From Burkholderiales bacterium (GTDB lineage: Bacteria; Pseudomonadota; Gammaproteobacteria; Burkholderiales; Burkholderiaceae_E), in NCBI GenBank assembly GCA_027487815.1, contig JAIYCW010000040.1:1-64000 (forward strand): a DNA stretch of 64,000 nt, read 5' to 3'. The notes beneath the pieces were generated by a model. That model had not been told where the DNA came from. It searched no databases and was given only the letters and a program-made list of their open reading frames with translations. This document shows, piece after piece, positions 1 to 64,000 of the stretch. The first letter of the stretch is position 1. The number at the start of each line of letters is the position of its first letter. The position numbers and the translations under genes were made by a program.

Positions 1-309
1 ACCGGCCATGATGTGGTGGATCTGGCCAAGAAGTTTGAAGACTATGGCGTGGAAGCCGTGATCTATACCGATATCGGGCGAGACGGCATGATGACCGGCG
101 TGAATATCGAAGCCACCGTGCGCCTGGCGCGCGCCTTGCAGATTCCGGTGATTGCTTCGGGTGGCATCGCTGGGATGGCCGATATTGAAGCGCTTTGTGC
201 GGTGGCCGATGAAGGCATCACAGGAGCGATTTTAGGCCGCTCGCTTTATGAAGGCACCCTTGATCTTGCTCAGGCGATCGCGCGCGCGCAAGAGCTCGAT
301 CCTTCATGA
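1..309 (+). CDS. hisA: HisA (ProFAR isomerase), 3' part only
   Basis: This is the C-terminal ~102 residues of 1-(5-phosphoribosyl)-5-[(5-phosphoribosylamino)methylideneamino]imidazole-4-carboxamide isomerase, the (beta/alpha)8-barrel enzyme that opens the ProFAR ribose in histidine synthesis. The reading frame is open from base 1, so the start lies outside the window. Recognisable pieces are [12 protein letters not shown], which holds the second catalytic Asp, and the phosphate-binding IPVIASGGI loop. The product ends ...ELDPS, 22 bases before the proposed hisF start, so the two genes are surely co-transcribed. It resembles HisF internally, as expected for these related barrels, but the [10 protein letters not shown] motif and gene order decide for HisA. 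Confidence 0.95.
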
Positions 310-331
310 AAGTGGATGTGATCGGTTTATT

Positions 332-1093
332 GTGCTGACCAAACGCGTTATTCCTTGCCTGGACGTCACCGCTGGCCGGGTAGTCAAAGGTGTGAAGTTT
401 CTGGAATTGCGCGATGCGGGCGATCCGGTGGAGATCGCCAAACGCTATGACGCCGCCGGAGCCGATGAGCTCACCTTTCTGGATATCACCGCATCAAGCG
501 ATCAGCGCGACATCATTCTTCATGTGATTGAAGCGGTGGCCGATCAAGTGTTCATTCCACTTACTGTGGGTGGTGGGATTCGCAGCGTGGCCGATGTGCG
601 CCGCCTGCTTAATGCCGGGGCGGACAAAATCAGCATCAACACTGCCGGCATTCAAAACCCACAATTGATTGGCGATGCGAGCCAGCGTTACGGCGCGCAA
701 TGCATTGTGTGTGCGATTGATGCCAAGCAGACCGCGCCCGGGCAATGGGGCGTGTTCACCCATGGTGGGCGTAATGCTACCGGTCTTGATGCGGTCGCCT
801 GGGCGCAGGAAGTGGAGCGTTTGGGTGCCGGTGAAATTTTGCTCACCAGCATGGATCGTGATGGCACCAAGATCGGCTTTGATCTGGAGCTCACGCGTGC
901 AGTATCTGAAGCGGTGGGCATCCCAGTGATTGCCTCAGGCGGTGTGGGCAACTTGCAGCACCTCGCCGATGGCGTGACCCATGGCAAGGCAGATGCGGTC
1001 TTGGCAGCAAGCATTTTTCACTTCGGCGAATTCACTGTGGGCCAAGCCAAACAATTCATGGCCGATCAGGGCATTGCGATGCGGTTGGGCTAG
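332..1093 (+). CDS. hisF: Imidazole glycerol phosphate synthase cyclase subunit HisF
   Basis: HisF uses ammonia from the HisH glutaminase to turn PRFAR into imidazole glycerol phosphate and AICAR. The protein is 253 residues, the normal family length, and starts V(M)[11 protein letters not shown], with the first catalytic Asp in CLDV and the second in VCAIDAK. The phosphate-binding segments IPLTVGGGI and [11 protein letters not shown] are intact. The start is taken as GTG at 332 because the family begins MLTKR or MLAKR. A longer in-frame reading back to 248 would run through the end of hisA and has no family support. No clear Shine-Dalgarno sequence is seen, so translation may be coupled to hisA. 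HisI and HisE, usually the next genes, lie 7 kb downstream. Confidence 0.96.
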
Positions 1094-1104
1094 AGGAAAC
1101 ATCC

Positions 1105-1797
1105 ATGAAACTGCATATCGCAAATAAAAATTATTCCTCCTGGTCCTTGCGCCCCTGGGTCTTGATGACTGCACTTGGCATGCGCTTTGAAGAGAGCGTG
1201 TCGCCTTTCGAGGGAGGCGCTGGCTCGGGTTGGGCCCAATTTCGTAGCTTCTCGCCAACTGGCAAGGTGCCCTGCCTGGTGGACGGCGCGCAAGTGGTGT
1301 GGGATAGCCTCGCGATTACCGAGTATCTGGCCGAGATACATCCCGAGGTATGGCCCGCGGATCGCGCGGCTCGAGCCTGGGCTCGGTGTGCTGCTGCCGA
1401 AATGCATTCCGGATTCAGTGTGTTGCGTAACACCTGCCCTATGAGCGTGGGAGTTCGGGTGCGATTAAACGAGGTGGTTCCAGCATTGCAGGCAGATCTT
1501 GATCGCTTGGTTGAGCTTTGGCTGGAGGGATTGGAGCGGTTTGGCGGCCCCTACTTGGCCGGCACTGATTTCACAGCGGTTGACGCTTTCTTTTGCCCAG
1601 TTGCGTTTCGAATCCAGACCTATGGGCTGCCCATACCTGCGGCTGCCACGGTCTATGTAAATCGCTTGCTTGACTTGCCAGCGATGCAGCAATGGACCCG
1701 CGATGCCTTGGCGGAGCCCTGGATCGAGCCATCGCATGAAGCCGATTGCTTGAAAGACGGCGTGCTGCTTGAGGATTTGCGCAAGCCAGGCCACTAG
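1105..1797 (+). CDS. Glutathione S-transferase family protein
   Basis: This is a 230-residue soluble protein with an N-terminal thioredoxin-like glutathione-binding half and a helical C-terminal half. The N-terminal NYSSWSLRPW carries the Ser/Trp region near the active site. GKVPCLVDG contains the cis-proline turn, and WDSLAITEYL holds the Asp-Ser that grips the gamma-glutamyl group of glutathione. The ATG follows a GAGGAAA ribosome site by a few bases. It starts 11 bases after hisF and may be read from the same message, though no link to histidine synthesis is known. Its end overlaps the converging DUF2189 gene by four bases. The substrate cannot be told; this class includes maleylacetoacetate isomerase-like and detoxifying members. 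Confidence 0.88.
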   Translation: MKLHIANKNYSSWSLRPWVLMTALGMRFEESVSPFEGGAGSGWAQFRSFSPTGKVPCLVDGAQVVWDSLAITEYLAEIHPEVWPADRAARAWARCAAAEMHSGFSVLRNTCPMSVGVRVRLNEVVPALQADLDRLVELWLEGLERFGGPYLAGTDFTAVDAFFCPVAFRIQTYGLPIPAAATVYVNRLLDLPAMQQWTRDALAEPWIEPSHEADCLKDGVLLEDLRKPGH

Positions 1798-2585
1798 GCG
1801 GCAGGGCGCTCCACCAGCCCACGATAGGCATGCCAGCTGCCGTGCGCAATCAACGGCGCGCTGACCAAAAGCCCCAGCATCAAAGGGATCATTGAGGCAG
1901 TAATGATGAGCGCAATCATCGCTGCCCAAAGTGCCAAAACGGCGGGGTACGTCAGGCATGCCCGAAACGAAGTAATCGCGGCGCTGATGGCATCGGTGCG
2001 GCGATCAAGCAGCATCGGGATAGCCACTGCGGTGCTCGCAAAGATCAGGCCGGAGAACACCGCGCCCACCAGAAAATAGATGATCAGAAACCCGAGGTTG
2101 GAAGGGTGCAATAGCATCGCCAGCGTGCTTTGCATGCCGGGCACCGGGTTGAATGCAATCGCAAAGATCACCAGTGCAGCGCGGCTCCAAAGTAATTCCA
2201 GCACCAGCAACACAGCGCAGAAAATTGCGGTGGGGCCCATATTGCCGCGCCATGCTGTGAGCGAGGCAAGCAGCGTAGGTACTTCGCCGGATTCGCGTCT
2301 GCGGCTCACATCAATCATGCCAAGGCATAAGAAAGGGCCAATCAAGACGAACCCACCCGCCAGCGCCAGAAGATAAGCGGGTTGACGCACAAAGGCCCAG
2401 ATCAATGCTCCGCCCATCAGCGCGAAACATAAGCCATAGAACATGCCGATATGAGGATACGCTTTGAAATCAGCCCAACCCGCCGCAAGCCATTGCCAGG
2501 GATCCAGCAGGCGCACCGGCTTGAGCTTGGGCAGGACTGACTGATCCGGATTGTTATCGCTCGACACAAAGGGTATCCAAAACAC
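1794..2585 (-). CDS. DUF2189-type integral membrane protein
   Basis: The protein is 263 residues and very hydrophobic. Segments near residues 45-70, 70-90, 115-140, 160-190 and 210-245 could each span the membrane. The motif WLAAGWADFKAYPHIG, followed by the repeated FAL/GPFLCLGMIDVSRRRE region, is what I recognise from the DUF2189 family of predicted inner-membrane proteins of unknown function. No ATG is available near the 5' end. GTG at 2585 is used, with GTG at 2567 as alternative; neither has a good Shine-Dalgarno sequence. It converges with the GST gene. It lies downstream of the Bug gene on the same strand, with a small hairpin between them. Function unknown. Confidence 0.72.
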   Translation of the reverse strand: MFWIPFVSSDNNPDQSVLPKLKPVRLLDPWQWLAAGWADFKAYPHIGMFYGLCFALMGGALIWAFVRQPAYLLALAGGFVLIGPFLCLGMIDVSRRRESGEVPTLLASLTAWRGNMGPTAIFCAVLLVLELLWSRAALVIFAIAFNPVPGMQSTLAMLLHPSNLGFLIIYFLVGAVFSGLIFASTAVAIPMLLDRRTDAISAAITSFRACLTYPAVLALWAAMIALIITASMIPLMLGLLVSAPLIAHGSWHAYRGLVERPAA

Positions 2586-2602
2586 TCGAGCGTCAATCTT
2601 CT

Positions 2603-2620
2603 GCGCTTTTAAGAAAGCGC
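2603..2620 (-). terminator. Small hairpin downstream of the Bug gene (weak terminator candidate)
   Basis: A 7-bp perfect stem, GCGCTTT / AAAGCGC, encloses a 4-base loop just after the stop of the minus-strand Bug gene. No T-run follows on the minus strand, so it may be a weak or Rho-dependent stop, an mRNA 3' stabiliser, or chance. Confidence 0.3.
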
Positions 2621-2633
2621 GCTTTGCGCTGGA

Positions 2634-3617
2634 TCAGGATTCGGCTTGAATATTTTGTTCCTGGATAACTTTTGCAAGTGCGGCCGATTCGCGGGTTAGC
2701 TGTTGGCGCAATTCGGTGGTTTGGAGATAGCCCCTGACCGCCCCAATGCCAGCAGCGCCGGTAGCCAGCGTAGGTGAATCGCAAACCTCCTTGATGGCCT
2801 GCCCCAGGCGAGCGGCCAGGTCCGGTGCAAGACCCGGTGGGCCAACCACGAACAATTGTGGCGCGATATCGAATCCGGGAACCGCCTGAGCCAGGGGGGC
2901 CACGGCTTCCATGCCCGGGAGCCGGGCCTGACTCATCAGGGCCAGGGCTTTCAGTTTGCCGGCGCGGGCCTGCGCAAAACCGGCTGCCGCGCTGACTACA
3001 CCCAGCGGGATCTGGCCGCCGATCACGTCGGGAATGATTTGTGAAGCGCCACGATACGGAACATGCACAACAAAGCTGCGGGTGGCGCGTTTGAACATCT
3101 CGAATCCGAGGTGATGCACGGTGCCCACGCCGGATGTGGCGTAGCTATAGCGGCCGGGGCTGGATTGCAGGCGCTTGACAAGCTGCACCGGGTCGTTTGC
3201 TTCAAAGCTGGTGTTGGCCACAATCATGAGGGGCAATGAAAAGGTGCCCGCCAGCGGAAGCAATGCAGACAATGGATCGAAGCTCTGTTTGGGATTCAGC
3301 AATTTGGCGACCAGTAGCGCGCTGTCGGCTAGCATCAGCGTAAGGCCATCAGGGGCGGCTTTGGAGACCGCTTCTGCTGCAATCAGCCCGGTGGCGCCCG
3401 CACGATTTTCCACCACAACCGATTGCCCCAGCAGTTCGGCCAGGCGCGGTGCGATCAAGCGCGCCACGGCATCAACTCCACCACCCGCGGAGTAGCCCAC
3501 AAGCAATCGGATGGTGCGTGGTGAGCCCTGTGCGATTGCATAGCCGGGCACCGCATTTAGTGGGATGGCGCCGCCCAGCGCGATAAGTTGCCGGCGAGCA
3601 GTGCTGAACGCTTTCAT
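2634..3617 (-). CDS. Bug/TctC-type tripartite tricarboxylate solute-binding protein
   Basis: This is a periplasmic binding protein of about 327 residues. It has an N-terminal export signal (MKAFSTARRQLIALGGAIPL, then an AIA-Q cut region). The Bug hallmarks are IRLLVGYSAGGGVDAVAR near the mature N-terminus, VVENRAGATGLIAAEAV, YSYATSGVGTVHHLGFEMF, and HVPYRGASQIIPDVIGGQIPLG. Such proteins capture small carboxylates for TctAB-type transporters, but no TctA/TctB gene is in the window, which is common for the many orphan Bug proteins of Burkholderiales. The start at 3617 is chosen because it forms an ATGA overlap with the upstream enolase-superfamily gene and is followed by the signal peptide. That overlap also suggests it imports that enzyme's substrate. 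Confidence 0.92.
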   Translation of the reverse strand: MKAFSTARRQLIALGGAIPLNAVPGYAIAQGSPRTIRLLVGYSAGGGVDAVARLIAPRLAELLGQSVVVENRAGATGLIAAEAVSKAAPDGLTLMLADSALLVAKLLNPKQSFDPLSALLPLAGTFSLPLMIVANTSFEANDPVQLVKRLQSSPGRYSYATSGVGTVHHLGFEMFKRATRSFVVHVPYRGASQIIPDVIGGQIPLGVVSAAAGFAQARAGKLKALALMSQARLPGMEAVAPLAQAVPGFDIAPQLFVVGPPGLAPDLAARLGQAIKEVCDSPTLATGAAGIGAVRGYLQTTELRQQLTRESAALAKVIQEQNIQAES

Positions 3618-4768
3618 GCTTTTCCTTTTCCTTGCGACAGGGGGTGTTGACGCAGCTTGGCGATTCGATCCCAATTGGGTGTGAATCCGAGCCCCGGGGA
3701 GTGGGGTAAATCGAGCCAGCCATCCACCGGTTCGGGCAGATCGTCATAGACCTGCTTGAGTAGTTCCACCGCAACATGGTGGTACTCGACCATGCCTCCA
3801 TTGCTGACTCCGGCATGCAGATGCATGTTGTGAAAGGGCCAGGCACCTCCGTTATCAATCGGAGTGTTGAAGGCCTGCGCCATGCCGGCGATTTTCAGGC
3901 ATTGCGAGTAACCGCCCGATATTGCGACATTGGGTTGCAAGACATCAACTGCTTCATGCATCAAGAGATCACGAAAGCGATACGCCAGGCCCTCGTTTTG
4001 TCCTGCTGCGAGCGCAAGTCCGCTGGTGCGGCGCAAATGCGCCAATTGCCGCACATCGTTTTGGGTCAGGGGCTCCTCAAAAAAACCAATGTTGAATGGC
4101 TTGATCGCGGTGGCCAGTTGCTGCGCATGGAGCAAGTCCAGACTGCAGTTCGCATCGATGAACAGTTCAGCATCCGGGCCGATCGCCTGCCTGACCGCTT
4201 CAACACGCCTGCAATCCTCACTGATCACATTGCTTATCAGGCGCGGCTCGTCGCGCCTTGCCAGCGCATGGGAACCCACCGTCATTTTGAGTCTCGAAAA
4301 GCCCTTCCCGCTCCACTGTCGGGCGGCCAGTGCCAATTCGTCTCGGCCGTAAAAGCCAAATCCGAATGTGGCGTAGACCGGCACACGCGAGCGTGCTCCG
4401 CCCAGTAAATGCCAAAGCGGCAAACCGAGGGCCTGAGCCTTGATATCCCACAGGGCAATGTCTATCGCCGAAAGCGCATGGCTCGCATATCCGGTCTGGC
4501 CACGCGGCATGAGTAGCCAATACAGGCGCTCCCATAGGCGCTCGGTTTGCGTTGGGTCCGCACCGAGGAGTGCTGGTGCGGCAATCGCATCAATCGCAGT
4601 GGCTACCACTTCTTCTTCAGTGATGCCGGTGAGCCCGCAGCCGACCAGGCCGTTGCTGGTTTCAATACGGCACAGACAGATGGAGAGCGCAGTAGTGTGC
4701 TCATGCAGCGGCCCGGTGATCCTGACCGGGATCATCAGGGGAATCGCAGATACTGAGGTGATGACCAT
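3614..4768 (-). CDS. Mandelate racemase/muconate lactonizing enzyme (enolase superfamily) protein
   Basis: The protein is 384 residues with the enolase-superfamily layout: an alpha/beta capping domain (about 1-125) and a TIM-barrel carrying the metal site. Metal ligands read as Asp in LFIDANC, Glu in GFFEEPL and Glu in LAAGQNE. The barrel continues through DVLQPNVAISGG and a C-terminal His-containing DNGGAWPFHNMHLH stretch. The family's usual catalytic KxK appears here as RLKMTVG, so the second Lys is replaced by Thr. This argues against a two-base racemase and for dehydration of an acid sugar or a related reaction. It is translationally coupled to the Bug solute-binding gene (ATGA overlap). 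The exact substrate cannot be assigned. Confidence 0.88.
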   Translation of the reverse strand: MVITSVSAIPLMIPVRITGPLHEHTTALSICLCRIETSNGLVGCGLTGITEEEVVATAIDAIAAPALLGADPTQTERLWERLYWLLMPRGQTGYASHALSAIDIALWDIKAQALGLPLWHLLGGARSRVPVYATFGFGFYGRDELALAARQWSGKGFSRLKMTVGSHALARRDEPRLISNVISEDCRRVEAVRQAIGPDAELFIDANCSLDLLHAQQLATAIKPFNIGFFEEPLTQNDVRQLAHLRRTSGLALAAGQNEGLAYRFRDLLMHEAVDVLQPNVAISGGYSQCLKIAGMAQAFNTPIDNGGAWPFHNMHLHAGVSNGGMVEYHHVAVELLKQVYDDLPEPVDGWLDLPHSPGLGFTPNWDRIAKLRQHPLSQGKGKA

Positions 4769-4818
4769 CCCCGGATTGTGGCGCTTGATGCTTGGAGTGA
4801 CTAGCCTGAGATTGAAGA

Positions 4819-4852
4819 AGCAAGGCTTCGCTTTTGACGAAGGCTAGGCTTG
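4819..4852 (-). terminator. Imperfect hairpin at the LysR stop codon
   Basis: Read on the minus strand, CTTCG and CGAAG pair around a 7-base loop, and an outer AAGC/GCTT pairing continues after an internal mismatch. It overlaps the LysR stop codon and lies before the enolase-superfamily gene. No T-run follows, so termination is only suggested. Confidence 0.3.
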
Positions 4853-5746
4853 CGTCAGATGGTCCGCCAACAATGCTGCCGCGGGGCTCAGGGCTGAAAA
4901 ATGCCGTGCACCCAACCGGTGCTCGCGCAGGCCCCAGGGCATGTCAATTCTCACGCTATGTAGCTCGAGCGAGGCAAGCTGAGGCTCGATGGCGCCATAG
5001 GGCAACACAGCCACTCCAAGCCGCTGCTCAACCAGGCGACAGGCCGCATCAAAGCTTCCGACCCTGACGCGAACCCGCCAGTTCAGATTCTCGCCTTGTG
5101 CGATGCCTTGCAGCATGCGGGCCAGTGCGGTGCTTTCGGCCAAGGCGATATGTTCGTCAGCAAATACCTCCGCAGCCGTGACACGCTTGCGCCGCCCCAG
5201 GCGGTGATGGCGGCTCACAATCAAGGCCAACTGATCTCGCTGGTAAAAGCGTGATTCAAGCCCGAAGGCGGCACTCTGGGCCTCAAACACGGCAAGATCT
5301 ACCTCGCCGCTGCGCAATCGCTGGATGGCGGCCAGGCTGGAAAGCTCCGTGAGATCCACCCGCAGTCCGGGGTGTGCGCGCAAAAAGCTGCCAAGCGATT
5401 GGGGCAAAAATTGGGCGATTGAAGAAGCATTGGCGCCAATGCGAACCAGCCCCTGGACCCCATGCTGGCGGTCCAGCACATCAAGCTCAAGCGCACCAAT
5501 GGCACTCAAAATCGTGTGGGCGTGAGCCAGCAGCATGGTGCCCGCATCGGTGAGTTTTACCCCTCGGGCGTGCCGGACCAGCAAGGTGCTGCCCACCAAA
5601 GCTTCAAGCTCGGCAATGCGCTTGCTCGCCGCAGCCAGCGCCAGATGCGATTGCCTGGCGGCCTGGCTGATGCTGCCGCAATGGGCCACCTGCACAAACA
5701 GGTTGAGGCTTTTGTTATCGAAATGAATTCGCATGACAGCAAGCAT
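4844..5746 (-). CDS. LysR-type transcriptional regulator
   Basis: This is a DNA-binding regulator of about 300 residues. The N-terminal winged helix-turn-helix reads LNLFVQVAHCGSISQAAR, followed by AAASKRIAELEALVGSTLLVR and GVKLTDAG. The effector-binding domain begins around GLVRIGANASSIAQFLP. ATG at 5746 is preferred because GGA lies about ten bases upstream; ATG at 5734 (MRIHFDNKS) is the alternative. It is transcribed away from purU, with about 70 bases between the starts, and it precedes the enolase-superfamily/Bug pair on the same strand. It could regulate that pair, since LysR proteins often control neighbouring genes for carboxylate use. That assignment is inference. Confidence 0.9.
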   Translation of the reverse strand: MLAVMRIHFDNKSLNLFVQVAHCGSISQAARQSHLALAAASKRIAELEALVGSTLLVRHARGVKLTDAGTMLLAHAHTILSAIGALELDVLDRQHGVQGLVRIGANASSIAQFLPQSLGSFLRAHPGLRVDLTELSSLAAIQRLRSGEVDLAVFEAQSAAFGLESRFYQRDQLALIVSRHHRLGRRKRVTAAEVFADEHIALAESTALARMLQGIAQGENLNWRVRVRVGSFDAACRLVEQRLGVAVLPYGAIEPQLASLELHSVRIDMPWGLREHRLGARHFSALSPAAALLADHLTQA

Positions 5747-5815
5747 GCTAAACGATCCTGGTGCCTGGGCCGAACCGTTAAACTGCGATCTTTCCATTGC
5801 TTTTTGGTGTGTGTC

Positions 5816-6667
5816 ATGGCGAGCCAAGCCCATATCCTGACCCTGTCTTGCCCCGATCGCGCGGGCATTGTGTATGCCGTTACCGGTGTGCTTGCTGAGC
5901 AAGGGGCCAACATTACTGAAGCCGCTCAGTTCAATGATCACAGCACCGGCCTGTTTTTCATGCGTGTGCAGTTTGATTGCGAGGCCGACAGGATCGAGGC
6001 AGTTCGCGCAAGCTTTGCGCCCAAGGCCGAACAAATGCAGATGCGCTGGGATCTGCATGCTGCGGATTACAAAGTGCCCACCGTGATCATGGTGTCCAAG
6101 CTGGGCCACACCCTGAATGATTTGTTGTTCCGCTATCGCAGTGGCTTACTGCCGCTCGATATTCGCGCAATTGTGTCGAACCATCGGGATTTCTATCAGC
6201 TGGCGGCGTCTTACGATATTGCGTTTCATCATATTCCGGTCACAGCGAGTACCAAGCCGCAGGCCGAGTCGCGATTGCTTGATATCGTGAAAGACACCGC
6301 TTCGGAGTTGGTGGTGCTGGCGCGATACATGCAGGTGCTGTCCAATGATTTATGCCGCGCGCTCGAAGGCCGCGCCATCAATATCCACCACTCGTTTTTG
6401 CCAAGCTTCAAGGGAGCCAAGCCTTATCAGCAGGCCTATGACCGCGGGGTGAAGATCATTGGCGCAACCGCGCACTATGTGACGGCTGATCTGGATGAGG
6501 GCCCGATCATCGAGCAGGATATTGCGCGAGCTGATCACGCCATGACGCCGGCTCAACTTACCGCCATGGGTGGTGATGTGGAATGCTCGGTGTTGGCCCG
6601 GGCAGTGATGTGGCATGCGCAGCGGCGCGTGCTGGTGAATGGTCACAAGACCGTGGTGTTCAAGTGA
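5816..6667 (+). CDS. purU: Formyltetrahydrofolate deformylase PurU
   Basis: PurU hydrolyses 10-formyl-tetrahydrofolate to formate and tetrahydrofolate, balancing one-carbon pools. The protein is 283 residues. An N-terminal ACT domain (about 1-80: [19 protein letters not shown]) is followed by a formyltransferase-fold hydrolase. Catalytic parts visible are the His of [17 protein letters not shown], the GATAHYVT strand and the Asp of [14 protein letters not shown] at 5816 is chosen because the protein then starts right before the ACT domain, as in other family members. Its stop overlaps the folD GTG start (GTGA), linking two folate enzymes in one transcript. The bidirectional promoter region lies between it and the LysR gene. 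Confidence 0.95.
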
Positions 6668-7557
6668 GTGGGTCGGCAACAGCGCAGCTTATTGATGGCA
6701 AGGCGATTGCTGCGGCCTTGCGCGCGCAGCTGGCCGATGCAGTGGCTAAGCTCAAAGCCGAGCATGGGGTAGTGCCTGGGCTGGCGGTCGTGTTGGTTGG
6801 TGATGATCCCGCCAGCCAGGTGTATGTGCGGAACAAGCATGCGCAAACTGTCGAGGCAGGTATGGCTTCTTTTGAGCATCGCTTGCCAGCGAGCACCTCG
6901 CGCGAAGCGCTGCTTGCGATGGTGGATCAGTTAAACAAGGATCCGCTGGTGCACGGCATCCTGGTGCAGCTCCCTTTGCCTGCACATCTTGATGCCACCG
7001 AAGTGCTCAATGCGATTGATCCTGACAAGGATGTGGATGGCTTTCATCCCGTCAATGCCGGGCGGCTCGCGACCGGACAAGCGCTTTTTGTGCCTTGCAC
7101 GCCAGTGGGTTGCGAGCTGTTGTTGCGCTCGGTGATTGCCGATCCTTCCGGCTTGCATGCGGTGGTGATCGGGCGCTCCAATATTGTGGGCAAGCCGATG
7201 GCACAGCTGCTGTTGGCCGCCAATTGCACGGTGACCATTGTGCATTCCCGCACCCGCGATCTTGCAGGGCTCGTGCGCCAGGCCGATATCGTGGTGGCCG
7301 CGCTTGGGCGAGCGGAGTTTGTCAAAGGCGATTGGATCAAGCCAGGCGCGATCGTGATTGATGTGGGCATCAATCGCATTGAGCAAGCCGATGGCAAAAC
7401 CCGGCTGGTGGGCGATGTGGACTTTGCCTCAGCCAGCCAGGTGGCAGGTGCCATCACCCCTGTGCCGGGTGGTGTGGGGCCAATGACGATTGCCTGCCTG
7501 CTGCGCAATACCTTGATTGCTGCGCGCTACCGCCTGGGGCTTGACGGGCAGGTTTAG
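6664..7557 (+). CDS. folD: Bifunctional methylenetetrahydrofolate dehydrogenase/cyclohydrolase FolD
   Basis: FolD interconverts 5,10-methylene-, 5,10-methenyl- and 10-formyl-tetrahydrofolate using NADP. From GTG at 6664 the protein is 297 residues, close to the family norm. The substrate-site Tyr and Lys are in VYVRNKHAQ, the Rossmann-type cofactor loop in [17 protein letters not shown], and the C-terminal signature is [15 protein letters not shown]. The GTG overlaps the purU stop by four bases, so it is probably translated by coupling; an upstream in-frame ATG lies deep inside purU and is not credible. Placed after purU, it supplies the 10-formyl-THF that PurU hydrolyses. Confidence 0.96.
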
Positions 7558-7566
7558 GGGTCAGGA

Positions 7567-7935
7567 TTAAGTGCCAGGTTTGGCGGGTTTTTTTGCTGCT
7601 TTTGGTTTGGGCCGTGAGCGCAGCGCCGCTTCCATGGCCAGGTGAGCCCAGGGTGACATCAAGGCTGGGCTATCCATCGCGTCTTCGGGGGCCGACCAGT
7701 AACTCATTTCCATGGGCTGACCTTTATCACCATAGACGAACGGCTCGCAACCAGCCTCGCGGAACTGTTCTTTGGTGTGGGCATCCACCTTCAAATACAG
7801 GCGTTGCTCGGCAATCAGGCCGATACTCAGGCCGTCACATTTGATATTCCAGCCGCCAAACATCTTGCGGGCCGTGCAAGCCCCAAGCGGTGCGAGCAGG
7901 TCGCAGCAGTATTGAGTGAAATCGTCTGAAGCCAT
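7567..7935 (-). CDS. TfoX N-terminal domain-like protein
   Basis: The product is about 122 residues. It begins MASDDFTQYCCDLLAPLG, with KMFGGWNIKCDGLSIGLI following, which is the TfoX/Sxy N-terminal domain pattern (a small alpha/beta domain first seen in competence regulators). The LYLKVDAHTKEQF region completes the domain. The tail is rich in Lys, Pro and Ala ([15 protein letters not shown]). It has only the N-terminal domain, as do many stand-alone homologues of unknown role. ATG at 7935 is preferred over one seven codons upstream because the domain starts there. It converges with folD, nine bases away. A role in competence should not be assumed. Confidence 0.8.
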   Translation of the reverse strand: MASDDFTQYCCDLLAPLGACTARKMFGGWNIKCDGLSIGLIAEQRLYLKVDAHTKEQFREAGCEPFVYGDKGQPMEMSYWSAPEDAMDSPALMSPWAHLAMEAALRSRPKPKAAKKPAKPGT

Positions 7936-7997
7936 AGTCAGGCAAGTGTAGAGCACCAGGCCTGATCAACCAATCACCTGCCCGTTGGTATCATTGG

Positions 7998-8426
7998 ATG
8001 ATGGAACCTTCTGAACGCGCCAGCCCTGATCCCAATACGCCCCCGAAGCCATGGATCGATCAAGTGACTTTTGATGCTAATGGCCTGGTGACTGCAATTG
8101 CGCAAGAGGTGTTCACCAATAAGGTGTTGATGGTAGCCTGGATGAATCGTGAGGCCCTGGCTGAAACTGTGGCCACTGGGCGTGCGGTGTATTGGTCGCG
8201 CTCGCGCGGCAAGCTCTGGCGCAAGGGTGAGGAGTCCGGCCATGTGCAGATCGTGCGTGAGGTGCGGCTCGATTGCGATGGTGATGTGGTGCTGCTGCGG
8301 GTGGATCAGCAGGGCGGGATTGCCTGCCATACTGGGCGCAGTGCCTGCTTTTTCAACAAGCTTGAAGCGGGTCAGTGGGTGATCACCGATCCGGTCGTCA
8401 AAGACCCCGAGCTGATCTACAAATAA
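7998..8426 (+). CDS. hisI: Phosphoribosyl-AMP cyclohydrolase HisI
   Basis: HisI opens the purine ring of phosphoribosyl-AMP, the third step of histidine synthesis. The 142-residue protein has [10 protein letters not shown], the [15 protein letters not shown] substrate segment, the Asp-rich metal loop [11 protein letters not shown], and the zinc cysteines in [14 protein letters not shown]. It is the stand-alone form, not fused to HisE, which follows eight bases later. Two adjacent ATGs (7998 and 8001) are possible. Its normal neighbour hisF lies 7 kb upstream, so it must have its own promoter or be read by a long transcript that is interrupted by opposing genes, which makes a local promoter likely. 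Confidence 0.96.
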
Positions 8427-8434
8427 GGCCTTGA

Positions 8435-8785
8435 GTGAGCATTTCGCAGACTAGTTCGCAAGATATCCTGGCACGCCTGGCCCAGGTCGTGCATGAACGG
8501 CGCTCGGCCGACCCCGAAAAGTCCTATGTCGCTCGGCTGCTATTCAAGGGCGAAGATGCGATTCTCAAAAAAATTGGTGAGGAAGCCACCGAAACGGTGA
8601 TGGCGGCCAAAGATGGCGAGCCTCAGAAGATCATCAATGAAACAGCAGATTTATGGTTTCACTGTCTGGTCATGTTGGAGTTATATGGTCTGCAACCCAG
8701 CCAGGTGCTGGATGAACTGGCGCGGCGCGAAGGCTTGTCGGGCCTGGACGAGAAAGCGGCGCGCAAAGCCAAGGAGCGTGAATGA
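8435..8785 (+). CDS. hisE: Phosphoribosyl-ATP pyrophosphatase HisE
   Basis: HisE removes pyrophosphate from phosphoribosyl-ATP, the second histidine step. It is 116 residues in the all-alpha MazG-like fold. The Mg-binding helices are visible as [17 protein letters not shown] and [15 protein letters not shown], with the paired acidic residues typical of the family. It starts with GTG at 8435 just after hisI and ends in an ATGA overlap with the HIT gene. The C-terminus is basic and helical ([11 protein letters not shown]). It is part of a tight hisI-hisE-HIT-tatABC run. Confidence 0.95.
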
Positions 8786-9138
8786 GTGATCCCAACTGTA
8801 TCTTCTGCAAGATCGTGGCCGGGCAGATTCCCAGCCGCAAGGTCTATGAAGATGACGATATTCTCGCGTTTCACGATATCAATCCCGCCGCGCCTGTGCA
8901 TTTCCTGATTGTTCCGAAGTTGCATCTCGTGAACCTTTATGACGCGGATATGAAGCACCAGGCCCTGTTAGGGAAAATGCTGGGTATGGTTGGGCAACTG
9001 GCGCGTGAACAAGGTCTCAATGACGGCTTCAGGGTTGTAGTCAACAATGGTCGAGTGGGGCGGCAGGAGGTGTATCATCTTCACGTTCATGTGATGGGTG
9101 GCCCTGAGCCGGTGAGTTCTGGCAGTCGCAGTGGTTGA
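8782..9138 (+). CDS. HIT-family (HINT-like) nucleotide hydrolase
   Basis: This is a 118-residue histidine-triad protein. [13 protein letters not shown] at the N-terminus and the catalytic HLHVHVMGG near the C-terminus are diagnostic. HINT enzymes hydrolyse AMP-lysine and related phosphoramidates through the central His. The N-terminal CxxC could bind zinc. In many Burkholderiales this gene sits between hisE and tatA, as here, and it overlaps the hisE stop (ATGA). The last residues ([13 protein letters not shown]) look like a short disordered tail in place of the more usual GGR...WPPG ending. The physiological substrate is unknown. Confidence 0.9.
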
Positions 9139-9195
9139 TTCCGTCATGTCGCAAGTCGCTTGATTGCGGCTTCTCAATTTAGTCAGGAGATAGTC

Positions 9196-9408
9196 ATGGG
9201 TTCGATGAGCATCTGGCATTGGTTGATTGTGCTGGTCATCATCATGTTGGTGTTTGGCACCAAGAAGCTTCGCAATATCGGTACAGATTTGGGCGGTGCG
9301 GTGAAGGGCTTCAAGGATGGTGTGAAAGAGGGCGCCGCCACTGCGGATAAAGCAGTCAGCGAGCAGGCTTCCAAAACCATCGACGTTCAGGTCAAGGAAA
9401 AGACCTGA
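9196..9408 (+). CDS. tatA: Twin-arginine translocase subunit TatA
   Basis: TatA forms the variable pore-like assembly of the Tat system, which exports folded proteins across the inner membrane. The 70-residue protein begins [21 protein letters not shown], a single N-terminal membrane span, then the [10 protein letters not shown] hinge and an amphipathic helix ([14 protein letters not shown]), followed by a short polar tail. ATG at 9196 is fixed by an AGGAGA ribosome site six bases upstream; a longer reading from a TTG has no such site. It is the first gene of tatABC and lies 87 bases before tatB. Confidence 0.95.
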
Positions 9409-9495
9409 TCAGTTTTGGCCCGGGCTTCGCAGGCCGTGCGCAGCCGTCTCGCGTGAATGGTGCGCGCCCGAGCCTGATTTCACGAGTTTCCCCAA

Positions 9496-9933
9496 GTGTT
9501 TGATATCGGCTTTACCGAAATGATGATCATCGGCGTAGTGGCGCTGGTGGTTATTGGCCCCGAGCGTTTGCCCAAGGTCGCCAAGCAAGTGGGCGAATGG
9601 ATCGGCAAACTGCGGCGCTATGTGGATGATGTCAAGGGTGATATCAGCCGCCAGGTCGAGCTCGAGGAGTTGCGCAAGCTCAAAACGCAGGTCACAGAAG
9701 CGGCGCAAGGCATGAAAAGCAGTGTTGAATCCGCCATGGCCGAAACCCAATCCACGGTGGACTCCCTGAATACAACCCTGAATTCCACTTTCGATCTCAC
9801 CAACGAAGCCCCGCGCACCGATTGGGATCAGGTATATGCCAACCGGCGCATGCGCGACCGCATCAAGGATCGGCGCATAGAGCGCGAAAAAGAGCTCGGC
9901 ATCAAGCGCCCCAAGCGCGCGTTGCATCGCTAG
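9496..9933 (+). CDS. tatB: Twin-arginine translocase subunit TatB
   Basis: TatB pairs with TatC to form the Tat substrate receptor. The 145-residue protein starts (GTG) MFDIGFTEMMIIGVVALVVIG, then PERLPKVAKQVGEWIGKLR, the conserved Glu-Pro-type hinge and amphipathic helix of TatB. A long charged, probably coiled region (ISRQVELEELRKLKTQVTE) and a very basic tail (RRMRDRIKDRRIEREKELG) follow. The GTG start leaves the transmembrane segment at the extreme N-terminus, as required. It is separated from tatC by six bases. Confidence 0.95.
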   Translation: MFDIGFTEMMIIGVVALVVIGPERLPKVAKQVGEWIGKLRRYVDDVKGDISRQVELEELRKLKTQVTEAAQGMKSSVESAMAETQSTVDSLNTTLNSTFDLTNEAPRTDWDQVYANRRMRDRIKDRRIEREKELGIKRPKRALHR

Positions 9934-9939
9934 CGCGCC

Positions 9940-10722
9940 ATGGCCGAGACCACCCCGCCCAAAGAAGAAAGCTTCATGTCCCACCTGGTTGAGTTGCGCA
10001 ACCGGGTGGTGAAGTCCTTGATTGTGGTGTTGGTGCTGTTTGGGGTGTGCTTTTACTTCTCGGGCGATATTCTCAAGTTTCTTTCCTTGCCTCTGTATGA
10101 GGCTTTGCCCAAGGGCACCCGGCCGATTTTCACCGACCAGGCAGGTGCGTTTTTCACCCTGACCAAAGTGGCGTTTCTTTCGGCATTGTTGTTTTCACTG
10201 CCGTGGGTGCTTTATCAGGCCTGGGCATTCGTGGCCCCGGGCTTGTACGACCATGAAAAACGCTTTGCTGTGCCGCTGATTTTTTCCAGTGTGTTTTTTC
10301 TGGTGGTCGGCATCAGTTTTGCGTATTACTTCGTGCTGCCCGCAGCCTATAAATTCTTTATTTCGTTTGCCGCGCAGACCGGGGCTGAAACCCTGCAGGA
10401 TTTGCAGAAGTACTGGGATTTCACCCTCTCGATTTTCTTTGGCTTCGGGCTGACCTTTGAAGTGCCGGTAGTGGAAATGCTGCTGGTCAAGATGGGCATT
10501 GTCACCACCCAGCAGCTGCGGGATGCGCGGCGTTATGTGATTGTAGGGGCGTTTGTGGTGGCGGCCGTGCTCACACCACCCGATGTGCTTTCGCAATTCA
10601 TGCTGGCGATTCCACTGATCCTGCTCTACGAGCTGGGCATCATCATGGCCGGGTTCATCAAGACGCGTAGCCGCGCGCCGGATGCAGCGCCTGAGCCGGC
10701 GGCTGAAGCCGAAAAGAGCTAG
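9940..10722 (+). CDS. tatC: Sec-independent translocase subunit TatC
   Basis: TatC is the six-span membrane core that recognises twin-arginine signal peptides. The 260-residue protein has the cytoplasmic SFMSHLVELRNRVVKSL motif, the FTLTKVAFLSALLFSLPWVLYQAWAF region of spans 2-3 and KRYVIV-like ARRYVIVGAFVVAAVLTPPDV. The C-terminal tail (RAPDAAPEPAAEAEKS) is cytoplasmic and acidic. The start at 9940 precedes the conserved ELR motif by about 17 residues. Its stop is ten bases from the stop of the convergent FAD oxidase gene, leaving little room for a separate terminator. Confidence 0.97.
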   Translation: MAETTPPKEESFMSHLVELRNRVVKSLIVVLVLFGVCFYFSGDILKFLSLPLYEALPKGTRPIFTDQAGAFFTLTKVAFLSALLFSLPWVLYQAWAFVAPGLYDHEKRFAVPLIFSSVFFLVVGISFAYYFVLPAAYKFFISFAAQTGAETLQDLQKYWDFTLSIFFGFGLTFEVPVVEMLLVKMGIVTTQQLRDARRYVIVGAFVVAAVLTPPDVLSQFMLAIPLILLYELGIIMAGFIKTRSRAPDAAPEPAAEAEKS

Positions 10723-10732
10723 TGCAGATCGG

Positions 10733-12187
10733 CTAGAGCAGTACGGGTTGGGGTAGAAGCGGCAATACCCGACCCGGGTTCATCAGGCCCAGTGGATCAA
10801 GCGCTTGCTTGATCGAGCGCATCAAGGCGATTTCCACGGCCGACTTGCGCTCCACATTTTCTTGCGCTTTTAAGAGCCCCAATCCATGCTCGGCCGAAAT
10901 CGAGCCGCGATGCTGCTCCACCGCGTCGTAAACCACGGCATTCACTGCTGCCTCCTGGTTCATGAAGACTTCGGGGTTGACACCGCGTGGCGGGGCCACG
11001 TTGTAGTGCAGGTTGCCATCGCCCAGATGTCCAAACACCACCATTCGAATTCCGGGGAACTGCGATTCAAGTGCGGCGCTGGTGTGCTCGACAAATACAT
11101 CAATCGAGGAAATGGGCACAGAGATATCGTGCTTCAGATTTTTGCCATCGCGGGCTTGGGCTTCGGTAATGTTTTCACGCAAGGTCCAAAGCGCTTGCGA
11201 TTGAGCATATGAGCTTGCAATTGCGGCATCCGTGATCAGCCCGGATTCCAGCGCCTGCTCCATCAAGCGCTCAAAGCTTGCGACCGCATGTGACTCTGAT
11301 TCTGCATCACTGGTTTCGAGCAACACATACTGCGGGCTGCGCTCGCTCAGCGGGTCCTGCGCGCCAGGAATAAATTCAAGCACGAGCTCCAGGCAGGTGC
11401 ATGAAAAAAGCTCAAAAGCGGTAAGGCTTGGGCCCAGATGTTTTTGCGCCAGCGCCAGCAGCTGCAAAGCAGAGGTAACGCTAGGTAACGCGGCAATTGC
11501 GGTCATTTGCGCAGCTGGCTTGGGAAAGAGTTTCAAGCTGGCGGCGGTAATGATGCCCAGCGTGCCTTCAGCGCCGATAAACAGGTTGCGCAAATCGTAG
11601 CCGGTATTGTCCTTACGCAGCCCGCGCAGGCCATCCCACACTTCGCCCTGGGCGGTGACCACTTCAAGGCCAAGGCACAGATCGCGGGTGTTGCCATAAC
11701 GAAGCACCTGCACACCGCCCGCGTTAGTGGAAAGGTTGCCGCCAATGGTGCAGCTGCCTTCGGCTGCGAGCGAGAGCGGAAACAAGCGATCTGCAGCATC
11801 GGCTTGCCGCTGAATGGTTTCCAGCACGCAGCCAGCTTCGGCCACGAGAGTGTTGTTGATTGGATCGATGCTGCGAATCTTGCGCATGCGCTGGGTGGAA
11901 ATCACAAGCGCCCGGCCCGAATCATCCGGCACACTGCCTCCCACCAATCCGGTGTTGCCGCCTTGCGGCACCATCGGCACCTGATGGGCCACACACCAGC
12001 GCACCACAGCGGCGAGGTCTTGGGTGGAGTCGGGTTGGGCGATGGCCAGCGCCCGCCCTATCCAGCGTTTACGCCAGTCTTGCAAGAAAGGCGCAGTGTC
12101 TTGTGGATCGGTCAGCAGGCGGCCAGAAAAACTCGCGGCGAGCTCGCTGAGTCGCGGGGCCATGTTTGTGGCCGTGCCCGCGGCCAT
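10733..12187 (-). CDS. FAD-binding oxidase, GlcD/D-lactate dehydrogenase type
   Basis: This 484-residue flavoenzyme of the PCMH-type FAD family oxidises a 2-hydroxy acid. The FAD-binding loop VPQGGNTGLVGGSVP and the pyrophosphate loop LSTNAGGVQVLRYGNTRDLCLGLEVV are intact. GAEGTLGIITAASLKLFPKP is followed by the C-terminal FAD-oxidase domain with VFGHLGDGNLHYNV and SAEHGLG, whose His residues normally sit near substrate or metal. Close relatives act on D-lactate, D-2-hydroxyglutarate or glycolate; the sequence alone does not decide. The start lies in a TGATG overlap with the ffh stop, so it is likely co-transcribed with ffh, although no functional connection is known. Confidence 0.9.
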   Translation of the reverse strand: MAAGTATNMAPRLSELAASFSGRLLTDPQDTAPFLQDWRKRWIGRALAIAQPDSTQDLAAVVRWCVAHQVPMVPQGGNTGLVGGSVPDDSGRALVISTQRMRKIRSIDPINNTLVAEAGCVLETIQRQADAADRLFPLSLAAEGSCTIGGNLSTNAGGVQVLRYGNTRDLCLGLEVVTAQGEVWDGLRGLRKDNTGYDLRNLFIGAEGTLGIITAASLKLFPKPAAQMTAIAALPSVTSALQLLALAQKHLGPSLTAFELFSCTCLELVLEFIPGAQDPLSERSPQYVLLETSDAESESHAVASFERLMEQALESGLITDAAIASSYAQSQALWTLRENITEAQARDGKNLKHDISVPISSIDVFVEHTSAALESQFPGIRMVVFGHLGDGNLHYNVAPPRGVNPEVFMNQEAAVNAVVYDAVEQHRGSISAEHGLGLLKAQENVERKSAVEIALMRSIKQALDPLGLMNPGRVLPLLPQPVLL

Positions 12188-13542
12188 CAGCGCATCCCCG
12201 GCAGCATGCCCTTCATACCGCGCATCATTTTGGCGAGGCCGCCTTTTTGCATCTTTTTGAACATGCCCTGCATTTGTTCAAATTGGCTCAGCAGGCGATT
12301 CACTTCCTGCACCTGCACTCCGGAGCCCACGGCGATGCGTTTTTTCCGGGTGGCCTTGATGAGTTCAGGTTTGCTGCGCTCATGCGGTGTCATGGAATGG
12401 ATGATGCCCACCATGCGCTTCATATCGCGCTCGGCTTTGCCCATGTCACTTTTTGCGGCTGCGGCCTGAAGCTGCGCCGGGAGTTTATCCATCATGGAGG
12501 CAATGCCGCCCATCTTGTTCATCTGCTGAAGCTGAGCAGCAAAATCATTGAGGTCAAACTTCGCGCCGCCCTTGAGCTTTTGCGCAAGTTCCTGCGCGGA
12601 GGCTACATCAACCTTTTTTTGCGCCTCCTCGAACAGCGAGAGGATGTCGCCCATGCCGAGGATGCGCTGCGCCATGCGGTCGGGGAAAAAAGGCTCCAGC
12701 CCGTCGAGTTTTTCGCCCACGCCGGTGAATTTGATTGGCTTGCCGGTGATAGCCTTGACCGACAGCGCTGCACCGCCCCGTGAGTCGCCGTCCAGTTTTG
12801 TGAGAACGATGCCGGTCAGGGGCAAAGTTTCATTGAAGGCTTTGGCGGTGTTGACCGCATCCTGGCCTTGCATCGCATCCACCACAAACAAGGTTTCGAT
12901 GGGCTTGAGCGCGCTGTGCAAGCTCTGGATTTCCTGCATGAGCGCTCTGTCGATGGCCAGTCGGCCCGCAGTGTCGACCAGCAACACATCGTGATAGTGG
13001 GTTTTGGCCCACTGCACAGCGGCTTGCGCAATCTCGACCGGCTTTTGATCAGGTGTTGAGGCGAAAAAATCCGCCCCGGCTTGTTCAGTCACGGCGCGCA
13101 ACTGCTCGATTGCCGCCGGGCGATACACGTCGCACGATACGGTGAGCACTTTCTTTTTCTTGGTTTCACGCAACCACTTGGCCAACTTGCCGGTGGTGGT
13201 GGTTTTACCTGCGCCCTGCAAACCTGCCATCAGGATGATTGCCGGGGGCTGGGTTGCAAAGCTCAGCTCGGCTTGTGCGCCGCCCATCAATTCCGTCAGG
13301 CTGCGGTTCACCACGCCTACCAGCGCTTGGCCCGGTGTCAGGCTGCCGATCACCTCCTGGCCGAGCGCCTGCTCCTTGATTTTGGCGATCAGATCACGCA
13401 CCACCGGCAGCGCAACATCAGCCTCCAGCAGGGCGATACGGATCTCGCGCAGCATCTCCTGGGTGTTGGCTTCAGTCAGGCGTGCCTCGCCTCGCATCGT
13501 CTTGACGACGCGGGACATTCTGGCGGAGAGGTTTTCGAGCAT
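12187..13542 (-). CDS. ffh: Signal recognition particle protein Ffh
   Basis: Ffh binds signal sequences of nascent membrane proteins together with 4.5S RNA and delivers them to FtsY. The 451-residue protein has the N domain, then the GTPase with GLQGAGKTTTTGKLA (P-loop), VDTAGRLAID (G3) and TKLDGDSRGGAAL (G4), and a methionine-rich M domain (MNKMGGIASMMDKLP, QMQGMFKKMQKGGLAKMMRGM). Length and order match the family. Only 23 bases separate it from the divergent CcsA-like gene, so at least one of the two promoters must lie inside the other's coding sequence. Confidence 0.98.
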   Translation of the reverse strand: MLENLSARMSRVVKTMRGEARLTEANTQEMLREIRIALLEADVALPVVRDLIAKIKEQALGQEVIGSLTPGQALVGVVNRSLTELMGGAQAELSFATQPPAIILMAGLQGAGKTTTTGKLAKWLRETKKKKVLTVSCDVYRPAAIEQLRAVTEQAGADFFASTPDQKPVEIAQAAVQWAKTHYHDVLLVDTAGRLAIDRALMQEIQSLHSALKPIETLFVVDAMQGQDAVNTAKAFNETLPLTGIVLTKLDGDSRGGAALSVKAITGKPIKFTGVGEKLDGLEPFFPDRMAQRILGMGDILSLFEEAQKKVDVASAQELAQKLKGGAKFDLNDFAAQLQQMNKMGGIASMMDKLPAQLQAAAAKSDMGKAERDMKRMVGIIHSMTPHERSKPELIKATRKKRIAVGSGVQVQEVNRLLSQFEQMQGMFKKMQKGGLAKMMRGMKGMLPGMR

Positions 13543-13565
13543 ACGAGCCTGCTAAGATCGGGTAA

Positions 13566-14489
13566 ATGTCAATTTTAGCTGCTTGCTTTACTTTTGCGGC
13601 CTTTGGGTTGTATGTCGTGGCCACTCGACTGGCTTGGCGCAGTGCTGCCTCGGAGGTCGAGGCCGCGCTTGAGGCTCGGCCAGAGTCGCGCCCAGGGCCC
13701 TGGTTCAGGCTGATCCTGGCCGGATTGCTGGCGCATTCGCTTTCCCTGCTCGCTGCGATGGGCTTGTTGGAGTTTCCTGCCATCCCCAACGATTTGCACT
13801 TTGGTTTTGCTACTGCGCTTTCTGCCACCTTTTTGGTAGGGATGACCCTGCTGTGCTTTCAAGCGCTGCGCTCGCGCCTTGATGCGCTGGTGGCGGTGAT
13901 CTTGCCGGTAACAGCGGTGATGGCTTTGCTGCCACTCTTTTTTCCTGGCAGTGATCTGAGCGCCTACGCGTCCAAGCCACTGTTTCTTCCTCATCTCATG
14001 GTGGGCACCATGGCTTATGGCGTGTTGCTCCTGGCCGCGATGCATGCCTTGTTAATGCTGGCTGCCGAGGCTCATCTGCATCAGTGGGACGTTGCCCCTG
14101 AAAACACCTCGCCAAGCGCTGGTACCTCACGCGAAAGCCGCGCGATGCGTCATCTGTTTTCGCGCTGGCTTGATCGGTTGCCACCCCTGCTGGTCATGGA
14201 GCGCATCCTGTTTCAGTTCATTTTTGTGGGCTTTGTGTTTCTCAGCCTCACTGCGCTCTCGGGGGTGGTGTTTGCCGAGCAGGTCTTTGGCAAGGCGCCC
14301 AAGCTTGATCACAAGACGGTCTTCACTTTGCTGTCGTGGGCGATCTTCGGCGCTTTGTTGTTTGGGCGCTGGCGCTGGGGTTGGCGTGGGCGCACCGCCT
14401 TGCGCGTGACCGTTGCGGGATTTGCCATGCTTCTGCTCGCCTATGTGGGCAGCCGCTTTGTGCTTGAAGTAGTGTTGCAACGCGCTTGA
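13566..14489 (+). CDS. CcsA/HemX-like cytochrome c assembly family membrane protein
   Basis: The protein is 307 residues with about eight hydrophobic spans. The pattern of the CcmC/CcsA-related 'cytochrome C assembly' domain is visible, including LMVGTMAYGVLLLAAMHALLML and, near the end, DHKTVFTLLSWAIFGALLFGRW with the conserved His and Trp. In beta- and gammaproteobacteria this gene (ypjD-like) typically lies next to ffh in divergent orientation, as here. A role in haem handling or cytochrome maturation is inferred from the domain only. The start follows a GGGTAA stretch weakly resembling a ribosome site. Confidence 0.82.
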   Translation: MSILAACFTFAAFGLYVVATRLAWRSAASEVEAALEARPESRPGPWFRLILAGLLAHSLSLLAAMGLLEFPAIPNDLHFGFATALSATFLVGMTLLCFQALRSRLDALVAVILPVTAVMALLPLFFPGSDLSAYASKPLFLPHLMVGTMAYGVLLLAAMHALLMLAAEAHLHQWDVAPENTSPSAGTSRESRAMRHLFSRWLDRLPPLLVMERILFQFIFVGFVFLSLTALSGVVFAEQVFGKAPKLDHKTVFTLLSWAIFGALLFGRWRWGWRGRTALRVTVAGFAMLLLAYVGSRFVLEVVLQRA

Positions 14490-14538
14490 AGCCTAATTGC
14501 CAGACAGTTATTGAGTTTTAGATAAGGAACCGCATCGG

Positions 14539-14790
14539 ATGGGAAAAATAGTGTTGTGGATTCTGGTAGGCCTGGCAGCCTATGCCGCCTATCGTTTCTA
14601 CATCATCAGCGTGCGTCGCCAGGAGCGATCGCGCCCGCCTGCCAAGGATCCGAGTCTGCCTGAGGTAATACTCAAGTGTGATCATTGCGGGGTGATGCTG
14701 CCGCAGTCGGAAGCGATTGCCGGGCAGCGTGAGCCTGCCAAACACTATTGCAGCATCGAACACCGGCGCGCCGAGGAGGCCGATCAATGA
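14539..14790 (+). CDS. PP0621-type small membrane-anchored protein
   Basis: The protein is 83 residues with an N-terminal membrane span (IVLWILVGLAAYAAYRFYI), a basic linker (RRQERSRPP), and a metal-binding-like C-terminal part with CDHCGVMLPQSEA and HYCSIEHRRA. The three Cys and the His-containing CSxEH tail resemble a small zinc ribbon. I recognise it as the PP0621 type that accompanies PilS/PilR in beta- and gammaproteobacteria. Its stop overlaps the pilS start (ATGA), and a GAGGAGG ribosome site for pilS lies inside its 3' end, so the three genes form one unit. Function unknown. Confidence 0.8.
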   Translation: MGKIVLWILVGLAAYAAYRFYIISVRRQERSRPPAKDPSLPEVILKCDHCGVMLPQSEAIAGQREPAKHYCSIEHRRAEEADQ

Positions 14791-16397
14791 TGGTGGCCTC
14801 GCCCGCGCGATGGGGCGAGTTGCGACTGTTTGCTTTGGTGCGCTTGGTGATCGCCAGCGCGCTGGTGGTGCTGGGCTGGACGACTCCGCAAGAACATAGC
14901 GTTGATTTCTTTCAGCTGGCCATGCTGGGCGTGGTGTCAGCGCTCGCATCGCTCATTGCCGCATCACTCTGGCAAAAGCAATTCAACCTGCAGCTCGCGC
15001 TAGCTACCTTGATCGATCTTGCAGTGCTCAGCGGTCTGATCTATCTCTCTTCGGGCTTACGTGGCGGGCTATCGGTGATGTGTGTGGCCTCGGTAGCGGG
15101 GGCCGCCGTGCTTGCGCCGCCCAACCTCGCGCGCTTTTTTGCAGCCTCCGCCAGCCTGATGCTGCTGCTTGGAGCGGTATTGCAAGTGCTCGCGAGCGAC
15201 ACCGCAGAAGCGCAAACCGTGTTTCAGGCTGGGGTGGTGGGTTTAGCTTGTTTTGCGATGGCTGAAATCATCCATCGGCTGGCGCAGCATTCAGCCCGGC
15301 AGCAGGCGCTCGCCGAGCAGCGCGGACTCGACTTGCGCGAGCAGTTGGCCCTGACTCGCCTGGCGTTGGCCGAAGTGCCCCAGGCGGTGTTGGTGGTGGG
15401 GCCACAAGGCGATATTCAATTGAGCAATCGTGCCGCTCATCAGCTTTTGCAACCGGCTCCTACTTCCGGGGCTGTTTTGGGCGCCGGGGCGGAAACTCTC
15501 TCGGGCACCGCGGCCGGGCGTGTGGTTGAGGCCAGTATGCGCAACTTGCAAGCTCACTCAGGGGCTCGGCATGAGCAGCCGCATCTCGATTTGCCCGGGC
15601 CGGATGCGAGTTCTTCGATTCCGGTACGAATGCGTATGCATGCTGCAGGCGAGCGCTCGCAGATCGTGGTGCTGGAAGACCAACGCCTGGTCAGGCAGCA
15701 GGCCGAGCAACTCAAGCTCGCAGCGATGGGGCGATTGTCTGCGGGGATAGCGCATGAGATCCGCAATCCTCTCGCTGCGATTCGCCATGCCAACAGCCTG
15801 CTCGCCGAGAGCCCGGGGCCCGAGGCTGGCTCGGCCATGCACAAGCGTATGCACCAAATCATTGAAACCAACGCGGTGCGGATTGACCGGATTGTTGAAG
15901 ACGTTTTGAGTCTGGCCCGCCAGGAGCCGGTGTCGGGTCAGCAAGCCGATGCGCAGGCGGTGTTGCAACTCGTGCTAGCCGATCTGGCCTTGCAACATCC
16001 GGAGCAACACGCTCATATTGAGTTGCGTGCGGCAGGTGCCGAGCCCGTGGTGTTCAGTGCGGATCACCTGCGCCAGGTGGTGGTGAATCTTCTGAACAAC
16101 GCGCTGCGCTACGCTTCATCCGCCCCGGGAGCCGTTCAGCTCGGGCTGTTCGCGGCAGCTCAGGCCGATTGCATAGAATTGTGCGTGGCCGATGATGGCC
16201 CCGGACTCACTCCACAAGCAAGGCAACATTTGTTTGAACCCTTCTTTACTACCAGCCCCTCGGGCACCGGCCTGGGGCTAAGCCTGGCGCGCCAGATTTG
16301 CGAGCTGAATGGTGCGGTGTTGTCACATCGTGAGCCAGCGCAATGCTTGCCGGGCAAGCATGAATTTGTGGTCACGATGCGCAGGGCGGCCCGATGA
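14787..16397 (+). CDS. pilS: PilS-like sensor histidine kinase
   Basis: This is a 536-residue membrane sensor kinase. The first ~180 residues hold about six hydrophobic spans (LFALVRLVIASALVVLGW, LATLIDLAVLSGLIYL, LMLLLGAVLQVLA, VVGLACFAMAEII). A PAS-like segment (VPQAVLVVGPQGDIQLSNRAAHQLL) follows, then HisKA with the phospho-accepting His in SAGIAHEIRNPLAAIRH, and the ATPase domain with VVNLLNNALRY, VADDGPGL and GTGLGLSLA. ATG at 14787 is supported by GAGGAGG eight bases upstream. The six-span input domain and the adjacent NtrC-type regulator point to PilS, which senses pilin levels in type IV pilus bacteria; pilus genes themselves are not in the window. Its stop overlaps the pilR start. 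Confidence 0.88.
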   Translation: MMVASPARWGELRLFALVRLVIASALVVLGWTTPQEHSVDFFQLAMLGVVSALASLIAASLWQKQFNLQLALATLIDLAVLSGLIYLSSGLRGGLSVMCVASVAGAAVLAPPNLARFFAASASLMLLLGAVLQVLASDTAEAQTVFQAGVVGLACFAMAEIIHRLAQHSARQQALAEQRGLDLREQLALTRLALAEVPQAVLVVGPQGDIQLSNRAAHQLLQPAPTSGAVLGAGAETLSGTAAGRVVEASMRNLQAHSGARHEQPHLDLPGPDASSSIPVRMRMHAAGERSQIVVLEDQRLVRQQAEQLKLAAMGRLSAGIAHEIRNPLAAIRHANSLLAESPGPEAGSAMHKRMHQIIETNAVRIDRIVEDVLSLARQEPVSGQQADAQAVLQLVLADLALQHPEQHAHIELRAAGAEPVVFSADHLRQVVVNLLNNALRYASSAPGAVQLGLFAAAQADCIELCVADDGPGLTPQARQHLFEPFFTTSPSGTGLGLSLARQICELNGAVLSHREPAQCLPGKHEFVVTMRRAAR

Positions 16398-17815
16398 GCC
16401 AGCCGCGCGTGCTTATTCTCGATGACGAGCCTGACTTGCGTGAGCTGGTGGGGATGACGCTGGGTGCGATGCAGCTTGAGGTGGACGCTGCGGCCACAGT
16501 AGCCCAAGCGCGTGCCTTGCTCGCAAAGCATCAGTATCAACTTTGCCTGACCGACATGCGCCTGCCCGATGGCGATGGCCTGGAAGTTGTGCGTGAGATC
16601 GCGCAGCATTACCCGCAGTTGCCGGTGGCGGTGATCACGGCATTTGGCAGCGCGGACAATGCGGTGGCCGCCTTGAAGGCCGGGGCATTTGATTATGTAG
16701 CCAAGCCCTTGGCGCTGGAGGCCTTGCGAACTCTGGTGCGCTCGGCACTCAGCTCCGCGATGCAGGCCGAGTCCACCGACGGGCAGCGTGAGGGGCCATC
16801 CACCCATAAACTACAGCAGCGCATGCTGGGATCCTCGCCCGCGATTGAGCAGGTGCGCGAGTCAATCATCCGGCTGGCCCGCAGCATGGCGCCGGTGGCT
16901 ATCCGCGGCGAATCCGGCGTGGGCAAAGAGCTCGCGGCCCGCCTGATCCACGACACCAGTGCGCGTGCTGACAAGGCCTTCATCGCGGTGAATTGCGGCG
17001 CGATTCCCGAAGCCCTGATGGAGGCCGAATTTTTTGGCTACCGCAAAGGCGCCTTTACTGGCGCTGAGCAGGAGCGCGATGGTTTTTTCCAGGCGGCAGA
17101 TGGCGGTACGCTGTTTCTTGATGAGGTGGCCGATCTGCCCCTGCCGATGCAGGTCAAGCTGTTGCGGGCAATTCAGGAAAAGCAGGTGCGCAAAGTCGGA
17201 GCCACGGCTGAACAGGCTGTGGATGTGCGGATTTTGAGCGCGACCCATCAGGATTTGGCGCAATGCGTTTCGGCAGGGCGCTTCAGGCAAGATCTGTTTT
17301 ATCGGCTCAATGTGATTGAGCTGCGTTTGCCTGCGCTGCGTGAACGCAAACAGGATATCGGCGGCTTGGCGCTAGAAGTGCTGCAGCGGCTGGCGCGCCG
17401 TGCCAAGGTTGCCCAGGCCCCAACCCTGGCCTCGGTCACGTTGAAGTATCTGGAAAGCTATCAGTTCCCGGGCAACGTGCGTGAGCTTGAAAACATTCTG
17501 GAGCGGGCCTGGGCCTATTCCGATGGCCAGGTGATTCGGGTGGAGGATCTCGGCTTAAGCCCGAGCAGTATTGATCCTTCGGAGCCCGATCTGCCCGCGT
17601 TGGTGCCAGCCGAGGAGGGCGCAAGCCTCAATCCGCTGGAGATGTCGGCCGAAGGCGTGCCTGCCAACCTGCCTGCCTATCTCGATCATGTGGAGCGCGA
17701 GTCGATTCAGCGGGCGCTTGAGCGCACACGTTATAACCGGACAGCTGCAGCCAAGTTGCTTGGGATCAGTTTTCGGGCGCTTCGCTACCGCATGCAGCGA
17801 CTTGATCTGAACTGA
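16394..17815 (+). CDS. pilR: PilR-like sigma-54-dependent response regulator
   Basis: The protein is 473 residues in three domains. The receiver (1-120) carries DDEPD, the phospho-accepting Asp in CLTDMRLPDGDG and the Lys of VAKPL. The AAA+ sigma-54 interaction domain has the Walker A GESGVGKELAARLIH, the diagnostic GAFTGA loop, and Walker B GGTLFLDEVADLP. The C-terminal Fis-type helix-turn-helix is TAAAKLLGISFRALRYRM. It activates RNA polymerase carrying sigma-54 at distant promoters, classically pilA. It is the partner of the preceding kinase (ATGA overlap). The ampD start overlaps its stop (TGATG). Confidence 0.92.
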   Translation: MSQPRVLILDDEPDLRELVGMTLGAMQLEVDAAATVAQARALLAKHQYQLCLTDMRLPDGDGLEVVREIAQHYPQLPVAVITAFGSADNAVAALKAGAFDYVAKPLALEALRTLVRSALSSAMQAESTDGQREGPSTHKLQQRMLGSSPAIEQVRESIIRLARSMAPVAIRGESGVGKELAARLIHDTSARADKAFIAVNCGAIPEALMEAEFFGYRKGAFTGAEQERDGFFQAADGGTLFLDEVADLPLPMQVKLLRAIQEKQVRKVGATAEQAVDVRILSATHQDLAQCVSAGRFRQDLFYRLNVIELRLPALRERKQDIGGLALEVLQRLARRAKVAQAPTLASVTLKYLESYQFPGNVRELENILERAWAYSDGQVIRVEDLGLSPSSIDPSEPDLPALVPAEEGASLNPLEMSAEGVPANLPAYLDHVERESIQRALERTRYNRTAAAKLLGISFRALRYRMQRLDLN

Positions 17816-18369
17816 TGCAGGCGCCAGGCTGGTTGAGCGGGGTGCGCCATCATGCCAGCCCGCATTTTGATGCCAGGCCTGAAGGCACCCTGATCGATTT
17901 GTTGGTGGTGCACTACATCAGCCTGCCCCCGGGAAAATTTTCGGGCGATGCGATTTTGCAACTCTTTGACGGCACGCTGGACACCCGTGCGCATCCGAGC
18001 TTTGCCGCGCTTGAAGGCCTGCGGGTCTCGGCACATTTTGTGATTCGCAGGCGTGGCCAGGTGATTCAGTGCGTGGCGGGCGATGATCGTGCGTGGCATG
18101 CCGGCGTCTCAAATTTTCAGGGCCGCGAGCGCTGTAATGACTTCTCGATCGGGGTCGAGTTGGAGGGTGATGAGCATCATCGCTTCACCGAATCACAATA
18201 TCGCAGCTTATTCCGTCTTGTCCCCAAGTTGCGCACACGTTATCCACTACGCTGGGTGACCGGACATGAGAACATAGCACCGGGGCGTAAGCTCGATCCG
18301 GGCCCGATGTTTGACTGGCCACGCACCTTGAAGGCACTAGCACCCATGGGCCTTTCCAAGCCAAGTTAG
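17815..18369 (+). CDS. ampD: 1,6-anhydro-N-acetylmuramyl-L-alanine amidase AmpD
   Basis: AmpD is a cytoplasmic zinc amidase that cuts the peptide from anhydromuropeptides during cell-wall recycling and thereby keeps AmpR-type beta-lactamase induction low. The 184-residue protein is of typical length. Visible zinc-site and active-site parts are the first His in LLVVHYISLPPG, SAHFVIRRRGQVIQ, WHAGVSNFQGRERCNDFSIGVELEG, and the C-terminal GHENIAPGRKLDPGP holding the second His and the Asp ligand. It starts one base inside the pilR stop (TGATG), an arrangement common in betaproteobacteria. The long leader of nrdA follows. Confidence 0.95.
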   Translation: MQAPGWLSGVRHHASPHFDARPEGTLIDLLVVHYISLPPGKFSGDAILQLFDGTLDTRAHPSFAALEGLRVSAHFVIRRRGQVIQCVAGDDRAWHAGVSNFQGRERCNDFSIGVELEGDEHHRFTESQYRSLFRLVPKLRTRYPLRWVTGHENIAPGRKLDPGPMFDWPRTLKALAPMGLSKPS

Positions 18370-18714
18370 CCGCAAATCCGCACCAGTGCTTGAGCCTTGC
18401 AAGCTGCTTGGCAAGCCACTACAATTAGTGCATGTACTGCCTTGCACCGCTACCTATAGTGTTACTGTCTGGTTTTGGTAGAGTTGTGTAGAGGCATCAC
18501 TTGACTCAAATTTTGTGCTCGCTGCATGGCCGGTTTGAGTTAGTCTTCACAGACAGAATTCGGAGTGCGAGCTGGATAGCGTTTCATCAAAGGCCCCGGA
18601 CGTAAGCACCCGAATAACAACCCTGAGCATTACCCCAAGTATTCCAAGTATCAGCCTGCAGCACCCATTCATTTAGTACACAAAATTACATTCCACCCAG
18701 GAGGAAGGTCCCCT
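18370..18714 (+). other. 345-bp intergenic leader of nrdA
   Basis: This is the longest gene-free stretch of the window. It holds two NrdR-like boxes near its 5' end and an A/T-rich middle (GGTTTTGGTAGAGTTGTG, CAAATTTTGTGC). Just before nrdA is an AGGAGG ribosome site (18699-18704), ten bases from the ATG. About 240 bases separate the boxes from the gene, implying a long 5' untranslated region if the promoter overlaps the boxes. A TATAGT within the second box is a possible -10, but it has no good -35 partner. I see no convincing open frame or terminator. Confidence 0.6.
18416..18462 (+). promoter_or_regulatory. Tandem NrdR boxes upstream of nrdA
   Basis: Two 16-base elements, CCACTACAATTAGTGC (18416-18431) and CCGCTACCTATAGTGT (18447-18462), match the known NrdR-box consensus acaCwAtATaTwGtgt at about 11 and 12 of 16 positions. 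Their starts are 31 bases apart, the three-helical-turn spacing typical of NrdR sites. NrdR is the ATP/dATP-sensing zinc-finger/ATP-cone repressor of ribonucleotide reductase genes. Its own gene is not in the window. The assignment is by eye. Confidence 0.6.
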
Positions 18715-21681
18715 ATGCAAGTTACAACAGAGCGCAGCGCCCTTGGCCTTGATGCCGGTATTCCAGGCCATCTCGGAGCCGGCGGCAACGCGCCGTCCGC
18801 ATTCAGTGTGAACGCTGGCTCACAATCCCAGCCGGCCGCTCTAAGCGAGTATCGGATCATCCGTCGCAATGGCTCGGTGGTTGGCTTTGAGCCGAGCAAG
18901 ATTTCGATTGCCATGACCAAGGCCTTTTTGGCGGTCAGTGGTGGCCAGGGCGCGGCCTCGGCCCGGGTGCGCGAATTGGTGGAGCGTTTGACCGGTAGTG
19001 TGGTTGCGGCGTTGGTGCGTGGCAAGTCTGCCGGTGCCACCTTCCATATTGAAGACATTCAGGATCAGGTCGAGCTCGCGCTGATGCGCTCGGGTGAGCA
19101 GGAAGTGGCGCGCGCCTATGTGCTCTATCGCGAGAAGCGCACCCAGGAGCGTTTGGCCAAGCAGCAGCAGGATCGTGAAGCTGGCCAGCCGGTCAGTGGG
19201 ATTACGGTGCTGGATGCGGATGTGCGCCGTCCCCTGGATATGGGGCATCTTCGCGGCCTGATTCAGGCGGCGTGTGCCGGTCTGGGCGAGCATGTGAGTG
19301 TTGAGCCGGTGATGGCCGACACAATCAAGAACCTCTACGATGGCGTGCCACTCGATGAGGTGTACAAGTCCGCGATCATGGCGGCTCGTTCCCTGATCGA
19401 GCGCGACCCCGATTACACCCGTGTGACCGCCCGCTTGCTGATGCACATCATTCGCCGTGAAGTTCTGGGTGAAGATGTATTGCATGCCGAGATGGCGACC
19501 AAGTATGCGGAATACTTCCCGCGCTTCATCCGCAAGGGCATTTCGGCCGGGCTGCTTGATGAGAAGCTTGCCCAGTTTGATCTCAAGCGTTTGGGTGCTG
19601 CGCTCAATCATGAGCGTGATAACCAATTCACCTATCTTGGTCTGCAAACCCTGTATGACCGCTATTTCCTGCATGTCAGCAAGCAGCGCATCGAGATGCC
19701 TCAGGCGTTCTTCATGCGGGTTGCGATGGGCCTGGCGCTTAATGAAGTAGATCGGGAAGCCCGCGCAATCGAGTTCTACAATCTGCTGTCGAGCTTTGAT
19801 TTCATGAGCTCCACACCAACGCTCTTTAATTCCGGCACCCAGCGCTCGCAGCTTTCCTCCTGCTACCTCACTACGGTGGCCGATGATCTGGATGGGATCT
19901 ACGAAGCCATCAAGGAAAATGCGCTGCTGGCTAAGTATGCAGGCGGCCTGGGCAATGACTGGACTCCAGTGCGCGCCATGGGAAGCCACATCAAAGGCAC
20001 CAACGGCGAATCACAAGGCGTGGTTCCCTTCCTGAAAGTGGTGAACGACACCGCGCTTGCAGTTAATCAGGGCGGCAAGCGTAAGGGAGCGGTGTGCGCT
20101 TACCTCGAAACCTGGCATCTGGATATTGAAGAGTTTCTTGAGCTGCGCAAAAACACCGGCGACGATCGCCGCCGCACTCATGATATGAACACCGCCAACT
20201 GGATTCCCGATCTGTTCATGAAACGGGTTGCGGAAAATGGCGTGTGGACATTGTTCTCGCCAGCCGATTGCGTGGATTTGCATGAGAAGTACGGCCGTGC
20301 CTTTGAGCAGGCCTACCTGCGCTATGAAGAAAAAGCTGCAGCAGGTGAGATCAAGCTGTTCAAGCAGGTGCCTGCGACCAACTTGTGGCGCAAGATGCTT
20401 TCGATGCTGTTTGAAACCGGCCACCCTTGGATCACCTTCAAGGATCCTTGTAATGTTCGCTCACCTCAGCAGCATGTGGGCACCGTGCATAGCTCCAATC
20501 TGTGCACCGAGATCACCCTGAACACCAGTGATTCCGAGATTGCGGTATGCAACCTGGGCTCAGTGAATCTGGTGGCGCATATGCGTGAAACCTCGCCTGG
20601 CAGCGGCCAGTTTGAGCTCGATCACGACAAGCTCAAGAGCACCATCACCACCGCGATGCGCATGCTCGATAACGTGATCGACATCAATTACTACGCCGTG
20701 GCCAAGGCCCGCAACAGCAATTTGAAGCATCGTCCGGTCGGGATGGGCATCATGGGCTTTCAGGATGTGCTGCATATGCAGCGTATTCCCTATGCCAGCC
20801 AGGGTGCGGTCGAATTTGCAGATCGCTCGATGGAAGCCGTGTGCTACTACGGGTACTGGGCCTCAACAGAGCTTGCGGCAGAGCGTGGCCGCTACAGCAG
20901 CTACAAAGGTTCGCTATGGGACAGGGGCATCTTGCCGCAGGATTCATTGAAGCTGCTGGCTCAAGAGCGTGGCGGTTATGTCGAAGTTGACAGCTCAGCC
21001 ACCATGGATTGGGATGCCTTGCGTGCCCGGATCGCCGAGCACGGCATGCGCAACTCCAATTGCATCGCGATTGCCCCCACCGCCACGATTTCCAACATCA
21101 TCGGTGTGGATGCGTGCATCGAGCCCACCTTCCAGAACCTGTATGCGAAGTCGAATTTGTCGGGTGAATTCACCGTTGTGAATGAATACCTGGTGCGAGA
21201 TCTGAAAGCCCGCGGTTTGTGGGATGAAGTCATGGTGTCCGATATCAAATACTTTGATGGTTCCCTCGCCAAAATTGATCGCATTCCTGCCGAATTGCGC
21301 CAGCTCTATGCCACGGCCTTTGAGGTGGACCCTTCATGGTTGGTGGAAGCCGCATCGCGCCGGCAAAAGTGGATCGATCAGGCCCAGTCCCTGAATATTT
21401 ATATGGCAGGGGCCTCGGGCAAGATGCTTCACGATACTTATATGCTCGCGTGGCTGCGTGGCCTGAAAACCACCTACTACCTGCGCACTTTGAGCGCCAC
21501 CAATGTGGAGAAATCCACTTCGGAGCGCCTTGGGCAGTTGAATGCAGTGTCGGCTGATCCCTCCATGCAAACCGGCTTTAGCTACAGCGGCGGTGGTAAT
21601 GGGGCTTTGGGCGGCAACACCGTGAATACCGAGCCAAAATTCTGCGCAATTGATGATCCGGATTGCGAAGCCTGCCAGTAA
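18715..21681 (+). CDS. nrdA: Class Ia ribonucleotide reductase, large (alpha) subunit NrdA
   Basis: NrdA reduces ribonucleoside diphosphates to the deoxy forms using a radical supplied by NrdB. At 988 residues it is longer than the 761-residue E. coli enzyme. After a ~42-residue polar leader there is an intact-looking ATP-cone (about 45-140: IRRNGSVVGFEPSKI). A second, degenerate cone-like region (about 162-255: GITVLDADVRRPLD, then KNLYDGVPLDEVYKSAIMAA) lies where E. coli has its only cone. Catalytic residues are present: Cys in QLSSCYLTT, the Asn-x-Cys-x-Glu of SSNLCTEITL and Cys in AVCNLGSVNL. The C-terminal CxxC shuttle is DDPDCEACQ. A strong AGGAGG ribosome site precedes it. Confidence 0.97.
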   Translation: MQVTTERSALGLDAGIPGHLGAGGNAPSAFSVNAGSQSQPAALSEYRIIRRNGSVVGFEPSKISIAMTKAFLAVSGGQGAASARVRELVERLTGSVVAALVRGKSAGATFHIEDIQDQVELALMRSGEQEVARAYVLYREKRTQERLAKQQQDREAGQPVSGITVLDADVRRPLDMGHLRGLIQAACAGLGEHVSVEPVMADTIKNLYDGVPLDEVYKSAIMAARSLIERDPDYTRVTARLLMHIIRREVLGEDVLHAEMATKYAEYFPRFIRKGISAGLLDEKLAQFDLKRLGAALNHERDNQFTYLGLQTLYDRYFLHVSKQRIEMPQAFFMRVAMGLALNEVDREARAIEFYNLLSSFDFMSSTPTLFNSGTQRSQLSSCYLTTVADDLDGIYEAIKENALLAKYAGGLGNDWTPVRAMGSHIKGTNGESQGVVPFLKVVNDTALAVNQGGKRKGAVCAYLETWHLDIEEFLELRKNTGDDRRRTHDMNTANWIPDLFMKRVAENGVWTLFSPADCVDLHEKYGRAFEQAYLRYEEKAAAGEIKLFKQVPATNLWRKMLSMLFETGHPWITFKDPCNVRSPQQHVGTVHSSNLCTEITLNTSDSEIAVCNLGSVNLVAHMRETSPGSGQFELDHDKLKSTITTAMRMLDNVIDINYYAVAKARNSNLKHRPVGMGIMGFQDVLHMQRIPYASQGAVEFADRSMEAVCYYGYWASTELAAERGRYSSYKGSLWDRGILPQDSLKLLAQERGGYVEVDSSATMDWDALRARIAEHGMRNSNCIAIAPTATISNIIGVDACIEPTFQNLYAKSNLSGEFTVVNEYLVRDLKARGLWDEVMVSDIKYFDGSLAKIDRIPAELRQLYATAFEVDPSWLVEAASRRQKWIDQAQSLNIYMAGASGKMLHDTYMLAWLRGLKTTYYLRTLSATNVEKSTSERLGQLNAVSADPSMQTGFSYSGGGNGALGGNTVNTEPKFCAIDDPDCEACQ

Positions 21682-21750
21682 TAGAACAAGCAATCGAGCT
21701 AGCACATCGGTTTGAGAGTGGCAAACAGCGAAAGACGCCCTTGATTTGAC

Positions 21751-21777
21751 AAAGCTGATTTTTCATGAATCAGCTTT
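21751..21777 (+). terminator. Perfect 10-bp hairpin between nrdA and nrdB
   Basis: AAAGCTGATT and AATCAGCTTT form a perfect 10-bp stem around a 7-base loop, 70 bases after the nrdA stop and 161 before nrdB. It is followed by CCCC, not a T-run. It is therefore better read as an RNA-processing or partial-termination element that could set the nrdA:nrdB ratio than as a full intrinsic terminator. Confidence 0.5.
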
Positions 21778-21836
21778 CCCCTTCAAGGCAAACGTTGACG
21801 CAAAACCACAAAAGTCAAGCCCTTGTTGCAAAATCG

Positions 21837-21865
21837 TTGCGACATGATCCAACTGACCGTAAGAT
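21837..21865 (+). promoter_or_regulatory. Possible sigma-70 promoter for nrdB
   Basis: TTGCGA (21837-21842) and TAAGAT (21860-21865) are separated by 17 bases and lie 73 bases before the nrdB start. Each matches the consensus hexamer at four of six positions. No NrdR-like box was noticed near it. This is a pattern match only. Confidence 0.35.
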
Positions 21866-21938
21866 TCAGCCTGTGAATAACATGAAAATCTCGCGGTCAA
21901 ACAGATAGTTACAACTCTCATTTGAAGCGAGACCTGAA

Positions 21939-23096
21939 ATGCTGTCCTGGGAAGAATCCACACCTCTTAGCGCTGTAAAACCGATGGGTTTGATGCCGCA
22001 AACACCGATGGCCAAGATGCCAGCGGCCAGCATCACCCCTTCGAGCCAGCCCGCACCAGACGCTGATCGTCGCGATGATCGTCGCGTCCGTGTTGAAGAT
22101 AAGCGCATTATTAACGGCGCATCCGATGTCAACCAGCTGGTGCCCTTTAAATATAAATGGGCGTGGGACAAGTATTTGGCCACTTGCGCCAATCATTGGA
22201 TGCCTCAGGAAATCAGCATGGGGCGCGATATCGCCCTGTGGAAGAGCGCCGATGGGCTGACCGAAGACGAGCGTCGTTTGGTCAAGCGCAACCTTGGTTT
22301 TTTCGTGACTGCTGATTCACTCGCAGCCAACAATATCGTGTTGGGCACTTACCGTCATATCAGCGCGCCCGAGTGCCGCCAGTTCTTGTTGCGTCAGGCC
22401 TTTGAAGAGGCGATTCATACCCACGCTTATCAGTACATCACTGAATCCCTCGGGCTGGATGAAGGCGAGATCTTCAATGCCTATCATGAAGTGAAATCGA
22501 TTCGCGATAAGGATGAGTTCCTTATTCCCTTCATCGATACCCTGACCAATCCGCATTTCAATACTGGCACCACCGAAAACGACCAGAAGCTGTTGCGTTC
22601 GTTGATCGTGTTTGCATGCCTGATGGAAGGCTTGTTCTTCTATGTGGGGTTTGTGCAGATTCTCGCTCTGGGGCGTCAAAACAAGATGACTGGTGCTGCC
22701 GAGCAGTATCAATACATCCTGCGTGATGAATCGATGCATTGCAACTTTGGCATCGATCTGATCAACACAATCAAACTCGAAAATCCGCATCTCTGGACAC
22801 CGGCTTTCCGTGAGGAAATTCGCGGCTTGTTCATGCAGGCAGTTGAGCTTGAGTACGCCTATGCTGAAGACACCATGCCACGCGGTGTGCTCGGCTTGAA
22901 TGCATCCATGTTTAAAGGCTATCTGCGTTTCATCGCCAATCGGCGGGCTCAGCAGATTGGTCTGGATCCCTTGTTTGCCCATGAGGAAAATCCTTTCCCC
23001 TGGATGAGCGAGATGATCGATCTGAAAAAAGAGCGCAACTTCTTTGAGACTCGGGTCATTGAGTATCAAACCGGTGGTGCGCTGAGTTGGGATTGA
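21939..23096 (+). CDS. nrdB: Class Ia ribonucleotide reductase, small (beta) subunit NrdB
   Basis: NrdB houses the diiron-oxo centre and the tyrosyl radical that NrdA uses. The 385-residue protein has a ~50-residue variable N-terminal extension, then the ferritin-like helices. Iron ligands are visible as Asp in [11 protein letters not shown], Glu and His in [11 protein letters not shown], Glu in [12 protein letters not shown], and Glu and His in [10 protein letters not shown]. The radical Tyr is retained four residues after the His of EAIHTHAY. The C-terminus ([16 protein letters not shown]) matches the usual tail that docks on NrdA. The start at 21939 keeps the extension; a later ATG inside it (MGLMPQTP) cannot be excluded. 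Confidence 0.97.
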
Positions 23097-23170
23097 CGAT
23101 GCGGAGTCGTTCCGTGTTTAAAGCAGGCTTGTGAATCGTTTTCACTTTAGTCATCAGAGCATTCAGCAAA

Positions 23171-23213
23171 CGCCCGTTGCAGTGGCCGGACCACGGCTCT
23201 CCGGGCGCTTTTT
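23171..23213 (+). terminator. Rho-independent terminator after nrdB
   Basis: CGCCCG (23171-23176) and CGGGCG (23202-23207) pair around an inner GTGG/CCAC hairpin. A run of five T follows at 23209-23213, then seven C. The position, 75 bases after the nrdB stop, fits termination of the nrd transcript. Confidence 0.6.
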
Positions 23214-23357
23214 CCCCCCCGAATTCATAAGCGCAGTCCGTGATGATGGCAATCCTGTCACATCGCTGAGCGGCACTGCGCCAATGAATAGCTCGTCAGG
23301 CGAATCGCTCGCCATACGGGTTTGTCTGTTCGCATCATCCCACTAAGGAGAAACCTG

Positions 23358-23813
23358 ATGGCTACTGCCAAGAAACCTGCTGCCAAGAAACCTGCCGCGA
23401 AAAAGCCTGCTGCTGCCAAGAAGCCAGCTGCTAAAAAAGTAGCGGCCAAGAAGCCTGCTGCTGCCAAGAAGCCAGCGGCCAAAAAAGTAGCGGCCAAGAA
23501 GCCTGCAGCCAAAAAAGCTGCAGCTAAAAAGCCTGCTGCCAAGAAAGCTGCTGCCAAGAAGCCCGCGGCCAAGAAAGCTGCTGCTAAAAAGCCAGCGGCT
23601 AAAAAAGCTGCTGCCAAGAAGCCTGCTAAGAAAGCTGCTGCTAAAAAGCCTGCTGCAAAAAAAGCGGCTAAAAAAGCTGCCAAGAAGCCTGCTAAGAAAG
23701 CTGCGAAAGCCGCTGCTGCTGCGCCCGCTGCGAAAGCTGCTGCCGCTGCTCCTGCTGCCAAGCCGCTCAACCCGGCGGCTGCATGGCCTTTCCCGACAGG
23801 CAACAAGCCCTGA
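23358..23813 (+). CDS. Histone H1-like lysine/alanine-repeat DNA-binding protein
   Basis: The protein is 151 residues made almost wholly of Lys, Ala and Pro. More than 15 copies of AAKKPA or AAKKxA units resemble the C-terminal tail of eukaryotic histone H1 and the bacterial Bordetella BpH1/AlgP type. The C-terminal 30 residues lose the lysines ([18 protein letters not shown]) and end [10 protein letters not shown]. It probably binds DNA non-specifically and compacts the nucleoid. AAGGAG eight bases before the ATG fixes the start, removing a 12-residue upstream reading. It lies between the nrdB terminator and its own strong terminator, so it is a single-gene unit. Repeat number is likely to vary between strains. 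Confidence 0.9.
23361..23780 (+). repeat. Imperfect tandem repeats in the H1-like gene
   Basis: The whole coding region consists of 9- to 21-base units related to GCTGCCAAGAAGCCTGCT, with synonymous third-position changes (gcg/gct/gca, aag/aaa). The unit order is irregular: [18 protein letters not shown] and KAAAKKPA variants alternate. The synonymous scatter suggests selection at protein level, while the repeats would still allow slippage. Confidence 0.85.
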
Positions 23814-23864
23814 TCGATTAAGTTCACTCTCCTATTCCGCCTACGGGTGGAAAGGATCTTCTTA

Positions 23865-23897
23865 CCCGCACTGTGTCACACGTGCGGGTTTTTTTTT
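23865..23897 (+). terminator. Strong intrinsic terminator after the H1-like gene
   Basis: CCCGCAC and GTGCGGG form a 7-bp GC-rich stem, extended inward by GTGT/ACAC, followed directly by nine T residues. It starts 52 bases after the H1-like stop and is the clearest terminator in the window. Confidence 0.9.
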
Positions 23898-23939
23898 ATG
23901 GGACAATTCTTGCCACCATGTTCCCTATGAGTTTGATTC

Positions 23940-24500
23940 ATGATCGCAGCGCTCTGGCTTATTGTTGAAACCATCGGCAGTTTGCTGGCCAGCGCATGTG
24001 TAATTCGAGCTTTGAGTTGGCGTGTGCATCTCTCGCCGCATAATCCCATCAGTCAGTTCGTCAATGCCGTCACTGATTGGCTGGTCAAGCCCTTGCGCAA
24101 GATTGTGCCAAGCACTCGCAACACCGACTGGGGTAGCTTGATTGCTGCCTTGCTGGTGGCCATGATTACTGCTGCGATTTACGCGATCATGTTTTCCACC
24201 GGCCGGATTCCAGTGTTTGGCGCGGTGGTGATTCTTGGATTGGCTTGGCTGTTGAAGTGGTCGGTGTATCTGATGATCGCCTTGCTGATCATCCAGGCCA
24301 TCATTTCATGGGTCAACCCCTATGCCCCGATGGCCCCGGCACTCAATCAGCTCACTGCACCTTTGCTCGCTCCGATTCGCAAGATCATTCCGCTTATCGG
24401 AGGCGTTGATCTATCGCCGCTCGTGCTGATTCTTGCTCTGAATGTGTCTCTTGAGCTTATTCAGAGTTTGCTTACAAACCTCACCAAAATCCAGTTCTGA
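23940..24500 (+). CDS. YggT family membrane protein
   Basis: The protein is 186 residues with four to five membrane spans arranged as two YGGT repeats. Each repeat holds a span followed by a proline-rich, basic re-entrant stretch: SQFVNAVTDWLVKPLRKIVPS in the first and LNQLTAPLLAPIRKIIPLIGG in the second. The second span set is ALLIIQAIISWVNPY. YggT proteins are linked to membrane or osmotic homeostasis in some bacteria, but a biochemical role is not established. It starts soon after the strong terminator and converges on the kinase gene, four bases away, with no separate terminator visible. Confidence 0.88.
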   Translation: MIAALWLIVETIGSLLASACVIRALSWRVHLSPHNPISQFVNAVTDWLVKPLRKIVPSTRNTDWGSLIAALLVAMITAAIYAIMFSTGRIPVFGAVVILGLAWLLKWSVYLMIALLIIQAIISWVNPYAPMAPALNQLTAPLLAPIRKIIPLIGGVDLSPLVLILALNVSLELIQSLLTNLTKIQF

Positions 24501-24504
24501 AGCC

Positions 24505-25458
24505 TTAGCTCCAGCGCAGCGCTTCGCCGTAAGTGGTTTGGTAGCGGGTGCTGATGTCAGCTCGATCCAAGCGATGATTTTGCGGGCCCGAGTGCTCAAT
24601 CTTGATGGCGCCGATCACTGAACCCAAACGCGCGCACCTGACCCAATCCCAGCCATGGGCCAGTCCATACAGCAAGCCACCCCTAAACGCATCGCCGCAG
24701 CCGGTCGGGTCGATGGTTTTGCTGGCTTGCGAAACGGCAACATCATGTCTGACACCAGCTACATACACCGTAGAGCCCTCAGCGCCACGGGTCACGATGA
24801 ATGCAGGTAGCTTGGCAGCAATCGATTCCTCGGACAGCGAGGTTTTATCCGAAAGCATCTTGGCTTCATAGTCATTCACAGTCACGGCGTTGGCGCGACC
24901 CATGATGTGGTGAAGCTCGGCGCCTTCAAACATTGGCAGGCCCTGGCCCGGATCAAAGATGAAGGGCACGCCACTTGCCGCAAACTCCTCGGCGTGCTGA
25001 AGCATGGCTTGCTTGCCATTGGGGGCCACGATGCCCCATGCCGCGCCGCCCTGCGCAGCTTGTGTGGCGCTCACCTCGTGGGCCTGGCCCATCGCGCCAG
25101 GGTGAAATGCAGTGATCTGGTTATCCGCAAGGTCAGTGGTGATGAAGGCCTGCGCAGTGTAGGCCTCTTCGATCAGTTTGACCTGGGAAACATCGATGCC
25201 AAAGCCACGCAAGCGTGCCAAATATTCCTCGCCATCCCGCCCTACGCTCGCCAGTACCACAGGCTCGCCGCCCAGAGCCTTGAGATTAAAAGCAATGTTC
25301 GCTGCAGTGCCGCCGAACTCGCGCTTGAGCTGTGGCGTGAGGAAGGCCACATTAAGCATATGAACCCGGTCGGGCAGGATGTGATCGCGAAAGTAACCAT
25401 CAAACACCATGATCGTGTCGTAGGCGACCGATCCACTAATCAATACACGTGAGTTCAT
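24505..25458 (-). CDS. PfkB-family carbohydrate/nucleoside kinase
   Basis: This 317-residue ribokinase-fold enzyme has the N-terminal ISGSVAYDTIMVFDG sugar-binding strand, FGGTAANIAFNLKALGG (PfkB signature 1 region) and TIDPTGCGDAFRGGLLYGL (signature 2) with the catalytic Asp. The substrate is unclear; the short N-terminal part and FPGYF-like region recall bacterial adenosine kinases. The start overlaps the stop of the DUF3426 gene (ATGA). It is the last gene of a run aroQ-accB-accC-prmA-DUF3426-kinase on the minus strand. Confidence 0.85.
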   Translation of the reverse strand: MNSRVLISGSVAYDTIMVFDGYFRDHILPDRVHMLNVAFLTPQLKREFGGTAANIAFNLKALGGEPVVLASVGRDGEEYLARLRGFGIDVSQVKLIEEAYTAQAFITTDLADNQITAFHPGAMGQAHEVSATQAAQGGAAWGIVAPNGKQAMLQHAEEFAASGVPFIFDPGQGLPMFEGAELHHIMGRANAVTVNDYEAKMLSDKTSLSEESIAAKLPAFIVTRGAEGSTVYVAGVRHDVAVSQASKTIDPTGCGDAFRGGLLYGLAHGWDWVRCARLGSVIGAIKIEHSGPQNHRLDRADISTRYQTTYGEALRWS

Positions 25459-26519
25459 TGTTTTGGGGCAGGGTAGAAGAGGGTGACGGAGTAACCGCTT
25501 GGAATCAGCTCGCGAGTCTCGAGGGCCAGCTTGATTGGGACTTCTGCTTTGGGGTTCACACCGGCATCAGCGTTGCCACCCAAAAAGGGAAGGTATTCCG
25601 AGGCAGCGAATACCCGACGGGCCACCAAGCCGCCTTGGGCATCGGTCAGTGTGAGTTCCATGGAAGGCCACATTACTGCGTGGCTTTGCTGATTGCGCAG
25701 CAGCGCGCTGAGTGCAAACACGGTGGGCTCGGGGGATGAGCGCAACTCAAAGCTTTCAATGGTCAGCGCCGAGAGCTCTTGGGGGGCTGCGATGCTCAGG
25801 CCCAGTGGGCTTACCATATCTGCCAGTGGTGCCTTGAGGCCAGGCCAGCGCGCAGCAATCGCGTCGCGCTGAATGATGGCCAGTTGCGCCACCAGCGCGA
25901 TCACCAACACTGCCAGGATCGCGCTATACAGCAGCCAGCGACGATCGGAAAATCCCGTGGATTTTTTGCCAAAAGCAAAGTAATCGATGGCATCTGCATC
26001 CGGGCTGGCCACCTGGCGGTTGGTCAGCGCATCACTTTGCAGGGTTTTTTCACTCAACAACTCATCAATGTTTTCCGGAAGCCTGAGTGCCTGGATCGAA
26101 GCAGGGATATGCATTGGGGCCGCTGCTTGGCCTGATCCACTGGTTGCGGGTGGCTCGCCCGGATCAATTTGTGTGGTGGCAGCAAATACAGTTTCCGGCA
26201 TGAAAAACGCGGTTTTCATGCCCTCGTTGGTGTATTCATCAGCTGGTTCGGTCAGCGGTGCTGCGCCACCAACACCAGCGTTTGCATCATCGCTTTGCGT
26301 CGGCTCGGAGTCCTTGGCAATCCGGGCGGCTACCGACGCTGGAATGGGTGTCCCAGCAGCATTCGCCCGTGCGCCTTCGGGGATATAGCGCAGATGATCA
26401 AGCCCGGAAAACACATGCTGACATACTCCGCAGCGTACCGTGCCGCGTCGCAGCTTGAGCTGATCAGGCAGAACCTTGAAGCTGGTGTTACAGGAGGGAC
26501 AAGTGGTTGCGAGTGCCAT
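25455..26519 (-). CDS. DUF3426 protein with N-terminal zinc ribbon
   Basis: The protein is 354 residues. The MJ0042-type zinc ribbon at the N-terminus (CPSCNTSFKVLPDQL...VRCGVCQHVFSG) has two CxxC pairs. A long low-complexity acidic and proline-rich linker follows, then one membrane span near residues 186-210 (WLLYSAILAVLVIALVAQLAI). The C-terminal DUF3426 domain, probably periplasmic, contains SALLRNQQSHAVMWPSMELTLTDAQG and AASEYLPFL. This architecture is typical of Burkholderiales genes next to prmA, as here. Function unknown; the layout suggests a cytoplasmic metal-binding head linked to a periplasmic domain. Confidence 0.88.
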   Translation of the reverse strand: MALATTCPSCNTSFKVLPDQLKLRRGTVRCGVCQHVFSGLDHLRYIPEGARANAAGTPIPASVAARIAKDSEPTQSDDANAGVGGAAPLTEPADEYTNEGMKTAFFMPETVFAATTQIDPGEPPATSGSGQAAAPMHIPASIQALRLPENIDELLSEKTLQSDALTNRQVASPDADAIDYFAFGKKSTGFSDRRWLLYSAILAVLVIALVAQLAIIQRDAIAARWPGLKAPLADMVSPLGLSIAAPQELSALTIESFELRSSPEPTVFALSALLRNQQSHAVMWPSMELTLTDAQGGLVARRVFAASEYLPFLGGNADAGVNPKAEVPIKLALETRELIPSGYSVTLFYPAPKQ

Positions 26520-26528
26520 GCAGGCGCA

Positions 26529-27455
26529 TCATCCGGATTTGCGGCCCGCCAAGCAAGCCCAGCCCTCGTGGATCCCCACCGCTTGCAGGGCGATCTGCGG
26601 GTAGTGCGCAACAATCTCTTCGATCTGGCGCTCAAGCAGCCCGGAAAGCACCAAGTATCCACCGGGTTTGACCAGCGATTGAAGCAAGGGCGCAAGCACC
26701 TTGAGCGGAGAGGAAAGAATGTTGGCAAGCACCAGGTCTGCGGGCTCGGGCGCGGCATCCTCAGACCCCATCACATGCACATCGACAGCGTTAGTGGCGG
26801 CATTGCGCTGCGTGGCGATAAGCGCTTGAGGATCGATATCGATACCGATCACCTCTGCGGCGCCGAGCTTGCAGGCTGCCAGAGCCAGAATGCCTGAGCC
26901 ACAGCCATAGTCAATCACACGTTGACCCGCCACGTCATGGCCCAGAAGCCAGCGCAGGCACAGGCTTGTCGTGGGGTGGCTGCCGGTGCCAAAGGCCAGG
27001 CCAGGATCGAGAATAAGCCGGGCGGCATGGCTTGCGTCTTGAGATGGCTCGGCCGGGTCATCCACCCGCCATGAAGGCTGAATCAGCAGGGTGCGCCCTT
27101 GCGGGCCCTGGACTTCAATCGGTTCGAATTGCGACTGAGAGCGCCGCACCCAATCTTCATCAGCAAACACGCGCACCACAAGATCGCCTGGCGCGCCTTG
27201 ATCGAGTTGTGCGGCGGTGTCGCGCAACAGTTCAAGATAGTCTTCCGAGGCCGCAAGCAAGAGACTCAGCCGGGTGCGCTCCCAGCCGCTTGCCGGTGGC
27301 GGCATGCCGGGTTCGCCATAGAGGGCTTGCTCATCGGGTGAATCAGCGTCTGCGTCTTCCGCCATTACCGAGACTGCACCAGCTTCCAACAGGCCATCGG
27401 ACCAAGGCTCGACCTCGTCGCGGGCAACAACAAAACTGACTTCACGCCATTGCAT
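26529..27455 (-). CDS. prmA: Ribosomal protein L11 methyltransferase PrmA
   Basis: PrmA trimethylates lysines and the N-terminus of L11 using S-adenosylmethionine. The 308-residue protein has an N-terminal L11-recognition domain starting MQWREVSFVV. The methyltransferase fold shows LDPGLAFGTGSHPTTSLCLRWL, the SAM loop VIDYGCGSGILALAACKLGA and the family marker LVLANILSSPL. It is ten bases downstream of accC on the same strand, a conserved arrangement (accB-accC-prmA) in beta- and gammaproteobacteria. The stop lies nine bases before the DUF3426 start. Confidence 0.95.
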   Translation of the reverse strand: MQWREVSFVVARDEVEPWSDGLLEAGAVSVMAEDADADSPDEQALYGEPGMPPPASGWERTRLSLLLAASEDYLELLRDTAAQLDQGAPGDLVVRVFADEDWVRRSQSQFEPIEVQGPQGRTLLIQPSWRVDDPAEPSQDASHAARLILDPGLAFGTGSHPTTSLCLRWLLGHDVAGQRVIDYGCGSGILALAACKLGAAEVIGIDIDPQALIATQRNAATNAVDVHVMGSEDAAPEPADLVLANILSSPLKVLAPLLQSLVKPGGYLVLSGLLERQIEEIVAHYPQIALQAVGIHEGWACLAGRKSG

Positions 27456-27465
27456 GCGTCACGCC

Positions 27466-28827
27466 TTAGTGATTGCCTGAGGTCTTGCGCAATGCGAGCT
27501 TGTTCTCAAGATAGTGAATCGATGTGCCGCCTGCCACAAATCGTGCATCGGCCATCAGTTCGCGATGCAGGGCAATGTTGGTGAGGATGCCTTCCACCGC
27601 CATCTCGGAAAGTGCGATCCGCATGCGGGCGATCGCCTGGTCGCGGGTGTCGCCATGCGCGATCACCTTGCCAATCATCGAGTCGTAATTCGGGGGCACC
27701 AGATAGTTCGTGTAGGCATGCGAGTCGACGCGAATGCCCGGGCCTCCAGGGGGGTGCCAGGTAGTGATACGGCCGGGCGAGGGTGTGAAGCGATAGGGGT
27801 CTTCCGCATTGATACGGCACTCCACCGCATGGCCTTTGATTTCGATATCGCGCTGGCGCAGCAGCATCTTTTCGCCAGCGGCAATGCGGATTTGTTGCTG
27901 AACAATATCAATGCCAGTGACCAGCTCCGTGACTGGATGCTCCACCTGAACGCGGGTGTTCATTTCGATGAAATAGAACTCGTCGTTTTCAAACAGAAAC
28001 TCAAAGGTTCCAGCGCCGCGATAGCCAATTTTCTTGCAGGCCTCGGCGCAGCGCAGACCGATCTTGTCGATCAGGCGGCGCGAAATTCCCGGTGCGGGTG
28101 CTTCTTCGATAATTTTTTGATGGCGCCGCTGCATGGAGCAATCACGTTCGCCCAAATAAACCGCGTTGCGAAACTCATCGGCCAGCACCTGGATCTCGAT
28201 ATGGCGCGGGTTCTCGAGGAACTTCTCCATATACACGGTCGGGTTGCCAAATGCGCTTCCCGCTTCGCTTCGGGTCATGGTCACGGCGTTGAGCAACGCC
28301 GCTTCAGTGTGGACCACCCGCATGCCGCGACCACCGCCGCCACCAGCCGCCTTGATGATGACCGGGTAGCCGACCGCGCGGGCGATTCGTACGACTTCTT
28401 TGGGATCTTCAGGAAGCGCGCCTTCGCTGCCCGGCACAACAGGCACCCCTGCGCGTTTCATCGCGTCCTTGGCCGATACTTTGTCGCCCATCATGCGAAT
28501 CGAGTCCGGCCGAGGGCCTATAAACACAAACCCGCTTTTCTCCACCCGCTCGGCGAAGTCGGCGTTTTCGGATAAAAAGCCATAGCCCGGATGAATGGCC
28601 TCCGCGTCGGTGACTTCGGCTGCGCTGATGATCGCGGGGATATTGAGGTAGCTATCCTTGGAGGGGGCCGGGCCGATACATACCGACTCATCGGCCAACT
28701 TTACATACTTGGCCTCGGTATCGGCCTCGGAATGCACCACCACGGTACGAATGCCCATCTCACGGCAGGCTCGTTGAATACGCAGTGCTATTTCGCCACG
28801 ATTGGCGATCAGGATCTTTTCAAACAT
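27466..28827 (-). CDS. accC: Acetyl-CoA carboxylase biotin carboxylase subunit AccC
   Basis: AccC carboxylates biotin on AccB with ATP and bicarbonate, the first step of fatty acid synthesis. The 453-residue protein begins [17 protein letters not shown]. The ATP-grasp region shows [17 protein letters not shown], the catalytic EECSM-like region appears as [18 protein letters not shown], and [16 protein letters not shown] is intact, as is the C-terminal biotin-carboxylase domain ([20 protein letters not shown]). The length is standard. It follows accB by 20 bases. Confidence 0.98.
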
Positions 28828-28847
28828 GGGCTATGCGGCGCGCGGGC

Positions 28848-29360
28848 TTATGCGGGCTCGACTACGAACAAGGGCTGTCCGTACTCCACCGGTTGACCGT
28901 TTTCCACCAGGATCGCCTTGATGCGTCCGGCGAAATCACATTCGATTTCATTAAGCAGCTTCATCGCTTCAATGATGCACACCGTCTCGCCTTGTTTCAC
29001 TTCGCTGCCAATATCCACAAATGGTGCTGAGCCTGGCTGTGCTGAGCGGTAGAAGGTGCCGACCATGGGCGACTTCACAATGTGACCGGCTGGCGCGGCG
29101 TCTGCCTGTGGCTCGGCCGGCGCCGGCCCCGGGGCTGCAGGCTGTGTGGAGCCGCCAGGAGGCGAAGCGTATTGTGGTGAATACTGGGGCGCATATTGTG
29201 GTGCATAGCCTTGGGGGGGCATCTGCATCATCGCGCCGGGTGCGCCTGGCGCGGCTGATTTGACGATCCTCACCTTGCCTTCACCCTCGGTGATCTCCAG
29301 CTCGGCGATGCCGGATTCGGCGACAAGATCAATCAGGGTTTTGAGTTTTCTCAGGTCCAT
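28848..29360 (-). CDS. accB: Biotin carboxyl carrier protein AccB
   Basis: AccB carries the biotin that AccC carboxylates and the carboxyltransferase uses. The 170-residue protein has an N-terminal segment ([20 protein letters not shown]), a flexible Ala/Pro linker and the C-terminal biotinyl domain with the [10 protein letters not shown] motif; the biotinylated Lys is residue 134. The linker contains repeats of Tyr-Ala/Ser-Pro-Gln (around [13 protein letters not shown]), an unusual Tyr-rich variant of the usual Ala/Pro hinge. The start at 29360 is the family start and overlaps the aroQ 3' end by ten bases. Confidence 0.96.
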
Positions 29361-29815
29361 AGGCTCATTTTCTGCAGGACAAAACGCAGCGCAGCCCGAT
29401 ACCCCTCGGGGCCCAGGCCACAAATCACCCCCACTGCCCGATCTGAAAAATAGGAGTGGTGGCGAAATGTTTCGCGCTGATGGATATTGGAAAGATGCAC
29501 TTCGACGAACGGTATGTTGACCGCGGCCAGCGCGTCCCGAATCGCGACGCTGGTGTGGGTAAAGGCCGCCGGGTTGATGATGATGTAGTCCACTTTGCCG
29601 CTTGCTGCTTGAATCCGATCCACCAACACGCCCTCGTGATTGCTCTGAATCGCCTCGATCTGTGCGCCGTGCTCGGCCGCTAGCGCGTGCAGCTCTTGGT
29701 TAACCTCGGCGAGCGTGGTTGATCCATAGATCTGCGGCTCCCGGGTACCCAGCAAATTGAGGTTGGGCCCGTGAATCACCAAAATGGCTGGATCACGAGA
29801 TGAAGACACGGTCAT
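29351..29815 (-). CDS. aroQ: Type II 3-dehydroquinate dehydratase AroQ
   Basis: AroQ dehydrates 3-dehydroquinate to 3-dehydroshikimate in the aromatic amino acid pathway. The 154-residue protein is a typical dodecamer-forming type II enzyme: [19 protein letters not shown] with the catalytic Arg and Tyr, [19 protein letters not shown], and [20 protein letters not shown] with the catalytic His. It heads the accB-accC run, an order (aroQ-accB-accC-prmA) widespread in proteobacteria. Translation of accB probably couples to it through the ten-base overlap. A 6-bp inverted repeat lies in its upstream region. Confidence 0.97.
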
Positions 29816-29843
29816 GACAGCAGGGCTCTCAACGAAAGGGGCG

Positions 29844-29860
29844 AAGTGTACGCCACACTT
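29844..29860 (-). promoter_or_regulatory. Inverted repeat in the aroQ-accBC upstream region
   Basis: AAGTGT-ACGCC-ACACTT forms a perfect 6-bp inverted repeat with a 5-base centre, 29 bases before the aroQ start. Its size and place suit a dimeric regulator's operator. No regulator is assigned. Confidence 0.3.
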
Positions 29861-29887
29861 TAAGAAATGAAAATCCCCGGAGATTGC

Positions 29888-29937
29888 GCGAGTTAAGCAG
29901 AAATGCTTGCAGAAGGACGAATTTTCAGCTAACTCGC
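29888..29937 (-). terminator. Long-loop inverted repeat at the TlpA stop
   Basis: GCGAGTTA and TAACTCGC pair perfectly across a 34-base loop that itself contains a small GCA/TGC hairpin. One arm covers the stop codon of the TlpA-like gene. No T-run follows on the minus strand, so intrinsic termination is doubtful. Confidence 0.3.
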
Positions 29938-30471
29938 CAGGGCTTTTGAACGCTCCAGAAGCTCATCGCTGCGAAACCGGCCCAAAATTCTGCCCTGAAT
30001 TTGACCATTTCGATCGACTAAAACCGTAAAAGGCAGGCCACCAGCAGGGTTTCCGAAACGCCGAACCAGTTCGATCCCGGCCGCGCCAGTGCAAAGTAAA
30101 GGATAGCTTACTTTGATGCGTTCAGCGAATTTGCTGATATTTGCCAGCGAATCAACGCCAATTCCAAGAACTTCCACTTTTTTCTCCCGAATCTGATCGG
30201 CGATCGCCGACAGCTCGGGCATTTCTTCAACACAAGGTGCACACCAGGTTGCCCAGAAATTCAGAACCAGGGGCCGCTGGCGATACTTGGCCAGTGCAGT
30301 GGTCTGGCCTTGGGCATCAGGAAAGCTCTGGGCCAGCAAGGTTTGCAAGGCCTCGTCCTCGGCTGGTTGGAGTTTGAGTCTCCACCACGCTGCGCCAGCT
30401 CCAAGGGCCAATGCGCCGACAGCCGCCCCGCCCAGGATCAGATGGGATCGCCGACCAGGGGCAGCACTCAC
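29929..30471 (-). CDS. TlpA-like membrane-anchored thiol-disulfide oxidoreductase
   Basis: This is a 180-residue periplasmic redoxin. An N-terminal uncleaved or cleavable hydrophobic segment ([21 protein letters not shown]) is followed by an AhpC/TSA-Redoxin fold. The active site is [16 protein letters not shown] (WCAPC), and the cis-proline region is [13 protein letters not shown]. Relatives keep periplasmic cysteines reduced, often for cytochrome c maturation. The start overlaps the stop of the upstream unknown gene by four bases, so the pair is translationally coupled. This intact redoxin contrasts with the two degenerate redoxin-like proteins at 47-48 kb. Confidence 0.92.
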
Positions 30472-31076
30472 TGCTGCCCGCCTTCGCGGTCTGTGCCTTG
30501 CTGATCCATGAGCGCCTGCAGGGCATTTGCGGACCCTCTAAGCCCGACGTGCTGGCGCAGCTCATGAGGGGCATGCAAGGTGAGCAATACTTCAAAACCC
30601 TCATGCTCAAAGGCAAAGGCTTCTTGCTCGGGTGTATCACCAGGCGGCTCCACGGACTCAAAATCCACCGCTTGATTCAGCAAAAAGTAATGCACTTCCT
30701 TGGCGTTATCGGCAAAGAGCTGCAAATGAATCGGCGCAAATTCGGTGGCCAGACCCTTCCAAGCGGCTCCAGTCACCCTCGGGTTGAAGGTGTCGAGGTC
30801 GCCCATCAGCGCAAGGGCGACTTCACGCATGGCCAAAAGCCGCTCATCATGATCTGGATCAAACAGCGCCAGGTGCTCAGCAAGTGCAGCATCGATTTGA
30901 GAATTGTCCGGCAGCAAATTGCGCTGCACTTTGCCGCGGGCAAGCAATTGCGCTGCTTTTTGTTTGGCTGCGTGATACGACAGCCCTTCATCCGCGATCA
31001 ACTGAGCCGCCTTCTGGGCAATTTCCAGGCGCAGATCCGAAGGCTGCGAGGCCTCGTGCATTGAGTTGGCATTCAT
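30468..31076 (-). CDS. Conserved hypothetical protein, upstream partner of TlpA-like gene
   Basis: The protein is 202 residues and soluble, with no signal peptide. I do not recognise a named domain with certainty. The N-terminal third is helical and basic-patterned (LRLEIAQKAAQLIADEGLSYHAAKQKAAQLL), then LPDNSQIDAALAEHLALFDPD. The C-terminal half is acidic beta/alpha (HLQLFADNAKEVHYFLLNQAVDFES, HEGFEVLLTLHAPHELRQHVGL). It is divergent from mpl, with 39 bases between the starts, and coupled to the TlpA-like gene. The repeated helix-turn pattern at the N-terminus could bind RNA or DNA, but that is a guess. Confidence 0.75.
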   Translation of the reverse strand: MNANSMHEASQPSDLRLEIAQKAAQLIADEGLSYHAAKQKAAQLLARGKVQRNLLPDNSQIDAALAEHLALFDPDHDERLLAMREVALALMGDLDTFNPRVTGAAWKGLATEFAPIHLQLFADNAKEVHYFLLNQAVDFESVEPPGDTPEQEAFAFEHEGFEVLLTLHAPHELRQHVGLRGSANALQALMDQQGTDREGGQQ

Positions 31077-31115
31077 GGCGAGGGCGAGTGTACTCGCGGC
31101 AGACTAAAATTGCGT

Positions 31116-32519
31116 ATGACCACACAATTTGCGCCACCACCTCCAGCCCGGCATATCCATATCCTGGGCATTTGCGGCACCTTTATGGGAGGCCTGGCAG
31201 CGATTGCCCGCGAGGCTGGTTTGCAGGTCACCGGGTGTGATGCCAATGTATATCCTCCGATGAGCGATCAGCTCAGGGCCTTGGGGATCGAGTTGATTGA
31301 AGGATTCGACGCCAGTCAGTTGGCACTCAAGCCTGATCTATGGGTGATTGGCAATGTGGTGTCGCGCGGCAATCCGCTCATGGAAGCCATTCTTGATGCG
31401 GGTTTGCCTTTTACCTCGGGGCCTCAATGGCTAAGCAGTGTGCTTCAGGGTCGGCATGTGTTGGCCGTGGCCGGCACGCATGGCAAGACCACCACCACCG
31501 CATTACTCGCCTGGATTTTGCAGCATCAAGGCTTAAACCCTGGTTATCTGATTGGCGGAGTCGCCCAGAACTTTCCCAGCTCAGCCCACCTCGGGCAGGG
31601 CCATCCTTTTGTTATCGAAGCCGATGAATACGACACGGCATTTTTTGATAAGCGCTCGAAGTTTGTTCATTACCGGCCGCGCACCGCCATCCTGAACAAT
31701 CTCGAGTTTGATCATGCCGATATCTTTCCCGACGTGGCGGCAATTCAAACCCAGTTTCATCATCTGGTGCGCACCGTGCCGGGTCAGGGGCATGTGATCG
31801 TGAATGCCACCCAACCAACTCTGGCCCAAGTGCTTGATCGGGGCTGCTGGAGTCAACTCCATTACTTCATGAGCCCGCAAGGTTGGCACGAGGCTGATGT
31901 GGTGGAAACTCCTGAGGCGACTGAGTTTGAGGTGCGCCGTAGCAATCAAAGTTTGGGGCGTTTGCGACTTCAACTCTCGGGCGCACACAACCGGGCCAAT
32001 GCACTGGCTGCAATTGCGGCAGCAGGCACCGTGGGAGTCGAGCCGGCAGCGGCTATCCAGGCGCTTGAAGCGTTCGCCGGGATCAAACGGCGCATGGAGG
32101 TAAAGGGAGTGGTGCGTGGCATTACGGTGATTGATGATTTTGCGCATCACCCTACGGCGATTGCCACTACGCTCGAAGGCTTACGAATGCGCCTGGGCGC
32201 TTCAGGTGGCCGGATTCTTGCGGTGCTTGAGCCGCGCTCCAACACCATGAAGCTAGGCACCATGGCCGCGCTCCTGCCGCAAAGCCTGCGCTTGGCTGAC
32301 CGGGTGTTTTGCTCAAGTGCCGGGTTGGGTTGGGACGTGGCGAGTGCGCTTGCGCCGGTTCAGCCGCCGGCGTTGGTGGTTGATAGTGTTGATGGATTGG
32401 TTCAGGCGATTAGCCAGGAAGCACGCACCGGGGATACGATTTTGGTCATGAGCAATGGTGGGTTTGGCGGGATTCATGGCAAGCTGTTGACTGCTTTGCA
32501 ACCAGGCGCGGCGCGATGA
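31116..32519 (+). CDS. mpl: Murein tripeptide ligase Mpl
   Basis: Mpl joins recycled L-Ala-gamma-D-Glu-meso-DAP tripeptide to UDP-N-acetylmuramic acid. The 467-residue protein is a Mur ligase: HIHILGICGTFMGGLAAIAR (N-terminal Rossmann domain), the ATP P-loop VAGTHGKTTTTALLAW, VIEADEYDTAFFDKRSKF, LNNLEFDHADIF, and the C-terminal VIDDFAHHPTAIATTL, which distinguish Mpl from MurC. ATG at 31116 is preferred to a TTG two codons upstream. It complements AmpD in the window: AmpD releases the peptide and Mpl reuses it. Its stop overlaps the yqiA-like start (ATGA). Confidence 0.95.
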   Translation: MTTQFAPPPPARHIHILGICGTFMGGLAAIAREAGLQVTGCDANVYPPMSDQLRALGIELIEGFDASQLALKPDLWVIGNVVSRGNPLMEAILDAGLPFTSGPQWLSSVLQGRHVLAVAGTHGKTTTTALLAWILQHQGLNPGYLIGGVAQNFPSSAHLGQGHPFVIEADEYDTAFFDKRSKFVHYRPRTAILNNLEFDHADIFPDVAAIQTQFHHLVRTVPGQGHVIVNATQPTLAQVLDRGCWSQLHYFMSPQGWHEADVVETPEATEFEVRRSNQSLGRLRLQLSGAHNRANALAAIAAAGTVGVEPAAAIQALEAFAGIKRRMEVKGVVRGITVIDDFAHHPTAIATTLEGLRMRLGASGGRILAVLEPRSNTMKLGTMAALLPQSLRLADRVFCSSAGLGWDVASALAPVQPPALVVDSVDGLVQAISQEARTGDTILVMSNGGFGGIHGKLLTALQPGAAR

Positions 32520-33103
32520 ATGCCCAGCCGCGCCGCCTGATTTACCTGCATGGTTTTCGCAGCTCGCCGCAGTCGTTCAAGGCCCAGTGGTTAAGCCAGC
32601 GCATGGCGCAGCTTGGCCTGGGCGATCGCTGGCTGTGCCCCAACTTGCCAATGTCGCCTGCCAAAGCGATTCGCCTGATTCGTGAAACCATTGATCCTCA
32701 GCCCGAGGATTGCCTGGTGGGCAGCTCGTTGGGTGGCTACTACGCAACCTTTATGGCCGAGTACACCGGCTGCCAGGCAGTATTGCTCAATCCTGTCGTA
32801 CATGCCGAACGCGATCTGGCTACGCAGGTCGGGGAACATTCTCCTTACCACGAGCCGCAAGCCCGCCCCGAGCGTTTTCACTTGGAATACATCGATGAAT
32901 TGCGCGCGCTGAGCATTGGGTCGATCAGCTTTCCCGAGCGTTACTTCCTGATCGCAGCCACCGGCGATGAGGTGCTCGACTGGCGCGAAATGGTGGCGCA
33001 CTATCGCGGCGCCAAGCAATGGGTACTCAACGGCAGCGATCATGGCCTGTCGGACTTCGCCCAGTATGGCGACGAAGTCCTGGCCTTCTCCCGTTGGCTA
33101 TAG
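32516..33103 (+). CDS. YqiA-like alpha/beta-hydrolase (esterase)
   Basis: This is a 195-residue minimal alpha/beta hydrolase of the YqiA/YcfP type. The N-terminal LIYLHGFRSSPQSFKAQWL holds the oxyanion loop. The nucleophile Ser is in CLVGSSLGGYYATF, the acid in IAATGDEVLDW and the His in NGSDHGLSDF. E. coli YqiA is an esterase on short acyl and palmitoyl-CoA model substrates; the natural substrate is unknown. It is translationally coupled to mpl. The gene ends at the beginning of a short 12-bp tandem repeat. Confidence 0.88.
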   Translation: MNAQPRRLIYLHGFRSSPQSFKAQWLSQRMAQLGLGDRWLCPNLPMSPAKAIRLIRETIDPQPEDCLVGSSLGGYYATFMAEYTGCQAVLLNPVVHAERDLATQVGEHSPYHEPQARPERFHLEYIDELRALSIGSISFPERYFLIAATGDEVLDWREMVAHYRGAKQWVLNGSDHGLSDFAQYGDEVLAFSRWL

Positions 33104-33126
33104 CGTTGGTTGGGGCGTTGGTTGGG
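33103..33126 (+). repeat. Two tandem 12-bp repeats after the yqiA-like gene
   Basis: GCGTTGGTTGGG occurs twice head-to-tail, with a partial third copy (GCGCTAGTCGG). It fills the short gap between the converging esterase and TIGR00266 genes. It may be a replication-slippage product. Confidence 0.7.
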
Positions 33127-33129
33127 GCG

Positions 33130-33927
33130 CTAGTCGGCGTCGCCATCCAGAATGTTTCCGAGCCCGCCCAACAGACCGCCCTCTTCGCGAGAACCACCGC
33201 GTTGAGGCGCAGCAGCGAACACGCGTGAGGCCAGTCGCGAGAAGGGCAGGGATTGCAGCCACACCGTGCCTGGACCGCGCAACACAGCAAAAAACAACCC
33301 CTCGCCACCAAACAGTGCGGTCTTGACCTTGCCCACATACTGAATATCAAAATCCACCGGGCCGGCCATCGCGACCAGGCAGCCGGTATCGACTCGCAAG
33401 ACCTCACCTGCTGCAAGCTCGCGCTTCACCACCGTGCCGCCCGAGTGCACAAACGCCAGCCCATCGCCTTCAAGCTTTTGCATGATGAAGCCCTCGCCGC
33501 CAAAGAATCCGGCGCCGAGTTTCTGTTGAATCGCAATGCCAAGCTGCACGCCTCGCGCCGCGCAAAGAAAGCTGTCTTTCTGGGCGATCAGTTTGCCGCC
33601 AACAGTCTTGAGATCCACAGCGATGATCTTGCCGGGATAGGGCGCGGCAAACGCCACCTTGCGCTTGGCATTGGCTTTGTTGGTGTAGACCGTGGTGAAA
33701 AGTGACTCACCCGTGACCAGTCGCTTGCCGGCACCCAGCAGCTTGCCAAACAGGCCCGTGCCACCTCCGCCGCTGCCATCGCCAAACACGGTGTCCAGAT
33801 CAATCCCATCTTCCATGTACATCATTGAGCCAGCTTCGCCCACCATGGCTTCGGTGGGATCAAGCTCTACTTCAACGAATTGCATCTCAGCACCAAAGAT
33901 CTTGTAATCCACTACATCCATTGCCAT
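33130..33927 (-). CDS. TIGR00266 (AIM24-like) family protein
   Basis: The protein is 265 residues, beta-rich, with no signal peptide. It starts [26 protein letters not shown] and runs [17 protein letters not shown], then a striking glycine hinge ([22 protein letters not shown]) and [13 protein letters not shown], which are the TIGR00266 hallmarks. The family is widespread and of uncertain function; the human homologue AIM24 is mitochondrial. The start is fixed by GGGAGTG eight bases upstream of the ATG at 33927. The C-terminus ends in a Gly/Asp-rich tail ([16 protein letters not shown]). It is divergent from the RNase II-type gene. Confidence 0.88.
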
Positions 33928-34006
33928 AAGGCACTCCCGGTAAGAAAAGAAGCCCAAAACCGGGCCTGCTAAGCGGCGAATTGTAGCGATTCGTATAATC
34001 CCCGGG

Positions 34007-36016
34007 ATGAGTCATGTGGTGTTTGAGGAAGATGGCGGCTTTAAAGCCGGGACGGTGCTCACCGAAGCGGGTGGTGCATTGCAGGTGGAGTACGCCAGCG
34101 GCAAGCGTGGCAAGATCAAGGCCAGCCATGTGCTGATGCGCTTTGAGCAGCCCGGGCCGCAAGAGGTGGTGCGGGCAGCCCAAAGTCTGGCTGATGATAT
34201 TGACCTGCAGTTTTTGTGGGAATGTGCCCCGCAAGACGAGTTTGATTTTGATGCCCTGGCCGAGGATTACTTTGGCGCCAAACCCATGGCTTCCCAGCGT
34301 TTCGGATTGCTGTTGCGATTGCATGGGGCGCCGGTGTATTTCCACCGCAAAGGGCGCGGGCGGTATCGCCCTGCACCGCCCGATATTCTCACCGCTGCTT
34401 TGGCTGCGCTGGAACGCAAGCGCCTTCAGGAAATCAGCATTCAGCAGCAAGCCGAGCAGCTAGTCGCAAAAAACCTGCCCGAAGGCTGGGCCGCTCTGGC
34501 CGCCGGGATGCTGATGCGCCCGGACAAGCAGTCGGTGGCGTGGCGAGCGCTGGAACTCGCAAGCGAGCGCAGCGGACGCAATCATCAAGAGCTGCTGGTC
34601 GAGGCGGGTGCTTTTGCCTCGGCGCGTGAGCTGCATTTTGGCAAGTTTGCAGCCGAGCATTTCCCGCGCGGCGTGGCGCATACCGAGCTGGGCCTGGACC
34701 AAGTGCAAGCACTGGGCGATGTGGGTGAGCATCTGCCGCTGGCGGCAGTGCAGGCGTTTTCAATTGATGATTCCACCACCACCGAGATTGATGATGCGCT
34801 CTCGGTGCGGGCGTTGGGGCCTGATCACTGGGAGGTCGGCATACATATTGCCGCGCCTGCGGTGTTGATTCCCTTGGGCAGCGGGCTTGATCAGGTCGGG
34901 CGTGCGCGCATGTCCACGGTCTATATGCCTGGCGAAAAAATCACCATGCTGCCCGATGCCCTGGTGCACGCGTGTTCGCTTGATGCCGGGCGCACCGTCC
35001 CAACCCTGTCGCTTTATCTTGAGGTGCAGGGCCCTGGCTATACGGTTGTGTCCACTGCCACCAGGCTGGAGCGCGTGGCGATCGCCGCCAACTTGCGACA
35101 TGATCTGCTGGATGAGGCCATCAGCGAGGAAGCGTTGAGCGGGCTAACTCCTCGGCCCGGCAATGCAGAGGTTCAGCCTTTCTGGGATGCGCTGCAGGTG
35201 CTGTGGGGCCTGGCACAAGCCCGCACTTTGGAGCGCGAAAAAGTTCGTGGCAAACCCGAGGCGCGTTTTCGCAGTGACTTCAGTTTCTACATCGAAGATC
35301 AGCCTGAGGTCGGTGAGCAGGTCAGAATCGTGCAGCGGCGTCGTGATGCGCCGCTTGATCGGATCGTGGCCGAGATGATGATTTTGGCCAACAGCACCTG
35401 GGGCAAGTACCTCGCCGATCACGAGGTGCCTGGCATTTATCGATCACAGCAAGCTGGCCGCGTGCGCACCACCACCCATCCTCTTCCGCACGCCGGGCTC
35501 GGGGTGAGTCAATACATTTGGAGCACCTCACCGCTGCGCCGCTATGTGGATCTGGTCAACCAGCGCCAGATCATTGCGATCTGCACATCGAGCCGCGCCC
35601 CTTATGCCAGCAATGATTCCGAGCTGTTTTCCGTGATGTCGGCTTTCGACACCAAGTACGATGCCTATGCAGATTTCCAGGCCACGATGGAGCGCTATTG
35701 GTGCCTGCGCTGGCTGGGTCAGCAGCCCACCGATAAAGTGGCCGCGGTCAGTATCCGGGAGGATCTTGTGCGCTTGGCTGATGCCCCGTTTTACTTTCGA
35801 TTGAGCGGGCTTCCAGAGATTGCGGCCGGGCGGCGGTTGTGGGCGCAGGTGATTCGGCGCGACGAAATCAATGTGTCTCTGGAAGCGCGATTCATTGCGA
35901 TGGACGAAGCTGCAGTAAGTGAAGATGTTGAAGTTGCGATAGAGCAAGCCGAGCCAAGCGACGCACCAAGTAGCGATACCCAAACAAGTGAGTCTAGCGA
36001 GGGCGACAAGCCGTGA
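34007..36016 (+). CDS. RNase II-type 3'-5' exoribonuclease (RNB domain)
   Basis: The protein is 669 residues. The N-terminal half is an unusual non-canonical RNA-binding part ([18 protein letters not shown] with an S1/SH3-like strand pattern). The RNB catalytic domain starts near residue 245, with the four-Asp metal site in [20 protein letters not shown], then [27 protein letters not shown] and SRQAGRV-like [12 protein letters not shown]. Such enzymes degrade RNA processively from the 3' end. It is shorter than RNase R and lacks that enzyme's clear C-terminal S1 domain and lysine tail. An acidic tail (about 30 residues of Glu, Ser, Asp) ends the protein. It is coupled to the TonB-like gene by GTGA. 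Confidence 0.88.
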
Positions 36017-36954
36017 GTGCGGCGCTGCGCAGCGGTGGTTTGCATGCGCTGACCGATTTGCGCAGTCTGCGGCGCGATCCGCTGGCAGTGGGCATTGTGG
36101 TGTCGGTGGTGATTCATTGCCTGCTGCTGGCCCTGAAGTTTGCCCCGCCCATGCCCTTGAAATTCTCACCGATTGATGCACCGATAGAAGTTGTGCTGCT
36201 CAACGCGCAAACACGGGACAAGCCAGTCAAGGCCGATGTGCTTGCGCAAGTCAACATGACTGCCGGTGGCGATAGCGATAAAGGTCGGGCCAAGTCTCCC
36301 CTGCCGCCCGATTCGCGAGTGGAGGATGGTGATGCTTTGCGCAGGCAGCAGCAGAGGGTGACTTTGCTCGAGGAGCAGCAGCGCAAATTGCTTGCGCTTA
36401 CCCAAGGCCCCCAGGCCATGGTGCAGGATGAGCGCAAGCCCAATCCCGCCAAGGCGCCCGCGATGGTCGGGCTGGAAGAAGAAGACGTTAATCAGGTGAT
36501 TGCCCGCCTGCAAGCCCAGATTGACAAGCAGATTTCGGACTACAACAAGCGCCCGCGTCGCCTGACCTTTGGCGTAAATGCGCTTGGGGTGGCTTATGCG
36601 CAGTATGTGGATGCCTGGGCAGATACCATCGAGAGGATAGGCACCGACCGGTATCCGCCTGAAGCGCGCGGCAAGATTTACGACTCCCTGATCATCACTG
36701 TGGAGATCGACAAGTTTGGCAATGTCGTGGATGTGATCCTCAATAAAAAATCACGTCACGAAGTGCTGAATCGCGCGGTCAAGCAAATCGTTTATGCCGG
36801 GGCGCCCTATCCCCGGTTCTCGGCAGAGATGGCCAAGGAGGGCGATATTCTGCAAATCGTGCGCACCTGGACGTTTACCAATGACAGCTTATCCACCGAA
36901 GCGGTGACGCGAGTGCAAAGTGGTGCCGGCGCGGCCGCGCCCAAAAGTCAATGA
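36013..36954 (+). CDS. TonB-like energy transducer
   Basis: The protein is 313 residues with a short cytoplasmic N-terminus, one membrane anchor (LAVGIVVSVVIHCLLLALKFA, including the SxxxH anchor Ser/His of TonB), a charged periplasmic linker rich in Gln and Lys, and a TonB C-terminal domain (YPPEARGKIYDSLIITVEIDKFGNVVDV). TonB proteins pass proton-motive energy from ExbB/ExbD to outer-membrane receptors; ExbB/D are not here. The linker has no Pro-Glu/Pro-Lys repeats. The GTG start overlaps the RNase gene stop. It precedes aroE by seven bases, an order seen in Burkholderiales. Confidence 0.87.
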   Translation: MSAALRSGGLHALTDLRSLRRDPLAVGIVVSVVIHCLLLALKFAPPMPLKFSPIDAPIEVVLLNAQTRDKPVKADVLAQVNMTAGGDSDKGRAKSPLPPDSRVEDGDALRRQQQRVTLLEEQQRKLLALTQGPQAMVQDERKPNPAKAPAMVGLEEEDVNQVIARLQAQIDKQISDYNKRPRRLTFGVNALGVAYAQYVDAWADTIERIGTDRYPPEARGKIYDSLIITVEIDKFGNVVDVILNKKSRHEVLNRAVKQIVYAGAPYPRFSAEMAKEGDILQIVRTWTFTNDSLSTEAVTRVQSGAGAAAPKSQ

Positions 36955-36961
36955 GTCACCG

Positions 36962-37852
36962 ATGAAACAAGCTGCGGACCCTGCGTCATTGGCGCACTAT
37001 GCCGTGCTCGGCAACCCCGTGGCTCATAGCCGCTCGCCGCGTATCCACGCCTTGTTTGCGGAGCAAACCGGCCAGCCCATCACCTATGGGCGCGAGTTGG
37101 TGGGGCTGGATGATTTTGAAACTGCAATCGAAGCATTCGCCAGCCAGGGCATGGCAGGGGCCAACATTACGGTGCCTTTTAAAACGCGGGCGTTTGAACT
37201 TGCGCAAACCCGCCGTGCATTGCTAACCCGTCGAGCCCTGCGTGCTGAGTCGGTGAACACGATTGCTTTTGACCATGGCCAGTGGCGGGCGGATAACACC
37301 GATGGCCTGGGTCTGGTGGCCGATCTGCAGGTTCGTCATGGGGTGGCCTTGCGAGGTGCCGCTGTACTCATATTGGGTGCGGGTGGCGCTGCGCAAGGCG
37401 TCATCGAGCCCTTGCTTGCTGCTGGCGTCAAGCGATTGATCATTGCCAATCGCACTGCAAAGCGAGCTCAGGAGGTAGCCAGGCGTTTTGGTATAGAGGC
37501 GTTTGCTTGGGACGAGCTCGTGGCCGCGCCTGCCACTCAAGCGATTATCAACGCGACCTCCGGGGGCCTAGAGCCCGAGGGCGTGACTATGCCCCGAGGG
37601 TTTGTTGAGAGTGGTCTTGGCCGTGCTGTGATCTGCTACGACATGATGTATTCGCCCAAACCGACGGCGTGGCTTGAGGCGGCCAGTGGGGCCGGATGTG
37701 CGAAATGCATCGATGGACTGGGCATGCTGGTCGAGCAGGCGGCCGCAGCCTTTGCGTTTTGGCGCGGGGTATTGCCTGCGACCGAGCCGGTGTATCAGCA
37801 GCTGCGCAAGGATCTCGCCGAGCAGGCCGCGCTTGCACCCGCCGCTCGTTAG
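36962..37852 (+). CDS. aroE: Shikimate dehydrogenase AroE
   Basis: AroE reduces 3-dehydroshikimate to shikimate with NADPH, the step after AroQ. The 296-residue protein shows the substrate pocket YAVLGNPVAHSRSPRIH, the catalytic Lys in NITVPFKTRAFELA, the Asp of ADNTDGLGLVADL, the cofactor loop LILGAGGAAQGVIEPLL and the NADP-phosphate-binding NRTAKRAQEVA. ATG at 36962 is the family start; the longer reading overlaps the TonB-like gene and is not needed. mtgA follows 27 bases later. Confidence 0.96.
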   Translation: MKQAADPASLAHYAVLGNPVAHSRSPRIHALFAEQTGQPITYGRELVGLDDFETAIEAFASQGMAGANITVPFKTRAFELAQTRRALLTRRALRAESVNTIAFDHGQWRADNTDGLGLVADLQVRHGVALRGAAVLILGAGGAAQGVIEPLLAAGVKRLIIANRTAKRAQEVARRFGIEAFAWDELVAAPATQAIINATSGGLEPEGVTMPRGFVESGLGRAVICYDMMYSPKPTAWLEAASGAGCAKCIDGLGMLVEQAAAAFAFWRGVLPATEPVYQQLRKDLAEQAALAPAAR

Positions 37853-37879
37853 ATCGGCCCGCGCGAAGCTTTGGCGTCG

Positions 37880-38578
37880 ATGATCAGGCGAGTATTCAAG
37901 TGGATGGGTGTGCTGCTCGGCCTGGCTGTGCTGGGCGTGATGCTGTTGCAGCTGTGGTACTTCAGCCATGTGTTGTGGTGGACCCAGTTTAATCCGCGCA
38001 TGACGAGCTTCATGGACGATCAGCTCGAGCAATTGCAGGCCAAGGATCCCCGCGCCACCTTGAAGCACCAGTGGATCGATTACGCACGAATTTCGCCGCA
38101 TTTGAAGCGTGCCGTGATTGCTGCCGAAGATGCCAACTTCACCGACCATGACGGGGTGGATTGGGATGCGATTGAAAAAGCCTATGAGCAAAATCTGAAG
38201 CGGGGCAAGGTGGTGCGTGGCGGATCGACCATCACCATGCAGCTGGCCAAGAACCTGTTTTTATCGGGCTCACGCAGTTATTGGCGCAAGGGCCAGGAAG
38301 TCGTGATCACCTACATGATCGAGGCAGTAATGGATAAAGAGCGCATTCTGGAAATCTATCTGAATGTCGCCGAGTGGGGGGTGGGTGTGTTTGGCTGTGA
38401 GGCCGGGGCACGCCATCACTACAATCTGAGTGCGTCCCAGCTTGGACCGGCCCAGGCTGCTCGGATGGCCGCGATGCTGCCTCGGCCGCGTTTTTACGAC
38501 AAGAACCGGGGCTCCAGCGCGCTCGTGCGCCGCACCAATATGATCGCCCGGGGCATGAGTTCCGTCACCCCGCCTTGA
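37880..38578 (+). CDS. mtgA: Monofunctional biosynthetic peptidoglycan transglycosylase MtgA
   Basis: MtgA polymerises lipid II into glycan strands. The 232-residue protein has one N-terminal span (WMGVLLGLAVLGVMLLQLWYF) and a GT51 domain: the catalytic Glu in VIAAEDANFTDHDGVDWDAI, RGGSTITMQLAKNLFLSGSR, and the second Glu region EIYLNVAEWGVGVFGCEAGA. ATG at 37880 is chosen over an upstream TTG. It follows aroE closely and precedes mgtE by 21 bases, so a five-gene transcript from the RNase gene to mtgA or mgtE is likely. Confidence 0.96.
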   Translation: MIRRVFKWMGVLLGLAVLGVMLLQLWYFSHVLWWTQFNPRMTSFMDDQLEQLQAKDPRATLKHQWIDYARISPHLKRAVIAAEDANFTDHDGVDWDAIEKAYEQNLKRGKVVRGGSTITMQLAKNLFLSGSRSYWRKGQEVVITYMIEAVMDKERILEIYLNVAEWGVGVFGCEAGARHHYNLSASQLGPAQAARMAAMLPRPRFYDKNRGSSALVRRTNMIARGMSSVTPP

Positions 38579-38599
38579 CCCTGTGGGACAATCGCGCGC

Positions 38600-40123
38600 A
38601 TGACCCCGCCCAGCGCTGCTGATCCCCGCGAATCGACCCCCGATGCCGCTATCACTGCCGATCACTTGATTCCAAGCGATCCGGAGGCGGCGTCACGTTC
38701 GCTGGCTGAAGTGCAGGGCTTGCTCGAGCGCCACAACATTGTGGTCGAGCTGGCCCACCGGCAGCGGCATGGCGAAGGCGAAGAGCGCCACGAGCTGGTC
38801 GAGCAGTTGGTACAGCGCCAGTCCATGAATGAGCTGCGCCACAAGCTCGCGGGCCTGCATCCGGCTGACGTGGCCTATATCCTCGAAGGCCTGCCGGTAC
38901 TGGAGCGCCAGTTGGTGTGGCGCCTGGTGGGCGCAGATCGCGATGGCGACATCCTGCTCGAAGTCAGCGATTCGGTGCGCGAAAGCCTGATCGAGGCGAT
39001 GGATCGCGAAGAGCTGGTCGATGCGGTCGAAACCCTGGATGCCGATGAGATTGCAGATCTCGCCCCGGACCTGCCCTCCGATGTGGTGGCCGAGATCAGT
39101 GCCGGGATGTCGGCCGAAGAGCGCGATCAGTTGCGTGCGGCGATGTCGTATCCGGAGGAGTCGGTGGGCGCGCGCATGGATTTTGATCTTGTCACCGTGC
39201 GCGAGGATGTCACGCTTGAAGCGGTACTGCGCTATTTGCGCCGCTATGAAGAGTTGCCGGATCACACCGACCAGGTGTTTGTGGTGGATCGCCATGAAGT
39301 GCTCAAGGGTGCGTTGCCCCTGGATCGCTTGCTCGTCAACGAGCCCGAGGTGATGGTGATGGACGTGATGCGCAAAGACATCATGACACTGCAGGCCCTC
39401 GACGATGCCACGGATGCAGCCCAGGCTTTTGAGCGCTACGACCTCGTCTCGGCCCCTGTAGTGGATGCGCAATCACGGTTGATTGGCCGCCTTACCGTGT
39501 CTGAAGTGGTGGACGTGATTCGTGAGGAGGGCGATAGTGATCTGCTGTCTCAGGCGGGCTTGCGCGAGGATGAAGACCTGTTTGCCAACGTGTGGGCTTC
39601 GGCCCGCAACCGCTGGCCCTGGCTGGCCTTGAATCTTTGCACCGCGTTTTTTGCTTCGCGGGTGATTGGCGGCTTTGAAGATACGATTGAGCGGGTGGTT
39701 GCGCTGGCGGCATTGATGCCGATTGTTGCGGGCATTGCAGGCAATTCCGGCAATCAGACCATGACCCTGATTATTCGCTCGATGGCCCTGGGGCAAGTCA
39801 CGGATGCCAATGCCAAGCGATTGATCCTCAAGGAGTTGGCCATTGCCGGGCTCAATGGCCTGATGTGGGGCTCGATTGCCGGGCTAGCCGCCTGGGGCCT
39901 TTATCATGATACCCCCCAGGGTATTATTCTTGGTGGCCTGATGCTGCTCGCCATGATGCTGAATTTGTTGGTGGGCGCCCTGATCGGGATGGCTGTGCCG
40001 CTGACATTGCAGAAAATCGGGCGTGATCCTGCGATGGGCTCTTCGGTGTTGCTGACTTTCATCACCGATAGCATGGGGTTCTTTATTTTCCTGGGTCTGG
40101 CGACACTTTTCTTCAGGCCCTAA
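38600..40123 (+). CDS. mgtE: Magnesium transporter MgtE
   Basis: MgtE is a dimeric Mg2+ channel gated by cytoplasmic Mg2+ sensing. The 507-residue protein has an N-terminal helical superhelix (LVEQLVQRQSMNELRHKLAGLHPADVAYILEGL), a CBS pair (about 190-310: VTVREDVTLEAVLRYLRRYEELPDHTDQVFVVD and VMRKDIMTLQALDDATDAAQAF), the plug helix, and five membrane helices with the pore signature GIAGNSGNQTMTLIIRSMALGQV. A ~50-residue polar N-terminal extension is present. Its stop overlaps the convergent CDF gene by four bases. No M-box riboswitch is visible in the 21-base leader. Confidence 0.95.
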   Translation: MTPPSAADPRESTPDAAITADHLIPSDPEAASRSLAEVQGLLERHNIVVELAHRQRHGEGEERHELVEQLVQRQSMNELRHKLAGLHPADVAYILEGLPVLERQLVWRLVGADRDGDILLEVSDSVRESLIEAMDREELVDAVETLDADEIADLAPDLPSDVVAEISAGMSAEERDQLRAAMSYPEESVGARMDFDLVTVREDVTLEAVLRYLRRYEELPDHTDQVFVVDRHEVLKGALPLDRLLVNEPEVMVMDVMRKDIMTLQALDDATDAAQAFERYDLVSAPVVDAQSRLIGRLTVSEVVDVIREEGDSDLLSQAGLREDEDLFANVWASARNRWPWLALNLCTAFFASRVIGGFEDTIERVVALAALMPIVAGIAGNSGNQTMTLIIRSMALGQVTDANAKRLILKELAIAGLNGLMWGSIAGLAAWGLYHDTPQGIILGGLMLLAMMLNLLVGALIGMAVPLTLQKIGRDPAMGSSVLLTFITDSMGFFIFLGLATLFFRP

Positions 40124-41085
40124 GCTGCACGCGAGGCTGGTGTCAGCGGGCAAGCTGGCGCTTCATGCTCATGAATCTGCAGGGTGCTGTGAGCAATACG
40201 GAAGCGGGTTTCCAGCTCACGCGCAAGCGCCTCCATCTGCGCATCATCGGGCCGCTCGCCTTGTACCAATAGATGAGCGGTCAGTGCATTGCTTGAGGTG
40301 CTGAGCGCCCACACATGCAAGTCGCTCACTGACTTCACCCAGGCCGTGCCCGACAAAAAAGCATTGATTTCTGAGAGATCGAGTCCGGCGGGTACACCGC
40401 CCATGGCCAGTCGCAAGGATTGCTTGAGCAGGCCCCAGGTGGACCCAATAATCACCACCACAATCACGAGGCTTACTGCAGGATCAATCAGGCTGATGCC
40501 GGTGAAATACATTGCGGCTCCGGCAAGCACGACCCCAAGCGAAACCGCCGCATCGGCAGCCATGTGAAGGTAAGCGCCCCGCATGTTGAGATCGTGCGGA
40601 TTGGTGCGCATCAGCCACCAGGCACTTAAGCCATTGATCAGGATGCCAGAGCCAGCAACCAGCATCACAGCTTCACTAGCCACCGAAGTGGGTTGTGCGA
40701 GTCGGTGTACTGCCTCCCAAGCCAGCGCGCCGCAAGCCACCATCAGCAACACTGCATTAAGCAGGGCGGCCAGGATGGAGCTCGCGCCAAGGCCGTAGGT
40801 GTACTTCGCAGAAGCGGGCCGCTGCGCAAGTCGCACAGCGCCCAAGGCAACAATCAAGCCGAGCACATCAGAAAGATTATGGCCCGCATCGGCCATAAGC
40901 GCTGTGGAGCCGCTGCTGAGGCCCACCAGAAACTCAGTGGCGACAAAGGCGCTGTTGATCGCGATCACCCCCAGCAGCACCCGTGAGCTGGCTGCACCCG
41001 ATACCCCGTGCACATGCTCGGCGTGATGGTGATGATGCCCCTCACCGCCGGGATGGCTGTGGTCGTGCGAGTGATGAAGGCCCAT
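40120..41085 (-). CDS. CDF-family (CzcD-like) divalent metal exporter
   Basis: The protein is 321 residues: a His-rich N-terminus (MGLHHSHDHSHPGGEGHHHH), six membrane spans and a cytoplasmic C-terminal domain. The metal sites in span 2 (LMADAGHNLSDVLGLIVALG) and span 5 (YLHMAADAAVSLGVVLAGA) both carry the HxxxD pair of zinc-type CDF exporters. They export zinc, cobalt or cadmium by proton antiport. ATG at 41085 begins the family-like His-rich segment; a longer reading adds 25 residues without support. It converges with mgtE and is divergent from the nitroreductase-like gene. Confidence 0.92.
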   Translation of the reverse strand: MGLHHSHDHSHPGGEGHHHHHAEHVHGVSGAASSRVLLGVIAINSAFVATEFLVGLSSGSTALMADAGHNLSDVLGLIVALGAVRLAQRPASAKYTYGLGASSILAALLNAVLLMVACGALAWEAVHRLAQPTSVASEAVMLVAGSGILINGLSAWWLMRTNPHDLNMRGAYLHMAADAAVSLGVVLAGAAMYFTGISLIDPAVSLVIVVVIIGSTWGLLKQSLRLAMGGVPAGLDLSEINAFLSGTAWVKSVSDLHVWALSTSSNALTAHLLVQGERPDDAQMEALARELETRFRIAHSTLQIHEHEAPACPLTPASRAA

Positions 41086-41181
41086 GGCTGGATGGTAACG
41101 AACTTGCGGTCGAGTCACCAGAACAGCCTTGCTTTGCCGGGGTTGCTGGCTAGAAGGCATGCGCTTGACAGGCAGAATTTT

Positions 41182-41222
41182 ATGGTTTAACGTTCAACCA
41201 TAGTAGTTTGACGTTAAACCAT
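41182..41222. promoter_or_regulatory. Twin palindromic operator before the nitroreductase-like/MarR genes
   Basis: Two near-palindromes, GTTTAACGTTCAAC (41185-41198) and GTTTGACGTTAAAC (41206-41219), lie 21 bases apart, two helical turns, and are nested in a perfect 12-bp outer inverted repeat (ATGGTTTAACGT / ACGTTAAACCAT). They sit between the divergent CDF gene and the nitroreductase-like gene. TTGACG inside the second copy could be a -35. A MarR-type dimer, encoded two genes downstream, is the natural candidate to bind. Confidence 0.6.
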
Positions 41223-41281
41223 TCTCCGTATTTTTGGTGCTTCCATGCACTGCAGCGGAGTTCTTCTCAAGGAGTGTGATG

Positions 41282-42439
41282 ATGCAAAAGCGGCAATTTA
41301 TTCGGGTATTGGGTGGTGGCACAGTGTTAGCCGCCAGCGGATTGGCTCTAACAGGATGTGGTTCCATCACTCCTGCCACACAAGCCTGGCGCGATGCGGG
41401 CAAGGAGCAGAGTGATGTGCGCCGCAGCCTGCTTTCCTATGCGCTGCTAGCCCCCAATCCCCATAATTTGCAATCCTGGTTGGCTGATCTGCGTCAGCCC
41501 GACAGCATCACCTTGTTGTGTGATGCCAAGCGGTTGCTTCCGGAAACTGATCCAATGGGCCGCCAGATCATGATCGGACAAGGCTGCTTTTTGGAACTGC
41601 TGGTGATTGCTGCCTCCCACTATGGTTATGCAGCCCAGGTGGACATGTTCCCCGAGGGCACGCCAGGCGACACCTTGCAGGCCCTCAGCGCCAGTTCCAG
41701 AGAAATCGCCCGGGTGCGTTTGGCTCGCAGCAGCGTTGCAGCTGATCCGCTATTCACACAGATCGTGAATCGACGCTCCAACAAAGACCCGTTTGAGTTG
41801 AACAAGCCGGTGGCTGAGCAATCCCTTGAGGCGATAGTAAAGGCCGCAGCCATGCCTGGCGTGACGGCCCGCTACAGCATCGCTGCTGACAAGGTTGCCG
41901 CGCTTCGCGAGATCACCTGGAACGCCCATTTGAAAGAGGTGACCACGCCGCACACGTTGATGGAAAGCGTGCGTTTGATGCGTATCGGCGCAAGCGAGAT
42001 CAATCAGCATCGGGACGGCATCAGCCTGAGTGGCCCGATCATGGAAGCAGGCAAACTGTTTGGTTTTATCAACCGTGAGTCTTTGGCCGATCCGCAATCC
42101 TCGGGGTTTGCTCAAGGGCTTAAAAAATACTACGCAATCATGTCTACGGCGATGGGCCACATGTGGCTCAGCACCGCAGGAAATAGTCGTCAGGATCAGA
42201 TCAATTCAGGCCGTGCCTATGTGCGGATGAATCTCAAGGCCACCGAGCTGGGCATCGGCATGCATCCGCTGAGCCAGGCGCTACAGGAGTTTGCGGAAAT
42301 GGCGCCCCTGCATCAAACGATGCGCCGCGAGCTCGAAATTGCCCAAGGCCATACAGCACAAATGTTGATGCGAGTAGGATACGGTCCACAAGCCCAACCC
42401 AAACCACGGCGCGAACTTGAAAGCCTCCTCCAAGTCTAA
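41282..42439 (+). CDS. Nitroreductase-like exported lipoprotein (Acg-type flavin fold)
   Basis: The protein is about 385 residues. The N-terminus KRQFIRVLGGGTVLAASGLALTGCGS combines a Tat-like KR motif with a lipobox (LTG-Cys), so it is likely exported and lipid-anchored. The rest resembles the duplicated nitroreductase fold of Acg-like proteins: LSYALLAPNPHNLQSWLADL, then DPMGRQIMIGQGCFLELLVIAA and, near the end, LSTAGNSRQDQINSGRAYVRMNLKATELGIGMHPLSQAL. Flavin binding is plausible but the substrate is unknown. ATG at 41282 has AAGGAG seven bases upstream; 41279 is an alternative. It lies directly behind a twin operator and overlaps the MarR gene, so it is probably the regulated target. Confidence 0.8.
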   Translation: MQKRQFIRVLGGGTVLAASGLALTGCGSITPATQAWRDAGKEQSDVRRSLLSYALLAPNPHNLQSWLADLRQPDSITLLCDAKRLLPETDPMGRQIMIGQGCFLELLVIAASHYGYAAQVDMFPEGTPGDTLQALSASSREIARVRLARSSVAADPLFTQIVNRRSNKDPFELNKPVAEQSLEAIVKAAAMPGVTARYSIAADKVAALREITWNAHLKEVTTPHTLMESVRLMRIGASEINQHRDGISLSGPIMEAGKLFGFINRESLADPQSSGFAQGLKKYYAIMSTAMGHMWLSTAGNSRQDQINSGRAYVRMNLKATELGIGMHPLSQALQEFAEMAPLHQTMRRELEIAQGHTAQMLMRVGYGPQAQPKPRRELESLLQV

Positions 42440-42905
42440 ATCCGATCCTGCGGGGCCGAGTGCCGGCTCCGCGCCCCCCATTGCTTTTCTGGTGGCCAAT
42501 GAACTGGGCATCATCGATCAGTTGATGAACGCTGTCGGCGAGCGCTGCATGGCCCAGGCGGGCCTGAATCTCGCCCAGTTTGGTGTGCTCAATAACTTCG
42601 TCAGGCTCGGTGGCGAACGCACCCCTGTTCAGCTCGCTCGCGCCTTCCAGGTCACCAAGGGTGCGATGACCAATACCTTGCAACGCTTGCATGCGCTTGC
42701 GATGGTGCAGATCGTGGACCATCCGCAAGATGGTCGCAGCAAAATCGTGACGATCACTCCCAAAGGCCGCAAAGCGCATGGTGAAGCAGTGGCCGCATTG
42801 GCGCCCGATTTGGCGCGGCTTACCGCGGGCGTGGGGCAAACAACACTGGAGCGTTTGCTTCCCGAGCTGCAAAAGCTGCGGATCTGGCTGGATGAAAATC
42901 GGTAA
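42417..42905 (+). CDS. MarR-family transcriptional regulator
   Basis: This is a winged-helix repressor of about 162 residues. The recognisable core is LNLAQFGVLNNFVRLGGERTPVQLARAFQVTKGAMTNTLQRLHAL, then DGRSKIVTITPKGRKAH, the MarR wing. It most likely starts at TTG 42417, 23 bases inside the preceding gene; the first ATG (MNAVGERC) would remove dimer-forming helix 1. Such regulators usually respond to phenolic or oxidative signals and repress their own operon, which suits the operator at 41.2 kb. An SDR gene follows 29 bases later. Confidence 0.88.
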   Translation: MKASSKSKSDPAGPSAGSAPPIAFLVANELGIIDQLMNAVGERCMAQAGLNLAQFGVLNNFVRLGGERTPVQLARAFQVTKGAMTNTLQRLHALAMVQIVDHPQDGRSKIVTITPKGRKAHGEAVAALAPDLARLTAGVGQTTLERLLPELQKLRIWLDENR

Positions 42906-42934
42906 AGTGCTAACAAATCAAACAGGAGACTCAG

Positions 42935-43705
42935 ATGCAAGATCTTTTTTCTTTGGCAGGGCGCGTCGCGATTGTGACTGGCGGATATCGGGGCATCGGG
43001 CGCATGATCGCCACTGGTTTTTTGCAGCAAGGTGCGCGGGTGTATATCTGCGGGCGCAAGGCCGCGCATTGTGATGCCGCTGCCGCTGAGATGGCGCAAC
43101 ACGGCAAGGTGGTTTCCCTGCCCTGCGACCTATCCAAACCTGAAGGCATCGCCGAGCTTGTGACCCGCTTTCGTCAGCATGAAACCAAGCTCGATATCCT
43201 GGTCAACAATGCAGGCGCAGCCTGGGCTGCGCCTTTTGCCGAGTTTCCCGAGGCTGGATGGGACAAGGTGGTTGATTTGAATCTGAAGACCCCGATGTTT
43301 CTCACGCAGGCACTTTATGAGGATCTTAAAGCGGGCGCCTCGGGTGAGCATCTGGCCAAGGTGATCAACATCGCCTCGATCGATGGTGTGTCAGTTAATC
43401 CGATGGAAACCTATTCCTATGCCGCCAGTAAAGCCGGGCTGATTCACATGACACGTCGCATGGCGCTGCGCCTGGCTCCGGATCGTATTGTGGTTTCAGC
43501 GATTGCTCCGGGTGCTTTTGCCTCAGATATGAATCTGGCTGCACGCGATCATGGCGACGAAGTCTCCAAGCACATCCCCCTGGGCCGCATCGGCACGATT
43601 GAGGATATGGCGGGCTCGGCCGTGTATCTTGCTTCGCGAGCGGGTGATTATGTGGTGGGCTCTACTTTGGTGGTGGATGGTGGTGTGACCCACGCGCGCA
43701 GTTAA
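42935..43705 (+). CDS. Short-chain dehydrogenase/reductase
   Basis: This is a 256-residue classical SDR. The NAD(P) loop is TGGYRGIGRMIA, the structural NNAGA is present, the catalytic Ser lies in NIASIDGVSVNP and the Tyr-x3-Lys is YSYAASKAG. VVDGGVTHARS ends the protein. The Arg after the Gly-rich Tyr and the CGRK end of strand 2 suggest NADPH. It resembles RhlG/FabG-like reductases acting on 3-keto or hydroxy compounds; the substrate is unknown. AGGAGA precedes the ATG. It may share the MarR-controlled transcript with the nitroreductase-like gene. Confidence 0.88.
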   Translation: MQDLFSLAGRVAIVTGGYRGIGRMIATGFLQQGARVYICGRKAAHCDAAAAEMAQHGKVVSLPCDLSKPEGIAELVTRFRQHETKLDILVNNAGAAWAAPFAEFPEAGWDKVVDLNLKTPMFLTQALYEDLKAGASGEHLAKVINIASIDGVSVNPMETYSYAASKAGLIHMTRRMALRLAPDRIVVSAIAPGAFASDMNLAARDHGDEVSKHIPLGRIGTIEDMAGSAVYLASRAGDYVVGSTLVVDGGVTHARS

Positions 43706-43709
43706 GTAG

Positions 43710-43737
43710 CCGCGGTTAACTTGCCGCAGTTAGCTTG
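43710..43737. repeat. Two tandem imperfect 14-bp repeats
   Basis: CCGCGGTTAACTTG is followed directly by CCGCAGTTAGCTTG (two differences). The repeat fills the gap between the converging SDR and UbiX genes and reaches over the UbiX stop codon. It looks like a local duplication. Confidence 0.65.
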
Positions 43738-44326
43738 CATTGGCCAGGCTGGTTTTCAGGCCTGGCCAGCGCGGTGCCAGGCTGTTGTCGATGCTGAATA
43801 AATCAAGCACCCGCGCGCAGGTGTGATCCACCAATTCCTGAATCGATTGAGGTCGATGATAAAACTGCGGGAGTGGCGGATAAATAATGCCGCCCATCTC
43901 CGTCACCGCGGTCATGTTGCGCAGATGGGCCAGATTAAACGGCGTTTCGCGCACCATCAGCACCAGGCGCCTGCGCTCCTTGAGCACTACATCTGCGGCG
44001 CGGGTGATGAGGTTGTCGGCCATGCCGTGGGCGACTGAGGCGAGCGTTTTCATTGAGCATGGTGCAACCACCATGCCCTGGGTCATGAAGGAGCCCGAGG
44101 CAATCGTGGCCCCCACATCCTTGGGGTTGTGCACCACATCGGCGAGCGCTTCGATCTCGGCATGGCTCATCGCCACTTCAGCCTCAAGATTCATCCAGCC
44201 CGCGCTCGACACCACCAAATGCGTGTGCACACCCGCAGCCCGCAGGTGCTGCAGCAGGCGCACTCCATAGATGGCTCCGCTGGCCCCGGTGATGCCGACG
44301 ATGATGGATGAGGTGGTGGAAGCCAT
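43730..44326 (-). CDS. ubiX: UbiX-like flavin prenyltransferase
   Basis: UbiX attaches a dimethylallyl group to FMN, making the prenylated flavin cofactor of UbiD-type (de)carboxylases. The ~198-residue protein shows VGITGASGAIYGVRLLQHL (flavin loop), VVSSAGWMN, ATIASGSFMTQGMVVAPCSMKTLASVAHG, and VLKERRRLVLMVRETPFN, all typical. ATG at 44326 is chosen; a GTG ten codons upstream is possible. No ubiD gene is in the window. It lies 31 bases behind the LysR gene on the same strand. It may serve ubiquinone synthesis or an aromatic decarboxylase elsewhere. Confidence 0.93.
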   Translation of the reverse strand: MASTTSSIIVGITGASGAIYGVRLLQHLRAAGVHTHLVVSSAGWMNLEAEVAMSHAEIEALADVVHNPKDVGATIASGSFMTQGMVVAPCSMKTLASVAHGMADNLITRAADVVLKERRRLVLMVRETPFNLAHLRNMTAVTEMGGIIYPPLPQFYHRPQSIQELVDHTCARVLDLFSIDNSLAPRWPGLKTSLANAS

Positions 44327-44357
44327 AGAGAAATCAGGAGTTGAGTCGGCGATCACT

Positions 44358-45290
44358 TTACCCCGAAAACTCCTGAATCAGCAGTTGGCGAAGCCATAGG
44401 CAGGCGGGGTCTTTATGCCGGATGGGATGCCAATACTGATGCACGCGAAACACCGGCAGGTTGACCGGATGCGGCCTGGAGGCAATGTTCAAGGTGGTGC
44501 TGGCAGCCGCAGCGAGCTTGGCAGGCACCGTAGCAATCACATCATGCTCAGCCACCATCATCATCGCTGCCAGGAAGCTGGGCATCACGATCCGGCTTGG
44601 CCGCAAAATCCCCATGGAGGTGAAGGTATCTTCAACAATATTGTGTGCGCTCCCCGCTGAATCGATTAATACATGCTCTGCTGCCACGAAGGCCTTGCGC
44701 AGTGCTGCACCGCTTAGCTTGGGAGCAAGTATTGAGTGGCCTTTGCGTGCAACCAGCAAATAGCGCTGCTCAAACAAGCGTTGCTGAAACCACTGGTCGC
44801 GCAGCTCCGGCAAAAATCCAATCGCCAGATCGACCTCGCCGCGAGCCATGGCGATCGCGGAGTCACCGCTGGAAAGCGACACTGCCTTGATCGAACAGCC
44901 CGGGGCTTGTTCCTTGAATAGCGCCAGCAGCCGAGGCAAAAATACCACCTCGCCGATGTCATTCATGCGGACCACAAATTGGCGTTTGCTTTCCAGTGGT
45001 GTGAATCCCCCGGTGTCAGAAAATGCGAGGCTGAGATTCTCGAGTGCCCCTAGCACAGCTGGTGCGAGCCGCTTGGCCACTGCGGTGGCCGACATGCCAT
45101 CGGGCGTACGAACAAAAAGCTCATCGCGACACACCCTGCGCAGCCGGGCCAGGGCATTGCTCACCGCAGATTGCGACACATCAAGCTGATCAGCCGCGCG
45201 GGTGACATTCGCAGTTTCATAGACTGCGGCAAATACCCGCAGCAAGTTGAGATCAAAATCGGCGGGCAGGCTTGCCAAGGTGTGCTCCAA
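44358..45290 (-). CDS. LysR-type regulator (NahR/NagR-like), divergent from Rieske genes
   Basis: The protein is 310 residues. Its N-terminal helix-turn-helix LNLLRVFAAVYETANVTRAADQLDVSQSAVSNALARLRR and LFVRTPDGMSATAVAKRLA are in the style of NahR/NagR and related regulators of aromatic catabolism. The effector domain includes FVVRMNDIGEVVFLPRLLALF. It is divergent from the Rieske oxygenase, with 84 bases between the starts, the classic LysR activator layout. The inducer would be the ring-hydroxylase substrate or a product; this is inference. Confidence 0.9.
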   Translation of the reverse strand: MEHTLASLPADFDLNLLRVFAAVYETANVTRAADQLDVSQSAVSNALARLRRVCRDELFVRTPDGMSATAVAKRLAPAVLGALENLSLAFSDTGGFTPLESKRQFVVRMNDIGEVVFLPRLLALFKEQAPGCSIKAVSLSSGDSAIAMARGEVDLAIGFLPELRDQWFQQRLFEQRYLLVARKGHSILAPKLSGAALRKAFVAAEHVLIDSAGSAHNIVEDTFTSMGILRPSRIVMPSFLAAMMMVAEHDVIATVPAKLAAAASTTLNIASRPHPVNLPVFRVHQYWHPIRHKDPACLWLRQLLIQEFSG

Positions 45291-45300
45291 AGGTTTTTGG

Positions 45301-45348
45301 TATTCATCGGCTTGATGCCGAAGATTTATTCATCAATATAGCTAATAT
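45301..45348. promoter_or_regulatory. Divergent LysR/Rieske promoter region with palindrome and direct repeat
   Basis: TATTCATC occurs twice (45301-45308 and 45327-45334), and TCGGC-TTGAT-GCCGA (45307-45321) is a 5-bp inverted repeat of LysR-box size. TAATAT (45343-45348) is a possible -10 for the Rieske gene, with no good -35, as expected for an activated promoter. Confidence 0.45.
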
Positions 45349-45374
45349 CGCGCCGCTTGCCTACACTGCGGGTT

Positions 45375-46610
45375 ATGAACACCACCGCCTCGCCCAGCCG
45401 GGTGCCGTACAGCACCTACACCGATCCCGAGATTTATCGCGAAGAGCTTGAGAAGATCTTCTATCGTGATCATTGGTGCTATGTCGGCCTGGAGGCTGAA
45501 GTTCCGAATCTGGGCGATTTCAAAACCACCTTTGTCGGTGAACGCTCGGTGATCATGGTGCGCAACAAGACCGGTGGCATCAGCGTCATCGAAAATCATT
45601 GTGCTCATCGTGGTGTGCGTTTTTGCCAAAAGTCGCATGGTCAGACCAAGGATTTCGTCTGCCCGTATCACCAGTGGAATTACGACCTGGAGGGCAATCT
45701 GATCGGTCTGCCTTTCCGGCGTGGCGTGAAGGTGAATGAAGGCGGCACAATCAAGATTCAGGGCGGTCAGCCCGCCGACTTCAAGATGGAAGACCATGGC
45801 CTGACCAAACTCAGGGTTGAAACCTATAACGGCTTGGTATTCGCAAGTTTCGATCATTCAGTAGAGTCATTGCAGGACTACATTGGCCCGAAGGTGTTGC
45901 CCTGGGTGAATCGGGTGTTTGATGGGCGCAAGCTCACGCTCTTGGGGTATTCGCGTCAGCGCATTCCAGGCAACTGGAAGCTCATGCAGGAAAACATCAA
46001 GGATCCGTATCACCCGGGCTTGTTGCATACCTGGTTTGTGACGTTTGGGTTGTGGCGCGCGGATCAGAAATCGCAGATGGTGATGGATGAACACTATCGC
46101 CATGCGGTGATGATTTCGCGGCGCAATGAAGGTGGTGCAGGCTCGGTCACCCAGGGCGTCACAAGCTTCAAGGCTGACATGCACTTACAGGACGATCGCG
46201 TGCTTGATGTGGTGCCCGAGGCCTGGTGGAAAGGGCCAAGCGTAACCATGATGACCTTGTTTCCGAGTGTGATTTTGCAGCAGCAAGTGAACTCGGTGTC
46301 CACCCGCCATATCGTGCCGCGCGGCCCCAATGAGTTTGATTTTGTCTGGACCCATTTTGGCTTTGAAGACGATTCCGAGGAGATGACCCGGCGTCGCTTG
46401 CGGCAGGCCAATTTGTTTGGGCCCGCGGGGTATGTATCGGCTGATGATGGTGAGGTGATCGAGATGTCACAACAAGGCTTTACTCAACATCCCGATTATC
46501 AAACCATCGCCGAGCTCGGTGGGCGGGAGGTGGGCGATACCGATCATATGGTCACCGAGACCCTGATTCGCGGTATGCATGCTTATTGGGGCAAGGTGAT
46601 GGGGCGATGA
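45375..46610 (+). CDS. Rieske non-haem iron ring-hydroxylating oxygenase, large subunit (NagG-like)
   Basis: The protein is 411 residues. The Rieske 2Fe-2S ligands are Cys-x-His in IENHCAHRGVRFC and Cys-x2-His in DFVCPYHQWNYD. The mononuclear iron site follows in NWKLMQENIKDPYHPGLLH, with the Asp that links the two centres and two His ligands. The N-terminal VPYSTYTDPEIYREELEKIF and PGDFK-like LGDFKTTFVG resemble salicylate 5-hydroxylase (NagG) and anthranilate hydroxylase types. It would use O2 and reducing power to hydroxylate an aromatic acid. The small subunit overlaps its stop (ATGA), but no ferredoxin or reductase gene is nearby. The start at 45375 matches the family. Confidence 0.9.
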   Translation: MNTTASPSRVPYSTYTDPEIYREELEKIFYRDHWCYVGLEAEVPNLGDFKTTFVGERSVIMVRNKTGGISVIENHCAHRGVRFCQKSHGQTKDFVCPYHQWNYDLEGNLIGLPFRRGVKVNEGGTIKIQGGQPADFKMEDHGLTKLRVETYNGLVFASFDHSVESLQDYIGPKVLPWVNRVFDGRKLTLLGYSRQRIPGNWKLMQENIKDPYHPGLLHTWFVTFGLWRADQKSQMVMDEHYRHAVMISRRNEGGAGSVTQGVTSFKADMHLQDDRVLDVVPEAWWKGPSVTMMTLFPSVILQQQVNSVSTRHIVPRGPNEFDFVWTHFGFEDDSEEMTRRRLRQANLFGPAGYVSADDGEVIEMSQQGFTQHPDYQTIAELGGREVGDTDHMVTETLIRGMHAYWGKVMGR

Positions 46611-47095
46611 CTGGCACAGGCAATCCCGCCAGCGCCCAGCGCTATGTTGAGTTGCAGCAGCTCTATGCCGAATATGCTGCCGCGCTGGATGAAGCTCGCT
46701 ATGTCGATTGGGCGGAGCTGTTTATCGATGAGGCCACATACAAGCTTCAGCCGCGTGAGAACTTTGATCGTGGCATGGCGCTGTGCACCTTGGCGTTTGA
46801 GAGCAAGGGCATGCTTAAGGACCGGATTTATGGCATTGAGCAGACCTTGTTTCACGCGCCTTACTATCAACGCCATGTGATCGGGCCGCTACGGATCCGG
46901 GTGCACAAAGACGGCTGGAAGGTGGAGGGCAACTATGCGGTATTTCGCACCAAGGTCGGTGGCTTGTCCGAGGTGTTTAATGTGGGCCGCTTTATCGATG
47001 AAGTGATTGAGCAGCCCGGCGGCTTGCGCTTTGCCAGCAAACATTTGGTGTTTGATTCTGAGCTGATTCCGAACTCGATTATTTATCCGCTTTAG
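46607..47095 (+). CDS. Aromatic-ring hydroxylase small (beta) subunit, NagH-like
   Basis: The protein is 162 residues of the NTF2-like cone fold used by the beta subunits of ring-hydroxylating oxygenases. It reads YVELQQLYAEYAAALDEARYVDWAELFIDEATYKLQPRENFDRG, then YGIEQTLFHAPYYQRHVIGPLRIR and SKHLVFDSELIPNSIIYPL at the C-terminus. It is structural, forming the alpha3beta3 assembly. The ATG lies in the large-subunit stop, so expression is coupled. No gene for electron transfer follows; the next genes encode redoxin-like proteins. Confidence 0.88.
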   Translation: MTGTGNPASAQRYVELQQLYAEYAAALDEARYVDWAELFIDEATYKLQPRENFDRGMALCTLAFESKGMLKDRIYGIEQTLFHAPYYQRHVIGPLRIRVHKDGWKVEGNYAVFRTKVGGLSEVFNVGRFIDEVIEQPGGLRFASKHLVFDSELIPNSIIYPL

Positions 47096-47169
47096 GCGAC
47101 GACCTGTTGGTGTAAGTCCCGCCTGCGTCACCAGACAACAGTCCTTATCTAGAGCGCTAGGCTAAATCC

Positions 47170-47559
47170 ATGTCTGCTGGTTCCCAACGTCCCGTCCTCC
47201 CATCCTCGCGTATCGCCCCGACCGTTCACGAAGTGATGGCCAAACACTTCGCCTCAACAATCGCTGAAGTAGAGCAGGCGATTGCTCGATCTCCGATAGT
47301 TGTCGTGGGCATGGCGCAAAACCCGTATCCGCGTAAAGCGCGCAAGTTGCTGGACTCGGCCGGGGTTAGATACGAGTACCTCGAATACGGCAGCTATTTT
47401 TCCGGTTGGCGCAAACGTAATGCCATCAAGATGTGGGCCGGTTGGCCGACCATGCCTTTGGTGTTTGTGAAAGGTGTGTTGATGGGTGGTGCGGATGATT
47501 TGCAGCGCGTGATCGCAAGCGGTGAGTTTCAGAAGCAGCTATCTAGCGGCGCTTCTTAG
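47170..47559 (+). CDS. Glutaredoxin-fold protein lacking all cysteines
   Basis: The protein is 129 residues. After an ~35-residue leader, it has the glutaredoxin pattern: strand VVVGMAQ, active-site position NPYPRKARKLLDSAG (a glutaredoxin would read CPYC or CGFS here), YEYLEYG, the cis-proline GWPTMPLVFVKG and the glutathione-binding-like GGADDLQRVIASGE. Both catalytic Cys are replaced (Asn and Pro), and there is no Cys anywhere in the protein. It cannot do thiol-disulfide chemistry. It may bind glutathione or a partner, or be a structural relative. No Shine-Dalgarno sequence is obvious. Its 3' end overlaps a decayed fahA copy on the other strand. Confidence 0.82.
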   Translation: MSAGSQRPVLPSSRIAPTVHEVMAKHFASTIAEVEQAIARSPIVVVGMAQNPYPRKARKLLDSAGVRYEYLEYGSYFSGWRKRNAIKMWAGWPTMPLVFVKGVLMGGADDLQRVIASGEFQKQLSSGAS

Positions 47560-47758
47560 CCACTGCGCTAGCTGCAGTTGTAAAGTTATTCGGTCTAGCC
47601 CGCGCCGAACCAGTGTGCTCACACCAGGACTTGAGGATGAGAGTGTCACTACCTCAAACTCAACGCTACGGCTTGCCTGCCCAGCATTTCGACCCGCCTA
47701 TCGAGCAAAACAGGCCGCGAAGCTGCCACGTTGCCGCGCCCACCCGGAGCTTGAATAG
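47543..47758 (-). pseudogene. Decayed 3' fragment of a fumarylacetoacetase gene
   Basis: On the minus strand, 47600-47647 encodes DTLILKSWCEHTGSAR, which aligns without gaps to [16 protein letters not shown] in the intact fahA (11 of 16 identical; about three quarters of bases identical). Further upstream, 47722-47758 resembles the fahA stretch for [11 protein letters not shown] but only with several small indels. A TGA precedes the matching part, and the frame ends at a TAG at 47543-47545 after a divergent tail. It has no start codon and is not functional as read. It looks like a duplicated or horizontally acquired fahA 3' end, about 0.7 kb from the intact gene on the same strand. Confidence 0.7.
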
Positions 47759-47844
47759 CATGGGAGGGTGATTACACCATCTCGACCAGGCAAGGCAATG
47801 CTGAAAGTTTTCGCGCAGTGTGTTTCGAGTGAGCTACCGATGTC

Positions 47845-48276
47845 ATGGGTCGTTGGCGCATGAATCCGCTAGCCGTTTTGGTGGTGATTTGTGTGGCTGT
47901 GGGTGTGTATAAACATTGGCCCACCGGCAAGTCAGCAGTTGTGGCGCTAGCTGCAGAAGAAACCCCCGGCAATTTCGTCAAGATGCCTGCAGTGCAGGGT
48001 ATGACAGCGTCGCAGGTGTTTGTGATTTCCGATCCTCATTGCCCGAGGCCATCGGGCGAGCGGGCTCGTCAGCTGGTTCAGGCGCTCAAAAGCAAAGGTA
48101 TCGATGTGGTTCACACTGGACGGCTTGAAATGGTGCCACCAGCACCAGGCAGCGTGGATCTTGACGAAGTGAATTCCACCCTGAGAGGCGAGGTTCCGAT
48201 TGTGTTTGTGAACGGCCGCGCCAAGGCGAACCCAACCCTGCACGAAGTTCTTGCTCAGTACAAACCGGCGGGGTAG
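47845..48276 (+). CDS. Membrane-anchored redoxin-like protein with a single cysteine
   Basis: The protein is 143 residues. The N-terminal span MNPLAVLVVICVAVGVYKHW anchors it, with the rest periplasmic. The domain resembles a thioredoxin/glutaredoxin fold: strand VFVISDPHCPRPSGERARQLVQALKSKG, then VPIVFVNGRAKANPTLHEVLAQY, with the cis-Pro position before IVFVNG. Only one Cys (in HCPRP) remains, with Pro where the second would be. It could act by a monothiol route or bind a ligand. ATG at 47845 or 47860 is possible. It converges with fahA, 57 bases away. I do not recognise a named family. Confidence 0.7.
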   Translation: MGRWRMNPLAVLVVICVAVGVYKHWPTGKSAVVALAAEETPGNFVKMPAVQGMTASQVFVISDPHCPRPSGERARQLVQALKSKGIDVVHTGRLEMVPPAPGSVDLDEVNSTLRGEVPIVFVNGRAKANPTLHEVLAQYKPAG

Positions 48277-48333
48277 TTTCAGGCTGGTGGTACTGATCAG
48301 GCATTGCTGACTAGGCCTGACTGATCATGCCGA

Positions 48334-49656
48334 CTATTGCGCTGCTAGCACCGTCCCCACGCACTCCCCAAATCCGATTCGCGCGGCACCAGGTTTTTCG
48401 CACCAGGCTTTGAGAATGATGGTGTCGCCATCTTCAAGGAAGGTGCGGATTTCGCCGCCTGTGAGGGCCACTGGTTTCTTGCCGCCCACGCTCAGCTCAA
48501 TAAGCGCTGCAGCCTCGGTTTCGGTGGGGCCACTTTGGGTGCCACTGCCGATCAGATCACCGGCTTGCAGATTGCATCCGCCCACGGTGTGATGGGTGAG
48601 CATTTGCGCCACTGTCCAGTATGAGTGGGAGAAGTTGGAGTGCGAAAGTCGATGCGCGCTTTGTACGGCTTGTTTCATCTGCGCGGTGTGGATCCATGAT
48701 TCGATCATGACATCGAAGCCACCCGCATCGCGATTGGCTTGCGCTTCAAGATAGGCGAGCGGTTGGGGATGGTGCGCAGGTCGGGTCCAGGCGGCGCGAA
48801 ATGGGGCGAGGGCTTCCATCGTGACGATCCAGGGCGAAATTGTGGTGGCGAAGTTTTTGCCGAGGAAGGGCCCCAGGGGTTGATACTCCCAGGCCTGAAT
48901 ATCGCGCGCCGACCAGTCATTGAGCAGACACAAACCGAACACATGCTCTTCCGCCTGGGCGAGTTCCACAGGCTGGCAGAGCGCATTGCCCTTGCCGACC
49001 CAGATGCCGATTTCGAGTTCGTAATCCATGCGTTTGCATGGACCAAATACCGGCTGGGTGGCTCCAGGGGGCATCGACTGGCCCTGCGGCCTGCGAAAGC
49101 TCTGGCCACTTACATCAATCGACGAGACGCGGCCGTGATAGCCAATCGGCATCCACTGAAAATTCGGGGTAAGCGGGTTGTCCGGGCGAAACAGTTTGCC
49201 GATGTTGCTCGCATGATGGATCGAGGTGTACATATCGGTGTAATCGCCAATGCGAGCAGGCACCCGCATTTGTGCATCGCTTTGCGGCACCAGGCACAGC
49301 GCTAACTTTGGGGCATGTGGGCTGCCGGTGCGCAGAATCTCGGAAAGCGCGGCCCGCAATGCAGACCAAGCCTCGCGCCCCATGCTCATGAAATCATTCA
49401 GCTCATTGTGGGCTGCCGCTTTGGCTGCAGCCAGCACCATCGGTTCAAACCCATCAAAGGCCCCGCTATAGATGGCAGCTTGCAAATCAAGAATTTGCTG
49501 CCCGATCGCTACACCGCCACGAAACTGACTATCGGCCTCGGTGCGCGAGCGAAACACCCCATGCGGCAGATTCTGGATGGTGAAATCGGGCGAGTCGTTG
49601 GCCGAGGTTACCCAACTGGTGAGGCTGGGGTCGTGGGTGGGGTTTAATGGAATCAT
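48334..49656 (-). CDS. fahA: Fumarylacetoacetase FahA
   Basis: FahA hydrolyses fumarylacetoacetate to fumarate and acetoacetate, the last step of tyrosine/homogentisate breakdown. The ~440-residue protein has the N-terminal SH3-like part and the catalytic domain with [16 protein letters not shown] (metal Asp and His), [14 protein letters not shown] (metal Glu pair), [19 protein letters not shown] (metal Asp) and [16 protein letters not shown]. The C-terminus [24 protein letters not shown] is complete. The start at 49656 overlaps the hmgA stop (ATGA), so the two are coupled. Maleylacetoacetate isomerase is not adjacent; the GST-like gene at 1.1 kb is too far away to assign to this step. Confidence 0.95.
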
Positions 49657-50993
49657 GATGTGGTGAAGTGCTTTTTCAGGCCTTGCCAGCAATCCGCATA
49701 GTGGGCTTGCAAGGTGGGCGTGGTGAGCGCCCAAGGGGTGAGTCGGATCGGCAGGCGGGTTTCAAACATGAACGCCATCGTATCGCGAATATGGTGAGCC
49801 ACCGAAGTATCGGCCGCGCTGGCTTTGCTAAAGGTTTCGGCATCCGGGCCATGGCCCGTCATGCAATTGTGCAGCGAGGCGCCGCCCGGAAGAAAGCCTT
49901 CGGCCTTGGCATCATAGGCGCCATGCACCAGGCCCATGAATTCACTGGCGATGTTGCGATGAAACCAGGGCGGGCGAAATGTGTCTTGCATTGCCAGAAT
50001 TCGCGGCGGAAAGATCACAAAATCAATCGCATCCACCCCCGGGGTGTCGGTGATGGATTGCAGGACCAGAAAGATCGAAGGATCGGGATGGTCAAAGCTG
50101 ATCGAGCCAATGGTGTTGAAGCGGCGCAAGTCGTATTTATAGGGCACATGGTTGCCATGCCAGGCCACTACATCAAGCGGACTATGGCCGATGGGCGCAT
50201 CCCATAGCGCGCCCAGAAACTTCGCGGTGAGGGTGAACTCGCCCTCGCGGTCGTCATATGCGGCCACCGGGGTGAGGAAGTCGCGCGGGTTGGCCAGCCC
50301 ATTGGAGCCGATCGGGCCAAGGTCAGGCAAGCGCAAGGGGCTGCCAAAGTTTTCGCAGACATAGCCCCGGAAGAATTCGAGGGCCCCACCTTCATGCTGC
50401 AACTCCGGGCAATGCACTTGAAAGCGTACCCCGCGTGGAATCACGACGATCTCTTGCGGCTCAATGCGCAACACGCCCAGCTCGGTGCGGATCAGCAGCG
50501 TGCCTTGTTGTGGCACGATCAGCAGCTCGCCATCGGCGTTATAAAAAAAGCGCTCGGTCATGGAGCGATTGGCGCTATACACATGGATCGCGCAGCCATG
50601 CTGGTCTTGCGCCGAGCCGTTGCCGCCCATGGTGATCAAGCCCTGCACAAAGTCGGTGGGCTGGGTCGGTGCAGGCGTTGGATTCCAGCGAATTTGGCTG
50701 GGTGGAGTGGCCACGGCATCAAAGCTTGCGGCTATCAAGGGCGAAGCTGTCGGTTTGAAGGCACCGTGTACTGCTGCTGGGCGAATGCGATATACCCAGG
50801 TGCGGCGATTATCCGAGCGCGGCGCGGTAAAGGCAGTGCCGGAAAGCTGCTCGGCATACAAGCCATAGGCTACCCGCTGCGGGCTGTTGCGCCCGACAGG
50901 CAAGGCTCCGGGCAGGGCTTCGCTTGCAAATTCATTGCCAAAGCCGCTCATCATCATGGGCTCGAGCAGGGCGGCAGGGGTGGGTGCGTTCAT
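49653..50993 (-). CDS. hmgA: Homogentisate 1,2-dioxygenase HmgA
   Basis: HmgA opens the ring of homogentisate with O2 and Fe2+ to give maleylacetoacetate. The 446-residue protein begins near [18 protein letters not shown] and ends with the iron ligands His and Glu in [16 protein letters not shown] and His in [14 protein letters not shown], matching the known His/Glu/His triad. The ribosome site CGGGAGAC lies upstream of the ATG. It forms the hmgA-fahA unit divergent from an IclR regulator; no hpd or hppD gene is in the window, so homogentisate must come from elsewhere or from another ring hydroxylase. Confidence 0.96.
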
Positions 50994-51044
50994 CGGTAGT
51001 CTCCCGGCGTTGAGAGTATGAGTTTATCGCGGTATTATGTTTGG

Positions 51045-51105
51045 CGTAAAGACTTACGTAATGCGTAATTAAGGTTGTAGCTAAGGTTGTAACTAAGGAC
51101 GTGGC
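51045..51105. promoter_or_regulatory. hmgA/iclR intergenic control region: CGTAA inverted repeats and 12-bp triple repeat
   Basis: CGTAA (51045-51049), TTACG (51054-51058) and CGTAA (51064-51068) alternate as inverted repeats, giving TTACG-TAATG-CGTAA at 51054-51068. Directly after come three 12-bp tandem units, TAAGGTTGTAGC, TAAGGTTGTAAC and TAAGGACGTGGC (51070-51105). The third carries the iclR ribosome site (AAGGAC). The CGTAA set could be an operator for the IclR protein; the triple repeat could affect iclR translation. Confidence 0.5.
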
Positions 51106-51106
51106 T

Positions 51107-51868
51107 ATGCAAACAGGTGTGGAGGCGATGGAGGTGGGCGGGCGCTTGCTGCAAGTGCTGGCCGCCAACCCAACCCCGCTCATGCTCAAGGCGTTGGCGG
51201 CTCAAGCTGACATGGCTCCTGCAAAAGCGCATCGGTATCTGGTGAGCCTGCAGCGCCTGGGGCTGGTGGAGCAGCGAGCAACAGATAGCCTTTATGCGAT
51301 CGGGCCGCTCGCTTTACAACTCGGGTTGCAAGGCCTGGCACAAATTGATCCTGTGGGCCTGGCGCTTGAGCAGTTGCCTTCTTTGGTGCAAGCCAGTGGT
51401 GCGACGGTAGCGCTCGCCGTGTGGGGTAATCAAGGCCCCACCATCATTCGCTGGATTGATAACCGCGCGATGGTCTCGGCGAGCTTGCGTACAGGAGCGG
51501 TGTTGCCCGTGACTCGCTCGGCGACGGGGCGCGCGTTTTTGGCTTTTATGCCAGGGGTGGCGGACAGTGAACTGGTGAAGCAAGAGTTGGTGGCGAACCA
51601 TCGCCAGGGCGTGGAGCCAGGCAATCAAAAGCAGCTCTCAGCCCTTGCGGGCTTGAGCCGCAAGCATGGTCTGGGCCGAGTGCAGGGCGAGTTGGTGGCG
51701 GGAATTTCGAGCCTCGCGGCCCCGGTGCGGGATAGTTCAGCTCAGGTTGTGCTGGTGGCTACAGTATTGGGTCTGGCGGGCAGCTTCGATGCCCGCTGGG
51801 ATGGTGATTGCGCACAGGCGCTACGCGATTGGTGCACGCAGCTCGAAGGTCGCTTGGGATCAGCTTAA
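51107..51868 (+). CDS. IclR-family regulator next to hmgA-fahA
   Basis: The protein is 253 residues. The N-terminal winged helix reads MEVGGRLLQVLAANPTPLMLKALAAQADMAPAKAHRYLVSLQRLGLVEQ. The IclR effector domain has ALQLGLQGLAQIDPVGLALEQLP and TVALAVWGNQGPTIIRWIDN, SASLRTGAVLPVTRSATGRAFLAF. IclR proteins often control aromatic catabolism. Position and divergent layout suggest it controls hmgA-fahA. ATG at 51107 is preferred over the GTG at 51101 by its AAGGAC spacing. It is clearly paralogous to the second IclR protein at 55.8 kb. Confidence 0.9.
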   Translation: MQTGVEAMEVGGRLLQVLAANPTPLMLKALAAQADMAPAKAHRYLVSLQRLGLVEQRATDSLYAIGPLALQLGLQGLAQIDPVGLALEQLPSLVQASGATVALAVWGNQGPTIIRWIDNRAMVSASLRTGAVLPVTRSATGRAFLAFMPGVADSELVKQELVANHRQGVEPGNQKQLSALAGLSRKHGLGRVQGELVAGISSLAAPVRDSSAQVVLVATVLGLAGSFDARWDGDCAQALRDWCTQLEGRLGSA

Positions 51869-51913
51869 ACAAGTGAATAAACAGGCCTGTAAAACCGGCG
51901 CATAATTCAAGCC

Positions 51914-52831
51914 ATGGAAACGAATATGGATCTTCACCCATTGGCCGCAGCGCACCTTGCGCAACGGCAGCAGGCTGGCGAGCAGCCCTTTCATCATCTG
52001 ACGCCAAGTTCGCTGCGAGCGCAAAGCGAGCGCTTGGCCTTGGCCCTGGCGCCATCAGTGCCCGGAGTGGCCAGTGTGCATGCGCTGACTCTAGCCACCG
52101 CTCAAGGGCCGCTTGGCGTGCGGGTTTACCGCCCAAATCACGAGCCAGGCCTGCCGCTGCTGATCATGTACCACGGCGGCGGTTGGGTGATGGGCACCCT
52201 AAGCACGTACGATGCGTTTTGTCGTCAGCTTTGTCTGGCAACAGGGTGTGTAGTGGTCTCGGCAGATTATCGCAAGGCACCCGAGTTTCGCTACCCGACA
52301 GCGGCGCACGATGCTTATGCGGTGATGGTGGCAGTTGTGGCGCATGCTGCGCAATGGGGAGCTGATGCGAGTCGCGTAGCAGTGGGTGGGACGAGTGCTG
52401 GTGCGAATCTCGCCGCTGTGGTGGCGCTGATGGCGCGGGATCGGCAGGGCCCCAAGCTCAGTGCCCAGGTGCTGATCGTGCCGGTAACGGATGCGAGATG
52501 TGCAAGCCCATCATTTGCCGAGAATGCTTATGCCCCGGTGCTGCCTGCTGCTTCGATGCGCTGGTTTTGGGAACAGTATCTGCCCCATGCCGATGCCGGA
52601 CTCGAAGCTTATGCTTCGCCTCTGCATGCTGATCTGGCCGGACTGCCGGATGCGATTATTCTGGCGGCCCAGTATGATCCTTTGCGCGATGAAGCGATGG
52701 CTTATGCGCAGGCCTTGCAGGATGCAGGCGTGACCGTGGAAGCCCAGGTGTATGAGGGCATGATCCATTCTTTCCTCGGGCCGCGGGCGATGGCCGATAT
52801 CGCCACTTTTTTGGGCGATAGTTTGCGCTAA
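51914..52831 (+). CDS. Alpha/beta-hydrolase, hormone-sensitive lipase type
   Basis: This is a 305-residue esterase/lipase of the HSL family. The oxyanion HGGG is in MYHGGGWVMG, the nucleophilic Ser in AVGGTSAGANLAAVV, the Asp in AAQYDPLRDEAMAYA and the His in EGMIHSFLGP. It lacks a signal peptide and is probably cytoplasmic. Ester hydrolysis of an aromatic or fatty acid ester is possible; the substrate is unknown. It follows the IclR gene by 45 bases on the same strand and converges with the DUF2783 gene (four-base overlap of stops). Confidence 0.9.
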   Translation: METNMDLHPLAAAHLAQRQQAGEQPFHHLTPSSLRAQSERLALALAPSVPGVASVHALTLATAQGPLGVRVYRPNHEPGLPLLIMYHGGGWVMGTLSTYDAFCRQLCLATGCVVVSADYRKAPEFRYPTAAHDAYAVMVAVVAHAAQWGADASRVAVGGTSAGANLAAVVALMARDRQGPKLSAQVLIVPVTDARCASPSFAENAYAPVLPAASMRWFWEQYLPHADAGLEAYASPLHADLAGLPDAIILAAQYDPLRDEAMAYAQALQDAGVTVEAQVYEGMIHSFLGPRAMADIATFLGDSLR

Positions 52832-53052
52832 GGCTGAGAGGCCAGCACCGTACTGCGCGCTTTATCCAGCGCGGCCCGGATCACAGCCGCATCACCAATA
52901 TGGTTGGCGAGAATTAGCACGAGCATGGCGTTCATCTTGTGGCTGCTGGCCTCATCCAGACCTTCATGAGCATTGATGATCGCTTCATACACATCATCAG
53001 GCGAGGCCAGGTTGGGTGCGGTGTTGAGCAAGCTGGGTTGAGCGTGATTCAT
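52828..53052 (-). CDS. DUF2783 small protein
   Basis: The protein is 74 residues: MNHAQPSLLNTAPNLASPDDVYEAIINAHEGLDEASSHKMNAMLVLILANHIGD... in outline. The Asp-rich DDVYEAII and Glu/Ser-rich HEGLDEASSHKMNA helix pair is what I recognise as DUF2783, a small protein found next to FAD-dependent aromatic hydroxylases in betaproteobacteria. A longer upstream reading overlaps the hydroxylase and lacks support. It lies 25 bases after the hydroxylase stop and is the third gene of MBL-hydroxylase-DUF2783. It could be a partner subunit or stabiliser; the function is not known. Confidence 0.78.
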   Translation of the reverse strand: MNHAQPSLLNTAPNLASPDDVYEAIINAHEGLDEASSHKMNAMLVLILANHIGDAAVIRAALDKARSTVLASQP

Positions 53053-53077
53053 GGCTACAGGAGGTTCGATTAAGGCC

Positions 53078-54682
53078 CTAGTGCAAGGCGAGAGCCCTGG
53101 CCTGTGCGGCAAGCACCGCTTTAGGATCGACCGAGCGCCATCTTGCGCACACATGCTGATCGGGACGAAACAGATAAGCGGTGCCGGGTTGCGCGTCGTA
53201 ACGCTGGGTTAGCGTGTGGTTTGAAACATCAGCCTGCACAATGCGAATTGGCATCGGGGCGCTCGCTAAAGAAGCCTCAAGGTCGGTCGGCACCTCCCCC
53301 CAAATCACCAGCGTGAAGTCGTTGCCTAGCGCATGCATAAACCAACCCTTGGTCAGGGCTGCATCAAGCGCATTGGCACCCGGCTGGAGGGGTGTGTTGA
53401 AGCGCGCTGCTTCATGATCCGCGGTGTTGAGGGGCGAATGCGGATAGTGGGTGGCCACGGATAAGCGCCCACTGTTGATCAGGGGGCGTGCAAAAGGCTC
53501 GGTGCGGGCGAGTTCGAGGACAGCATCGCGAAACAGCGTGCTCACTGCGCTCTTTGGGGTGAGGAAATCCGTGGCGCGAGTGGAGTTGCGAATGTTTTCA
53601 TCCGCGGCATATTCGCGCTCAATGCAGTAGCTATCGAGCAGGCGATCAGGCGCTGCGCCTTGCACTATCGCGCGCAGTTTCCAGGCCAGATTGTCCGCAT
53701 CCTGCACGCCGCTATTTGCACCGCGTGCACCAAAGGGTGATACCCCATGAGCCGAATCACCAGCAAAAATCACCGGACCATAGCGGAACTTTTCCATGCG
53801 CATGCAAGCGAAGGTATAGACACTGGCCCACACCAGTTCATATTGCGCATCTGCTCCAAGCATCGCGCGAACGCGCGGCTCAATGCGCTCGGGCTTCTTT
53901 TCTTCCTCAGGATCGGCATCCCAGCCCAGTTGAAAGTCCACGCGCCACACATCATCGGCCTGCCGATGCAGCAACACCGACTGATGCCGATGAAAGGGTG
54001 GATCAAACCAGAACCAGCGCTCGGGCGGGCCTTCGCGCTTCATGCGGATATCTGCGATCAGGAAGCGATCCTTGAAGCTGCGCCCCTTGCTTTCCAGGCC
54101 CATGGCTTTGCGCATTGGTGAGCGTGATCCATCGGCTGCCACCACATACCGGCCGGCCAGTTGATACACCCCCTCGGGAGTTTCAATGCTCAGCAGCGCA
54201 TGATCCTCGCGGGCTTCGACATCCACGACCTTGTTGCGCCAGCGGTAGCTCAAAAGCGGGAGCTCGAGCGCACGCTCGGTGAGGTAGCCCTCCAGGTAAT
54301 ACTGCTGCAGATTGATAAAGGCCGGGCGCTGATGCTCGGCTTGCGGCAAAAGATTAAATTCATAAAGCAGGCCGTCGCCAAGAAACACCTTGCCGAGATT
54401 CCATGACACGCCTTTGTCGACCATGCGCTGGCCACAACCCAGGCGATCAAAGACCTCAAGGGTGCGCTTGGCATAGCACACCGCGCGTGAGCCAGTAGAC
54501 AGGCGATCATCATCATCCAGCAGCACTACCGCCTGCCCGTTTTGCGCCAGGTCTATCGCAAGCGCAAGGCCCACGGGCCCTGCGCCGACTACGATAATCG
54601 GATGGGTAACCGGCTTGGGTGCATCCTGATCTGAGTGCCGCACATATGCGTAACGGCGCAGCTCATAGTCACTGTGGGTCAT
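53078..54682 (-). CDS. FAD-dependent aromatic hydroxylase (PHBH/MhpA type)
   Basis: The protein is 534 residues. The dinucleotide-binding Gly motif is VVGAGPVGLALAIDLAQNG, the DG motif is YVVAADGSRSPMRKAMG, and the flavin GD motif is FAGDSAHGVSPFGARGANSGVQDADNLAWKL. A C-terminal thioredoxin-like region (about 420-534) follows, as in MhpA and phenol hydroxylase. It uses NAD(P)H and O2 to hydroxylate a phenol-type substrate. Since homogentisate genes lie nearby, a hydroxylase for a hydroxyphenyl acid is a reasonable guess, not proven. The start at 54682 is preferred over an upstream ATG that overlaps the MBL gene. Confidence 0.88.
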   Translation of the reverse strand: MTHSDYELRRYAYVRHSDQDAPKPVTHPIIVVGAGPVGLALAIDLAQNGQAVVLLDDDDRLSTGSRAVCYAKRTLEVFDRLGCGQRMVDKGVSWNLGKVFLGDGLLYEFNLLPQAEHQRPAFINLQQYYLEGYLTERALELPLLSYRWRNKVVDVEAREDHALLSIETPEGVYQLAGRYVVAADGSRSPMRKAMGLESKGRSFKDRFLIADIRMKREGPPERWFWFDPPFHRHQSVLLHRQADDVWRVDFQLGWDADPEEEKKPERIEPRVRAMLGADAQYELVWASVYTFACMRMEKFRYGPVIFAGDSAHGVSPFGARGANSGVQDADNLAWKLRAIVQGAAPDRLLDSYCIEREYAADENIRNSTRATDFLTPKSAVSTLFRDAVLELARTEPFARPLINSGRLSVATHYPHSPLNTADHEAARFNTPLQPGANALDAALTKGWFMHALGNDFTLVIWGEVPTDLEASLASAPMPIRIVQADVSNHTLTQRYDAQPGTAYLFRPDQHVCARWRSVDPKAVLAAQARALALH

Positions 54683-54701
54683 GCTGGTGCTCTGGTGCTG
54701 T

Positions 54702-55673
54702 TTAGTCTTGCAACGCCGACCACATTTCGATATCGCGCTGCGCGGTCCAGATGCGGGGATGCTTGATGCCGCTCGCTTCATCATAGGCGCGGGTCACATC
54801 AAAAGGCAGGCAATGTTCATAGATGAAAACGCTGCCAAAAACGGGATCCATCACTTTGCGGGTATCAGCAAAAATCTCCTTGAGATTCTTGCCCGCGGCG
54901 ACACCAGCTTTTACGGTATTGAATAAATCAGTGACCCACTTCTGGGTGTAATCGATCGCTTTATGAACTTCGGCAGGTGTGGTCATTGCCGGGCCGCGAC
55001 CGGGCACCAGCTTTTCGGCACCAAGCGCACGCAAGGCTTCAAGCGTGGCGGGCCATTCTTCAAGTTGCGCATCGCCGGTGTAAACCCCGGCGTTGTACTC
55101 CACCAGATCGCCTGAGAAGCAGACTTTTTGCGACGGAATCCAGGCGATCGTGTCGCCCTTGGTGTGGCCCGGGCCGATATGCTTGAGCTGCACTTCAAGC
55201 TTGCCCAAAAAGATTGTCATGTCCTTTTCGAACACGATGGTGGGCCATGTCAGGCCAGGCACGGTTTCCACCCCGGCAAACAGGCGGGGAAAGCGCTCGA
55301 TCTCGCTTTTCATATCGGCCTCGCCGCGTTCGACGATCAGCTCATAGGTGCCGCGTGAAGCGATGATCGCCTGCGCGCCTTCCTTGAAATAGGCTGAAGC
55401 GCCAAGCACACGCACGGCATGATAGTGAGACAGCACCACATACTTGATCGGCTTATCGGTGACTTCGCGGATGCGCTTGATCAGATCTTGCGCCATGGCC
55501 GGTGTGGCGGTGGTATCAATCACCATGCAGGCATCATCGCCAATGATCACGCCGCTATTGGGATCACCCTCGGCGGTGTAGGCATAGGCATTATCGGAAA
55601 GCTTGATAAAGCTGATCTTCTTTTCAGTGAGATCGGCTTGGGATGCGAATTGTTTGCTCACGAGGGGCTCCAT
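54702..55673 (-). CDS. Metallo-beta-lactamase-fold protein with degenerate metal motif
   Basis: The protein is 323 residues with the MBL fold. The normal HxHxDH motif reads HYHAVRVLGA: the two first His remain, but the Asp and third His are Val and Arg. The later ligand strands are HIGPGHTKGDT and CFSGDLVEY, so the second metal His and bridging Asp are present, while the usual last-strand His is Arg in VPGRGPA. A single-metal or metal-free enzyme is possible. It heads the operon MBL-hydroxylase-DUF2783 and is divergent from the second IclR gene. GTG at 55661, with GGAG six bases upstream, competes with ATG at 55673 as start. Confidence 0.85.
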   Translation of the reverse strand: MEPLVSKQFASQADLTEKKISFIKLSDNAYAYTAEGDPNSGVIIGDDACMVIDTTATPAMAQDLIKRIREVTDKPIKYVVLSHYHAVRVLGASAYFKEGAQAIIASRGTYELIVERGEADMKSEIERFPRLFAGVETVPGLTWPTIVFEKDMTIFLGKLEVQLKHIGPGHTKGDTIAWIPSQKVCFSGDLVEYNAGVYTGDAQLEEWPATLEALRALGAEKLVPGRGPAMTTPAEVHKAIDYTQKWVTDLFNTVKAGVAAGKNLKEIFADTRKVMDPVFGSVFIYEHCLPFDVTRAYDEASGIKHPRIWTAQRDIEMWSALQD

Positions 55674-55713
55674 TGGGGTTGCTGCGTAATGTAGTTTTGT
55701 CGTTCGGTATTGT

Positions 55714-55725
55714 CAAATGCATTTG
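55714..55725. promoter_or_regulatory. Perfect 12-bp palindrome in the MBL/iclR divergent promoter
   Basis: CAAATGCATTTG is fully self-complementary and sits 40-50 bases from both divergent starts (55673 and 55771). Its place suits an IclR operator. A TGCGTAAT at 55683-55690 also occurs in the other IclR/hmgA gap (51062-51069). Confidence 0.4.
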
Positions 55726-55770
55726 TTCTATGCGATTCTCAAGGCGGGTCTTTTCGGCTAAAGTGTTCTG

Positions 55771-56550
55771 ATGAGTGAATCACGTGGCATTCAATCGATT
55801 GAGGTTGGCGGGCTCTTGCTGCAATGCCTGATTGCGGCGGGGCGACCGATGGGGCTTAAGGAGCTGGCGCTGGCAGCAGGCATGGCAACCTCCAAGGCGC
55901 ATCCATATCTGGCGAGTTTTGGGCGGCTGGGGTTGGTGAGCCAGGATGAATCCACTGGGCTCTATGGGTTGGGTGCGATGGCCCTGGAGCTTGGCTTGGC
56001 GAGTTTGCGCCAGCTCGATCCCATCCGGGTGGTGACGCCCCTGGCAGAAGCTTTGGCACTTGAGGTGGGGCAATCCGTGGCGCTTTCCGTTTGGGGGAAC
56101 CATGGGCCCACGGTGGTGCGCTTGATTGAATCCACCGCGCCGATCCACGTGAATATGCGCCCGGGCACCGTGATGGAGATGACCCAAACCGCCACTGGTC
56201 TGGTGTTTGCGGCTTGGCTGCCCGAGCATAGGATCCAAAACTTGATGCGGCGCGAAGCCCGGGTTTTGAGTGCCAATGCAAATGCCGCTCGTGAGCTGCT
56301 TGAGGAGATGCAGCGGCGCGTGCTTGAAGCCAGAAAGCGGGGCATCGGGCGGGCTGTGGGCCGGCCCATTCCCGGGGTTAATGCATTTGCTGCGCCGGTG
56401 CGGGGGCCTTATGGCGAAGTGGCCTTGGTGGTGACTGCGCTGGGGCCGGCTGCAAGTTTCGGCAGCGATTGGAGTTCGCCAGTGGCGGCCGCGGTGCGCA
56501 ATATTGCCCTACGCGCGACCAAGCTCTTGGGTGGGCCTACGCAAAGCTAG
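55771..56550 (+). CDS. IclR-family regulator divergent from the MBL/hydroxylase operon
   Basis: The protein is 259 residues: a winged helix (IEVGGLLLQCLIAAGRPMGLKELALAAGMATSKAHPYLASFGRLGLV) and an IclR effector domain with TVVRLIESTAPIHVNMRPG, LPEHRIQNLMRREARVL and IPGVNAFAAPVRGPYGEVALVVTALG. VWGNHGPTVVR matches VWGNQGPTIIR in the first IclR protein, so the two are paralogues about 4 kb apart. It most likely controls the divergent MBL-hydroxylase-DUF2783 operon. The gene lacks a clear Shine-Dalgarno sequence. Confidence 0.9.
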   Translation: MSESRGIQSIEVGGLLLQCLIAAGRPMGLKELALAAGMATSKAHPYLASFGRLGLVSQDESTGLYGLGAMALELGLASLRQLDPIRVVTPLAEALALEVGQSVALSVWGNHGPTVVRLIESTAPIHVNMRPGTVMEMTQTATGLVFAAWLPEHRIQNLMRREARVLSANANAARELLEEMQRRVLEARKRGIGRAVGRPIPGVNAFAAPVRGPYGEVALVVTALGPAASFGSDWSSPVAAAVRNIALRATKLLGGPTQS

Positions 56551-56680
56551 CCCGCCCGCTTTTGATCGCTTGAGTCCTTTACGATCAATAGTTATTCGCT
56601 ATTGATTTTGGAAAATTAATTGATTGGCGCTTTGCGGGCTTGTAAATGAGAATTTCTCTCAATTACTTCGGGAGGCCGCC

Positions 56681-56887
56681 ATGACCAAGCTACTTATTTT
56701 TGGACTGATCCACGTTTGTATCGCCTTTAGCCTCAGCTACCTGCTGACCGGCAGCGTTGCAATTGCGGGGGTGATTACCTTTGTGGAGCCATTGGCCAAC
56801 ACCGTGGCATTGTGGGCGCTGGAGAAGCTCTGGCATTCGCACAAGGCGCCCCCGCCGGCCGACACAACCGGGATTCAGGCGTCTTGA
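56681..56887 (+). CDS. DUF2061 small membrane protein
   Basis: The protein is 68 residues, essentially two membrane spans ([22 protein letters not shown] and [26 protein letters not shown]) with a polar tail ([12 protein letters not shown]). The [15 protein letters not shown] and VEPLANTVA motifs are what I know from DUF2061 (predicted membrane protein). GGGAGG six bases upstream fixes the start. It ends by overlapping the convergent grxD by 13 bases. Function unknown. Confidence 0.75.
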
Positions 56888-57195
56888 GCGGCCGGTAGGA
56901 TCTTTTGCAGCTCACCCGACTGATACATCTCGGTCATGATGTCGGACCCGCCAACAAACTCACCATTGATATAAAGCTGGGGAATGGTGGGCCAGTTGGA
57001 AAAATCCTTGATCGCCTGACGCACATCGTCGTCTTCCAGCACATTCACCGTGGCCAGGTTTTTTACGCCAAGAGACTTGAGAATCTGCACCGCGCGCCCG
57101 GAAAAGCCGCACTGCGGGAACTGGGCGGTACCTTTCATGAACAGCACGACCGGGTTGTCCTTTACGGTTGAAGCGATAAATTCCTTGGCATCCAT
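56875..57195 (-). CDS. grxD: Monothiol glutaredoxin, Grx4/GrxD family
   Basis: The 106-residue protein has the monothiol CGFS active site in [20 protein letters not shown], the cis-Pro [17 protein letters not shown] and the glutathione-binding [15 protein letters not shown]. Grx4-type proteins bind and transfer 2Fe-2S clusters with glutathione. The start at 57195 is typical; longer readings lack support. It comes last in the prmC-grxD tail of the hemA-prfA run. It serves as an intact reference for the Cys-free homologue at 47.2 kb. Confidence 0.95.
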
Positions 57196-57205
57196 GGGGC
57201 GCATC

Positions 57206-58153
57206 CTAATCTGAGTGAACTGGGTGAGTAGTGAAAGTGGCGAAGTCGGCTTCAAGCGCCAGGATCAGGGCTTTCGAAGCACTGGCCGCGAGCACCCGCT
57301 CGTGACCTTGACTGTCGCGCAAGGTGCTAGTGTATTCCCAGCCGTAATCGGCTGCCAAGCGTCGGGCTGAAAGCCCCTGATCCCAACCGTGTTCAATCAG
57401 GATGGTCGGCAACCGGGCCGCGCTCGCGCGGCTGGAGGCAGCCGCGCCAGAAAGGATCGCCTCAATGCAGCCCAGGCCACCCCCTTCATCAGTCAGGGCC
57501 GTGCGAGGCTCAAAGCGCAAATCGCCCTGGCCCAGGTGCGGATCAGTGGCGGCTATATAGGGCGGATTGCTGACCATCAGATCAAAGGCGGCTGGGTCGA
57601 ATCGGGGGGCGGTATCGAACCAGTCTTGGGCGCCTGCGAAGGTGAGCTGGTGCTTCGGGCCTAGGATTCGGCTGGCGTTCTCGCAAGCGATATTGAGGGC
57701 GGCTGCGCTGCGCTCGGTGGCCCAGACCTGGGCCTTGGGATATTCGGCAGCCAGCGTAATGGCGATGCAGCCGCTGCCTGTGCCCAGGTCGATCACGCGA
57801 GGGTTTGCGGCTGGCGATGCGGTGTGCTTCAGGACCGTCAGGGCGGCTTCAACCAATAGCTCGGTATCGGCACGTGGAATCAATGTGGCGGGGCTGACCA
57901 AAAAGCTTCGCCCGTAAAACTCAGCCGACCCGATCAAGTAGGCCAGTGGCTCGCCTGCGATGCGGCGCTCGATCAAGCCATCCAAAGTGGCGATTGTTTC
58001 GGGAGTGACCAGTGCCTGGAGAGGATCAGTTTCACGCGCGACCCACCATTCGCGGGCTTGCTGATTGCTGTGTTGAGCCAGGGCCAGCACTTCAAGGCGA
58101 GGCAGGTGGCTTGAGCGAATCCATTCACGCAAGTTGAGCTCGCCCGGGACCAT
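57206..58153 (-). CDS. prmC: Release factor glutamine methyltransferase PrmC
   Basis: PrmC methylates the Gln of the GGQ motif in release factors, including the PrfA encoded just upstream. The 315-residue protein has an N-terminal helical substrate domain ([22 protein letters not shown]), the SAM loop [16 protein letters not shown] and the catalytic NPPY in [14 protein letters not shown] ~20-residue C-terminal extension ([17 protein letters not shown]) is not in all relatives. It starts three bases after prfA, the usual hemA-prfA-prmC order. Confidence 0.95.
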
Positions 58154-58156
58154 GTT

Positions 58157-59242
58157 TTATTGAGCGCCTTCAGACAGGGCAGCAAGCAATTCGGCTTGAT
58201 GTGCCGCGGTGAGGCTGTCCATGAGCTCATTCAGATCGCCATCCATCATGTAGGCGATCTTATACAGGGTGAGGTTAATGCGGTGATCGGTGATGCGGCC
58301 CTGCGGAAAGTTGTAGGTGCGGATGCGCTCGCTACGATCGCCTGAGCCAATCAGCGACTTGCGATGTGCCGCTTCTTTGGCTTGCTGCTCGCGCAAGGTC
58401 TTGTCCTTGATTCGCGCCATCAATACCTTCATCGCTTTATCTTTATTACGATGTTGTGATCGGTCATCCTGGCACTCGGCGACGATGCCTGTGGGCAGGT
58501 GGGTAATACGCACGGCTGATTCGGTTTTGTTCACGTGCTGGCCGCCAGCGCCAGATGCGCGATACACATCAATGCGCAACTCGCTGGGATCGATTTCGAT
58601 ATCGCCTACCTCATCGGCTTCAGCCAACACGGCGATGGTGCAGGCGGAGGTGTGAATCCGGCCTTGGGTTTCGGTGGCCGGCACGCGCTGCACACGATGG
58701 CCGCCGCTTTCAAACTTCATGCGGGCATACACGCTTTCGCCTTCCAGGCGCAGCACCACTTCGCGATAGCCGCCCAGCTCGGATTCACTCGCACTCATGA
58801 TCTCGCTGCGCCAACCTGTGCGCTCGGCAAAGCGCAAATACATGCGCAACAGATCGCCGGCAAAAAGCGCGCTCTCATCACCGCCGGTGCCTGCACGGAT
58901 CTCAAGCAGCACGTTGCGATGATCATCCGGATCTTTGGGCAGCAAAAGGCGCTCAAGTGTGGTTTCGCTAGCGGCCATGCGCTCGCTGGCCTCAGCCTGC
59001 TCTTGCGCCGCAAACTCAGCCATCTCGGCATCATCAAGCAGCTCGGCCGCGGCTTGCGCATCCGCACTGGCCTGACGCCAGCCCAGGAAGTGTTGCACCA
59101 GCGGGCTCAGCTCGGAGTGCTCGCGGGTGAGCGCCCGATAGGTGTTCATATCCTTGGTGGCCTGCTCCGAGGACAATAAAGCATTGACCTCGGCCAGGCG
59201 CTGCTCGAGCTGCTCGAGCCGGGCCAGCATCGAAGATTTCAT
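58157..59242 (-). CDS. prfA: Peptide chain release factor 1
   Basis: RF1 reads UAA and UAG stop codons and triggers peptide release. The 361-residue protein has the PAT anticodon-like tripeptide in [10 protein letters not shown] and the catalytic GGQ in [16 protein letters not shown]-terminal helices are [16 protein letters not shown]. The length and order are standard. The ATG at 59242 directly abuts the hemA stop, so coupled translation is likely; a second ATG at 59230 is possible. Confidence 0.98.
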
Positions 59243-60559
59243 CTAAAGGGAATGGGTAGGAGAAACTGGAGCTTGAAGGGGAGCCTGAGGGGGAGCCTGG
59301 GGCAATAAATCGTTGATCAGGGCTTGCGCTTGATCGACATCGCGGCTGTTGGATTGCAGCCATTGGGTGGGGCCGTGTAAAAACTTGGCGGTGAGGGCTT
59401 GTGAGAGCTGCTGCAGCACCATTTCTGGCGACTCGCCTTTCGCAAGCAGTCGTTTGGCTTTTTCAAATTCGATTTCGCGCAAGGCTTCGCCGCGGGCATG
59501 CAGATTGCGGATCGCGGGGACCAGGTTGCGCTGGCCGAGCCACTGCATGAATGACGAAACGCCCGTGTCGATAATGCCTTCGGCTTGGGCAACCGCGGAT
59601 TGGCGCTGCTCCACGCCGCTTTGCACCACTTTGCCCAGATCATCCACGGTGTAGAGATACACATCGCTCAGGCGCTTGACCTCGGGCTCGATGTCGCGCG
59701 GCACGGCCAGGTCAACCATGAAGATCGGGCGACGCTTGCGCGCTTTGGTGGCGCGCTCGACCATTCCCAGCCCAATAATGGGCAGGGATGAGGCCGTACA
59801 GGACACGACAATATCGAACTGCGGCAAGCGCTCGGGAAGATCAGTGAGTGCGATGGCCTGGCCGTTGAGGCGCTGCGCAAGCTTCTGGCCTCGTTCGATA
59901 CTGCGATTGGCAATCGTGATCGACTTGGGGTTTTGCGCCGCAAAGTGGGTGGCGACCAATTCGATCATTTCGCCGGCACCCACGAACAACACCTGGCACT
60001 CCCGCAGGTCTTCGAACAGGCGCTTGGCCAGTTTTACTGCGGCCGCCGCCATGGATACTGATTGCGAACCAATAGCGGTGTCACTGCGCACCTGTTTGGC
60101 CACAGAAAAACTGCGCTGAAAAAGCTGGTGAAGATGCGCGCCCAACGCGCCGGTTTGCTGGGCAGCGCGGGCGGCTTCTTTCATCTGCCCCAGGATTTGC
60201 GGTTCGCCCAGCACCATCGAGTCCAGGCCGCTGGCCACCCGAAATGCGTGGCGGACGGCCGCTTCAGTAGGAAACTGATAAAGGTTGGCGCTGAGTTGAT
60301 CGGCATTGGCCGCCTGGGGGCCGCCTTGCTGACCCAGCCAGCGCACCACTTCGTGCGGCGCGGCCACAGGCTCGGGCGTGGCACAGTAGATTTCGGTGCG
60401 ATTACAGGTCGACAGGATGGCGATTTCGGGTGCGACGCCACTTAACTGCCGGCGCAGATCGGACAGGGCATCACGCAACAGTTCACCTGGAAACGACACC
60501 TTCTCGCGCAAGGCGAGGGGGGCGGTTTGGTGATTCAAGCCAACGGCTAGGAGCTGCAT
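59243..60559 (-). CDS. hemA: Glutamyl-tRNA reductase HemA
   Basis: HemA reduces glutamyl-tRNA(Glu) to glutamate-1-semialdehyde, the first step of haem synthesis in C5-pathway organisms. The 438-residue protein begins [21 protein letters not shown]. The catalytic Cys is in [11 protein letters not shown], and the NADPH loop is [15 protein letters not shown]. The C-terminal dimerisation domain is followed by a Pro/Gln-rich tail ([15 protein letters not shown]), an unusual low-complexity end. It is read in the run hemA-prfA-prmC-grxD, nine bases after the CHASE2 kinase gene. Confidence 0.96.
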
Positions 60560-60568
60560 AAACGAAAT

Positions 60569-62953
60569 TTAGGGGGGTCCGGGACGGCTGTCAACTTGGA
60601 TTGACTGTTCCGATTTTACCGCTTCCAGTCCCGGCAGGTGCAAAACGAAGGCAATTCCAGGAGTCCGGGGCTGGGCATTCACCCGCCCGCCGTGGTGCTG
60701 GGCGACGCGCTGAACAAAGGCAAGCCCTAATCCCACGCCGCTATAGTCACTTTGCCCGGGAGCCCGCCAAAACGTATCAAACAGCCGGGGCAGGTGCTCT
60801 GGCGCGACGCCGGAGCCAAAATCGCGCACGCTCAGGCTGTACCAGGCGACGGTGCCCGGGCGTGCGGCTTCTTCTTCCGTGAGGGTCACCTCAATCGTGT
60901 TGCCGGGTGGGCTGTAGCGGATGGCGTTATCAATCAGGTTGCTCAGCGCACGACGCAATAACTGGGCATCGCCGCCGATCCAGGCTTCCTGATCGAGCGC
61001 TTCGAGTTCGTCCAGAGCGCGCAGGGTCAGTTGCTTGGGTTGGGCGCGTTCCCAGCAGGCGTCGATGGCTTGCTGCATGACGAAGTTCAGGCTCACTGGT
61101 TCGTCGCTTGGTGGCATCGCCTCGGCTCTTGTGAGCTGCATGAAGCTATCGGCGAGTTCCAGGGACTGGCGGGTTTGTTGCGCCAGCGATTCGAGGCGTA
61201 GCTGCTGGGTTTGAACGTCTTCAAGCTTGCCACCGCGCAATACACGTTGCTGATCATCGAGCTGGGCCAGCATGCTCACCAACGGGGCGCGCATATCGTG
61301 TGACAAAAAGCGCAGAACCTGTTCGCGCTCACGCTGGGCCTTGCTCAGGGCAGTGATATCAACCCACTGATAGACCTCAAGATCAAGTCCGGGTTGGGTG
61401 GTTTGCGTGCGCGAAAGCCACCACTGGCGGCCTTGTTCATCGGAGTACTCGAAGCTCGCACCATCGCGTCCGGCCGACAGCGCCAGGCTGGCCGGGCGCA
61501 AATCGGCAAGCTTGATGGGAGACGGGCCAAATGCCGTGCCCCATGCAGGATTGGCAATCAACACGTTACCGGTGTTGCGGACAAGCAGGGTGGGGTTTGG
61601 CAAGGTGCCGATCAATTGGACAAGGAAGCTCTGCAGGGTGATCGTGCCTTGGGCAGCCTGGTCGAGTGCGTCGAGATCGCGAATGAGTGGGTCGAGGGGC
61701 CGACTAATCAGCGGTGCGCTGCTCGCGCCAACTTCCTGCGGGCGGGTCAGCGCGGTGGGAAGCAGCCCGACTTCGCTGCGCTGAACGGACTCACGCAGCA
61801 GCGCCGCGTCTCGTTGCAAAACCCGGGTCACTGCGGCAAGTCTGCGCCAGCTCAATAAGGGATAACTCAGGGCAAGCGCGCCCAGGGTGGCACTTGGAGC
61901 CCACCACCAGGATTGCGTGAGGCCCCACCAAGCGATGGCGGTGCTCACCACAAGCAGGCCCCCGGTCCAGGCGAGACCACCCCAGGCAGAGCTTCGAAAC
62001 AGCACCAGCATTTGCAGGCAAAGCAAAGCCGCACTCAGAAAAAAACCGGAAAACGGTGGCAACTCGCGGATCAAGCGCTGTTGGGCAATGGCACTGAAAG
62101 CCGCCAAATGAAGCTCAGCGCCGGGTCCCAGCCGATGTTCGCCCAGCAAGCGATGGGCAAACCGGTCGCCAAGGCCGGCAGCACTAACCCCTATCAATAT
62201 AGTTCGATCTTTCCAGCGGCCAGGCCCGGGCGGGGTTTTAAGCACATCGTGCGCGCTCAGGCGCTCAATCGGGCCATGAATGGTGGGCAGCCAAACCGCC
62301 GAGGAAGCTCCAAGGATCCGGGCGCGTTGCGGCTCGGGCAAGGCATGAAGCGCCAGCGCAAATGCCGGCAGGCCGTGGTCTTGCAAGTTCAGGCCACGCA
62401 CCACGCCATCCGGGTCGATCCGAAACTGCGCATGGGCAAGTTCGGCATCGCGCTGAAACAGGCTGTGCGGCAATAAATGGGTGCCGAGCCGGGGGCCGCT
62501 GGATAAGCCCCCCGCATTGGTATCTGCTCCGGCATCTGGTGCACTGCCTGTTTCAATACGCCCGACAGGAAGCAGCAGAGGTTGTCCGCGCTCCCGCCAG
62601 CGCGCCAGGCTATCCACCAGCGCCTGGTCTTGTCGCCCGGGATCCGGTAGCAGCAAGTCGAGGGCTACACGCCTTGCGCCGGCTTGCATGGCCTGGTTCA
62701 TCAACTCGGCATAGCGCGCACGCGGCCACGGCCACGGCCCTATGGTTTCGATGCTCGCATCATCAATGTCGATATAGATCAAATCTGGCGCAGCCGGCAC
62801 ACTAGCCCATTGCTGCAATCCGTCGAACATGACCGCATCCAGGCGGCCAACGCGCGGCCCGGTATCTGAGGCCGACATCCAGGTGCTCAAGCCGATCAAG
62901 CCAAGCAATACCGCCAGGATGGCGCACCACTCAAGATTCAGGCGTGAGGTCAT
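60569..62953 (-). CDS. CHASE2-domain membrane sensor histidine kinase
   Basis: The protein is 794 residues. After one N-terminal span (CAILAVLLGLIGLSTWM), a periplasmic CHASE2 domain (about 35-300: IYIDIDDASIETIGPWPWPR, then RTILIGVSAAGLGDRF) is followed by three spans (SGFFLSAALLCLQMLVLF to LGALALSYPLL), a PAS-like domain (about 440-530), HisKA with the phospho-accepting His in LRFLSHDMRAPLVSML and the ATPase domain with LIDNAIRYSPPGNTI and GVGLGLAFVQ. The signal sensed is unknown. No response regulator lies next to it; a FecR-like gene sits immediately upstream, a common partner of CHASE2 kinases. Confidence 0.92.
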   Translation of the reverse strand: MTSRLNLEWCAILAVLLGLIGLSTWMSASDTGPRVGRLDAVMFDGLQQWASVPAAPDLIYIDIDDASIETIGPWPWPRARYAELMNQAMQAGARRVALDLLLPDPGRQDQALVDSLARWRERGQPLLLPVGRIETGSAPDAGADTNAGGLSSGPRLGTHLLPHSLFQRDAELAHAQFRIDPDGVVRGLNLQDHGLPAFALALHALPEPQRARILGASSAVWLPTIHGPIERLSAHDVLKTPPGPGRWKDRTILIGVSAAGLGDRFAHRLLGEHRLGPGAELHLAAFSAIAQQRLIRELPPFSGFFLSAALLCLQMLVLFRSSAWGGLAWTGGLLVVSTAIAWWGLTQSWWWAPSATLGALALSYPLLSWRRLAAVTRVLQRDAALLRESVQRSEVGLLPTALTRPQEVGASSAPLISRPLDPLIRDLDALDQAAQGTITLQSFLVQLIGTLPNPTLLVRNTGNVLIANPAWGTAFGPSPIKLADLRPASLALSAGRDGASFEYSDEQGRQWWLSRTQTTQPGLDLEVYQWVDITALSKAQREREQVLRFLSHDMRAPLVSMLAQLDDQQRVLRGGKLEDVQTQQLRLESLAQQTRQSLELADSFMQLTRAEAMPPSDEPVSLNFVMQQAIDACWERAQPKQLTLRALDELEALDQEAWIGGDAQLLRRALSNLIDNAIRYSPPGNTIEVTLTEEEAARPGTVAWYSLSVRDFGSGVAPEHLPRLFDTFWRAPGQSDYSGVGLGLAFVQRVAQHHGGRVNAQPRTPGIAFVLHLPGLEAVKSEQSIQVDSRPGPP

Positions 62954-63033
62954 GGGCTGACTTTAACAAACGGAGCGCGAATCGGGAGCAGGTAATGCCC
63001 CGGATTGGCTTCAAACGGCGGGTGGCCAGCTGA

Positions 63034-64000
63034 TCAGGGCTGGCGTTGCAGGCTTGACCCGCTTCCGGTGGACCAAGGCGTGCCCAAGCTGTCAGAAACG
63101 GCAGGTGGCGGGCTGGGCGGCGGGAGGATTTGGGTTTGAAGGGCGGCCGAGCTGGGCCCCCAGGCGCCATTGGGCAATTGGGCTTGCAGCTGGGTGTAGT
63201 AGCGCCCCGGGCTCAAAGCGTCAAAGCGCATGTTTCCACTACGGGACTCGCGAATCTGCGGGTTCGAAAAGCCCGGGTTGTCCGCCAAGAGCACTCGGTA
63301 GGCGACCCCGGGTTGCGCTGACCAATTCACCTCGATGGACTGGTTTTGGGCCTGCAGGCCGCCCAGAGCCGGGGCGCCCCACCATTGGAGTCGCAGCGGG
63401 CTGCTGAATGGGCCGCGTTTGCCCTGCGCATCCACTGCTGCAACTTGCCAAACAAGGGCTGAGGTGGGCAAAGCCTGCGATCCACTTCTAATTTGTGGAA
63501 TCGCGACCGCGTGTCGAGTAAGCGCAGTACGTACACTCGTGAAATTGCGCATGTCGGGCTCCGAGGTCCAGCGCACTTCATACTCCTTCACCGGCAGGCC
63601 GCCCGCTTGATCCTGAGGCTGCCACTCCAGTTGAATTGCAGCTCCCGTCAAGGAGTCGGGCGCCGCGGGCCGAGCAGGCTCAGGGGCCACCGGTCGGGCC
63701 GCCATTTGCATGACCCACTGCAGATCCTTTCCCTCAACCCGCGAAGGCGCAATCGCACGCAAGCTGAAGTGAACCGGCCCATCCTGCTGGCTCGTCCATT
63801 GCTGCGGCACGGAGCTGCTCAAGCTTTCCTCGATCAGTTGAGTGAACTGCGCATCCCGAGCTACCCGCAGACGATACCGGGCCGCACCGGCTACCGGCTC
63901 CACTGGCAAAGCAGCAACCATCTGTTCAGCGATGATCGGCTCGCCGGCTGAGGAACGGGTCAGCCGGGGCGCGGGCAAAAGGGCCTCAGGAGGCTTGACT
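63034..64000 (-). CDS. FecR-like/fibronectin-type periplasmic protein, C-terminal part
   Basis: The reading frame is open to the window's right edge, so the start is missing; at least 321 residues are seen. The protein has repeated beta-sandwich-like segments with Trp and Gly anchors (IQLEWQPQDQAGGLPVKEYEVRW, LVWQVAAVDAQGKRGPFSSPLRLQW, SIEVNWSAQPGVAYRVLLADNPGF), fitting fibronectin III-type repeats. The low-complexity Pro/Ser C-terminus ends the protein. In other bacteria, genes of this shape with an N-terminal LysM/FecR part lie beside CHASE2 kinases; that N-terminal part would be outside the window. I therefore infer FecR-like, with modest certainty. An 80-base gap separates it from the kinase. 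Confidence 0.6.
   Translation of the reverse strand, partial: VKPPEALLPAPRLTRSSAGEPIIAEQMVAALPVEPVAGAARYRLRVARDAQFTQLIEESLSSSVPQQWTSQQDGPVHFSLRAIAPSRVEGKDLQWVMQMAARPVAPEPARPAAPDSLTGAAIQLEWQPQDQAGGLPVKEYEVRWTSEPDMRNFTSVRTALTRHAVAIPQIRSGSQALPTSALVWQVAAVDAQGKRGPFSSPLRLQWWGAPALGGLQAQNQSIEVNWSAQPGVAYRVLLADNPGFSNPQIRESRSGNMRFDALSPGRYYTQLQAQLPNGAWGPSSAALQTQILPPPSPPPAVSDSLGTPWSTGSGSSLQRQP

Follow-up and report, generated by a model that had tools for sequence, protein, structure and literature searches.

A survey that searched the intergenic regions of 64 prokaryote genomes in translation obtained approximately 7,000 candidate pseudogenes and attributes them to disabled native duplications, to the decay of single-copy genes and to failed horizontal transfers (PMC522871). 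The locus described here lies in a 64,000-nucleotide stretch of a Burkholderiales bacterium contig (JAIYCW010000040.1; assembly GCA_027487815.1), hereafter the window, and holds a much smaller piece of a known gene beside an intact fumarylacetoacetase gene (fahA), which serves in the breakdown of tyrosine. We consider it probable that this piece is a nonfunctional, displaced copy of about 54 bases from the 3' end of a fah coding sequence. For its 48-base core, sequence comparison best supports derivation from a fah 3' end.

The intact fahA gene is located on the minus strand at positions 48334 to 49656 (Pfam FAA_hydrolase, 2.3e-35; FAA_hydrolase_N, 3.2e-22). Its longest frame extends to a TTG codon at 49734 and comprises 466 codons, but the ATG at 49656 is the likelier start. 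Initiation at this ATG would overlap the stop of the preceding gene (49653 to 49656), as in a translationally coupled operon. We take that preceding gene (49653 to 50993) to encode homogentisate dioxygenase (hmgA). The fragment (47600 to 47654, minus strand) has the same orientation as fahA, lies 0.7 kb past the fahA stop and falls within a 285-base gap (47560 to 47844) that separates a glutaredoxin-like gene from a gene encoding a 143-amino-acid protein.

Both genes bordering the gap are on the plus strand, and the preliminary description had called both redoxin-like. The assignment holds for the first (47170 to 47559; 129 amino acids), which matches Pfam Glutaredoxin at 1.9e-06. For the second (47845 to 48276), the Pfam search returned no family, and its thioredoxin-like character is suggested by structure prediction. 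The AlphaFold2 model, built from 4 sequences and of moderate confidence (pLDDT of 71), has a low-confidence N-terminal helix at residues 8 to 20 and a thioredoxin-like fold from approximately residue 42. The top Foldseek matches of the model were arsenate reductase, NrdH and thioredoxin-like proteins at E values of 0.003 and weaker, and no match was obtained at an E value of ≤0.001. A 13-base exact repeat, GCGCTAGCTGCAG, occurs both in the gap (47565 to 47577) and in the gene for the 143-amino-acid protein (47944 to 47956). By itself this repeat is not significant (E value of 0.42 locally), and the idea that the gap is a mosaic of pieces of its neighbors was rejected on that ground. Likewise, a plasmid origin of the junction was rejected, as positions 47560 to 48333 gave no match.

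On the minus strand, positions 47600 to 47647 read DTLILKSWCEHTGSAR, and 11 of the 16 residues are identical to residues 437 to 452 of the 466-codon fahA frame. The corresponding DNA match pairs 47601 to 47654 with fahA positions 48380 to 48433 in an ungapped alignment with 39 identities in 54 bases. The in-frame, 48-base match to the fahA C terminus that was reported initially was therefore reproduced. The match contains no stop and lies in a frame of 36 open codons.

Several lines of statistical evidence bear on whether this likeness reflects homology. When the fragment was compared with the rest of the window by blastn, fahA gave 38.9 bits (E value of 3.4e-5) and the second-best place 26.6 bits; the best of 60 shuffled sequences reached 28.1 bits against the neighborhood from 45 to 51 kb. 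In a broader tblastn comparison, genes were aligned with noncoding gaps within 2 kb of them. The window, together with 80 fahA loci and 10 further loci (91 sources in total), gave 906 genes, 466 gaps and 1,774 pairs. The fragment scored 29.6 bits and ranked 7th among these real pairs. The six pairs that outscored it were judged by eye to be true homologies, and the best score below it, excluding repeats of pairs already listed, was 23.9 bits. None of 26,610 pairs of genes and dinucleotide-shuffled neighboring gaps reached the score of the fragment (maximum, 27.3 bits). Extrapolation of the shuffle tail gives an estimate of about 1e-5 per pair, or about 1e-3 for the 94 pairs of the window.

This composition-adjusted tblastn scoring took the place of plain BLOSUM62 scoring, with which 43 of the 1,774 pairs, including the fragment, scored at least 66; as judged, those pairs mix real homologues with biased composition. 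Nonlocal pairs, 340 of 115,673 of which scored at least 29.6 bits, were rejected as a null, since the short pairs among them (60 listed of 109) were mostly true homologues from shared operons, and dinucleotide shuffles were used instead. Other comparisons placed the fragment closer to background. In 1,000 mononucleotide shuffles the best score was 33, compared with 34 for the fragment, and in a plain blastn ranking the fragment was 9th among the 466 gaps, with GC-rich noise among the entries above it.

Profile searches gave results that depended on the length of the profile. With fah profiles built from 100 sequences, the fragment was detected in the window at E values of 0.00034 (40 columns, with limits picked after the match was known), 0.011 (78 columns) and 0.23 (full length). 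The profiles were also run against 80 other fahA loci (926,302 bases in all), with matches of <30 bits being listed. For the 40-column profile, the fragment scored 17.1 bits, while places outside the fahA genes in these loci from other genomes reached at most 9.8 bits. For the 78-column profile, a likely FAH-family gene in locus L072 (13.8 bits) exceeded the fragment (13.0 bits), and for the full-length profile both L072 (12.6 bits) and a place in locus L140 (7.8 bits) did so (fragment, 7.2 bits). A whole-genome profile search at an E value of ≤10 listed the intact fahA alone and not the fragment. Overall, the sequence evidence makes homology of the fragment to fah likely but not certain.

Similarity to fahA ends on both sides of the fragment. 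The flanks were examined in the minus-strand sense: downstream over 40 bases (47560 to 47599) and upstream over 197 bases (tested as 47648 to 47844, the flank proper being 47655 to 47844). Frameshift-tolerant alignment to the fah profile was no better than for shuffled sequences at any of four frameshift penalties. For the upstream local score, 0.25, 0.49, 0.42 and 0.45 of 150 shuffles, respectively, were at or above the observed value, and for the downstream score the fraction ranged from 0.27 to 0.73. In alignments anchored on the core, the upstream fractions lay between 0.22 and 1.0, and the downstream fraction was 1.0. The power of this test was assessed by random mutation of the corresponding fahA stretch, with 40 simulations per setting compared with the 95% null. 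At 27% substitution, 90 to 100% of simulated flanks were detected when indels numbered 0 to 0.04 per base, and 65% when they reached 0.08; detection fell to 28 to 85% at 35% substitution and to 12 to 33% at 45%. As the flanks are silent although the test would reveal decay at the level of the core, an evenly decayed gene is improbable in the absence of later deletion or replacement of the flanks. These results support a short displaced fah-derived fragment over a second gene that can still be traced through indel scrambling. The preliminary description had proposed the latter, a relic of a second fah gene with indel-scrambled flanks. Of that proposal, origin from the 3' end of a fah gene remains the best-supported reading. 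The scrambled flanks and the larger duplicate are not supported: no significant fahA match was found outside the 48 bases, the outcome that the preliminary description had itself named as refuting, and the test could have revealed flanks decayed as far as the core.

The source of the fragment was assessed by DNA comparison with 99 fah sequences. The fahA of the same genome was the closest (38 of 54 bases), followed by that of Caballeronia (L129; 36 of 54), with a median of 28 of 54. Over the same stretch, this fahA matches other fah genes at 40 of 54 bases at best, so that the fragment is as distant from it as are the closest fah genes from other genera. With divergence of this genus-like extent, the fragment would be either old or derived from another genus. 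The 48-base core differs from fahA at 13 positions, with 5, 0 and 8 differences at codon positions 1, 2 and 3, respectively. Neutral decay would spare all second positions with a probability of about 0.005 if all 13 changes occurred in the fragment and of 0.04 if five third-position changes are those of fahA. This sparing is rarely expected of a neutral scrap and argues against one. It suggests either past coding constraint before loss or ascertainment through likeness at the protein level.

The fragment cannot encode FahA, as it retains only 16 codons and its frame offers no start codon ahead of the match. Pfam searches identified no family at an E value of ≤1, including PF01557, for the 36-residue frame, and none above the cutoff for six translated stretches of the gap (one weak match, E value of 0.17). 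Rfam searches of the whole window found no family at gathering scores, and the RNA fold of the fragment was no better than that of shuffled sequences (z score of 0.73). Between 47050 and 48450, three terminator-like sites were detected, compared with 1.6 expected, none of them in the core, and no promoter-like sites were found. A small gene was therefore discarded for want of a start and a family, and an RNA or terminator on account of the ordinary fold and the lack of an Rfam family or of a terminator-like site in the core. The fragment would thus be debris without function.

A fahA match at an E value of <1e-100 was found in 20 of 61 genomes, including the genome studied here, which contains one full-length fahA, one weak partial match (E value of 9.2e-4) and no second full-length copy. 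Of the 60 other genomes, 7 contained homologues of the glutaredoxin-like gene with 47 to 58% identity, and its relatives in other genera have identities of 48 to 57%. The gene for the 143-amino-acid protein is rare: a search of 150 genomes found it in 4, and a search of 74 family members found it in 2, with the present genome included in both counts. Neither redoxin gene was found within fahA flanks of up to 6 kb at 80 loci (tblastn, E value of ≤1e-5), and no fahA was found at 10 loci around redoxin gene homologues (7 for the glutaredoxin-like gene and 3 for the 143-amino-acid protein gene). The neighborhood of the fragment thus recurred in none of the 90 loci examined from other genomes, and no congeneric genome appeared among those listed in the genome searches.

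Three other explanations were weighed against a short displaced copy. A complete second fumarylacetoacetase gene, whether duplicate or foreign, may have decayed in place with the core as its best-kept stretch. The coding-like distribution of differences and the genus-like divergence from fahA are both consistent with such a gene, as is a frame that remains open to a TAG at 47543 to 47545, four codons beyond the expected end of FahA. However, neither flank retains fah similarity, and according to the simulations this would require deletion of the flanks or a much higher overall divergence; the genome also lacks a second full-length fahA. We therefore consider a decayed second gene rather unlikely. 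Chance likeness of a noncoding stretch to the neighboring gene is likewise unlikely in our judgment, although the match spans a mere 16 codons with nothing in the flanks and was the best reported after much sequence had been scanned. Spared second positions would be expected of a stretch picked for its protein likeness, and the modest 78-column E value in the window and the absence of the fragment from the genome-wide list point the same way. Against chance stand the shuffled pairs, none of which scored as high, the low estimate for the pairs of the window and the E value at the DNA level.

Retention as a functional element (a gene for a small peptide, a small RNA or a terminator between convergent genes) appears highly improbable. 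The in-frame match and its 36 open codons without a stop would suit a small peptide, but there is no start before the match, and the fold, Rfam, promoter and terminator analyses were all negative for the fragment.

A nonfunctional displaced copy would be a scrap remaining where a rearrangement brought two convergent gene ends together. The copy may have arrived by short duplication or by a template switch, or an insertion may have displaced the end of a gene. The order of a plus-strand redoxin gene followed by a minus-strand fah 3' end occurs twice in a row (47170 to 47654, then 47845 to 48433), and it is conceivable, if improbable, that this order is the trace of an event involving a whole block. 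A segment carrying the rare redoxin-like gene for the 143-amino-acid protein might have inserted at the 3' end of fahA, or close to it, and displaced that end; alternatively, the fragment could be half of an ancient tandem duplication. A recent tandem duplication of a redoxin gene together with the fah end was rejected, as BLASTP did not align the two redoxin-like proteins in corresponding places. Profile alignment of the two was weak (E value of 0.001; probability of 21.5%). Given this weak mutual alignment and the relatives that the glutaredoxin-like gene has of its own, the two redoxin genes would have split long before the 72% DNA match arose. If a block event did occur, the 3' end of fahA would mark a place where this lineage once underwent insertion or duplication.

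A tandem partial gene duplicate was also observed at another of the loci (L092, positions 12454 to 13329; Colwellia chukchiensis), with 83% DNA identity over 183 bases and the second copy ending at the edge of the locus. The peptide of the duplicated gene presumably resembles phage tail collar proteins.

The fragment at the fahA locus is of little consequence in itself. It shows how short a recognizable gene scrap can be, and calling a 48-base match a whole second gene is an overreach. As an ordinary pseudogene scrap, it would belong to a kind of debris that is common in bacterial genomes. Compared with fumarylacetoacetase (FahA; FAA_hydrolase, PF01557), it shares 16 to 18 codons near the C terminus, but the remainder of the domain is missing, as is the 11-residue tail that directly follows in fahA. 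Like the pseudogenes of the survey cited above (PMC522871), it lies between genes, is a disabled part of a known gene and was recognized through translated comparison; unlike them, it is much shorter, at 16 codons, and carries no visible disablement inside the match.
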